NCBI GenBank assembly: GCA_021818335.1
Contig: JAKAEJ010000013.1
Span: 1 to 39,515 of the forward strand
DNA: 39,515 bases
Direction: 5' to 3'
From: Pseudomonadota bacterium
Lineage (GTDB): Bacteria; Pseudomonadota; Gammaproteobacteria; Xanthomonadales; Rhodanobacteraceae
This document shows, piece by piece, positions 1 to 39,515 of this stretch. Below the pieces are notes generated by a model. That model made no database searches. It saw only the letters and a list, made by a program, of their open reading frames with translations, and had not been told where the DNA came from. The number at the start of each line of letters is the position of its first letter. The stretch's first letter is position 1. Made by a program: the position numbers and the translations under genes.

Positions 1-262
1 ACACCGCTTCGTCGGACAGGTCGTAGGCGTGCTTCAGATACAGCAGGCCCGCCATCAGCCGGATCGGCAACGCCGGCCGGCCCGCACCCGCGGGCTCCGG
101 CGGCAGCGTGCCCGCGAGCGCTTCACCGAGTGCATCCCAGGCCATTCGCCCCGCCAGCTTCACCAGCGGATGCCGCAGGTCGATCAGGTTGTCCAGCCGT
201 CGCCGGAACAAATCGTCGCTGCGCTCGGCTGCCGTCTCGCATGCACTCGGACTGTGGCGCAT
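1..262 (-). mobile_element. IS5-family transposase, N-terminal part (runs off window edge)
   Basis: The minus strand is open from an ATG at 262 to the window edge, giving 87 codons without a stop. The translation carries the N-terminal pattern of IS5-group transposases (DUF772 type): a stretch reading DLRHPLVKLAGRMAW, then GRPALPIRLMAGLLYLKH followed by YDLSDEAV. In full-length relatives this domain precedes the DDE catalytic core, which would lie outside the window to the left, so I cannot tell whether the element is intact. The terminal inverted repeat should lie between the start codon and the stop of the thioredoxin gene at 439. A CTAG at 383-386 could mark the insertion point because IS5 relatives favour YTAR targets, but only the other end could confirm this. 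Confidence 0.8.
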
Positions 263-277
263 CGGCGCGTCCCAAAC

Positions 278-314
278 TGCAAGAAACCAGCCGTCAGCAT
301 ACCGATTTCTTGCA
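278..314. repeat. 9-bp perfect inverted repeat upstream of the transposase start
   Basis: TGCAAGAAA at 278-286 is answered by TTTCTTGCA at 306-314 across a 19-base loop. It lies 16 bases upstream of the transposase ATG. It could be a subterminal transposase-binding site, or a hairpin that limits transposase translation. The function is inferred; only the symmetry is seen. Confidence 0.5.
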
Positions 315-438
315 AATCATCCAGGCCCCGCCGGTCACGAAAACCGCATCCGCATTGGCTTTGCGGGATTCTTCAGTGCCGACTAGCTGCAGGCAACCCA
401 GAAATCGCCGGACTGTCGCAAGCGCACAGCACCAAGCA

Positions 439-963
439 CTACTGCCGCTTCGCCCCCAATGCCGCCTCATTGATGAATTGCAGGCTCAGCGATTCCGGAA
501 GTCGACCCTCAATGCGGCCATCAATCCGTCCGTCCACCCCGATGAACAGGTTCGTGGGCGTGACCCGGACGCCGCCGAGCTCATCCGCGATGGTGCCTCG
601 CCGATCCCAAACCAAGGGGAAAGTCACGCCCGCGCGAGCCGCTACCGCTCTCACTACGTCAGGGTCACTGTAAGCCATCGCCACGCCAATCAGAGCCACG
701 CGTGCTCCCGCGCGCTGACTTAGCGCTTGCAGCTCTGCAAGTTCGTCCACACAAGGCGCGCAATCTGGCGCCCAGAAATCAATCAGCACCATTCTTCCAC
801 GCAACTCCGCAAGGTCAATGTGACGACCGCTCAACAAGGTCATCTCGACCGCTGGTACGTGTGTGCCGACGCGACTGTGCCAACTGGGCGCAACCGTCCA
901 CCAAAGCGCTGCCCCGCCTGCGATGGCGAGGGTCAGCGCGATGATTAGGTGATCCCGCCTCAC
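439..963 (-). CDS. Membrane-anchored TlpA/ResA-like thioredoxin
   Basis: 174 residues from a GTG start. One hydrophobic segment (about residues 5-24) anchors the protein in the inner membrane, with the thioredoxin domain in the periplasm. The redox motif CAPC (Cys68, Cys71) sits in the context DFWAPDCAPC, and the cis-proline is seen in VTPTN (about residue 136). TlpA/ResA proteins reduce disulfides, typically in apocytochromes c or other exported targets. The reading frame extends further upstream, but the GTG at 963 overlaps the TAG of the DoxDA gene by one base and gives a sensible membrane anchor, so I chose it. As the last gene of the sulfur cluster it may keep the cysteines of the exported DsrE-like protein, or the CXXCH motifs of the two cytochromes, reduced. 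That role is inferred. Confidence 0.8.
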   Translation of the reverse strand: MRRDHLIIALTLAIAGGAALWWTVAPSWHSRVGTHVPAVEMTLLSGRHIDLAELRGRMVLIDFWAPDCAPCVDELAELQALSQRAGARVALIGVAMAYSDPDVVRAVAARAGVTFPLVWDRRGTIADELGGVRVTPTNLFIGVDGRIDGRIEGRLPESLSLQFINEAALGAKRQ

Positions 964-2030
964 TAACGGGTGAGCGGCAAAGTCCACACGTGCCCGTTCA
1001 CTGATACCAGCTGCAGTGTGTACTGCCCTGGCGAAAGGTTCAGATTGGGCTGCGTGGGCGCGAACTCGACCATGGCTTGTGAGCCAACAGGGCCAACCAA
1101 TCCAAATTTCCCGGCGTGAATCTTCTGATAAGCGAAGTCGTTCTTGAACGCTGCCTTCGGCGTCCGCGCCAACAGCATTCCATCCCATTCCTCGACAATC
1201 TGGCCTCCGGCGCTGACGAGGCTGGCGCGAAGCACATTGGAAGGTTCAGCTGGGGTGCCTGCATCAACGTACGCGTGGAATCGCACGGTGCCATCGGCAT
1301 CAAGTTGGCCTTGGCTCAACGACCAATGGTGCTTGGCTGGGCTGACCGGACCTCCATGGAATGGCGTGACGACCGACCCGCGGTAATGGTTATAGGTCAG
1401 CACGACAAATCCCACGGTGACCCAGAAGAGCACCAGTGCAAGCCTTTTGAACGCGACTTCGGAAACGGGCAGCGGACCTGCGCCGCCAACCCAGTTGAAC
1501 CATTTGCTCGTCGCCCGATTCGGGTTGCGTTTGGTCAACCAGCTATCGATCGAATAGGCGCCGCCACCGGCAAGGAAGAGTGTGATACCCATGCCGAAGT
1601 TGGCCGCGGCCATCGTCCACTCGTCGATGCACGTCGCTCCCTGCCATCCAAACAGGAGCATCAGCACAAAGCTGAGTCCGATCGTGGCCAGCGCCGCCAA
1701 CCGGGTGTAGAGGCCGATGATGAGCATCGCCCCGGCGATCAATTCCACCGCGCTGAAGACGATGACCCCCGCGTACAGGAGCGTGAAGTGCTGCAACAGC
1801 CACGCCACAAGATGATCGGTCCCAAGCAACGCACCTGGCATCGCGGTCTGGAATTTGTATGCCATCCAATGGCCGGATGGATCGATCTTGGAAGGAGCGT
1901 AGATGAATCGGCGCGTTCCACCGCCCCAATAGATCCAACCTTGCACGAAGCGGACTGCGAGCAGGGCGATGGCGGCCATGCGCCAGCCGCGGAGGGTATC
2001 CGGGGTAGCTGGAGATTGGGTCGTGCTCAT
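963..2030 (-). CDS. doxD: Thiosulfate:quinone oxidoreductase, DoxD-DoxA fusion
   Basis: 355 residues. The N-terminal half (about 15-175) is a DoxX/DoxD-type membrane domain with four or five hydrophobic helices. The C-terminal part (about 195-355) begins with a further helix and then a DoxA-like periplasmic domain rich in beta-strand pattern. In Acidianus, DoxD and DoxA are separate subunits of thiosulfate:quinone oxidoreductase (TQO), which oxidises two thiosulfates to tetrathionate and reduces quinone. In acidophilic bacteria such as Acidithiobacillus they occur fused, and this length fits the fused form. It lies between the tsdA-like gene (68-base gap) and the TlpA-like gene (1-base overlap). 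A generic DoxX protein would lack the long C-terminal domain, so TQO is preferred. Confidence 0.8.
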   Translation of the reverse strand: MSTTQSPATPDTLRGWRMAAIALLAVRFVQGWIYWGGGTRRFIYAPSKIDPSGHWMAYKFQTAMPGALLGTDHLVAWLLQHFTLLYAGVIVFSAVELIAGAMLIIGLYTRLAALATIGLSFVLMLLFGWQGATCIDEWTMAAANFGMGITLFLAGGGAYSIDSWLTKRNPNRATSKWFNWVGGAGPLPVSEVAFKRLALVLFWVTVGFVVLTYNHYRGSVVTPFHGGPVSPAKHHWSLSQGQLDADGTVRFHAYVDAGTPAEPSNVLRASLVSAGGQIVEEWDGMLLARTPKAAFKNDFAYQKIHAGKFGLVGPVGSQAMVEFAPTQPNLNLSPGQYTLQLVSVNGHVWTLPLTR

Positions 2031-2098
2031 GGTGAACTCCTCAGGTTCGGATCAGCGGGGCGGTGCCTTGCAGCAGTAGACAGGCAGGAATGCTTCCC

Positions 2099-3094
2099 TC
2101 ATGTGCCTGCCGGTTTTGTGGCGCGCTTGCCGTGGGCTCCAGTCGTGGTCCCCGTCGTGCCTGTACCGGCACCGAGCAGACGACCGTCGACGGAACGGCC
2201 ATAAGTGTCAAAAGGACCAGCATGAAACGCTTCCCGCGTCGCAAGAATTGAACCTAGGTAGCGCGGGTCCTGGGGCCGCTCGTGGCCATCGATGTAATAG
2301 GCCACGTCCCATGCCTGCTGATCGGTAAGGCTGCCGCCATTGCCTAGGGGCATGTTTCCCTTGATGAAGCCGGCCGCCAGGTCCAACCGCGCCATTCCAG
2401 CGCCCCAGTTGTAGGACCGAGATCCCCAAACGGGGGGGAACCAGGGCTTCCCATCCACGAGCAGCCCTTGGCCGTCGGGACTATGGCAGAGCGCGCAGTG
2501 CTGCTCATAAACAGTCTTGCCGCGCGCGTAATTCCAACCTTGGGCCGGTCTCGGCAAGACAGGGTAGCGGGCGCCAGCCAGCAACGCGCCCGTGGGCGCG
2601 CCCTTTGCCATCCAGTATGAATAGGCTTCCAGCGCCACCAGTACAGGGGAACCCAAGGGAGGCGGCTTGCCGTTCATGCTGTAACGGAAGCAGCCCTGCA
2701 ATCGCGCGGCGAACGTGTCGACGCGCCGGTCCTTGCTCCTGTAGGCGGGATAACTGACCCATGCAGCCCACATCGGCGCGCTCCCTGCAAGTCGGCCGGC
2801 GTCGAGATGGCAACTCTGGCAGGTCAGCGAATTGCCAACATACTGCGGCGCGTTTGCCAGGGTGTTGCGGAACAGCGCCTCACCATGTCGGACCTCTGCT
2901 CCAAACGCGTCGTCTGGAATCTCGGACAGCGGTGGCGGGGCAAACACCACCAAGTGAGGCGAAGCTGCTCGTTCATTCCGCGACGCTGCCGTTTCCTGCT
3001 TGGGAACGCCCGGGCGCCCACAACCCGCAAGCACCACGATTGCCGCTGCCAATCCGGCAATGCGCGAAAGGTGCAACGTGCATGGTCTCGTCAT
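2099..3094 (-). CDS. tsdA: TsdA-type diheme thiosulfate dehydrogenase (lipoprotein)
   Basis: 331 residues from the ATG at 3094, which overlaps the TGA of the upstream cytochrome gene (ATGA). The N-terminus is a lipoprotein signal with lipobox LAGC (Cys25), so the enzyme should be membrane-tethered in the periplasm. Two heme sites are visible: CQSCH (92-96) and CALCH (200-204). The motif LQGCFRYSMNGK contains Cys135, matching the conserved cysteine that is the distal ligand of heme 1 in TsdA. FIKGNMPLG supplies Met248 as probable heme 2 ligand. TsdA joins two thiosulfates into tetrathionate and passes the electrons to cytochrome c; some members favour the reverse reaction. The adjacent diheme cytochrome is the natural acceptor. 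A longer open frame runs upstream but lies antisense to nothing useful and overlaps the cytochrome gene, so the start at 3094 is firm. Confidence 0.85.
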   Translation of the reverse strand: MTRPCTLHLSRIAGLAAAIVVLAGCGRPGVPKQETAASRNERAASPHLVVFAPPPLSEIPDDAFGAEVRHGEALFRNTLANAPQYVGNSLTCQSCHLDAGRLAGSAPMWAAWVSYPAYRSKDRRVDTFAARLQGCFRYSMNGKPPPLGSPVLVALEAYSYWMAKGAPTGALLAGARYPVLPRPAQGWNYARGKTVYEQHCALCHSPDGQGLLVDGKPWFPPVWGSRSYNWGAGMARLDLAAGFIKGNMPLGNGGSLTDQQAWDVAYYIDGHERPQDPRYLGSILATREAFHAGPFDTYGRSVDGRLLGAGTGTTGTTTGAHGKRATKPAGT

Positions 3095-3816
3095 GGCCTG
3101 ACCACCGCCGTAGGCACGTTGGAGAGCGTGGGCTGCGCAGCGAAATACAACGACACGGCGCGGATCTGCTCCACGGTGAGGTGCTTGCCAACCGCACCCA
3201 TCAAACCATCCGGACCCACGGGACGTTTGTCGTTTCGCCAGGCCACGAGCTGCCTTTCGAGATAGACGGCTGGCTGCCCGGCAATCGGCGGAAACGCTGC
3301 GCTTAGCGCCCCTCCCAAACCTCGCCCACCCGGGCCATGGCAAGTGACGCATGCCGGCACAGCGCCGCTGCCATGCAGCGCCAGTTGTTCTCCAAGCGCG
3401 GGGGGGTGCACCGTCGCCCCCATCACCGGCGGCGGCACCAAACGAGAAAAATAGGCGGCTAACGCGACGATCTGCGATTCGCTCAAATTGTGCGCAATCG
3501 CCTGCATACTCGGGTTGTCGCGTGCCATCTGGTTGAAATGGCGCAGTTGCCGAATCAGGTAGGGTGCCGGAAGTCCTGCCAGATGGGGGAAAGCGGCCTT
3601 TGTTTTGCCCTGCCCTTCTTCCCCGTGGCAGGTTGCGCAGGAATGCGCACCCTGCGGGCTCCCATGCATGACGATTTGTCGCGCAAGCTCGATTTGCGCG
3701 TCTCGTTCCAGCTGCCCTGCCTCGGACACCGAGACCTTGGATGCTTGCAAGGGAACGGCCGCATGCGCGGCAACACCAAGGAGCAGGCCCACAGCAAACG
3801 CTAGCATTGAACGCAT
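3091..3816 (-). CDS. Diheme c4-type cytochrome, TsdB-like electron acceptor
   Basis: 241 residues with a Sec signal peptide (cleavage near residue 19-20, AHAA). Two class I cytochrome c domains follow one another, with heme motifs CATCH (60-64) and CVTCH (156-160). Likely methionine ligands are Met104 and Met206. This is the duplicated layout of cytochrome c4 and of TsdB, the diheme partner of TsdA. The start at 3816 has a strong ribosome site (GGGAGG, about seven bases upstream). The gene overlaps the tsdA-like gene by four bases, implying translational coupling and joint function: electrons from thiosulfate probably pass through this protein to a terminal oxidase. A general c4 role is the alternative. 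Confidence 0.85.
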   Translation of the reverse strand: MRSMLAFAVGLLLGVAAHAAVPLQASKVSVSEAGQLERDAQIELARQIVMHGSPQGAHSCATCHGEEGQGKTKAAFPHLAGLPAPYLIRQLRHFNQMARDNPSMQAIAHNLSESQIVALAAYFSRLVPPPVMGATVHPPALGEQLALHGSGAVPACVTCHGPGGRGLGGALSAAFPPIAGQPAVYLERQLVAWRNDKRPVGPDGLMGAVGKHLTVEQIRAVSLYFAAQPTLSNVPTAVVRP

Positions 3817-3949
3817 TCGGGACCTCCCGCAAGCGCTCCCTGCCCATTTTGCCTACCACTCCGGCCATGGACGAACAGAACGACATCGCCAAACCGCGTG
3901 CGGACGATGTCGCCGGCAATGCGCGGAACGCGCCGCGCGCCCATCGATG

Positions 3950-4963
3950 CTACTCCTTGGTCGCGTTGATCGGCGCCGCTTTAAACCCGTAGCGCTCGAA
4001 GATCTTCAAAGCCGTTGGCGATCGCAAAAACTGGATCCAGAGCTTGCCTGCTGCGGGGTGCGCCGCACCCTTGACCAGCGCGGCCGCATAGACCGCGGTG
4101 GTGTTGTAGCGCGCAGGGATGTCCACGTGCGCGATGGGATGACCCGCCTCTTCCTGGAAAATGGCCTCGGACTTCCACGTGACTCCGGCATCGCCAAGGC
4201 CCTGCATCAGGAACAGCGGCGTCTGGCGGTGATGAATGTGCGTCAGGATCGTCTCGCCATTCTTCACTTTGGTCTCGTACACCGCCTGCTCAAGTGCGAC
4301 GCCACCAGCCTTGCGAAGACTGGCCTCGATCTGACGCGCCACGCCCTCCCAGGCCGGGTTAGGCATGACGAGGCGCACTCCAGGCTTGCCAAGGTCCGCG
4401 AGACCCGTGACGTGCCCAGGGTTCCCCTTGGGAACCATGATCGTGAGGTCATTGGTGACGTAGGGCACCGCGGGCGCAACCAGCTTGCCGGCGGCAATTT
4501 GTTCCTTCACTTTCTTCAGCCCGGCCGCATAGACATCAGGCGGCACGGTGAAGGTCATGTTGCCCGATGTGAACGTGTTGCCCATGTCCATGGCTTTGAT
4601 CAACAGGCCGGGTGGAATGGTGACGTAGAAGATTCTTCCTCGCAGTTCCGGGTGCTCGGCTTCGAAAGCTTTGACCAGCGGCCCCATCGCGAAGTAGTAG
4701 TTGCCGCCAACGTAAATCACCAACTTGGGATCGTTCACGCTACCGTGAAAGTCGGGCATCGAGTCCACTTCGGGAATGGTGAACTCAAGACCCTTGTGCA
4801 GAGCTGGATTGTTTTCACCCTTCGACCAAGGCGGGTACAGCGTCTCGCTGTACTTGGGCGGGGTCACAGGCCTCCCCGTTTCAGTGGCTTGGACGGTGCC
4901 GAACGCGACCGCGCCCAGCACGCACATCACTGCGGCGAGTAGTGACTTGCTGTGCAGGTTCAT
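3950..4963 (-). CDS. Orphan ModA-like periplasmic solute-binding protein
   Basis: 337 residues with a clear Sec signal peptide (residues 1 to about 26, ending VQA). The start at 4963 has AAGGA seven bases upstream; upstream in-frame codons give no signal peptide. The mature part looks like a type 2 periplasmic binding protein of the molybdate/sulfate-binding class: an early strand LVIYVGGNYYF, then GPLVKAFEAEHPEL, later VTNDLTIMVPKGNPG, and a C-terminal GKLWIQFLRSP with ERYGFKAAP. No permease or ATPase gene is adjacent, so it may supply a distant transporter or act as a binding protein within the sulfur cluster. The ligand cannot be read from the sequence; an oxyanion such as sulfate, thiosulfate or molybdate is an inference from family and context. 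Confidence 0.75.
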   Translation of the reverse strand: MNLHSKSLLAAVMCVLGAVAFGTVQATETGRPVTPPKYSETLYPPWSKGENNPALHKGLEFTIPEVDSMPDFHGSVNDPKLVIYVGGNYYFAMGPLVKAFEAEHPELRGRIFYVTIPPGLLIKAMDMGNTFTSGNMTFTVPPDVYAAGLKKVKEQIAAGKLVAPAVPYVTNDLTIMVPKGNPGHVTGLADLGKPGVRLVMPNPAWEGVARQIEASLRKAGGVALEQAVYETKVKNGETILTHIHHRQTPLFLMQGLGDAGVTWKSEAIFQEEAGHPIAHVDIPARYNTTAVYAAALVKGAAHPAAGKLWIQFLRSPTALKIFERYGFKAAPINATKE

Positions 4964-5064
4964 GGTGGGATCCTTGGAGGAACAGGTCAGTCGCGGGCAT
5001 GCCGCAAGGTATCGCAGATGCCCCGGAACCGCGCCAGATAGGGCACGGCCGGGGCACGAGGGCA

Positions 5065-5619
5065 TTACATGCGCATCAGCGCATAGCCCTGATTTTGCTG
5101 AATGATCAACGTTGATAGTGCCGACAAGGCCACCTTGATGTCAGGATTCACCTCAGCTGGCGTGAACTCCATGTCACCGAGCGCGTTGCCGCACACCATG
5201 ACGTTGACGCCCGCCTTCCTGAGATCGGCGATAACGGCCAGGTTCGGATTCGCGTGGCCAAACTTTGCCATGTAGGCCTTCTCATTCAGCGCAATCGGGG
5301 TCGCGCCACCATGGATGATGACGTCGAACTTCAGGTGGCTGAGCGGCACGCCTGCGGCAGCAAAAGTGTTCACCGCGCGTGCGATATGGTCGAGGCCCGG
5401 ATTGACCTTTTCAGCGGCAGGATTGCCTTGGGTCACATCGAACAAAGCCTTGTAGGTCTTTTTCGCACTGGGCCGGTCAATTGCCTCGGGCCACACATGC
5501 ACGGGGCCATACGCGGAGATGGCTGGTTTGATCCAGAAACCCGCAGGCTGGGCGGCAAAGGCCGAGGCGGACAGCGCCATCGCGGCAGCGACGGCGATCA
5601 GACGGGTATGCAGTTTCAT
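5065..5619 (-). CDS. Exported DsrE-family sulfur-handling protein
   Basis: 184 residues with a Sec signal peptide (cleavage near ASAFA, residue 22). The rest matches the DsrE/YchN-type fold: LKFDVIIHGGATPIAL in the middle, then ADLRKAGVNVMVCGNALG, where the cysteine in VMVCGN sits at the position used by DsrE proteins to bind or carry sulfur. DsrE-like proteins usually work as sulfur carriers or in sulfur-transfer complexes; this one should act in the periplasm. The ribosome site GAGGAGG lies five bases before the ATG. It is the first gene of the sulfur cluster, with palindromes 85-115 bases upstream. Exported DsrE proteins often neighbour cytochromes and sulfur oxidation genes, but a precise reaction is not known to me. 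Confidence 0.75.
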   Translation of the reverse strand: MKLHTRLIAVAAAMALSASAFAAQPAGFWIKPAISAYGPVHVWPEAIDRPSAKKTYKALFDVTQGNPAAEKVNPGLDHIARAVNTFAAAGVPLSHLKFDVIIHGGATPIALNEKAYMAKFGHANPNLAVIADLRKAGVNVMVCGNALGDMEFTPAEVNPDIKVALSALSTLIIQQNQGYALMRM

Positions 5620-5704
5620 ACAGCCTCCTCAGTGTTCGACAGGGTGGGTGATTCAACCTAGCCGAACAACCTTACGCTGCACTTGCGGTCCGCGCCAGTC
5701 GAAA

Positions 5705-5734
5705 TTCAACATGTCGAATATAAGCCAGGCTTAT
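5705..5734. promoter_or_regulatory. Two adjacent palindromes upstream of the sulfur cluster
   Basis: ATAAGCC-A-GGCTTAT at 5720-5734 is a perfect 7+1+7 palindrome. Next to it, TTCAACATGTCGAA at 5705-5718 is a 14-base palindrome with a single mismatched pair. They lie 86-115 bases upstream of the DsrE-like start, where a promoter is expected, and a -10-like TATATT overlaps the pair on the minus strand. This looks like an operator for a dimeric repressor or activator. The regulator is not encoded in this window. Confidence 0.5.
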
Positions 5735-5803
5735 CGACTTGCCTCGAATGGTGCTTTGCAACAATCAACTCGCACCGCCTGCAACTCCGGTATCGGTGCG
5801 TCA

Positions 5804-6559
5804 CTAAACGTGCGTTGCACGACCCCCATCGACAGGTAATACGCTCCCCGTAACGTAACGCGCCGCTGCAAGGTAACGCACTGCGCCAGCCACGTCGCCG
5901 GGCGTGCCGATGCGACCCAGTGCCGTGCCGCGAGCAAGTTGGGCCATCGTCTCAGCGCGATCATCGCTCTCGGCCCAAAGCACCGTGCCAGGAGCCACGC
6001 CGTTAACGCGTATTCCATCAGGACCAAAGGCTCGTGCCAGTGCCTGCACCAGCATCCCGCCTGCCGCACGGCTGATACTGTAGGCCTCATAGCCGGGCAA
6101 CGGTCGCTGGGCGTATAGGTCCAGGATGAAGACAATGCTGGCGTCGCCTCGCAACGCCACACCCGCCGTCAATTGAGGCCGCAAGCGGAGGGCAAGATCC
6201 CACGCCGAAACGACATTTACTTCGAGGAACGTCCGAAGTTCGGCGTTTCGTTGCGCCGGGTCGGCAGCGAGATCGCTTCGGCGGTATCGAGATGCATTGA
6301 GAACCATCAGATCGAGCGGTTTGTCGCCGATGTCAGCGCAAAGCGCGGCGCGCGAACCTTCATCGCCCAACTCGCTCGTGACAAGACGCGCGCTGCCAGC
6401 CCGCAACGCCTCGAAGCGTGTTGCAGCGACATGCGCCTCCGTCCGCAAGGCACGCGAATGGAGAATCAAGTCGTATTCGTCGTGAAGCTGCTTCGCAATT
6501 TCCGCACCAACGCGACGACCGGCGCCAGTGATCAATGCTCGGGGCTTCGGCTCCATCAT
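5804..6559 (-). CDS. Pteridine reductase-like SDR with Lys-to-Arg active site
   Basis: 251 residues, a short-chain dehydrogenase/reductase. TGAGRRVG (11-18) has the arginine-bearing TGxxxRxG form used by NADPH-dependent pteridine reductases and FolM-type dihydrofolate reductases. NAS at 88-90 replaces NAG, and ILDL (Asp147) occupies the catalytic serine position, again as in pteridine reductases. The catalytic YxxxK is YSISR here: Tyr160 is kept but the lysine is Arg164 (codon CGT), which is unusual. RPLPGYEAYSISRAA and the C-terminal GSVLPVDGG are otherwise normal. Two ATGs open the frame (6559, 6556); GGAG stands five bases ahead of the first. It likely reduces dihydropterins or folates, but the substitution leaves activity uncertain. 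It is separated from the sulfur cluster by about 185 bases. Confidence 0.7.
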   Translation of the reverse strand: MMEPKPRALITGAGRRVGAEIAKQLHDEYDLILHSRALRTEAHVAATRFEALRAGSARLVTSELGDEGSRAALCADIGDKPLDLMVLNASRYRRSDLAADPAQRNAELRTFLEVNVVSAWDLALRLRPQLTAGVALRGDASIVFILDLYAQRPLPGYEAYSISRAAGGMLVQALARAFGPDGIRVNGVAPGTVLWAESDDRAETMAQLARGTALGRIGTPGDVAGAVRYLAAARYVTGSVLPVDGGRATHV

Positions 6560-6627
6560 CGAATCTCCGGCTGGCTAGCTTCGATCAACTGTGGCACAAG
6601 GCGCACGCGAGGGCGCGCGGACTCCTG

Positions 6628-8772
6628 TCATAGCCGCGCCAAATCCGCGATGCCATTGAAGGCATGCTGGATCGCCGCAAGCAGCGCAAGCCTGTTGGCG
6701 CGCATTGCCAAGTCATCCGTGATCACCATGACTTCGTCAAAAAACCGAGCGATCGGACCGTCCAGATTTGCTAAGGCCGATAAGCCCGATGCGTAATCGC
6801 GAGCAGCGATCGATTGCAAACTGGAATGTTGAGCAGCCCCAAGAGCTTGAGCTAGCTCTCGCTCCGCGGGAGCTTCGAGCAATGCAGGATTGATCTCCGC
6901 GGCAGGCATATCGCCCGCTTCGGCTTGTCGGCGCAAGATGTTGGCCACGCGCTTGTTCGCCGCAGCCAGCGTCGCGCACTCGGGCCGCTGCGTGAACGCC
7001 ACGGTTGCACGAAGCCTCCGGTCAAGGTCCGCAAGGCTCGCCGGCCGAATGGCCAGAACAGCGTCGAATGCGCCTTGCGCAATGCCGCGCTCCGCATAGT
7101 AGCCGCGCAGGCGCTCCCCAATGAACCGCTCGATTTCATCCGCGAGGAGCACACGATCCGTGTCGGCCGAATGCGCGCTGGAAGACGACTCGCGACCGGC
7201 CGCGAGCGCGCGGTCAGGAATCGCTTCCAGCGCCTCGCGGAGCAACGCGTGGGTGTCGAGCTCCATGTCGCCCTCGATTAACGTACGCGCCAAGCCAAGC
7301 GCTGCTCGCCGCAACCCATAAGGGTCCTTTGCGCCGCTCGGCCTGCCGCCGATGGCGAACAGTCCGGCCAAGGTGTCTGCGCGTTCGGCCACGGCCACGA
7401 CCCTTCCCAACAGGCTGGACGCGATGTCGTCGCCTGCGTTTCGCGGCATGTAGACTTCATCCAGCGCCCGCGCAATTGCAGGCGATTCACCCTGCGCCGC
7501 CGCATACGTGCGGCCCATGACACCCTGAAGCTCCGGGAACTCTCCGACCATGCGAGTGAGCAGATCGCACTTGGCCAGGCTCGCTGCGTGCGCGGCCTCG
7601 GCGGCGTCCGCACCCACTCGTCCGGCGATCAGGCGGGCCAGCTGCGCAACACGCAGCGTTTTGTCCCAGAGTGAGCCTAGGGCCGGTTGGTCCACCACCG
7701 CAGACAATCCTTGCTGATGGGTGGCCAGCGGAGTCTTCAAGTCCTCTTCAAAGAAGAACTTCGCGTCAGCAAAACGCGGTCGGATGACTCGCTCGTAGCC
7801 GTGACCCACCTTGGTTTCATCCATGCTCTCAATGTTCGCCACACCGATAAAGCGCGGCAGCAGTTGACCCGCGTCGCCGAGCAAGGGGACGAATTTTTGG
7901 TTACCCACCATGGAACCGATCAATGCCTCCTGCGGCACGGTCAGGAACGACGCGTCAAACGTGCATGCCACCGCCACCGGCCACTCCGTGAGGTTGGCGA
8001 TCAGGTCGAGTAATTCGGGACCAAGCAGGGGGTGGCCACCAATCCGAGCCGCCGCCCTTGCCACCTCGCCGTGAATGCGATGGCGGCGTTCTGCGGGATC
8101 GACGATCACCTTGGCAGCCCTCAGCGCTTCTACATAGGCGTCCGCGTCGGCGATCCGGACGGGTCGGTCATCCATGAAGCGGTGCCCGCGCGAGTGGCGC
8201 GTAGCTCGTATGCCGAACAGCTCCGCATCAATCTCTTGATCACCATGCAGAACGACAAGCCATTGCAATGGCCTCACAAAGCTATAGTCGTGGCTGCTCC
8301 ACCGCATTGGCTTCGCGACGGGCAGCCCCTTTACAACTGTTGCCAAGATATTCGACAGCAGTGTCGCCAATGGCTGCCCGGCTCGTTCGATGGCGCAGAC
8401 GAATCGCTCGCCCTTGTCGGTCAACTCACGAAGCAGCGACGCCACGTTCACGCCATTCCGAGCCGCGAAGCCCAGAAGTGCAGGAGTGGGCTTGCCCTCG
8501 GGATCCAGTCCAACGGCCACCGATGGACCATACACTTTTGAACTTCGGTCGCGTTGCCGCGGTGCGACGTTCGGAATGCGGACCGCCAAACGCCGCGGGG
8601 TGCAAAACGCACGTACTTTGGCGGCGCCATCGTCATCAAACGGGATGTCATGCGCACTCAGCGCTTTCCGCAAGCCTTGCAGCAATGCCTCAGCCAAATG
8701 ATCCACTGCACCGACTGGCAATTCTTCGGTGCCAAGCTCTATCAGGAGCGTCCGCGCCGCTGCATCAGACAT
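6628..8772 (-). CDS. glyS: Glycyl-tRNA synthetase beta subunit
   Basis: 714 residues from the ATG at 8772 ([19 protein letters not shown]), the usual length and N-terminus of bacterial GlyS. Family landmarks include [70 protein letters not shown] and a C-terminal region ending in [18 protein letters not shown]. The beta subunit carries the tRNA-binding parts of the alpha2beta2 enzyme that charges tRNA-Gly in the cytoplasm. The start codon lies eight bases before the end of glyQ, so translation is probably coupled. An upstream in-frame extension exists but lies inside glyQ. Confidence 0.97.
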
Positions 8773-9673
8773 GACTCGCCCCTGTCTTGCGCAACCCCGG
8801 GAACCCCATTTGCTCCCTTCGTGCCACGTAAACCTCCGCGACGCCACGGGCCAACGCTCGTACGCGCAGGATCATCCGCTGACGTTCGCTAACGCTGATG
8901 GCGCGCCGCGCATCCAGCAAGTTGAAGCTGTGACTCGCCTTGCATACCTGGTCATAGGCCGGCAATGGAAGACCCAGAGCAATTAATTTCTGCGCTTCGG
9001 CCTCGCAGGCTTCAAAGCGATGTCGCATTTCAGCTACGTCAGCATGTTCAAAATTGTAGGCGCTCTGTTCAACTTCGTTCTGCAGAAAGACCTCTCCATA
9101 AGTAACTGTGCCATCGGGTGCCCGCGTCCAAACCAGATCGAAGACGTTGTCGACGTCCTGCAAGTACATGGCGAGCCGCTCCAACCCATAGGTGATTTCG
9201 CCCGTAACCGGGCGACATTCCAGACCGCCCGCCTGCTGAAAATAGGTGAACTGGGTCACCTCCATTCCGTCGAGCCATATTTCCCAGCCCAATCCCCACG
9301 CGCCCAAGGTCGGCGACTCCCAGTTGTCCTCAACCAGGCGCAGGTCATGTACGAGCGGATCAATCCCGAGAGCCTTGAGAGATCCTATGTAACGGTCGAG
9401 TATGTCTTCGGGATTGGGCTTCATCACGACCTGATACTGGTAGTAGTGCTGCAGGCGATTAGGATTCTCGCCATAGCGCCCGTCGGCTGGGCGCCGGCAG
9501 GGCTGTACATACGCTGCTGCCCAGGGCTCGGGTCCGAGCGCACGCAGGAAAGTCGCGGGATGAAACGTACCCGCGCCGACTTCCGTGTCGAATGGCTGGA
9601 CCAGTACACAGCCTTGTTCCGCCCAGTAGCGGTTCAGCGTCTGGATTACATCCTGAAAGCTAGGACCCGACAT
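8765..9673 (-). CDS. glyQ: Glycyl-tRNA synthetase alpha subunit
   Basis: 302 residues from the ATG at 9673 ([17 protein letters not shown]). The sequence is highly typical: [55 protein letters not shown], and [19 protein letters not shown]. This subunit holds the catalytic site that activates glycine and transfers it to tRNA-Gly together with GlyS. A TTG-initiated form eight residues longer (from 9697) is possible but adds nothing conserved. A -10-like TATACT at 9706-9711 lies upstream on the minus strand. The divergent neighbour on the plus strand is the GspE-like ATPase gene. Confidence 0.97.
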
Positions 9674-9734
9674 GGGCGATTCCGGTCGATTGCACAAAGC
9701 GAGCTAGTATACGGAGCCACCGCACGAGGTGTTG

Positions 9735-11540
9735 ATGGTCACGCAACCCAATCCGCCGATGCCGCTGGGCCGCCGCGGTCGCCTGGAACTGGATGAGGTG
9801 CTGGCAGCTCTGGTCGCCGACGGGCGATTGACCGCCGATGATGCTCGAATGCTGCGATCGAGGTCGCGGCCGCAACGCGCTGGCCGAAGCACGATCGACA
9901 TTCATCCGCTGGTCCTGATTGGTAATGCTGAATTTGAAGACCGCACCAACCCTGGGCGCCCACTGAGCGTCGAACGGCTTGCGGAGTGGCTGGCTGGCAA
10001 AGCAGGCCTCCCATACCTGCGTATCGACCCGACCAAGATCGATGTCGCGAGGGTCACGCAAATCGTCAGCCAAGCCTATGCACAGCGCCACCGTATCCTT
10101 CCCGTCAACGTTACGCCGGAAACCGTGACGTTCGCGAGTGCCGAGCCCTTTGACGCCAATTGGGCCAAGGACCTCGCGCCAATGCTGCGACGCGATGTTC
10201 ACCGGGTAGTCGCTAATCCCATCGAAATCCACCGCTATCTGGCGCAACTCTATGGGGTGCAGCGATCGGTCCAGCTGGCGCGAGAAGCCGGCGCCGAGAA
10301 TGCGCCTAATGCAATCCTCAACTTCGAGCAGCTGGTTGAACTGGGCAACGGAGGTGAACTGGGTGCCGACGACCGCCATGTGGTCAACATCGTTGACTGG
10401 CTGCTCCAATACGCCTTTGAGCAGCGGGCCTCTGACATTCACCTCGAACCTCGTCGGGAGATGGGTCGCGTCCGCTTCAGGATCGACGGCGTCCTGCACA
10501 GCGTCTTCGAGCTGCCGCCACAGGTTCAGTCCGCGGTGACCGCCCGAATCAAGATTCTGGCCCGCATGGACGTCGCGGAACGACGGCGACCGCAGGATGG
10601 TCGCATCAAGACCCGATCCTCCGGTGGTCGTGAAGTCGAATTGCGAATCTCGGCCATGCCGACCGCATTTGGCGAAAAAGTCGTGATGCGCATCTTCGAT
10701 CCGGACATCGTGGTGCGTAGCTATGCCGAACTGGGCTTCGATGCGCACGAGGAAGTGCTCTGGCGCTCGCTGGTTGAGCGGCCACACGGGATCGTGCTCG
10801 TCACGGGACCGACCGGGTCGGGAAAAACGACCACTCTTTATTCCACACTTAAGCACTTGGCCCGGCCTGAAATCAATGTCTGTACCATTGAGGATCCAAT
10901 CGAGATGGTGGCGTCGGAGCTGAATCAAATGCAGGTGCAACCAGCTCTGGACCTGGACTTCGCCGCCGGTGTCCGTACGCTGCTGCGTCAGGACCCCGAC
11001 ATCATCATGGTCGGCGAGATTCGCGATCTTGAAACAGCGCACATGGCCGTGCAAGCTGCATTGACGGGACACCTAGTTCTGTCCACGCTTCACACAAATG
11101 ACTCGGCCAGTGCAATTACGCGGCTTCTCGACCTCGGAGTACCCCATTATTTGGTCCAGTCCACATTGGCCGGAGTCGTCGCACAACGACTGCTGCGCAC
11201 ATTGTGCCCGCACTGCAAACGCGAATCGCAGCTTGATCAGACGCTATGGCGGTCGTTGACCCAAGGATATGAAGTACCGCTGCCCGCGCGCACCTTCGAG
11301 CCAGTAGGCTGCGTCGAGTGCCGCCAGACTGGCTACAGAGGCCGCATCGCGGTGTATGAAATGCTTTCGCTGAATCCGGCGCTCCGTGCGAGCATTGATT
11401 CCGCGTTTGACCTCGGGACTTTTGGCGATCTAGCGCGGCGCGCCGGGCTCCGGCCCTTGCGCATTGCCGGCGCTGCCGCGGTTGCGCGCGGAGTCACGGG
11501 GCTCGAGGAGGTCCTCGCCGTGCTTCCGCTAGCCCAATGA
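9735..11540 (+). CDS. GspE/PilB-type secretion ATPase, orphan
   Basis: 601 residues. The N-terminal third resembles the MshEN/T2SSE_N domain (VTFASAEPFD is its signature-like strand). The core has the Asp-box region around DIHLEPR, Walker A GPTGSGKTTT (about 357), the Walker B segment DPDIIMVGEIRD (about 420) and the His box HLVLSTLHTND. Two CXXC pairs, CPHC (about 491) and CVEC (about 526), form the zinc site found in PilB/GspE. Such ATPases drive assembly of type IV pili or type II secretion pseudopili. No pilin, platform or secretin genes are nearby, so the partner machine is unknown. Three in-frame starts occur (GTG 9729, TTG 9732, ATG 9735); the ATG has GAGG five bases ahead and is preferred. 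Confidence 0.88.
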   Translation: MVTQPNPPMPLGRRGRLELDEVLAALVADGRLTADDARMLRSRSRPQRAGRSTIDIHPLVLIGNAEFEDRTNPGRPLSVERLAEWLAGKAGLPYLRIDPTKIDVARVTQIVSQAYAQRHRILPVNVTPETVTFASAEPFDANWAKDLAPMLRRDVHRVVANPIEIHRYLAQLYGVQRSVQLAREAGAENAPNAILNFEQLVELGNGGELGADDRHVVNIVDWLLQYAFEQRASDIHLEPRREMGRVRFRIDGVLHSVFELPPQVQSAVTARIKILARMDVAERRRPQDGRIKTRSSGGREVELRISAMPTAFGEKVVMRIFDPDIVVRSYAELGFDAHEEVLWRSLVERPHGIVLVTGPTGSGKTTTLYSTLKHLARPEINVCTIEDPIEMVASELNQMQVQPALDLDFAAGVRTLLRQDPDIIMVGEIRDLETAHMAVQAALTGHLVLSTLHTNDSASAITRLLDLGVPHYLVQSTLAGVVAQRLLRTLCPHCKRESQLDQTLWRSLTQGYEVPLPARTFEPVGCVECRQTGYRGRIAVYEMLSLNPALRASIDSAFDLGTFGDLARRAGLRPLRIAGAAAVARGVTGLEEVLAVLPLAQ

Positions 11541-11592
11541 AGCGCTATGGATCAGCCAAACGACCAGGCTCCGCTAGGCGAGGCTCTGAAAC

Positions 11593-11666
11593 TGGCTGGG
11601 AGACTAGGATTCGAACCTAGATAAACGGAGTCAGAGTCCGTTGTCCTACCATTAGACGATCTCCCA
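11593..11666 (-). tRNA. tRNA-Gln (anticodon CUG)
   Basis: Reading the minus strand, a full 74-base cloverleaf can be drawn: acceptor stem TGGGAGA paired with TCTCCCA, the anticodon loop CTCTGAC giving anticodon CTG, a TPsiC arm with the loop GTTCGAATC pattern, discriminator G and an encoded CCA end. It decodes CAG. It starts ten bases after the rpsI stop codon, so it is very likely cut from the rplM-rpsI transcript. Confidence 0.97.
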
Positions 11667-11676
11667 ACGGGCGATC

Positions 11677-12072
11677 TCAGCGCTTGGAGAACTGGGTCGC
11701 GCGCCGGGCTTTGTGAAGGCCGACTTTCTTGCGTTCGACCTCACGGGCGTCACGCGTCATGAACCCCGCTTTACGCAAAGGCGCCTTGAGCGTCTCATCG
11801 TATTCCACAAGCGCACGCGCGATACCGAGTCGAATGGCACCAGCCTGGCCGGTAATACCGCCACCCTCGACCGTGACCAGAACGTCGAATTTGCTCGTGG
11901 TCTCCGTCAGTTCCAAAGGTTGGCGAACGATCATGCGTGACGTTTCACGGCCGAAGAACTGCTCCAGCGGCTTGCCGTTGACAGTGATCGAACCACCGCC
12001 CTTGCGAAGGTAGACGCGCGCGGCGGAGGTCTTGCGACGACCTGTGCCGTAATTCTGTTGCAAGATGGCCAT
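11677..12072 (-). CDS. rpsI: 30S ribosomal protein S9
   Basis: 131 residues, the full length of bacterial S9. It begins [20 protein letters not shown], has [21 protein letters not shown] and [17 protein letters not shown], and ends with the universal basic tail ATQFSKR, which reaches the P-site tRNA. It follows rplM by eight bases in the conserved rplM-rpsI operon. A tRNA-Gln gene follows directly. Confidence 0.99.
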
Positions 12073-12080
12073 GGGTGTCC

Positions 12081-12509
12081 TCAGATGTTCAGCGACTGCG
12101 GCTGCTGGGCGGTGTGCGGATGCTCGGATCCACCGTAAACCTTGAGCTTACGATACATGGCCCGACCAAGTGGATTCTTGGGAAGCATGCCCTTGACGCC
12201 GATTTCGATGACGCGCTCCGGATGCTTGGCGAGCATATCCTTGAGCGAGGTCGTCTTGAGGTTGCCGACATAGCCCGTAAAACGATGGTAGTTCTTGTCA
12301 TCGAGCTTGTTGCCGGTCACTGCTACCTTGGCGGCATTCACCACCACGATGTAATCACCGGTATCCACATGCGGCGTGTACACAGGCTTATGCTTGCCGC
12401 GCAGGCGCGACGCGATTTCCGAACAGAGACGACCCAGGGTCTTGCCCGTGGCATCGACCACATACCAGTCGCGCTGTACGCTTTCGCCCTTGGCGCTGAA
12501 CGTTTTCAT
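12081..12509 (-). CDS. rplM: 50S ribosomal protein L13
   Basis: 142 residues, the normal length of L13. Landmarks are [59 protein letters not shown] and [20 protein letters not shown]13 is an early-assembling 50S protein. A ribosome site (GGGGTG) stands seven bases before the ATG. A candidate promoter is described at 12554-12583. Confidence 0.99.
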
Positions 12510-12553
12510 GCAAACACCCCGTGATGCACAGGTATCGAAAAGTTAGAAGCGGA

Positions 12554-12583
12554 AGTCTAACCTCGCGGCTAGGCCGTGCGCAA
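12554..12583 (-). promoter_or_regulatory. Candidate promoter of rplM-rpsI-tRNA-Gln
   Basis: On the minus strand TTGCGC (12578-12583) and TAGACT (12554-12559) are spaced by 18 bases. Transcription would start near 12547, giving a leader of about 38 bases. A 6-base inverted repeat, GTTAGA and TCTAAC at 12542-12561, overlaps the -10 element and the likely start site and could be a control site. Confidence 0.4.
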
Positions 12584-12698
12584 GCGGCAGAGTCGCTCCA
12601 GAGGATTGAGCTGACACCTTATGGGGCGGCGTGGCTGCGTGCCCCCACCCCGGCGGGGGTCAGGCTGCGCACGGCGCTAAACTACGCCGACTCGTACC

Positions 12699-13355
12699 AT
12701 GCGGACGGCGTCTATGCCCTTACCCCTTGACGGTTTGGTCGACCGGTTTCTCTACGGCTTGGACAATGCTTTGGCTACGCTTTCCGGCCGCCCCGAGATG
12801 CGCCGGCCAGATCCGGCCGCGGGTATCCCGGAAGCGACTCTGAACAAGGCCGAAAGGGACGCGTCTGTGGGATTGATGCGCATAAACCATACAGGCGAAA
12901 TTTGCGCGCAGGGACTCTATCTAGGGCAAGCGGCCCTGACCCGGGAGCCAGCCATCAGGACGCACTTGATGAGCGCTGCGCGCGAGGAGGCCGATCACCT
13001 CGCATGGTGTGAATCGCGCCTCCGCGCCCTCGACGCACGACCCAGTGTGCTCAACCCACTCTGGTACACGGGCAGTTACATCTTTGGGGCACTGTCGGCG
13101 TTGGCAGGCGACGCGCTGAGCCTTGGTTTCGTTAGCGAGACGGAACGTCAAGTCGAGGCGCACCTTGGAGAGCACCTCCGAAGGTTACCTGCCACTGACA
13201 CCGCTTCGCGTGCCGTAGTGGCGCGAATGCAGGAGGACGAGGCGCGCCACGGTGCCGAGGCGCGCGCCGCTGGCGCGCAGGAATTGCCTTGGCCGTGGCC
13301 GGATTTGATGCGCGCAACTGCCGGGGTGATGAAGGCCATCGCTTACCGGATCTGA
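12699..13355 (+). CDS. coq7: Coq7-type 5-demethoxyubiquinol hydroxylase
   Basis: 218 residues. This is the ferritin-like diiron monooxygenase that adds the last hydroxyl group in ubiquinone synthesis. The metal ligands are in place: Glu in INHTGEICAQ, ExxH in REEADHLAWC, Glu in SETERQVEAH and ExxH in EDEARHGAEA. RPSVLNPLWYTGSY is also typical of the bacterial family. The start is uncertain: ATG 12699 gives a family-like N-terminus, while ATG 12714 (MPLPLDGLVDRF) is also good; neither has a strong ribosome site. It ends 27 bases before the convergent speD. A short GC-rich 6-bp stem (13359-13376) lies in that gap without a U-tract. Confidence 0.93.
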   Translation: MRTASMPLPLDGLVDRFLYGLDNALATLSGRPEMRRPDPAAGIPEATLNKAERDASVGLMRINHTGEICAQGLYLGQAALTREPAIRTHLMSAAREEADHLAWCESRLRALDARPSVLNPLWYTGSYIFGALSALAGDALSLGFVSETERQVEAHLGEHLRRLPATDTASRAVVARMQEDEARHGAEARAAGAQELPWPWPDLMRATAGVMKAIAYRI

Positions 13356-13382
13356 GTCGCGTCCAACGCGGGACGCCGCTGC

Positions 13383-14168
13383 TCACATCAAGTTACGCCC
13401 GTGGAAAAGTTCCTCGATCTCCCGCTTCAGTAGCGCTTCGATGCGCTGACGTTCCTTGAATGAGAGATCGCTGGCATTCGCTTCAAAAAGGTACGTGTCC
13501 AGGTCGAAGTCCTTGATATGCATCTTCGTGTGGAAGATGTTCTCTTGATAGACGTTGACATCAAACATCTCGTATTTCTGCTGGATATGCTTGGCTAGGT
13601 AATCCTGGATCGAGTTGATCTTGTGATCAATGAAATGCTTCTTGCCCTTGACGTCACGTGTAAAGCCGCGAACACGGTAATCCGTCGTCACAATGTCGGA
13701 TTCGAAACTGTCGATCAGGAAATTTAGCGCTTTCAAGGGCGAAATGACGCCGCACGTCGACACATCGATGTCGGCACGAAAGGTGGCAATACCGTTGTGG
13801 GGATGGGTTTCCGGATACGTATGGACCGTGATATGGCTCTTGTCCATGTGCGCCACGACCGCGTCCGAGATCACATCCCTTCCGAGCTTCTCGACCACCG
13901 GATACTCGGAAATCAGCATGGTCACGGATGCGCCTTGGGGGTCATAGTCCTGCCGCGCAACGTTGAGGATGTTGGCGCCAATGATCTCGGCGACGTCGCT
14001 CAGGATCTGCGTGAGGCGATCGGCATCGTACTGCTCGTCGATATACTCGATGTAGCGCTTGCGCTGATCTTCGGAAACGGCGTAACAAATGTCGTAAATG
14101 TTGAAGCTCAACGACTTGGTCAGATTGTTGAAACCCTGCAGGCGCAGGCGCGGCAGCGGCTTGACCAC
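13383..14168 (-). CDS. speD: S-adenosylmethionine decarboxylase proenzyme
   Basis: 261 residues, matching the long gammaproteobacterial SpeD class. It makes decarboxylated SAM for spermidine synthesis. The proenzyme cuts itself between Lys110 and Ser111 in [14 protein letters not shown]; Ser111 becomes the pyruvoyl cofactor. [36 protein letters not shown] contains the conserved catalytic cysteine. It is divergent from the Clp gene, and this pairing is typical of xanthomonads. Confidence 0.97.
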
Positions 14169-14280
14169 GGCGGCATCCTCGGTGGCGTAAACGGACCCAC
14201 CGGGACAAACGGCGGTGGACAGCCCTATAGTATCGCCGCCGGGATGGCGGCTTGACTAGATGCCAAGAGCAGCCCCAGAT

Positions 14281-14312
14281 GCCACAATGCAGGTAGGTGG
14301 TGTCATTGTGGC
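14281..14312. promoter_or_regulatory. 9-bp inverted repeat upstream of clp
   Basis: GCCACAATG (14281-14289) and CATTGTGGC (14304-14312) form a perfect inverted repeat with a 14-base spacer, ending 24 bases before the GTG start of the Clp gene. It does not match the CRP/Clp consensus TGTGA-N6-TCACA. It could be an operator for another dimeric regulator or a leader hairpin. Confidence 0.5.
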
Positions 14313-14336
14313 CTACAGACGGAAAAGGGGGACGGC

Positions 14337-15029
14337 GTGAGCCTGAAATATCTGTTGCAGGAAAATTTCCGCCGCAGTCAGGCCCCGGCAGCACTGGCAC
14401 CCGATCCCGACTCGATTGAGCGATTCCTCGCCCAATGCCATCGGCGGCGGTACCCCACGAAAACTGCGATCATTCGTCCCGGCGATCCGCCGACCACACT
14501 GTTCTACGTGATCGATGGATCCGTCAGCGTCCTGAGCGAGGATGACGAGGGTCGCGAGCTGATCGTCGCGTATATCAATCGCGGTGAGTTCATTGGAGAA
14601 ACCGGCCTTTTCTTCCAGCCGACCCAACGCGAGACGACGGTCCGCACGCGCACCGTCTGCGAATTGGCCGAGATCAGCTATGAGCGTCTATTTCAACTCT
14701 TTGCGACCACATTGCGGGATGAATGCCCAAAGCTGCTGTATTTGATCGGCACGCAACTTTCTTCCCGCCTTCTGCGCGCCTCGCGACAGGCTAGCCGATT
14801 GGCCTTCATGGACGTTTCGACGCGCATCAGCCGGACGCTACTGGATCTATGCATGGAGCCGGATGCCCTGAGCCATCCCGAAGGGACTCAGATTCGTGTC
14901 TCGCGACAAGAACTATCGCGCATCGTCGGGTGCTCGCGGGAAATGGCCGGGCGTGTGCTCAAGCAACTCGAAGAGCGCGGCATGATCAGGGTATCTGGCA
15001 AGACCATCGTCGTGCTGGGAACGCGCTGA
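14337..15029 (+). CDS. clp: Clp, CRP/FNR-family transcriptional regulator
   Basis: 230 residues from a GTG start preceded by AAGGGGGA. The N-terminal cyclic-nucleotide-binding fold has RRRYPTKTAIIRPGDPPTTLFYVIDGSVSVL and GEFIGETGLF. The C-terminal winged helix carries the recognition helix SRQELSRIVGCSREMAGRVLK. The pattern follows Xanthomonas Clp closely (length, GSVSV, CELAEISYERL, DVSTRI, GTQ-RVSRQEL). In Xanthomonas, Clp controls virulence, motility and exopolysaccharide genes and is inhibited by cyclic di-GMP rather than activated by cAMP. Whether this protein shares that ligand is inferred from the lineage. It ends nine bases from the convergent HAD gene. Confidence 0.92.
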   Translation: MSLKYLLQENFRRSQAPAALAPDPDSIERFLAQCHRRRYPTKTAIIRPGDPPTTLFYVIDGSVSVLSEDDEGRELIVAYINRGEFIGETGLFFQPTQRETTVRTRTVCELAEISYERLFQLFATTLRDECPKLLYLIGTQLSSRLLRASRQASRLAFMDVSTRISRTLLDLCMEPDALSHPEGTQIRVSRQELSRIVGCSREMAGRVLKQLEERGMIRVSGKTIVVLGTR

Positions 15030-15038
15030 CGCGCCGAC

Positions 15039-15722
15039 TCAGGCCCATTCAACTTCGGCATATGGCTCGCCGAGTAGGCTCCGCAGGCGCTCCCGGAGAT
15101 CGGGGTTGGGGTTGACCAGCACAGCGCGTTCAGCAAGCAGGAGGACCGGAATATCCGCCGCGCTGTCGCTGTACACGCATGCATAGGGCGGCTCGACGCC
15201 CCACGCGCTCAGTTGTCCCGTCTTTTCCTGGCCCACGTTGTGCACGACGAGCGCCACTCCAAACCGTGCTGCTCCCAGCCGAGACCCGACCAATTCCACA
15301 CCGTCCAGGCGGACCGCTTGAAGCAACGCGCGAGCCAAATGCTCTTCGCAACCCGTCACGACGACAACGCGGTCTCCCCGCAACAAATGGCGACGCAGCG
15401 CGCTGACTGCATCACGAACAAAGAGACCGCGCCGGGTCGCAAGCACCCTAGCATGTGATTCGGCCAGTGCCTGGTAGCGAGGCATGCTGGTGCCCAGCAA
15501 CAACACGCGCACAAACCAGCGCGAAAGGACGAGTCGCCCTGCCCGGTACAGGGCCAGTGGTGCTGCAGGAAGCAATATCAGCAGCAGCATGGCGCGCCAT
15601 GGCTGATGGCGCACGCGCATACGCAAGAACAGCCTGAAGCTATCCCCCCTCACAAGTACGCCATCGAAATCGAAGAGGACTGCGCGAGGTTCTTGTGCCT
15701 TGCCCTGCTGAACCACGATCAT
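15039..15722 (-). CDS. HAD-superfamily phosphatase, end of the trp operon
   Basis: 227 residues. HAD motifs are visible: motif [12 protein letters not shown] near residue 17, motif II VVVVTG, a lysine in GQEKTGQL, and motif [16 protein letters not shown]. The spacing and the helical cap with a hydrophobic stretch (about 41-75) suggest the SerB-like HAD-IB group, which includes phosphoserine and lipid phosphatases. The ATG overlaps the trpC stop by four bases, so it belongs to the trp transcription unit. A phosphoserine phosphatase role would link to tryptophan synthesis through serine, but the sequence does not prove the substrate. Confidence 0.8.
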
Positions 15723-16519
15723 TGGCTCGATTCACGGAACAAACGGCTTAGCTCGGATCCCGGGTCCTCAGCGCGCATAAACGCTTCGCCAACCAGAAAT
15801 GCCTGCACGCCGGCCGCGCGCAACCGTGCAACGTCCAACGGGCTTCGGATTCCACTCTCGCTCACGAGTAATCGATCTCCCGGCACCCGCGCTGCCAAGT
15901 CGAGCGTGGTCCCCACGTCCGTAACGAAATCGCGCAGGCTGCGATTGTTGATTCCGATGAGTCGGACTGGTAGAGAGAGTGCTCGCTCAAGCTCCGCTCC
16001 ATCGTGGACCTCGACCAACACGTCCATCCCGAGTTCCCGAGCCGACTCGGATAGCTCGAACAATCGAGCATCTGTCAACGCAGCGACAATCAGCAACACG
16101 CAATCGGCGCCCATTGCGCGCGATTCATATACCTGCCAAGGATCAACAAGAAAATCCTTGCGGAGCACCGGTAGCGAACATGCCGAACGCGCGAGCTTAA
16201 GATGAGTGTCGCTGCCTTGGAAAAAGTCGGTGTCCGTTAGGACGGACAAGCAGGTTGCCCCACCGCCGGCGTAACTTTTTGCCAACGTCGCCGGATCGAA
16301 GTCGGCTCGAATCAAACCTACGCTGGGGCTGGCCCTTTTGATTTCCGCGATGACAGCCGGAAGCCCAGTTCGCGCACGCGCATCCAACGAGATGCCAAAG
16401 CCGCGGGCAGGGGGCATGGATTGGCAACGCGAAGCAAGCTCAGCCATCGATAGCTCGGCGCTTCGAACAGCGACATCCTCGACCTTGCGCGCGATGATTT
16501 TTTCGAGGATGTCGCTCAA
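15719..16519 (-). CDS. trpC: Indole-3-glycerol phosphate synthase
   Basis: 266 residues, monofunctional TrpC without the TrpF domain. Landmarks of the TIM barrel are [14 protein letters not shown] at the start, [16 protein letters not shown] (catalytic Lys and phosphate site), [52 protein letters not shown] and [13 protein letters not shown]. It closes the indole ring from carboxyphenylaminodeoxyribulose phosphate. It overlaps trpD and the HAD gene by four bases each. Confidence 0.98.
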
Positions 16520-17565
16520 GGCCGTCCTCCTGCCAATGCGCGAGTAGACGCCACAAACGCATCAACCCGCGCGCGCGCGGCGCCACTGTCGATGGCTGCG
16601 CGTGCGAGCGAAATACCTTCCTCGATGCTGGCCGCCAGACCTGCGACATACAATGCTGCGCCAGCGTTCAACAACACCACGTCGCGGGCAATCACGTGCC
16701 GGTTTTCCAGAGCCGCGAGCAACAGGTCGCGCGAGGATCGCGCGCCATCGACACGAAGATTGCGGCTTGACGCCATGGCGAATCCAAAGTCTTCCGGCTC
16801 GATCTCGTATTCGCGCACGTTGCCATCACATAGCTCACCGACCAGCGTGGAGCCGCCCAGCGAAATTTCGTCCAACCCGTCCTTCCCATAGACCACCATG
16901 GCCCGCGCCACTCCCAACTGCTGTAGGACGCGAACCTGGATACCAACCAAATCGGGGTGGAATACGCCCATGAGGATCGCAGGGGCGCCAGCCGGATTAG
17001 TCAATGGGCCAAGGATGTTGAAAATCGTGCGAACACCGAGCTCTCGTCGCACGGCCGCCACGGCTTTCATCGCCGGGTGGTGGTTGGGTGCGAACATGAA
17101 TCCGATCCCGGTCTGCTGCAGGCTCGTTGAGACCTCGCGTGGATCAAGGTCAATTACGGCACCCAATGACTCCAAGACATCGGCGCTACCCGAACTGGAC
17201 GATACGCTGCGGTTACCGTGCTTTGCCACGTACGCCCCCGCAGCCGCCGCGACAAACGTGCTTGCAGTCGAAATATTGAAACTGTGCGCGCCGTCGCCGC
17301 CAGTTCCAACGATATCGATGAAGTGCTTGTAGGGGGGCGTCTCGACGTGGATTGCCAACTCGCGCATGACGCGCGCGGCACCAGTGATTTCGCCGACTGT
17401 TTCCTTCTTGACCCGCAATCCAATCACAATCGCCGCAACCATCGTCGCCGGAATTTCTCCACGCATGATCTGGCGCATCAAATCGACCATCTCGTCGTGA
17501 AAGATCTCGCGGTGCTCTATGGTGCGCTGCAATGCCTCATGCGGGGTGATGCTGACAGGCTTCAT
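16516..17565 (-). CDS. trpD: Anthranilate phosphoribosyltransferase
   Basis: 349 residues, full length. Conserved elements are [44 protein letters not shown] (PRPP site), [58 protein letters not shown] and [11 protein letters not shown]. It attaches phosphoribose to anthranilate. It overlaps trpG by four bases at its start and trpC by four at its end. Confidence 0.98.
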
Positions 17566-18167
17566 ACGCGACCTCGCAGCGCCATGAAGTTGCGCAGCAA
17601 TGCGTGCCCATGCTGCGTGGCAATGGACTCGGGATGGAACTGGACGCCATGCACCGGCAGCGCCTTGTGCCGAAGCCCCATGATGGCCTCGCGCGTGCCA
17701 TCGGGATACTCAGTCCATGCTGTCACCGCAAGGCAATCCGGCAGGCCTTCCTGTGCCACGACTAGCGAGTGGTAACGGGTAGCGGTGTAACCATCAGGTA
17801 ATCCTGCAAATACGCTGCCGCCGTCATGACGGATACGGGACGTCTTGCCATGCATCACTGTTTGCGCGCGAACAACCCGAGCGCCGAACGCGTAGCCTAT
17901 TGCCTGATGGCCGAGGCAAACGCCGAGCACAGGGACGCCAATCAACGCATCACCGGCTGCGATGGCCCTGAGCAAGGCCAAGGACACCCCTGAGTCCCCA
18001 GGCGCTCCGGGTCCCGGCGAGATGACGACTTGATCCGGCAGCAATGCATGGATGCCTCGTACATCGATTGCATCATTGCGGATTACTTGGACATCCACAC
18101 CCAGCTCGCCGAAATACTGCGCAAGGTTCCAAGTGAAGCTGTCGTAATTGTCGATCAGCAGCAGCAC
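17562..18167 (-). CDS. trpG: Anthranilate synthase, glutamine amidotransferase subunit
   Basis: 201 residues from the GTG at 18167, giving the usual start [18 protein letters not shown]. The class I amidotransferase triad is present: Cys in [14 protein letters not shown], and His/Glu in [23 protein letters not shown] is also standard. TrpG supplies ammonia to TrpE; in many bacteria it also serves para-aminobenzoate synthesis. The GTG is one base after the trpE stop and uses a GGAGGGG ribosome site inside the end of trpE. A longer ATG start at 18200 lies wholly inside trpE and is less likely. Confidence 0.96.
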
Positions 18168-18168
18168 C

Positions 18169-19644
18169 TCAAAGCCCCTCCGCTGCTTGAGCCACGGCAC
18201 GGAAAAGCGCGCGAGCCTTGTTCATCGTTTCTTCCCACTCGGCCGATGGGTCCGAGTCATAAACAATGCCGGCCCCGGCCTGAACATGCAGTTGGCGATC
18301 ATGGATGACTGCCGTGCGTATCGCGATGGCCGTATCCCCTTCTCCCCACCAACCGATCCATCCAACAGCCCCGGCATAGATATTGCGCCGATGGGGCTCG
18401 AGCTCCTGGATGATCTCCATTGCTCGAATTTTGGGTGCGCCGCTCAGCGTCCCCGCAGGGAACGTAGCCTTCAACACGTCCATGTAACTGAGGCCCGCGC
18501 GCAATTTGCCTTGCACCTGCGAAACGATGTGCATGACATGCGAGTAGCGTTCAATGACGAAGGACTCGGTTACGTGCACGCTACCAACTTCGCTAATGCG
18601 ACCAACATCATTTCGGCCGAGGTCAATCAGCATAAGATGTTCTGCGCGCTCTTTCGGATCAGCAAGAAGCTCTTCCGCCAGGGCTGCATCTTCTTCTGGC
18701 GTCGATCCGCGTGGCCTCGTTCCGGCCAATGGCCGCACGACGACTTGCCCGTCTTTCAGGCGCGCAAGGATTTCGGGTGAAGACCCGACGATCTGTGTTT
18801 TTCCAAGATCGACGAAAAACATATATGGCGAAGGATTGAGTGCTCGCAGTGCGCGGTAGACGTCAACCGGACGCCCGTCAAATGCAACACTGAGGCGTTG
18901 CGATGGAACGACCTGGAAGACATCGCCGGCTCGAATGTAGTCCTTGGCACGCTCGACCATGGACTCGAATTCGCCACGAGTGAAACTGGACTTGAAATCG
19001 CGTTCCTCCAGTGCTTGCGCGCGTAACGCGTCTGGATAGGTCGAGCCCGCATGCCGCAAGCGAAAATTTAGTTCATCCAGTCGCCGCTGCGCGCGGCGCC
19101 ATGCTTGGGGCTGGGATGGATCAGCGTGCACGATCAAAAAGAGGCGCCCCCGCAAATTGTCAAAGACTGCCACTTCCTCGGCCAGCATCAGGACTGCGTC
19201 TGGCGTCGCCAAGAGGTCGGGCTTGTCGTTTTGGGCCAAGCGCGGCTCGATGTAACCGATGCATTCGAATCCGAAGTACCCGACTAGACCGCCCGTGAAA
19301 GCCGGGAGGCCAGGCAACTGTGGAACCCTGAATCCGGCACGCAATACTTCGATGGCCGCCAGAGGATCCGCGGGGCATTCGCGCGAAACGATTTCCCCGA
19401 GATCATGGGTCGCCAGTTCGCCCGCGCGCAGCGTATATGCGCGCCGCGCCGGCAACCCGATGATGGAATATCGTCCCCACGATTCACCACCCTCGACCGA
19501 CTCAAAAAGAAACGTATTGGGTCCATCCGCCAGCTTCAGATAAACAGAGAGCGGCGTATCCAGGTCGGAAAGCACTTCGCGGACCACGGGGATACGGTTG
19601 TAGCCCTGCCCGGCGAGATGCTCGAACTCGGTTTCAGATATCAC
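18169..19644 (-). CDS. trpE: Anthranilate synthase component I
   Basis: 491 residues from a GTG start ([20 protein letters not shown]). The feedback region contains [16 protein letters not shown], close to the LLES tryptophan-binding motif. The chorismate-using C-terminal domain has [81 protein letters not shown] and [19 protein letters not shown]. It makes anthranilate from chorismate with TrpG. It heads the trpEGDC-HAD operon. The candidate promoter upstream leaves too little leader for a classical attenuator. Confidence 0.98.
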
Positions 19645-19674
19645 GATGCGAGGTGCAGTGAATGACGACGCCGA

Positions 19675-19703
19675 ACAATAGCAGCGCCGTGCAGCCGCGT
19701 CAG
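19675..19703 (-). promoter_or_regulatory. Candidate promoter of the trp operon
   Basis: On the minus strand CTGACG (19698-19703) and TATTGT (19675-19680) are 17 bases apart, with a TG one base before the -10 element (extended -10). Transcription would begin near 19668, leaving a leader of only about 23 bases before the trpE GTG. Confidence 0.45.
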
Positions 19704-19720
19704 TAGCGTCAAGGCGCGTT

Positions 19721-19930
19721 TCATCCGCAGGACTGCGCCTTGCTTGGGCTTGCGAGCACTCGCTGGCCTCGAATCGCCGGAGAATGGCGCACCCGTACCA
19801 GCGCGGCGAGTACCCATCGCCTGATTTCGAACTGATTGCGGCATCCCGTCCACCATTTCCATGCGACGACCGTTACGGCCACGAGACCGGCGCGGACAGG
19901 GGATGCCACGATGAACGCCGCGGGCTCCAT
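19721..19930 (-). CDS. Possible small hydrophobic protein between rpe and trpE
   Basis: The 425-base stretch between trpE (19644) and rpe (20070) holds no recognisable gene. The best candidate is this 69-codon frame: an N-terminal hydrophobic segment (FIVASPVRAGLVAVTVVAW) followed by a basic tail. It contains WKWW, so a tryptophan-rich leader peptide was considered, but its length, its distance from trpE and the lack of a terminator-like hairpin argue against that. There is no clear ribosome site. Treat it as unproven. Confidence 0.2.
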   Translation of the reverse strand: MEPAAFIVASPVRAGLVAVTVVAWKWWTGCRNQFEIRRWVLAALVRVRHSPAIRGQRVLASPSKAQSCG

Positions 19931-20069
19931 CTGGTCTGCGAACTACTACACCGGCCATCGTCAATGCCCGCTGGGTTCATTGCCTGAATTCAGGCTCTCG
20001 GACCCATGTCCAGGGCGCACCGCAACTGGAGGGAGGGCAACCGCAATCCTGACGCAGCGTTCAGCCAAT

Positions 20070-20747
20070 TCAGGCGACTGCGCTTTCCGCGCGCACGCGC
20101 AGCTCTGAAATGACTGCGTTGTAGTCGGCCCGTCCGAAAACGGCACTTCCCGCAACGAAAGTATCCGCGCCCGCGGCAGCTGCGGCAGCCACGGTTTCCG
20201 CATTGATTCCGCCATCAACTTCCAAGCGAATGGCGCGTCCACTTGCGTCGATGCGCTGACGCACGGCTCTCAGCTTCTGCAACGTCGAAGGAATGAATTT
20301 CTGGCCGCCGAAACCCGGATTAACCGACATCAACAAAACGAGATCAAGATGCTCGAGAGTCCAGTCCAGCCACTCGAGCGGGGTTGCTGGATTGAGGACC
20401 AGACCAGGCGAGCAACCGGAGCTACGTATCAGCTGGATCGTTCTGTCCACATGCGGGGACGCTTCTGGATGGAAACTTATGGACGTTGCGCCGGCTGCGG
20501 CAAAGTCGGGCACGATGCGATCTACGGGTTCGATCATCAGGTGCACGTCTATGGGCACACTGATGCCGAAGTCTCGCAGGGCCTTGCATACCAGTGGGCC
20601 AATCGTGAGATTCGGGACATAGTGATTGTCCATAACGTCGAAGTGCACCCATCCGGCGCCTCCGTCAACCGCCTTGCGGACATCATCGCCAAGCCGGGCG
20701 AAGTCGGCAGACAGAATGGATGGAGCAATGACGATCGGCTGGCGCAT
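20070..20747 (-). CDS. rpe: Ribulose-phosphate 3-epimerase
   Basis: 225 residues, full length. Family motifs are [78 protein letters not shown] and LEVDGGIN, with metal-ligand His/Asp residues in place. It interconverts ribulose 5-phosphate and xylulose 5-phosphate in the pentose phosphate pathway. In xanthomonads it commonly stands close to trpE, as here. Confidence 0.98.
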
Positions 20748-21023
20748 ATCGGATTCCTCAACGTTGCATCACTGCTATGGGTCGATCCCGACGGTGAGTG
20801 CGCGCGATGGATGACCATTCGAATGCACGTTACCAGCGCAACCGGATAATTGCGCATGCGCCCCCCGGGATTGACGCGCCTATCGACGCCACATCCACCA
20901 GGCGGTCCGACATGCTCACTCTATCCAGTTCCTTTGGCAACGCGGCCAAGCAACTCCCAAGAGCACCCCACCATACGTTCAATAGGGGCGTCTAGCGCTT
21001 TCAACCGTATGCAGCAGCGTCGA

Positions 21024-21851
21024 TTAGACGATCCCGCGCTCCGCCTTAATCGCTTCCCAAGCGGCGTTGATTTCGCTGGCGCGCCGTTCCGCGCGATGAC
21101 GCAGTTCGGCGGGCATATCGCCTAGGCGATCGGGATGGTATTGGGAAATCAACTTCCGATATGCGCGCTTAATGCTTGCATCCTCTTCGCCGCGACTCAT
21201 GCCGAGCACGGCATAGGGATCGGGGCTGTCGCTGCTCTGCGGCGACCGTCCGCTACCCGCGCCGGGTCGAGATCCGCCACCCTGCCAGCCGCCCCACGCT
21301 TGTCGCCAGGCATTGCCGGTGCCCTGCGGCACGGCGTGTCCGCGCATCATGAGCAGCGCCAGCAGATGCATTTCGGAAAATCCTAGCGCGTGCGCAGCTT
21401 GCTGCAGCAATTGGAACTTGGCAGGGCTGGCGATGCCCTCCGCGTAAGCCACCTCTGCCAAGACATCGAGGACTGCATATGCAAGCTGTGGCTGCGGCGC
21501 GCAGACGCGACGCAATTCCGCCAGCACTGGCGCGACGGCAAATCCCGACTGCTTGCCGGCGTTAAATCGTCCAATTGCTTCGGCGCGCTGCGCGGCGTCG
21601 AGGTCGAACCGCTGCATCATTCGTTCGGTCGCGTCGATTTCGGCTTGGCTGACGCGCCCGTCACTTTTGGCGAGCACGCCAAGCAACGCAAACAAAGGCG
21701 CAACAAATGCCCGTTGCGCGCGCATTCGACGCTGTTGGTGGCGCGCAGTGTCGACAATCCAACCGATGAGCGCTCCAAGCACCAGTGCGCCGAAGCTGTG
21801 CCCTAGCGCAAGACCGAGACCTGCCCCGACCCAAGTCCAAAGCAGGTTCAT
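21024..21851 (-). CDS. djlA: DjlA-like membrane J-domain co-chaperone
   Basis: 275 residues. The layout is that of DjlA: a glycine-rich N-terminal membrane segment (about 3-32), a TerB-like helical domain (about 45-170, with FALLGVLAKSDGRVSQAEID), a Gly/Ser-rich linker, and a C-terminal J domain DPYAVLGMSRGEEDASIKRAYRKLISQYHPDRLG with the HPD motif that stimulates DnaK. The membrane end faces the cytoplasm in DjlA of E. coli. The ATG at 21851 overlaps the stop of the cytochrome gene (ATGA); the longer frame is rejected for that reason. Confidence 0.9.
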   Translation of the reverse strand: MNLLWTWVGAGLGLALGHSFGALVLGALIGWIVDTARHQQRRMRAQRAFVAPLFALLGVLAKSDGRVSQAEIDATERMMQRFDLDAAQRAEAIGRFNAGKQSGFAVAPVLAELRRVCAPQPQLAYAVLDVLAEVAYAEGIASPAKFQLLQQAAHALGFSEMHLLALLMMRGHAVPQGTGNAWRQAWGGWQGGGSRPGAGSGRSPQSSDSPDPYAVLGMSRGEEDASIKRAYRKLISQYHPDRLGDMPAELRHRAERRASEINAAWEAIKAERGIV

Positions 21852-22228
21852 TTTGTAGCCATCGACTCTGGACAAGGCGGCTGTGCCGCGTACCAGTGCG
21901 CCAACGCCGTCATCTGCTGGCCATCGATCGGTCCCAGCGCAGAACGCATCAGCGCCACGTTGCGCGTGCCGCTCTTGTACTCGCGCATCGCCTGAAACAG
22001 GTAAGCCTCGTGTTGTCCAGCCAAATTCGGGATGCCGGCCTGGCGGGCGATGCCGTCACTGCCATGGCATGCCGCACACAATCCCAGCTGCGCGGGTGGA
22101 TGAATCTCCGCGGCAGCTTCCCGGTTCGCCGAACCACCGCTGCTATTGGGTAAGCCCCGACTGCAGGCGGCCAGCAGCGGAACCGTGACGGCGAAAGGCA
22201 GGATTCGGGAATATAGGCGCAGCGGCAT
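21848..22228 (-). CDS. Monoheme cytochrome c lipoprotein
   Basis: 126 residues. A lipoprotein signal (lipobox LLAAC, Cys22) is followed by a Ser/Gly linker and a single class I cytochrome c domain. The heme site is CAACH, with [22 protein letters not shown] typical of the c553/c4 half-domain and a downstream Met ligand in ALMRSALG. It should carry electrons in the periplasm while tethered to a membrane. It is translationally coupled to djlA, an arrangement I believe is shared by relatives but whose logic is not obvious. No ribosome site is evident. Confidence 0.85.
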
Positions 22229-22292
22229 AGGGACGACTGGACGAAAGCACGCAGTTTACCGGCGCAGCGGCAGCCGCGGTTGCCCGTCCGAT

Positions 22293-22336
22293 TACAATGC
22301 AGGCCATCCTGCCACCGTGAGCCTGCCGTGAGCCTG
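22293..22336 (+). promoter_or_regulatory. purC start region: -10 element, hairpin, tandem 11-mer and mini-ORF
   Basis: A -10-like TACAAT (22293-22298) is followed by a small hairpin GCAGG-CCAT-CCTGC (22299-22312). Then CCGTGAGCCTG occurs twice in exact tandem (22315-22325, 22326-22336). The first copy contains a GTG that opens a four-codon frame ending in TGA, and that TGA overlaps the purC GTG. No clear -35 or ribosome site is visible. Confidence 0.4.
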
Positions 22337-23209
22337 CTGGTCCAATCCGATCTGCCCGGCCTGAAACTCCTGCACCGAGGCAAGGTGCGCGACGTCTATG
22401 CACTCGACTCAAGCCACCTTCTTATCGTGGCGACTGATCGCTTGTCGGCGTTTGACGTCGTATTGCCAGACGCGATCCCGGGCAAGGGGGAGTTGCTGAC
22501 CCAGCTTTCCAATTTCTGGTTCGCATACACCGCATCACTGGTCCCGAATCATCTCACGGGAATCGACGTGTCCAGTGTCCTGCCCGTCGGCGTCGACGCC
22601 GGACTTTACGCGCGGCGCAGCGTCGTGGCTCGCCGGCTCCGGCCGATTCCGATCGAGGCCGTTGCACGTGGCTATCTGGCTGGTTCTGGCTGGAGAGATT
22701 ACCAAGCTTCCGGACAAATCAGCGGTATCGCGCTTCCGCGGGGACTTCGTCTTGCCGAGCGCCTGCCGGATGCCATCTTCACGCCATCGACCAAGGCAGC
22801 CGCGGGTAGCCACGATGAGGCCATCGACTTTGACACTGTGGTCACCCTGATTGGCAGCGATCTTGCGACGCAGGTGCGCGATGCCACGCTGTCGCTTTAC
22901 CGCCACGCGGCCGAACATGCTGCACGGTGCGGAATCCTTATTGCCGACACGAAGTTCGAATTCGGACTCGACGACGCAGGCCAGCTACTCGTGATGGACG
23001 AGATGCTCACACCCGACTCATCTCGCTTCTGGCCTGCTGACGAATATCGTGTAGGAATCAATCCCCCCAGTTTCGACAAGCAATTCGTCCGGGATTTCCT
23101 CGAGACCCTCGATTGGAATAAGCGCGCTCCTGGCCCTCATATTCCAGCGGATGTCATTGAACGAACTCGAGCAAAATACGAAGAGGCGCTCCGCCGGTTG
23201 ACCGGTTGA
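22328..23209 (+). CDS. purC: SAICAR synthetase
   Basis: 293 residues from a GTG start ([26 protein letters not shown]). Conserved parts include [103 protein letters not shown] and [15 protein letters not shown]. This is the roughly 300-residue class, longer than E. coli PurC. It joins aspartate to CAIR in purine synthesis. The upstream mini-ORF overlapping the start is described separately. Confidence 0.97.
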
Positions 23210-23371
23210 TCGAAACGCCGCACCTGGCTTGCCGATTTGGCGCGGTGATCGGGGCGGCGGCGCAACGATCCGCGCCTCATTCTTCGCACGCTCTCTGCGA
23301 AACCTGTCGTCGGCGCTTGCCGCACACTGGCCATACTGGCTGACCGATCGTTCGGCGCTCGATCTCCCGAA

Positions 23372-23389
23372 GCCGCATGCCAATGCGGC
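23372..23389. terminator. 7-bp hairpin, possible weak terminator
   Basis: GCCGCAT (23372-23378) and ATGCGGC (23383-23389) form a perfect stem with a 4-base loop. There is no U-tract on either strand, so termination would be weak or factor-assisted. It lies three bases past the stop of the possible minus-strand gene at 23392. Confidence 0.35.
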
Positions 23390-23391
23390 AT

Positions 23392-23688
23392 CTAGCCCTC
23401 TGTGCGGCAAGTTAGCTGGACACGAACATCTTGCGGCTCGCCTGTGGGAGAATCCAAGTGCTGCCGTTCGAAGTCCTGAAGAGAGGCTGCAAAGGCCTTG
23501 AATGGTCTGAGCGAATTCAGCGCGTCCCTCGGCAGCAACGCGCAATCGGTTGGGATCATGCGTAGATCGAGGTCAACCGCGCTCAGCCTCATGAGCGCGC
23601 GCCGCGCGAGGCAGTCGACGGCAATTCCAGGCGAGATCTCGGCCGAAGAAATTTCGTACCATGCCAGCTCATCCTGGCTGCTTGACAA
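23392..23688 (-). CDS. Possible hypothetical protein between purC and the Mpo1-like gene
   Basis: The 488 bases between purC (23209) and 23698 hold no recognisable gene. The best candidate is a minus-strand frame open past 23700; the part with protein-like composition starts near a TTG at about 23688 and continues DELAWYEISSAEISPGIAVDCLARRALMRL in pieces to a TAG at 23392, about 98 residues. It is moderately acidic, has no membrane segment or known motif, and lacks an ATG or clear ribosome site at the expected place. Directly after its stop lies a 7-bp hairpin (23372-23389), which would suit a gene end. The evidence is suggestive only. Confidence 0.35.
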   Translation of the reverse strand: MSSSQDELAWYEISSAEISPGIAVDCLARRALMRLSAVDLDLRMIPTDCALLPRDALNSLRPFKAFAASLQDFERQHLDSPTGEPQDVRVQLTCRTEG

Positions 23689-23697
23689 GGCAATGCC

Positions 23698-24162
23698 ATG
23701 CGGACGGTATACGACTGGTTCGAGGCTTACGGCGATGATCACCGAGACGCACGCAATCGCGCAATCCACTGGATATGCGTGCCGGTCATCCTCTGGTGCG
23801 TCATCGCGGCCCTTTGGGCGCTACCCGTACCGCGTTCCTTCGCACAACCTGGCCTTTGGTCGGCCGCGGCGATGTTCTTTGCCTGGACGTTTTATTGGCG
23901 ACTTTCGCGCGTGATCGGTGCCGGGATGCTGGTCGTGTTCGCACTATTCGGCTTTTCTGCACACGTCGCCTTTGCATCAATGGGGGCTGGGAATCTCGCA
24001 CTGATGGCGGCGATCCTGTTTGTGCTCGCTTGGGTGGGCCAGTTCATCGGCCATCTATTTGAAAGGAGGCGCCCATCGTTTCTGACGGATCTGACCTATT
24101 TGCTGATCGGTCCTGCATGGCTTCTGGGAAAGCTCCTTACACGCGCCCGCATTGCCTTTTGA
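23698..24162 (+). CDS. Mpo1-like (DUF962) integral membrane protein
   Basis: 154 residues with four or five hydrophobic helices. The family signatures are NRAIHWICVPVI near the first helix (the NRxxHxxGxP-like motif; the glycine is replaced by Cys) and GQFIGHLFERRRPSF with the GHxxExxxP pattern. Yeast Mpo1 is an Fe(II)-dependent dioxygenase that degrades 2-hydroxy fatty acids; the histidines in these motifs are thought to bind the metal. The bacterial role is not settled. AAGG precedes the ATG by eight bases, and TTGACA occurs just upstream (23680-23685). Confidence 0.8.
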   Translation: MRTVYDWFEAYGDDHRDARNRAIHWICVPVILWCVIAALWALPVPRSFAQPGLWSAAAMFFAWTFYWRLSRVIGAGMLVVFALFGFSAHVAFASMGAGNLALMAAILFVLAWVGQFIGHLFERRRPSFLTDLTYLLIGPAWLLGKLLTRARIAF

Positions 24163-24171
24163 ACCGACACA

Positions 24172-24627
24172 TCAGGGCTGCGGAACTGGTAGCCCGAGTG
24201 CGAGCCCCAGCAATGCGACCGCAAATAGTCCGAGCATCCAGCACAAAGCGACGATAAGTAGCAGCGCCGGCACACCCGGCGCACGCGCGCTAGGCAAGAT
24301 GATCCAATGTCGAAGCACCCAGAGCTGCGAGAAGAGCAGCAAAGCCAGCAGGAGGACCCCCATCCCGACATGAAAGGGAAGTGGATAGAACCCGCCTGCC
24401 AGGCCAACGAAAAGATCCCACGCGAACAGCATGGCGGCGACGAGCGCAAGGCAAACGAGAACCATCAGCGCAGAACGCCACGGCCCTGGCCAGAAGCCCA
24501 GCGCCACGCGGACGGCCAGCATCAAGAGCGTCGTTGCACTCGCGACCGCGACCACCGCAGCCAGCACTGCGCCCAGCGGTCCAAGGGCCGCCCAGGCTCC
24601 TAGCCATTGCAGTACCGACGTCGACAT
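24172..24627 (-). CDS. Four-helix membrane protein of unknown function
   Basis: 151 residues from the second of two ATGs (24627), chosen because GGGGA lies five bases ahead of it; the first ATG at 24633 would have the ribosome site immediately against it. Four strongly hydrophobic segments are separated by short loops, with little else; PGPWRSALM and HVGMGVLLLAL are among the distinctive stretches. I do not recognise a family. It is convergent with the Mpo1-like gene, nine bases apart. Confidence 0.65.
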   Translation of the reverse strand: MSTSVLQWLGAWAALGPLGAVLAAVVAVASATTLLMLAVRVALGFWPGPWRSALMVLVCLALVAAMLFAWDLFVGLAGGFYPLPFHVGMGVLLLALLLFSQLWVLRHWIILPSARAPGVPALLLIVALCWMLGLFAVALLGLALGLPVPQP

Positions 24628-24902
24628 GAACATCCCCAGTTACGGCGCTGTGCTCGACGCACCCCGAACACCTTTTCCATCGTCGCGGAGCATGCTCGCA
24701 CCAGTTGCCAGGGGCAACCGAACTGCCGTTGACATGCCCCCCGGCTTGAAAGCGGTCGATTCGCACGGCGCCCAGCCACGGCAACCTGCCGTCCAGGGTC
24801 GCCTCCGTGGGCTCCTGCTCACGGTTTCCCTGCCGACGCGCAACCAAGCGCTGCTGACCCACTCTGCTACTCTGGTCATAGCGGCCATCAGGGGAACTCC
24901 AA

Positions 24903-25217
24903 ATGATCGCGCGAATATGGCGGGGTATCACTCACAAGGACGTGGCGGAGGCCTATCTGACACATCTCAACACGGTTGTCCTGCCAGGGGTGACCGGCAA
25001 ACCGGGACAACGAGGCGGTTGGGCGCTGCGGAGGTTTCAGGGCGATCACGCCGAGTTCGTGGTGATCACGCTGTGGGATACGATGGAATCGATCCGAAGT
25101 TGGGTCGGTGGCGACCCCCAGCAGGCCGTGTACACGCGAGAGGAAGCCCAATACCTGCTTGATCAGGAGGGCTTGGTGCGTCACTACGACACCGTGGGAA
25201 CGGTGCCACCACCCTAG
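24903..25217 (+). CDS. ABM-fold (antibiotic biosynthesis monooxygenase-like) protein
   Basis: 104 residues. It begins MIARIWRGITHKDVAEAYLTHL and continues with GKPGQRGGWALRR, FVVITLWDTMESIRSWVG and an acidic helix ending in VRHYDTVG. This is the pattern of small dimeric alpha-beta barrel proteins of the ABM group, many of which act on quinones or heme or have unknown roles. AGGGGA stands eight bases before the ATG. It stands alone, with 275 bases upstream in which I see no gene. Confidence 0.75.
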   Translation: MIARIWRGITHKDVAEAYLTHLNTVVLPGVTGKPGQRGGWALRRFQGDHAEFVVITLWDTMESIRSWVGGDPQQAVYTREEAQYLLDQEGLVRHYDTVGTVPPP

Positions 25218-25293
25218 GCACTGGCGTGGCGGCTTCTCCGGTCGCCCCGAAGGCGCGGGAATGCAAGCAAGTCCGCGCCTGCATCAAGGTTGA

Positions 25294-25908
25294 TCAGGCC
25301 TTCTTCGCAGCCCTCTCCGCAGCCAGCGTCGTCTGCACGGCAGGCCGTGCCTCGACGCGCTTCATGTACGCTTGCAGAGACGGAAACGGCGTGAGGTCAA
25401 CACCTACATAACCAGCCCACGTCAACACCGTGTACAGGTAAGCATCTCCGACACTGAACCGCTCTCCCATCAGGTAGGGCGAGTCACCCATGGCAGCGAC
25501 AATCTCGCCAAAGCGCATCGCCAGCCTGTCTTTCTGCGCCTGTTTCACCGCGTCCGGGGTGTTGGGATTGAATAGCGGGCTGAACTGCTTGTGCAGCTCC
25601 GTCGAAATGAAATTCAGCCATTCCTGAAGCTGGTAGCGGGCGAACGTTCCATTCGCCGGCGCCAGTCCCATGGCGGGCTTGAGATCCGCAAGATACTGCA
25701 CGATGGCGGGTCCTTCGGTGAGGATGTTGCCGTCATCCAACTGGAGCGTGGGCACATAGCCCTTGGGGTTGATCTTCCAGAAATCGCCCCCGTCCCTCGT
25801 TTTCTTGCTGCCAAGATCAACCGGCACGGACTCGAAAGGCAGACCCAGCTCGTTGAGCACGATGTGCGGAGACAGCGAGCATGCGCCCGGAGAAAAATAA
25901 AGCTTCAT
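25294..25908 (-). CDS. gstA: Glutathione S-transferase, beta class
   Basis: 204 residues starting MKLYFSPGACSLSPHIVLNELG. Cys10 in SPGAC is the mixed-disulfide residue of beta-class bacterial GSTs. The thioredoxin-like N-terminal domain carries NPKGYVPTLQLDDG with the cis-proline, then the GSH-binding LTEGPAIVQYLAD. The all-helical C-terminal domain ends with FSVGDAYLYTVLTWAGYVGVDL. It conjugates or reduces electrophiles with glutathione in the cytoplasm. AGAGGA precedes the ATG at 25908, which rules out the longer frame. Confidence 0.93.
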   Translation of the reverse strand: MKLYFSPGACSLSPHIVLNELGLPFESVPVDLGSKKTRDGGDFWKINPKGYVPTLQLDDGNILTEGPAIVQYLADLKPAMGLAPANGTFARYQLQEWLNFISTELHKQFSPLFNPNTPDAVKQAQKDRLAMRFGEIVAAMGDSPYLMGERFSVGDAYLYTVLTWAGYVGVDLTPFPSLQAYMKRVEARPAVQTTLAAERAAKKA

Positions 25909-26026
25909 GTGAATTCCTCTTGGGTGATTGACGCAGCCCCGCTGCGCCCTCCGGCCATGGTCGGGCCTTGATGACCACTCGCCAATGTTCCGCCAGCAAA
26001 CACACTGTTGCCAGCGAGCACTTCGC

Positions 26027-27787
26027 TCATTGCCTCTTCGGTGCAATGAGGTCGGTGATGCTGCCCTCGAACAATTCGGCGGCCATCGCCACCGTTTCAC
26101 CTAATGTGGGGTGCGGATGGATGGTATGCCCGATGTCCGCGGCTTCGGCGCCCATTTCGATGGCGAGCGCGACTTCGGCAATAAGATCACCGGCATGTGG
26201 ACCGACGATGCCACCTCCGACGATGCGTCGCGTGGCGGTGTCGAAGATTAGTTTGGTGAATCCTTCGCTGCGATCCATGCCCAACGCGCGGCCCGAGGCA
26301 GCCCACGGGAACTTCGCCGATTCGGTCGCCAGGCCTTGCTCCTTGGCTTCGCGTTCACTCACGCCTACCCATGCGATTTCGGGATCCGTATAGGCGACGG
26401 CCGGGATCACGCGCGCTAGCCACTCGCGCTTGTGCCCAGCGGCCACTTCGGCTGCAAGCTTGCCCTCGTGCGTGGCTTTGTGGGCGAGCATCGGATTCCC
26501 GACGATATCGCCAATTGCGAAAATATGCGGGACATTGCTGCGCATCTGCGCATCCACCGGGATGTAACCCCGCCCGTCGACGATCATGCCTGCGGCGGCC
26601 GCACCAATGGCATTCCCATTAGGGGTACGTCCGACAGCAACCAGAACACGGTCGTAGACATTTCGCGAAGGCGCGGATGCGCCTTCGAATTTGACATGGA
26701 TGCCATCCTTCCCGGCCTCGGCATGCGCAACCTTTGTTCGCAAATGGATGCCTTCGAGGCGCTTGGACAACCGCAGCTGCAATGGCCGGACCAGATCCGC
26801 GTCGCAACCCGGCACGAGCTGATCAGCCAGCTCCACCACGGTCACGCGACTTCCGAGCGACGCGTAAACCGTTGCCATCTCCAGGCCGATGATGCCACCG
26901 CCGACCACCAGCAAAGTCGGGGGGATCTCGGTCAACGACAGCGCATCGGTAGAATCCATCACGCGCGGGTCGCCCCATGGAAAGCCTGGCAGTTTCAACG
27001 CTCGCGATCCGGCAGCAACAATGGCCTTCTCGAATCGAACGCGCTTGACGCCTGCGTCCGTCGCGACGTCCAGCTCATGAGGCGAAACAAAGAGCCCAGC
27101 TCCATGGAGTACTCGCACCTTGCGCTGCCGTGCCATGCCCGCTAGGCCACCGGTGAGCTTCGCGACGACGCCGGTCTTGAATGCACGCAACCTGTCCAAG
27201 TCGAGCGTGGGCGGCCCAAAGGTAAGGCCATGTGCGGCCATGGCTGCCGCCGCATCGATGACCTCCGCTGTATGCAGCAGCGCCTTGGACGGACTGCACC
27301 CGACATTGAGACAGACGCCGCCCAGGCTCGGATAGCGCTCGACCAAGACGACGTCAAGGCCCAAATCAGCGCCGCGGAAGGCCGCTGTGTAGCCACCCGG
27401 GCCCGCGCCCAAGACCAGCAATGCACACTCGATGTCTGCATGCCGATCGCCGTCACGCGCGGCCTGGCTCGTCACCATCGCCGCCGGCCCTGCACCAGCC
27501 GTCTCAGGAGCAACCGACACATGCTCGTGCTTGACCGAAACGGCGCCATCCGCTGGCTCGATTAAGGCCACCAAAGTGCCTTCCGAAACCTTGTCGTTCA
27601 ATTGCACCTTGAGTTCGCGGACCATCCCTGCCACCGGCGAGGGCACCTCCATCGTCGCCTTGTCCGATTCCAGCGTCACCAGTCCCTGGTCTTTCTTCAC
27701 CAGGTCGCCAGGCTTCACCAGCAACTCGATCACCGGCACATCATGGTAGTTGCCGATGTCCGGCACCTTGGCTTCAGTCAGATCCAT
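26027..27787 (-). CDS. lpdA: Dihydrolipoamide dehydrogenase with N-terminal lipoyl domain
   Basis: 586 residues. Residues 1-78 form a lipoyl domain with the modified lysine Lys43 in ESDKATMEVPS. A Gly/Ala-rich linker leads to the FAD-binding GAGPGGYTAAFR (about 128) and the redox pair CLNVGC (Cys159, Cys164). The NAD site is GGGIIGLEMATVYASLG and the C-terminal interface HTIHPHPTLGETV holds the catalytic His/Glu. It re-oxidises dihydrolipoyl groups of the pyruvate dehydrogenase E2 encoded just upstream (37-base gap). The residue after Cys164 is Ser165, where most relatives have Ile (GCIPSK). Its lipoyl-domain DNA nearly duplicates that of aceF. Confidence 0.96.
   Translation of the reverse strand: MDLTEAKVPDIGNYHDVPVIELLVKPGDLVKKDQGLVTLESDKATMEVPSPVAGMVRELKVQLNDKVSEGTLVALIEPADGAVSVKHEHVSVAPETAGAGPAAMVTSQAARDGDRHADIECALLVLGAGPGGYTAAFRGADLGLDVVLVERYPSLGGVCLNVGCSPSKALLHTAEVIDAAAAMAAHGLTFGPPTLDLDRLRAFKTGVVAKLTGGLAGMARQRKVRVLHGAGLFVSPHELDVATDAGVKRVRFEKAIVAAGSRALKLPGFPWGDPRVMDSTDALSLTEIPPTLLVVGGGIIGLEMATVYASLGSRVTVVELADQLVPGCDADLVRPLQLRLSKRLEGIHLRTKVAHAEAGKDGIHVKFEGASAPSRNVYDRVLVAVGRTPNGNAIGAAAAGMIVDGRGYIPVDAQMRSNVPHIFAIGDIVGNPMLAHKATHEGKLAAEVAAGHKREWLARVIPAVAYTDPEIAWVGVSEREAKEQGLATESAKFPWAASGRALGMDRSEGFTKLIFDTATRRIVGGGIVGPHAGDLIAEVALAIEMGAEAADIGHTIHPHPTLGETVAMAAELFEGSITDLIAPKRQ
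27627..27775 (-). repeat. Lipoyl-domain repeat, copy 1 (lpdA)
   Basis: This 149-base stretch matches 29023-29171 in aceF in the same orientation, 1396 bases away. By eye I count three mismatches, one of which changes an amino acid (Asp/Asn in NYHDVP/NYHNVP). Identity falls off on both sides. Confidence 0.9.
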
Positions 27788-27824
27788 GCAGGTTCCTCGA
27801 ATAGACGGATGGGGCAGCCAGCGC

Positions 27825-29186
27825 TCACAGCATCAATCGGCGAAGATCCGCCAGCACGAGCGCCATGTAAGCGACAAAGCGTGCCGCAGCTGCACCATCG
27901 ATCACGCGATGGTCATAGCTGAGTGACAGGGGCAGCATCAGTCTTGGCTCAAAAGCAGTCCCGCTCCACACGGGCTGCATACTGCTCTTGCTGACGCCGA
28001 GGATCGCAACTTCAGGCGCGTTGATGATCGGCGTGAAAGCGGTACCACCAATGCCGCCCAGGGAGCTGATCGAAAAACACCCGCCCGACATCTCGGCCGG
28101 CGTCAGCTTCCTATCCCGCGCCTTCGCGGAAACAAGGGCGAGTTCGCGCGCCAGCTCCAGGATGCCCTTGCGATCGCAATCGCGAATCACCGGCACAACC
28201 AGTCCTTCAGGCGTGTCGACTGCGATTCCAATATGGAAATACTGTTTCAGGGTCAGCGTCTCGCCCTTTGCATCGAGCGCGGCATTGAATATCGGGAAGC
28301 GCTGCAACGCCGCCACTGCTGCCTTGATCAGGAATACCAGCGGCGTGATCTTGAGGTCCTTCTGCTCCGTTCCCAGCTGCTTGCGGAATGCCTCCATCTC
28401 GGTGATGTCGGCCACATCGTGCTGCGTAACGTGCGGGATCATCGCCCAGTTGCGCGCCAGATTGGAGCCCGACGCCCGCTTGATCTTCGACAAGGGTTGC
28501 GTTTGCACAGGTCCAAACTTGCTGAAGTCAATTTCGGGCCAAGGCAGCAGACCAAGACCGGCTCCGCCCGATCCCGCGCCACGCGCGCCCCCGGCTGCAA
28601 ATGCCTGCCGGACAAAGGCCTGCACGTCTTCGCGAAGGACGCGACCGCCCTTTCCGCTACCTGCGACTTGCGCCAGATCGACGCCAAGCTCGCGCGCGAA
28701 CAAACGCACGGCAGGCGTAGCATACGGTACCCGCTCCGGCATGACTGCATTAGCCGAGAATCGGACAGGCGGAGCCGTAGGCCGATGAGTAGCGGCGCCC
28801 GCATCCACCCGCCTTTCCAAGGATGCGTCCCCTGCCCGGTCGGGGGCAGCCGACGGGTTGGCGGCGTCAATCGCGGGAACCGCCTTAGCTTCCTGCGCGG
28901 GCTTGGCCGGCTCGATGGCCTGCACCCGCGACTCTGTTGCGCCGACAGGCGACTCAATCAGCGCCACGATCGCACCTTCAGAGACCTTGTCATCGAGCTT
29001 CACCCGAAGTTCGCGTACCACCCCTGCCACCGGCGAGGGCACCTCCATCGTCGCCTTGTCCGATTCCAGCGTCACCAGTCCCTGGTCTTTCTTCACCAGG
29101 TCGCCAGGCTTCACCAGCAACTCAATCACCGGCACATTATGGTAGTTGCCGATGTCTGGCACCTTGGCTTCGATTGGCGATGGCAT
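27825..29186 (-). CDS. aceF: Pyruvate dehydrogenase E2, dihydrolipoyl acetyltransferase
   Basis: 453 residues with a single lipoyl domain (residues 1-80, lipoylated Lys44), an Ala/Pro-rich linker (about 81-150), the E1/E3-binding domain (YATPAVRLFARELGVDLAQVAGSGKGGRVLREDV) and the C-terminal catalytic domain. The active-site pattern is YDHRVIDGAAAARF with the catalytic histidine. RNWAMIPHVTQHDVADITEMEAFRK is characteristic of AceF. It moves acetyl groups from E1 to CoA. The E1 gene aceE is not in the window. lpdA follows on the same strand. Confidence 0.97.
   Translation of the reverse strand: MPSPIEAKVPDIGNYHNVPVIELLVKPGDLVKKDQGLVTLESDKATMEVPSPVAGVVRELRVKLDDKVSEGAIVALIESPVGATESRVQAIEPAKPAQEAKAVPAIDAANPSAAPDRAGDASLERRVDAGAATHRPTAPPVRFSANAVMPERVPYATPAVRLFARELGVDLAQVAGSGKGGRVLREDVQAFVRQAFAAGGARGAGSGGAGLGLLPWPEIDFSKFGPVQTQPLSKIKRASGSNLARNWAMIPHVTQHDVADITEMEAFRKQLGTEQKDLKITPLVFLIKAAVAALQRFPIFNAALDAKGETLTLKQYFHIGIAVDTPEGLVVPVIRDCDRKGILELARELALVSAKARDRKLTPAEMSGGCFSISSLGGIGGTAFTPIINAPEVAILGVSKSSMQPVWSGTAFEPRLMLPLSLSYDHRVIDGAAAARFVAYMALVLADLRRLML
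29023..29171 (-). repeat. Lipoyl-domain repeat, copy 2 (aceF)
   Basis: Second copy of the 149-base near-identical stretch shared with lpdA (27627-27775). It encodes the first half of the lipoyl domain from PDIGNYH through EVPSPVAG, including the lysine that receives lipoate. Confidence 0.9.
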
Positions 29187-29554
29187 GCGCGCTCCGACCT
29201 CTGATATCGGGTTAAGTGCCGATTGTCGCGCAATGCGCTATTCGAGTCATGCATTCAGTTCGGCCGACGAGGCCCCCTCCGGCGGGCCCGCTACCAAGGC
29301 GCGGTTTGGTCCGCGAAGCCCCTCGCTCCATTCGACGCAGTGGTCTCGCCGGGCATCTGCATTCCTGTCGAGCAGGCGCGACCACCGCGCCTGCAATTTC
29401 TGCCGCATTCAAGGGCGGACGTGCGCGCCGTTGCCGACGCCGAGACCTGCGGCTCCAGGGCAACCGCGACGTCGTCGCCACCAATCCCTCAAACGCGCGC
29501 AGCGAAACGTCGGGGACCGGCACTAGGCCCTGCTGTCGAAGCAGTTGGGCAAGG
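29187..29554. other. Gene-free stretch between aceF and mscS-like gene
   Basis: 368 bases between the aceF start and the end of the MscS-like gene. Open frames cross it on both strands, but all are arginine/proline-rich and none resembles a protein family, so I see no gene. It should contain the aceF-lpdA promoter; I found no convincing -35/-10 pair. Confidence 0.5.
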
Positions 29555-30394
29555 TCAGGATGGCCTGCGGAGCAAGACCTCGCGCTGGGGAAAGGGCATC
29601 GAGATCCCGGCGCCATCAAGCGCATGCTTGACGAGTCGGGTCAGGTCCATCTGCAACGGCCACCAGTTGCTCCGCTGCGTGAATGCACGCAAGGTGATGT
29701 TAACGGCACTGTCGCCCAACGTGGCGACAAATACCTGAGGCGCCGGATCAGCCAATACGCGCGGATCGGCCATCAACATGGCCTGCAGCACGGCGATCGC
29801 TTGATCGACATCAGCCGTGTAGGCAATCCCAACCTGAGCCTCGACACGACGCGTTCCATGCCGGCTGTAGTTGACAATTGCATCACTGCCTACTTTGGCG
29901 TTGGGAATCACCGCTACGCGGTTGTCGGCCAGCACCAGTGTCGTATGCATAAGATTGATCGCCTCAACGCTGCCGCTGTAACCACCCGCATCGACCCAGT
30001 CCCCGGTACGGAACGGCCGGAACAGGATCAAGAGCACGCCCCATGCAAGGTTTGAAAGCGAGCCCTGCAACGCAAGTCCAATGGCCAGGCCCGCCGCACC
30101 TACGGCCGCAACAAGTGATGCCGTGGGGACGCCGAGGTATCCAAGGACGGCTACGGCAATAAAGACGATGAGCGCGCCATACAGGCTGTTGCGAAGGAAG
30201 GGGATCAACGTCGGCTCGACCCGGGCGCGACTGAGCATGCGACGCACAAGATTGGCCACACGCGCTGCCAGCCAAATGCCGAGCGCGAAAAGCACAAGCG
30301 AAGCGAGAATGCGAGGGCCTAGGCGCAACGCGAGTTGCAGACCGCTATGCGAAAGATCAAGCCAGTCGAGATGCCTCACCCAGTCCTGCAGCAT
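29555..30394 (-). CDS. MscS-family small-conductance mechanosensitive channel
   Basis: 279 residues, near the length of E. coli MscS. Three transmembrane helices are visible; the pore helix TM3 has the Gly/Ala pattern AAVGAAGLAIGLALQGSLSN followed by GVLLILFRPFRTGDWV. The beta domain carries GSVEAINLMHTTLVLADNRVAVIPNAKV, and the C-terminal mixed domain ends in GISMPFPQREVLLR. It releases solutes when membrane tension rises on osmotic downshock. It stands as a single gene. Confidence 0.95.
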   Translation of the reverse strand: MLQDWVRHLDWLDLSHSGLQLALRLGPRILASLVLFALGIWLAARVANLVRRMLSRARVEPTLIPFLRNSLYGALIVFIAVAVLGYLGVPTASLVAAVGAAGLAIGLALQGSLSNLAWGVLLILFRPFRTGDWVDAGGYSGSVEAINLMHTTLVLADNRVAVIPNAKVGSDAIVNYSRHGTRRVEAQVGIAYTADVDQAIAVLQAMLMADPRVLADPAPQVFVATLGDSAVNITLRAFTQRSNWWPLQMDLTRLVKHALDGAGISMPFPQREVLLRRPS

Positions 30395-30635
30395 GGTTGC
30401 AACACCCTTCCCGTGACGGTCTAGAGCCTATCAGGAGCGCCGCAAAACAGCCGGCACGCCGACTCCTAATGAGGCAGAGGGCGGGATCGCCAACTTGAGT
30501 CCAGGGACCGGAATGTGCGCTAGTCGAAAGCCGAAATGTGCTCGCGATTCGCCCTTGAAACACAACGTAGCAATGTGCTTTTGATTTGTGATCGGAGGAC
30601 GGTTCAAAGCACGTCCTCACTGCCAATCTGGCGCC

Positions 30636-30935
30636 ATGAAATCTACACGCGCTGCTTGGATTCCGTTGCTTTCCGCCGCCTTGGCACTCGCACTGGCCTT
30701 GCTTCCCATCGCGTCCATGGCGTCGCAAGCCACGGCCCAGTTCTCGGTGGGCCTCGTGATCCTGCCGCCGGTGGGCACACCCGCCATCGCGACCCACGAT
30801 ACACAGCCCACGCACGCGAGCCGCGATGCGGCACTGCCCGCGATTCAAGCTCCCGCGCGGCTGGCGGTCCCTGCCTCGGACGCCAGGAAGCCGTTACATC
30901 GCATGCCCCGCCATCGGGCGACCAATAGCCATTAG
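30636..30935 (+). CDS. Small exported protein of unknown function
   Basis: 99 residues. A clear Sec signal peptide (charged MKSTRAA, hydrophobic core [14 protein letters not shown], cleavage near ASMA or ATA) is followed by a short strand-like [12 protein letters not shown] and a disordered, His/Arg-rich tail. I do not recognise a family. The 240 bases upstream hold no gene, and the next gene, ppa, lies 71 bases downstream. No strong ribosome site is visible. Confidence 0.5.
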
Positions 30936-30947
30936 AACCCGGCGAGG

Positions 30948-30977
30948 TTCGACGCCCCCGCTCCAACGGGCTAAAAT
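30948..30977 (+). promoter_or_regulatory. Candidate ppa promoter
   Basis: TTCGAC (30948-30953) and TAAAAT (30972-30977) are spaced by 18 bases, giving a leader of about 24 bases before the ppa ATG. The -10 is good; the -35 is weak. Confidence 0.35.
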
Positions 30978-31006
30978 ACGCGACTTTGATTCTTGCGAGT
31001 GCTCAC

Positions 31007-31549
31007 ATGGGGCTGGATCTGGTCAGCGCCGGCAGCGACGTGCCGGACGAAATCAACGTGATCATCGAGATCCCCAAAGACGCCGAGCCCGTGAAATATG
31101 AAGTCGACAAGGCGTCAGGCGCGATCTTCGTCGACCGCATCCTTTCGACCCCGATGCGCTATCCGTGTAACTACGGTTACGTGCCTCACACGCTGTATGA
31201 CGACGGCGACCCGGTCGACGCGCTCGTCATCCTCCCTCTGCCGCTGGTTCCCGGCTCCGTCGTGCGCTGCCGACCGGTTGGCGTTCTACGCATGACGGAC
31301 GAAGCAGGCAAGGACTTCAAGATCGTTGCAGTGCCCGTTCCCAAGGTTTTTGCCGGTTACGCCCACGTCGAGGATATTTCCCAGGTATCCGGCCACTGGA
31401 AGGAGCGCATCGGACACTTCTTCGAGCATTACAAGGATCTGGAACAAGGCAAATGGGTCAAGCTCGACGGGTGGGACGGTGCGGCTGCGGCGCGACGCGA
31501 AGTGTTGGCGTCGAAGCAGCGTTATGACGAGGCGCACGCGTCCGGCTGA
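31007..31549 (+). CDS. ppa: Inorganic pyrophosphatase, family I
   Basis: 180 residues. The PPase signature [10 protein letters not shown] holds the three metal-binding aspartates. Also typical are [40 protein letters not shown] and the C-terminal [20 protein letters not shown]. It splits pyrophosphate and so pulls forward biosynthetic reactions in the cytoplasm. The ATG at 31007 is preferred over an upstream TTG. It ends 238 bases before the convergent thiC; that gap shows nothing clear. Confidence 0.97.
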
Positions 31550-31787
31550 TCAGGGACATCCCCACTGCATATTCGCGACGCTCGGGAAATTCGGTCCCTC
31601 GTGCCAAAGCGCGGGGCTTGGTCGCGGATCGACCACTGCCACGCTGCGGCGTGGACGGGAGGACGTCTCGAAGTCATGACTCCTGCCATGCTGCCCACCG
31701 CAACCCGCCAGTGGAGCCCGGACGTCAACGCAGGCGCTCTCACCGTCTGAGGGCATTGGAAACCTTGCCCTGCAACCGGGCATACGA

Positions 31788-33796
<2,009 letters not shown>

Positions 33797-33835
33797 CAAA
33801 GCACTATTCAAGCACATATGCCTCGCGCGCGGAGC

Positions 33836-34519
33836 TCAGGCAGTAGCGTACGCCCGCAAAAACATCTCAACCGCCGCCTCGGCGTTTCGGCGAATCCCTG
33901 CCTCCTCGCATCCGTCACTGCAAGCAAACAGGCGTCTTAACGGAAGGTCGCCACGCAGTAACGCAAGGAACTGGCCTGCAGCCAGCGGAATATCCGCAAT
34001 CTGTAGCCTGCCCGCCGCTGTCGCCTGCTCAAGGAAATGTTCGATTTTGTGCTGCGCGCGGCCCGGTCCCACATCCCAGACCAAGCGGCCCAGTCGGGGA
34101 TCGCCTTCGGCATTGCAGTCGCCCAGCACCGCGCGAAAGAGCGCTGCGAGATCACTATTCGCCAGCACTCTTGCGTGGGCGAGCGCAATGGCGTTGAGTG
34201 CCTGCCGCAGGTCCGCTTCGGGCAGGAACTCGAAGACCTGCTCAGGCATCAGCTCGCCGCAACAGGCCTGTGCTGCTTCGCGAAACAGCGTGTCCTTGTC
34301 GCCAAAATGGCTGTATACGGTGAGTTTCGAGACCCCGGCTGCCTGGGCAATCGCATCCATGCTGGTCCCTTCAAAGCCAGCTCGGGTGAACAGCTTTTGG
34401 GCTGCGGCCAATATCGCACCCCGCTTCTCCATGTCCTTGGGACGACCGGGCCCCTGGGCCCGTCCGCCAGGACGCGCGCACGACAGCAGCATGGGGTTGG
34501 ATTTTGCGCGTCGACTCAT
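33836..34519 (-). CDS. TetR/AcrR-family transcriptional regulator
   Basis: 227 residues. The N-terminal domain has ILAAAQKLFTRAGFEGTSMDAIAQAAGVSKLTVYSHFGDKDTLF, the TetR helix-turn-helix, preceded by a 30-residue Arg/Pro/Gly-rich tail. The C-terminal ligand-binding domain resembles the AcrR-like group (TetR_C with RLQIADIPLAAGQFLALLRGDLPLRRLF). The start is the ATG at 34519. No ribosome site precedes it; a TATACT lies eight bases upstream of the ATG, so the mRNA may be leaderless or nearly so. A palindrome between it and the divergent small gene is a likely operator. It may control that gene and perhaps pcm-tolC beyond. Confidence 0.88.
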   Translation of the reverse strand: MSRRAKSNPMLLSCARPGGRAQGPGRPKDMEKRGAILAAAQKLFTRAGFEGTSMDAIAQAAGVSKLTVYSHFGDKDTLFREAAQACCGELMPEQVFEFLPEADLRQALNAIALAHARVLANSDLAALFRAVLGDCNAEGDPRLGRLVWDVGPGRAQHKIEHFLEQATAAGRLQIADIPLAAGQFLALLRGDLPLRRLFACSDGCEEAGIRRNAEAAVEMFLRAYATA

Positions 34520-34526
34520 CAAATTT

Positions 34527-34548
34527 TAGTATACTTCAAAGTACAGTA
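34527..34548. promoter_or_regulatory. Palindrome, likely TetR operator
   Basis: TAGTATACTT-CA-AAGTACAGTA (34527-34548): eight of ten pairs match around a 2-base centre. It lies between the divergent TetR gene (34519) and the small gene at 34562 and overlaps the -10-like TATACT for TetR, suiting autorepression and control of the divergent gene. Confidence 0.6.
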
Positions 34549-34561
34549 TTGGATCGAGCGC

Positions 34562-34915
34562 ATGAGCGAACCCATCCCTCCTGACCTTTCGTCGATGTCA
34601 TGGAGTCAAGCGTACCTCCATGCGCAACGGAGCCTTAGCGCATGGCTGGATGCCAAGCCGCGAGATGCCCATCGCCTTTCGTTCATCGTTCGGAACAGGC
34701 TGATGGAGCTGGCAGCTCGCGAACACGCCCAGCTTGCGCGCTGGCTCGCGTGGCTCCTTTGCAGTCGCGCCCACGCCGGCGGCGCCGGGATTCGTCGGCT
34801 GGCGCGACTGGATAGCCGTCTCGCCAGCGCCGTGCTTCAGGCGGGAACCCAATTGCCGGTAGCCGTGGCGCCGCAGGGCAAAATTCTGCTGACAACGGTC
34901 AAGTCGGCCGGGTGA
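34562..34915 (+). CDS. Small hypothetical protein divergent from TetR
   Basis: 117 residues beginning MSEPIPPDLSSMSWSQAYLHAQRSL. It is mostly helical in appearance, rich in Arg, Ala and Leu, and without signal peptide or membrane segment; LARWLAWLLCSRAHAGGAGIRRLARLD is the most hydrophobic part. I do not recognise a family. GGA and GAG lie upstream of the ATG at modest spacing. The shared control region with the TetR gene makes it a likely target of that regulator. Confidence 0.5.
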   Translation: MSEPIPPDLSSMSWSQAYLHAQRSLSAWLDAKPRDAHRLSFIVRNRLMELAAREHAQLARWLAWLLCSRAHAGGAGIRRLARLDSRLASAVLQAGTQLPVAVAPQGKILLTTVKSAG

Positions 34916-35023
34916 CCTCCGGCACTGCTCAAGCAGCCTGCCAAGAAGGCAGCATCGCAATTGTTCCGCAGTGATCGAATCTCTATGCTTGCAGATCGCA
35001 TTTCCCCAACTGGACACCCCGCC

Positions 35024-35689
35024 GTGAGCTTCGATTTTGAATTGGCCCGCCGCAACATGGTCAGCAACCAGGTACGCCCTTGGGACGTATTGGATCCGCG
35101 GGTTCTCGAAACTTTGGCGTCGGTGCGCCGGGCCGACTTCGTGCCTGCGAGCTACCGCGCCACGGCCTACGCGGACATCGCCCTGCCCTTGGGACACGGG
35201 GAAGTCATGCTCAAGCCCGCTGTGGAAGGCAGAATCTTGCAATCTTTGGAAATTGGTCCCGATGACCATGTTCTGGAAATTGGCACGGGCAGTGGTTATT
35301 TCAGCGCATGTCTTTCGCGTCTGGCCGGCCGCGTGACGAGCATCGACATCCACGCCGATTTTGTCGCTGCCGCAACATCGAGCCTGCGTGAAGCGGGTTT
35401 CGACAACGTGGAGACTGAAATCGCCGAAGCGGTGCACGGATACGGCCCAACTGTTCATTTCGACGCCATTGCCGTGACCGGCGCAGTGGCAACTTTGCCG
35501 CAACGGTGGTTGGGTTGGCTGAAGCCGGGGGGCAGGATCTTCGCGATAAGCGGGCGCGCGCCAGCCATGCAGGCACTTTTGCTGCGTACCCATCCCGGCA
35601 CATCGCAACCGGTGAGCGTCGAAACGCTTTTCGAGACGGACTTGCCGTACCTGCAACACGCCGCCCCCCAGGAATCCTTCGTGCTTTGA
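35024..35689 (+). CDS. pcm: Protein-L-isoaspartate O-methyltransferase-like protein
   Basis: 221 residues from the GTG at 35024 (MSFDFELARRNMVSNQVRPWDVLDP). The SAM-binding motif is VLEIGTGSGYFSACLSRLAGRVTSID, and LPLGHGEVMLKPAVEGRILQSLEI fits the substrate-side region. Classical PIMT repairs isoaspartyl residues; this group, found upstream of tolC in xanthomonads, has QVRPWDVLD at the N-terminus and a somewhat different substrate loop (PLGHGEVMLKP in place of the usual G-Q-T-I-S-Q-P-like stretch), so its true substrate may differ. An ATG at 34985 would add 13 residues. It precedes tolC by 43 bases. Confidence 0.82.
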   Translation: MSFDFELARRNMVSNQVRPWDVLDPRVLETLASVRRADFVPASYRATAYADIALPLGHGEVMLKPAVEGRILQSLEIGPDDHVLEIGTGSGYFSACLSRLAGRVTSIDIHADFVAAATSSLREAGFDNVETEIAEAVHGYGPTVHFDAIAVTGAVATLPQRWLGWLKPGGRIFAISGRAPAMQALLLRTHPGTSQPVSVETLFETDLPYLQHAAPQESFVL

Positions 35690-35732
35690 GGCACGAAGAA
35701 CCCGACTCACGGAACTCGCCAGGAATGCCTCC

Positions 35733-37127
35733 ATGAACCGCACCGCGAAGCTAACCTTGTTCAGCTGCGCCATCGCACTCGCGCTGTCGCCCGCCTTGGC
35801 ATTTGGAGAGGACCTGCTGCAGGCCTACGAACAGGCCCGCGCAAGCGACCCCGTGCTCGCGCAGGCGGACGCCACGCGCCTGGCTTCTCAGCAAGGGGTC
35901 GTTCAGGCGCGTGCCCTGCTGCTCCCTCAGGTGAACGCCACGTACAGCTACTCGCAGTCGCACGGCACCAGCAGTAGCACCCAACCCTTCAGCACCGCAT
36001 CCGGATTCCAAATCTTCAATTTCACCAGTTCCAGCACCAATTACGGAACCCAATTGCAAGGCGTCCTTTCGCAAACCCTCTTTAATTTTTCCGATTGGGC
36101 CAATCTTCAGGCCGCGCATTCGACCGCGCAGAGCCAGAACGCATCCTACGCCTCGGCCGAGCAAAATCTGTACCTGCGTGTCGCGACCGCGTACTTCGGA
36201 GTGCTTGCTGCCCAGGATCAGCTTAACTATGCGAAAGCCAACGAGAAGGCGTTGAAGAGTCAACTCGATCAGGCCAAGCAGCGCTTCGAAGTTGGCTTGG
36301 CTGCGATAACGGATGTGAACCAGGCCAAAGCGCAGTACGACACGGCTGTCGCGACGGTGATCACGACGCGCAACAACCTCGATGATGCTCGCGAGGCACT
36401 GACGCAAATAACGGGCAAACCCGCCAATGATCTCCAACCGCTCCGCAACGGGATCCCGCTCAATGCCCCAAGCCCGGATAACCTCGAGGACTGGGTCAAT
36501 ATGGCGCTGGCGGACAATCCTGCGCTGCGCGCGTCCCGGGAACAGGTTCGGGCTGCGAGCGACACCGTGCATTCGGCATATGGCGCGCACCTGCCCACGC
36601 TGAGTGCACAGGTCAGTTACACCCGCGCCCCGGGGTGGGCCGACCAGAATTCGCGCTTGGGGGGCATCGGCGCATACCACAGCAACAGCCTGAGCCGGGA
36701 CACGGTCATCGGTGTGGTGCTCAACATCCCCATTTTCAGCGGCTTCGGCACGCAGGCGAGGGTGCGTCAGGCGATCTATAACCGGGATAGTGCGCAAGAC
36801 GTGCTTGAGCAGAACCGTCGCGCCTTGGTCCGCAGCACGCGGAACGCATTCCGATCCGTCCTCGCCGGCGTTGCTAGCGTGGAAGCGAACAAGGCTGCGG
36901 TAACTTCGGCGCAAAGTTCCCTGGAGGCGACCCAGGCGGGTTATGAAGTAGGCACGCAGACGATTGTCGATGTGCTGCTCGCACAGCAGACGCTGTTCCA
37001 GGCGCAGAGTGCCTATTCGCAGTCACGCTATCAGCTCCTGCTGAATCGACTCGCACTGGCCTACGATGGCGGCAAGCTGGGATATGCGCAGCTTCAGGAA
37101 GTCAATGCGTTGCTTAAGTCCTCCTAA
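35733..37127 (+). CDS. tolC: TolC-family outer membrane efflux protein
   Basis: 464 residues with a Sec signal peptide (cleavage near ALAFG, residue 24). The two tandem repeats of the TolC fold are visible: each begins with a helical stretch (DLLQAYEQARASDPVLAQADATRLASQQGVVQARALLLPQV; NLEDWVNMALADNPALRASREQVRAASDTVHSAYGAHLPTL) followed by a beta-strand part. RYQLLLNRLALAYDGGKLG near the end is typical. It forms a trimeric channel for drug efflux and type I secretion with an inner-membrane pump encoded elsewhere. The stop overlaps the convergent waaA by 14 bases. Confidence 0.95.
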   Translation: MNRTAKLTLFSCAIALALSPALAFGEDLLQAYEQARASDPVLAQADATRLASQQGVVQARALLLPQVNATYSYSQSHGTSSSTQPFSTASGFQIFNFTSSSTNYGTQLQGVLSQTLFNFSDWANLQAAHSTAQSQNASYASAEQNLYLRVATAYFGVLAAQDQLNYAKANEKALKSQLDQAKQRFEVGLAAITDVNQAKAQYDTAVATVITTRNNLDDAREALTQITGKPANDLQPLRNGIPLNAPSPDNLEDWVNMALADNPALRASREQVRAASDTVHSAYGAHLPTLSAQVSYTRAPGWADQNSRLGGIGAYHSNSLSRDTVIGVVLNIPIFSGFGTQARVRQAIYNRDSAQDVLEQNRRALVRSTRNAFRSVLAGVASVEANKAAVTSAQSSLEATQAGYEVGTQTIVDVLLAQQTLFQAQSAYSQSRYQLLLNRLALAYDGGKLGYAQLQEVNALLKSS

Positions 37128-38403
37128 CGGCAGCAAGCTGTTGCTCGATGGCCGCGGCGATTTCCTGAAGTGCTCCGCGGCCGCGCTCGACTACGTTGAG
37201 CCCCGCGGTTCCCATGCGCATGCGCGCCGGTTCGTCGTGGAGTAGATTCAGGACAGACGAGGCCAGCGAGTCGGCATCCTCAACCCTGGATGCTGCGCCC
37301 GCCGTGATTAACGCGTCGACGATCTCGACTGAGTTAAACGTATTGGGCCCGACCAACACCGGCACCCCAAGCGCCGCTGGCTCGAGTACGTTGTGGCCAC
37401 CTACCGGTGCCAAACTGCCTCCCACGAATGCGACGTCGGCAGACGCGTAAAAGCCCATTAATTCGCCCAAGCTGTCCAGTACGAAGCACTGCGTGTCGTT
37501 CGCTGGCAACAGGTCGAGGCTGCGGGTGCGAACGCGCAGCCCGGCGCCGCGGGCCGCTTGGGTCATATTGCGGAACCGTTCCGAGTGACGCGGCGCAACC
37601 AGCAAAAGTGCCTCGGGTAGCGACTTCAGGACGAGTGCATGGGCATCGAGGACGATCTGCTCTTCGCCTTCGTGCGTGCTAGCTGCAATCCACACGGGAC
37701 GATGGGGCCCCAGCGCCGCACGGACTGTGCCGCCCACGAGCCTCACTTCGGGCTCCACGACCAGATCGAACTTCAAGTTGCCAACCGGCTGCACTCGGTC
37801 TGGACGGGCGCCGAGGCGCCGATAACGCTCCGCATCCGTTTCGCTTTGAGCCAGCACTGCGACAACGCCATCGAGTGCCGAGCGGATCAGTCGAACACCT
37901 GGCACGATCGCGAAGCCTCGCATCGATCGCTCAGATAGGCGGGCGTTGACAATGAGCAACGGTATTCGGCGATGCGCGGCTTGCGTGTAAAGGTTTGGCC
38001 AGATTTCAGTTTCCGCGATGACTCCAAGGCAAGGATCAATCCGGGAAAGGAATCGGCGTACAGCGCCCGGCAAATCAAAGGGCAGATAGGCATGGTGGAC
38101 GCGGGTGTCAAATAATTGCCGTACGCGCGCGGATCCCGTCGGCGTTCCCGTGGTGACGATCAGCGGTCGATTCGGGTCCCGTCGCAGGAGTAGCTCAATC
38201 AGTCGCGCCAATGCATTGACTTCGCCAACGGACACGGCGTGGAGCCACAACGCACCCTGGACCGGCATCGCCGGCACGAACCCAAGCCGCTCCCTCCATC
38301 GCAGCCAGTAGTCCCGATTCCGCAAGCCACGAATGCCGAGACGGGCCAGCATTGGCACCGTCAGAAGGTACAACAGCAGGGTGTAGAGCCATCGCGCAAA
38401 CAT
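37114..38403 (-). CDS. waaA: Kdo transferase
   Basis: 429 residues from the ATG at 38403 (MFARWLYTLLLYLLTVPM), with GAGGA six bases ahead. An N-terminal membrane anchor precedes a GT-B glycosyltransferase: LWLHAVSVGEVNA near residue 48, LIVTTGTPTGSARVRQL, YLPFDLPGAVRRFL, AETEIWPNLY, NARLSERSMRGF, WIAASTHEGEEQIVLDAH and GGSLAPVGGHNVLEPAALGVPVLVGP. It adds Kdo to lipid A precursors at the inner membrane. It is divergent from the acyltransferase gene that acts next in the same pathway. Confidence 0.96.
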   Translation of the reverse strand: MFARWLYTLLLYLLTVPMLARLGIRGLRNRDYWLRWRERLGFVPAMPVQGALWLHAVSVGEVNALARLIELLLRRDPNRPLIVTTGTPTGSARVRQLFDTRVHHAYLPFDLPGAVRRFLSRIDPCLGVIAETEIWPNLYTQAAHRRIPLLIVNARLSERSMRGFAIVPGVRLIRSALDGVVAVLAQSETDAERYRRLGARPDRVQPVGNLKFDLVVEPEVRLVGGTVRAALGPHRPVWIAASTHEGEEQIVLDAHALVLKSLPEALLLVAPRHSERFRNMTQAARGAGLRVRTRSLDLLPANDTQCFVLDSLGELMGFYASADVAFVGGSLAPVGGHNVLEPAALGVPVLVGPNTFNSVEIVDALITAGAASRVEDADSLASSVLNLLHDEPARMRMGTAGLNVVERGRGALQEIAAAIEQQLAAVRRT

Positions 38404-38473
38404 GGGTTTCCTCAAGGCGCGCGAGTATAGCGACAGAACATTCCCTAACCCGACCCGGCGCACGGAATGGCCA

Positions 38474-39445
38474 ATGTTAGGATTGTGCCGGATGCTATCG
38501 CCACGCCGCAGAGTCCCCCGTCGTCTCCTTTCCGTGCGCCACTGGCCGTCGTGGTGCGCCGTGTGGGTTATTTGGCTTCTGGCGAGGCTGCCCTATTCGC
38601 TGCTCATCCCACTGGGGAGGGGAATTGGCCAATTGGTCCAATGGGTAATGCCGGCGCGAAGAAAGGTCGCCGCAACCAATCTTCGCCTCTGCTTTCCGGA
38701 GATGGCTCCTGACGAGCGAGCTCGCTTGCTTCGAACCAACATGATCAACGTCGGCATCATGCTGATGGAATTCGCGCTCGGCTGGCTGGGTAGCCGCCGT
38801 TCTCTTGAGCACGTTCCGGTCGACATCCAAGGTCTTGGTTATCTGGAGGATGCGCGAAGGAGGGGCGTTGGTGTCCTGCTGGTGGGCGCGCACTTTACCC
38901 ATCTCGAGCTATGCGGGCGCCTCCTCTCGATGCGCGTCCCATTAGCCGGCATGTACAGGGCCATGGACAATGAGGTGCTTGAGTTTGTGATCCTGCGCGC
39001 ACGCCTGCGCTATGCGGCAGCAATGTTCACCAAGGATGATCTGCTCGGGACGGTCCGTTATCTGCGCCGGGGCGGGATCCTGTGGTATGCGCCAGATCAG
39101 GACATGCGAGGAAAGGAGGCAGTTTTCGCACCTTTTTTCGGGGTCCTGGCTGCCACCATCACCGCTACCCATCACTTGGCCAGACTATCGGGCGCTGAAG
39201 TGATGCCATTCGCCCATCGCCGCCTGCCCCATGGCGGCTACGAAATCCGAATCCTTCCGCCGTTCGACGACTTCCCAAGCTCGGACGCGGGCGCCGACAC
39301 GCAACGAGTCAATGGCGCGATCGAGACCATGGTGGCTGCCGCGCCAGAGCAATACCTATGGATCCACAAACGGTTTAAGACGCGCCCCGCAGGTGCTCGG
39401 GAGGTATACGGAGTGGGAGTGGAAAGCCGAAGGCCGATCCGGTGA
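38474..39445 (+). CDS. lpxL: Lipid A biosynthesis (Kdo-dependent) acyltransferase, LpxL/HtrB-like
   Basis: 323 residues from the ATG at 38474. An N-terminal helix (about 22-45) anchors it in the inner membrane. The catalytic HX4E motif is HFTHLE (His139, Glu144), followed by YRAMDNEVLEFVILRARLRY, GILWYAPDQDMR, VFAPFFGVLAATIT and YLWIHKRFKTRP, all typical of LpxL/LpxM. It adds a secondary acyl chain to Kdo-lipid A. The start is uncertain: ATG 38492 and upstream codons also exist. The TGA (39443-39445) lies inside the loop of the terminator hairpin. Confidence 0.92.
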   Translation: MLGLCRMLSPRRRVPRRLLSVRHWPSWCAVWVIWLLARLPYSLLIPLGRGIGQLVQWVMPARRKVAATNLRLCFPEMAPDERARLLRTNMINVGIMLMEFALGWLGSRRSLEHVPVDIQGLGYLEDARRRGVGVLLVGAHFTHLELCGRLLSMRVPLAGMYRAMDNEVLEFVILRARLRYAAAMFTKDDLLGTVRYLRRGGILWYAPDQDMRGKEAVFAPFFGVLAATITATHHLARLSGAEVMPFAHRRLPHGGYEIRILPPFDDFPSSDAGADTQRVNGAIETMVAAAPEQYLWIHKRFKTRPAGAREVYGVGVESRRPIR

Positions 39446-39457
39446 GGGATCGGCCTT
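39430..39457. terminator. Bidirectional rho-independent-type terminator between lpxL and rRNA operon
   Basis: AAGGCCGATCC (39430-39440) and GGATCGGCCTT (39447-39457) form an 11-bp stem with a 6-base loop GGTGAG. A short T-run follows on the plus strand and an A-rich start gives T residues on the minus strand. It sits between lpxL (plus) and the 5S rRNA end (minus). Confidence 0.8.
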
Positions 39458-39478
39458 TGGGGTGTTGCGTAAGGGACC

Positions 39479-39515
39479 TTGGCGGTGACCTACTCTTGCA
39501 TGGCTAGAGCCACAC
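39479..39515 (-). rRNA. rrf: 5S rRNA, 3' end (partial, runs off window)
   Basis: The reverse complement of the last 37 bases contains CCATGCAAGAGTAGGTCACC followed by GCCAA, the conserved 3' end of proteobacterial 5S rRNA. An rRNA operon on the minus strand therefore ends here and would continue to the right of the window. Confidence 0.85.

Follow-up and report, generated by a model that had tools for sequence, protein, structure and literature searches.

Why should a single bacterial locus encode two enzymes that can oxidize thiosulfate, and what do the genes around them contribute? TsdA passes electrons to cytochrome c and DoxDA passes them to quinone, and a preliminary description of this DNA had proposed that both routes are encoded side by side. 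The identities of TsdA and DoxDA, on which that proposal depends, were upheld in the present analysis. Below we describe the six genes of the locus, their distribution and history, and the way in which they may work together.

Gene organization of the locus

The window, i.e., the whole stretch of 39,515 nucleotides that was analysed, makes up contig C24 of a Rhodanobacteraceae genome of 2.19 Mb that is 77% complete. Its first 5.6 kb carry six consecutive genes on the minus strand, encoding a DsrE-family protein, a solute-binding protein (SBP), a diheme cytochrome (TsdB), TsdA, DoxDA and a TlpA-like protein in this order, and both the order and the coordinates given in the preliminary description are exact (Table 1). 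The same is true of the two overlaps reported there: tsdB and tsdA share ATGA (positions 3091-3094), and doxDA shares one base, at position 963, with the TlpA-like gene, which starts with GTG. The remaining intergenic gaps are 101, 133 and 68 bases long, and no terminator-like site was found in any of these three. DoxDA was detected in ten other genomes of the genus, being adjoined by TsdA in eight of them and not in two. With the window counted, the gene order of the operon is the same in nine of 11 genus genomes, which supports the earlier reading of the six genes as an operon.

A metagenome-assembled genome (MAG) of a relative is colinear with positions 383-8082 of the window at 97.5%. The locus is thus not an artefact of assembly, and a chimaeric contig was rejected on this ground. 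Several of the relatives are metagenome bins. The record names of the relatives, together with the acidophiles among the other carriers of such loci, suggest an acid-mine or sulfidic habitat.

Table 1. Features of the thiosulfate locus in the window and the evidence for each.
Feature	Coordinates	Strand	Evidence
TlpA/ResA-like membrane-anchored thiol-disulfide oxidoreductase (CAPC)	439..963	-	AhpC-TSA/ResA matches
DoxDA fusion, putative thiosulfate:quinone oxidoreductase, 355 residues	963..2030	-	Pfam DoxD and DoxA; relatives in 79 named loci
TsdA, diheme thiosulfate dehydrogenase/tetrathionate reductase	2099..3094	-	Matches to 5lo9 and A. vinosum TsdA
TsdB, diheme cytochrome c, electron acceptor of TsdA	3091..3816	-	TsdB half of 5lo9
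Position of second SBP gene (~257 aa), missing in the window	3817..3949		Present in seven genus relatives
SBP, periplasmic, sulfate/molybdate-binding kind, 337 residues	3950..4963	-	Pfam SBP_bac_11; nearest solved structures SubI and Sbp
DsrE-family protein, secreted, 184 aa	5065..5619	-	Pfam DsrE; AlphaFold model; alignment; profile link to TSD

TsdA and its partner cytochrome

The best solved match of TsdA was the TsdA half of the M. purpuratum TsdBA fusion (5lo9, residues 242-515; 310 bits), and A. vinosum TsdA was matched at 174 bits; Pfam recognised SoxA/TsdA and cytochrome domains, and nothing in the profile searches spoke against the assignment. The protein has the sequence features of a TsdA, namely two CxxCH heme motifs (CQSCH at 92 and CALCH at 200), a Cys ligand of heme 1 (Cys135, within GCF) and a Met ligand of heme 2 (Met248, preceded by Asn247). 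Neither motif varies among 29 homologues, and the same holds for Cys135 and Met248.

The diheme cytochrome had been listed in the preliminary description as an item separate from TsdA. Its best match, however, was the TsdB half of 5lo9 (residues 14-192, E 7.6e-29), which identifies it by homology as TsdB, the usual electron acceptor of TsdA. Pfam found two cytochrome domains in this protein, consistent with a diheme homologue of the N-terminal half of TsdBA, and its gene overlaps tsdA; the possibility of an unrelated c4 protein was rejected. The tsdB-tsdA pair is, as judged from this homology, a split form of the Marichromatium fusion. The heme motifs and both axial ligands (Cys and Met) agree with those of M. 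purpuratum TsdBA and A. vinosum TsdA, as do the two halves. The window differs in having two overlapping genes in place of the fusion, DsrE and SBP genes ahead of them and DoxDA behind, and an Asn where A. vinosum TsdA has Lys208.

This last residue bears on the direction of the reaction. TsdAs are bidirectional, and an Asn precedes the heme-2 Met in the reductase-biased TsdA of C. jejuni as it does here, the A. vinosum enzyme having Lys (PMC5146829). TsdA of the window might hence act as a tetrathionate reductase, such that TsdBA and DoxDA work in opposite directions as a thiosulfate/tetrathionate shuttle between quinone and cytochrome c. We regard this arrangement as improbable. The replacement N254K failed to make the C. 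jejuni enzyme oxidase-adapted, and the Asn alone thus does not set the direction; furthermore, C. jejuni TsdA does not reduce TsdB, while TsdB, which the window encodes, accepts electrons from TsdA in other organisms (PMC5146829).

DoxDA and the TlpA-like protein

The Pfam models DoxD (PF04173, 93.5 bits) and DoxA (PF07680, 46.9 bits) both matched a single chain above their cut-offs, in agreement with the initial identification of DoxDA. When compared with the strict equivalog of the thiosulfate:quinone oxidoreductase (TQO) large subunit, NF041179, the protein scored 85 bits over residues 20-176 against a cut-off of 300, which places it, on the strength of this profile, among DoxD homologues outside the archaeal equivalog. 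The domains and their order are those of the DoxD/DoxA TQO of Acidianus ambivalens, in which DoxD and DoxA are not fused, unlike the single chain of the window. A profile search of the PDB with DoxDA gave no meaningful match, a scan with DoxDA found no relatives in viral contigs, and no direct biochemical demonstration of the activity of a bacterial DoxDA fusion was found in the literature searched. The TlpA-like protein matched AhpC-TSA of Pfam (58.7 bits), and a gene of this kind lies near DoxDA in the genus relatives and in the loci of Dyella and Acidithiobacillus.

The SBP and the distribution of the DsrE-SBP pair

The SBP matched SBP_bac_11 (176.5 bits) and models of molybdate- and sulfate-binding proteins, and its nearest solved structures are the sulfate-binding proteins SubI and Sbp. 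The SBP of a sulfate/thiosulfate ABC importer (CysP/Sbp) is encoded together with a permease and an ATPase. No ABC permease was found on contig C24, the three permease matches of the genome being on contigs C56 and C11, and the idea that the SBP belongs to an ABC importer was rejected for this reason. In seven loci of the genus (L057-L060, L062, L064 and L065), a second SBP gene lies between the SBP and TsdB. This gene is absent from the window and from the close relative L056, and no remnant of it was found in the corresponding gap of the window.

A scan with a DoxDA alignment yielded 79 named loci, a sample that was picked by similarity to DoxDA of the window and is biased to close relatives. 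Their hosts include Acidithiobacillus, Acidocella, Acidicaldus, Bradyrhizobium, Sphingomonas, Dyella, a Nitrospirae MAG and many other MAGs. Of the 70 loci with at least 2.5 kb of upstream flank, 51 have an SBP gene no more than 3.5 kb upstream of DoxDA and on its strand, and in 42 the distance is less than 300 bp. The gene preceding the SBP in these 51 loci encodes a secreted DsrE in 23, TSD in another 23 and a different DsrE-like protein in two, and in three no gene was recognised in this slot. TSD denotes here the family of AFE_0042, the characterised thiosulfate dehydrogenase of Acidithiobacillus; we recognised it in A. ferruginosus from where its gene lies and from its Tat-type signal. 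No locus was found by profile to carry both DsrE and TSD. DsrE of the window occupies the slot of TSD upstream of SBP-DoxDA, but TsdBA stands between the SBP and DoxDA.

The preliminary description held that the lineage is not usually noted for such a locus. Thiosulfate oxidation is, however, unsurprising there, as TsdA matches were found in 53 of 147 Rhodanobacteraceae genomes. We surveyed 20 other TsdA neighbourhoods of this family. TsdB precedes TsdA in every one of them, DsrE-SBP lies ahead of TsdB in 14, DsrE follows TsdA in four, and DoxDA was nearby in none. The DsrE-SBP pair thus occurs with DoxDA only, with TsdBA only, and with both in the genus of the window. As DsrE or TSD with the SBP is combined with either outlet or with both, we regard it as a portable front end that can be swapped between oxidases. 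Comparison of neighbourhoods across the family and the acidophiles shows that the full gene set recurs in the genus and that the SBP-DoxDA pattern is wider.

The same distribution bears on a simpler explanation, in which the operon brings two independent thiosulfate oxidases together by chance and DsrE and the SBP serve other ends, such as a general sulfur relay and the uptake of sulfate or molybdate. The two families do have such roles elsewhere, and the matches of the SBP to molybdate and sulfate models would fit. This explanation appears unlikely to us, as DsrE is secreted, the SBP has no ABC permease on its contig, and the pair is found again at loci that have only DoxDA or only TsdBA.

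Comparison with the Acidithiobacillus cluster

A tsd-sbp-doxDA-rhd-resA cluster has been described in Acidithiobacillus (AFE_0041-AFE_0050; PMC2621215, PMC2754497 and Fig. 6 of PMC6335251), and in array experiments its genes responded when A. ferrooxidans was switched between iron and sulfur (PMC2754497). Both this cluster and the operon of the window contain a gene in the thiosulfate dehydrogenase slot, a sulfate/molybdate-type SBP, a DoxDA fusion and a ResA/TlpA-like gene, the SBP and DoxDA being homologous (~69% identity to A. ferruginosus). The slot is, however, filled by a Tat-exported TSD in Acidithiobacillus and by a DsrE protein with an ordinary signal peptide in the window; TsdB-TsdA is present only in the latter, and rhodanese only in the former. 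The initial view that no operon of exactly this set had been described holds for the addition of TsdBA, and does not hold for SBP-DoxDA-ResA following TSD. In the literature searched, which omits many subscription papers, we found no account of the pairing with TsdBA, of a front end that can be exchanged, or of the link between DsrE and TSD, and these appear to be new as far as that search extends.

Probable kinship of DsrE with TSD

The first gene had been called DsrE-like, and its product, which carries a signal peptide, matched DsrE of Pfam at 44.0 bits. The AlphaFold model (pLDDT 88) has the DsrE fold, Foldseek relating it with probability 1.00 to 2pd2 (TM 0.89 by target), 1l1s, 1jx7 and 2hy5, the first two being its best solved matches; the protein is by fold a member of the DsrE superfamily. 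Cys143, within VCGNAL, is invariant in the alignment. The fold and the region of the conserved Cys are like those of DsrEFH, TusBCD and archaeal DsrE proteins, from which the protein differs in being secreted, in an extra ~50 N-terminal residues, and in its linkage to thiosulfate oxidases and not to Dsr or Hdr genes.

Direct sequence searches do not join this protein to TSD: Pfam found no DsrE match in TSD, and a deep DsrE profile had no match to the TSD frames. Comparison of profiles gave a different picture. With shallow alignments the result was suggestive only (probability 10.7), none of 200 shuffles reaching the score, though the best came to 26.8 against 27.4. With 58 DsrE and 29 TSD sequences the scores rose to 39.3 and 43.6 in the two directions, and none of 300 column shuffles reached them (best, 25.3). 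With TSD, the control families SBP, DoxDA, TsdA and TsdB gave scores of 13.8-20.5, and with DsrE of 14.6-20.9. In A. ferriphilus/A. ferrianus there is a third DsrE-like protein, which scored 50.4 with TSD and 49.2 with DsrE (93-94% probability). The DsrE-TSD alignment is co-terminal and places Cys143 on the invariant cysteine of TSD (CHN). A PDB profile search with TSD gave no meaningful match, and an AlphaFold model of TSD from 19 sequences (pLDDT 50) was too poor to confirm the fold.

These profile comparisons make it likely that TSD is homologous to DsrE and belongs to the DsrE superfamily, in which case DsrE of the window would be a distant relative of TSD. Thiosulfate dehydrogenase activity is ascribed to TSD (Kikumoto 2013, as cited in PMC6335251), and, as DsrE probably belongs with TSD, the operon may encode three thiosulfate-active proteins. 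Alternatively, DsrE could carry sulfur in a role that has nothing to do with thiosulfate.

Evolutionary history of the operon

In the tree of SBPs, loci with both outlets, the window among them, fall inside a clade of the DoxDA type (100/98), separated by long branches from 12 TsdBA-type SBPs of the family. This grouping of the front end suggests that it was TsdBA that probably entered a DoxDA operon. The TsdBA-only loci L194 and L206 nest among SBPs of Dyella and others of the DoxDA type, which suggests that outlets were exchanged more than once; the tree is midpoint-rooted, and some of its long branches meet. A single clade (95/83) unites the TsdAs that come from the combined operon. On the simplest reading, which infers the direction, TsdB-TsdA was inserted once into the DsrE-SBP-DoxDA operon of the genus and lost in some copies.

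A recent insertion in one lineage, possibly non-functional, seems very unlikely to us. It would accord with the two genus genomes that have no TsdA beside DoxDA, and with a second copy of the operon (L061, in genome G129) that has no TsdBA and a truncated second SBP. The TsdAs of the genus, by contrast, have kept all heme ligands despite divergence down to ~56% identity.

Proposed mechanism and implications

We consider it likely that the operon serves thiosulfate oxidation, with DsrE and the SBP as a periplasmic front end shared by two alternative electron outlets, of which TsdB-TsdA is placed between the SBP and DoxDA. The SBP would bind thiosulfate, or tetrathionate, in the periplasm, and DsrE would handle the thiosulfate group on its invariant cysteine, either as a carrier or in a first oxidation step. 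As is established for the two enzyme families, TsdA would couple two thiosulfates to tetrathionate by its Cys-ligated heme, with TsdB receiving the electrons and relaying them to cytochrome c, while DoxDA in the membrane would pass them to quinone. The TlpA/ResA-like protein may keep the cysteines of DsrE or DoxDA, or those of the heme sites, reduced. The thiosulfate roles of the SBP and DsrE are proposed because of their repeated linkage, secretion signals, conserved cysteine, the sulfate type of the SBP and the permease-less contig. Since SoxB was not found in the 11 genus genomes, the operon would likely be their main periplasmic thiosulfate route. The earlier two-route interpretation is partly supported: it appears right in outline, and the locus is one instance of a more widespread pattern that is known in part.

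More tentatively, and with somewhat more doubt than conviction, we suggest that DsrE or TSD joins the permease-less SBP in a periplasmic complex that loads thiosulfate and supplies interchangeable oxidases (DoxDA and TsdBA), TSD being a carrier or partner of the DsrE type and not a stand-alone dehydrogenase. Such a role would explain why purified TSD, to our knowledge, does not reduce quinone or cytochrome c.

The link to DsrE offers a lead for TSD, a family that Pfam does not recognise, and membership in the DsrE superfamily suggests a chemistry for it, i.e., a thiosulfonate on the conserved cysteine. Genomes with both outlets behind one front end and those with a single outlet provide a natural comparison. 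The findings bear on which electron acceptor the Acidithiobacillus TSD uses in the cell and on what the SBP beside DoxDA does, two questions that matter to the biology of bioleaching and acid mines.

Flanks and gene neighbours of the sulfur-oxidation module

The operon in the window probably has an insertion just downstream of it, because colinearity with the locus of a close relative of the same genus (L056) starts only at window 383, with none before this position, and a transposase-like reading frame lies at the contig end. This frame (window 1-320, minus strand), inside which the contig stops, resembles an IS5-like transposase in its N-terminal region; the family was judged by eye only. 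The long antisense ORF in the window appears to have arisen by chance, from the high GC content of the DNA. The module copy at L061 in G129, a genome of the genus, carries no TsdBA, and is a decaying or trimmed version of the module.

Features in the window and in loci of relatives (SBP, solute-binding protein; TSD/tsd, Acidithiobacillus thiosulfate dehydrogenase)
Feature	Location	Strand	Remarks
Second genus copy of module, G129	L061:10380-10900		second SBP cut down to residues 23-87 and 228-252
470-aa ORF	window 9660-11072	minus	antisense over secretion/pilus ATPase-like gene (9729-11540, plus)
Third secreted DsrE-like protein	L118:7575-8674 and L090:4201-4698		upstream of SBP-DoxDA in Acidithiobacillus ferriphilus and A. 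ferrianus
SLAC1-family anion channel	L077:5316-6509		300 bits; gene preceding tsd in Acidithiobacillus

The third DsrE-like protein of the two Acidithiobacillus species links the TSD and DsrE profiles, and is followed in L118 by a weakly DUF302-like protein. In Dyella mobilis (L063/L089), a tandem pair of DsrE genes precedes the SBP, a second SBP and DoxDA. The gene before tsd, annotated in Acidithiobacillus as a C4-dicarboxylate/malic acid transporter and assigned here by match to the SLAC1 family, encodes a candidate mover of a sulfur oxyanion.
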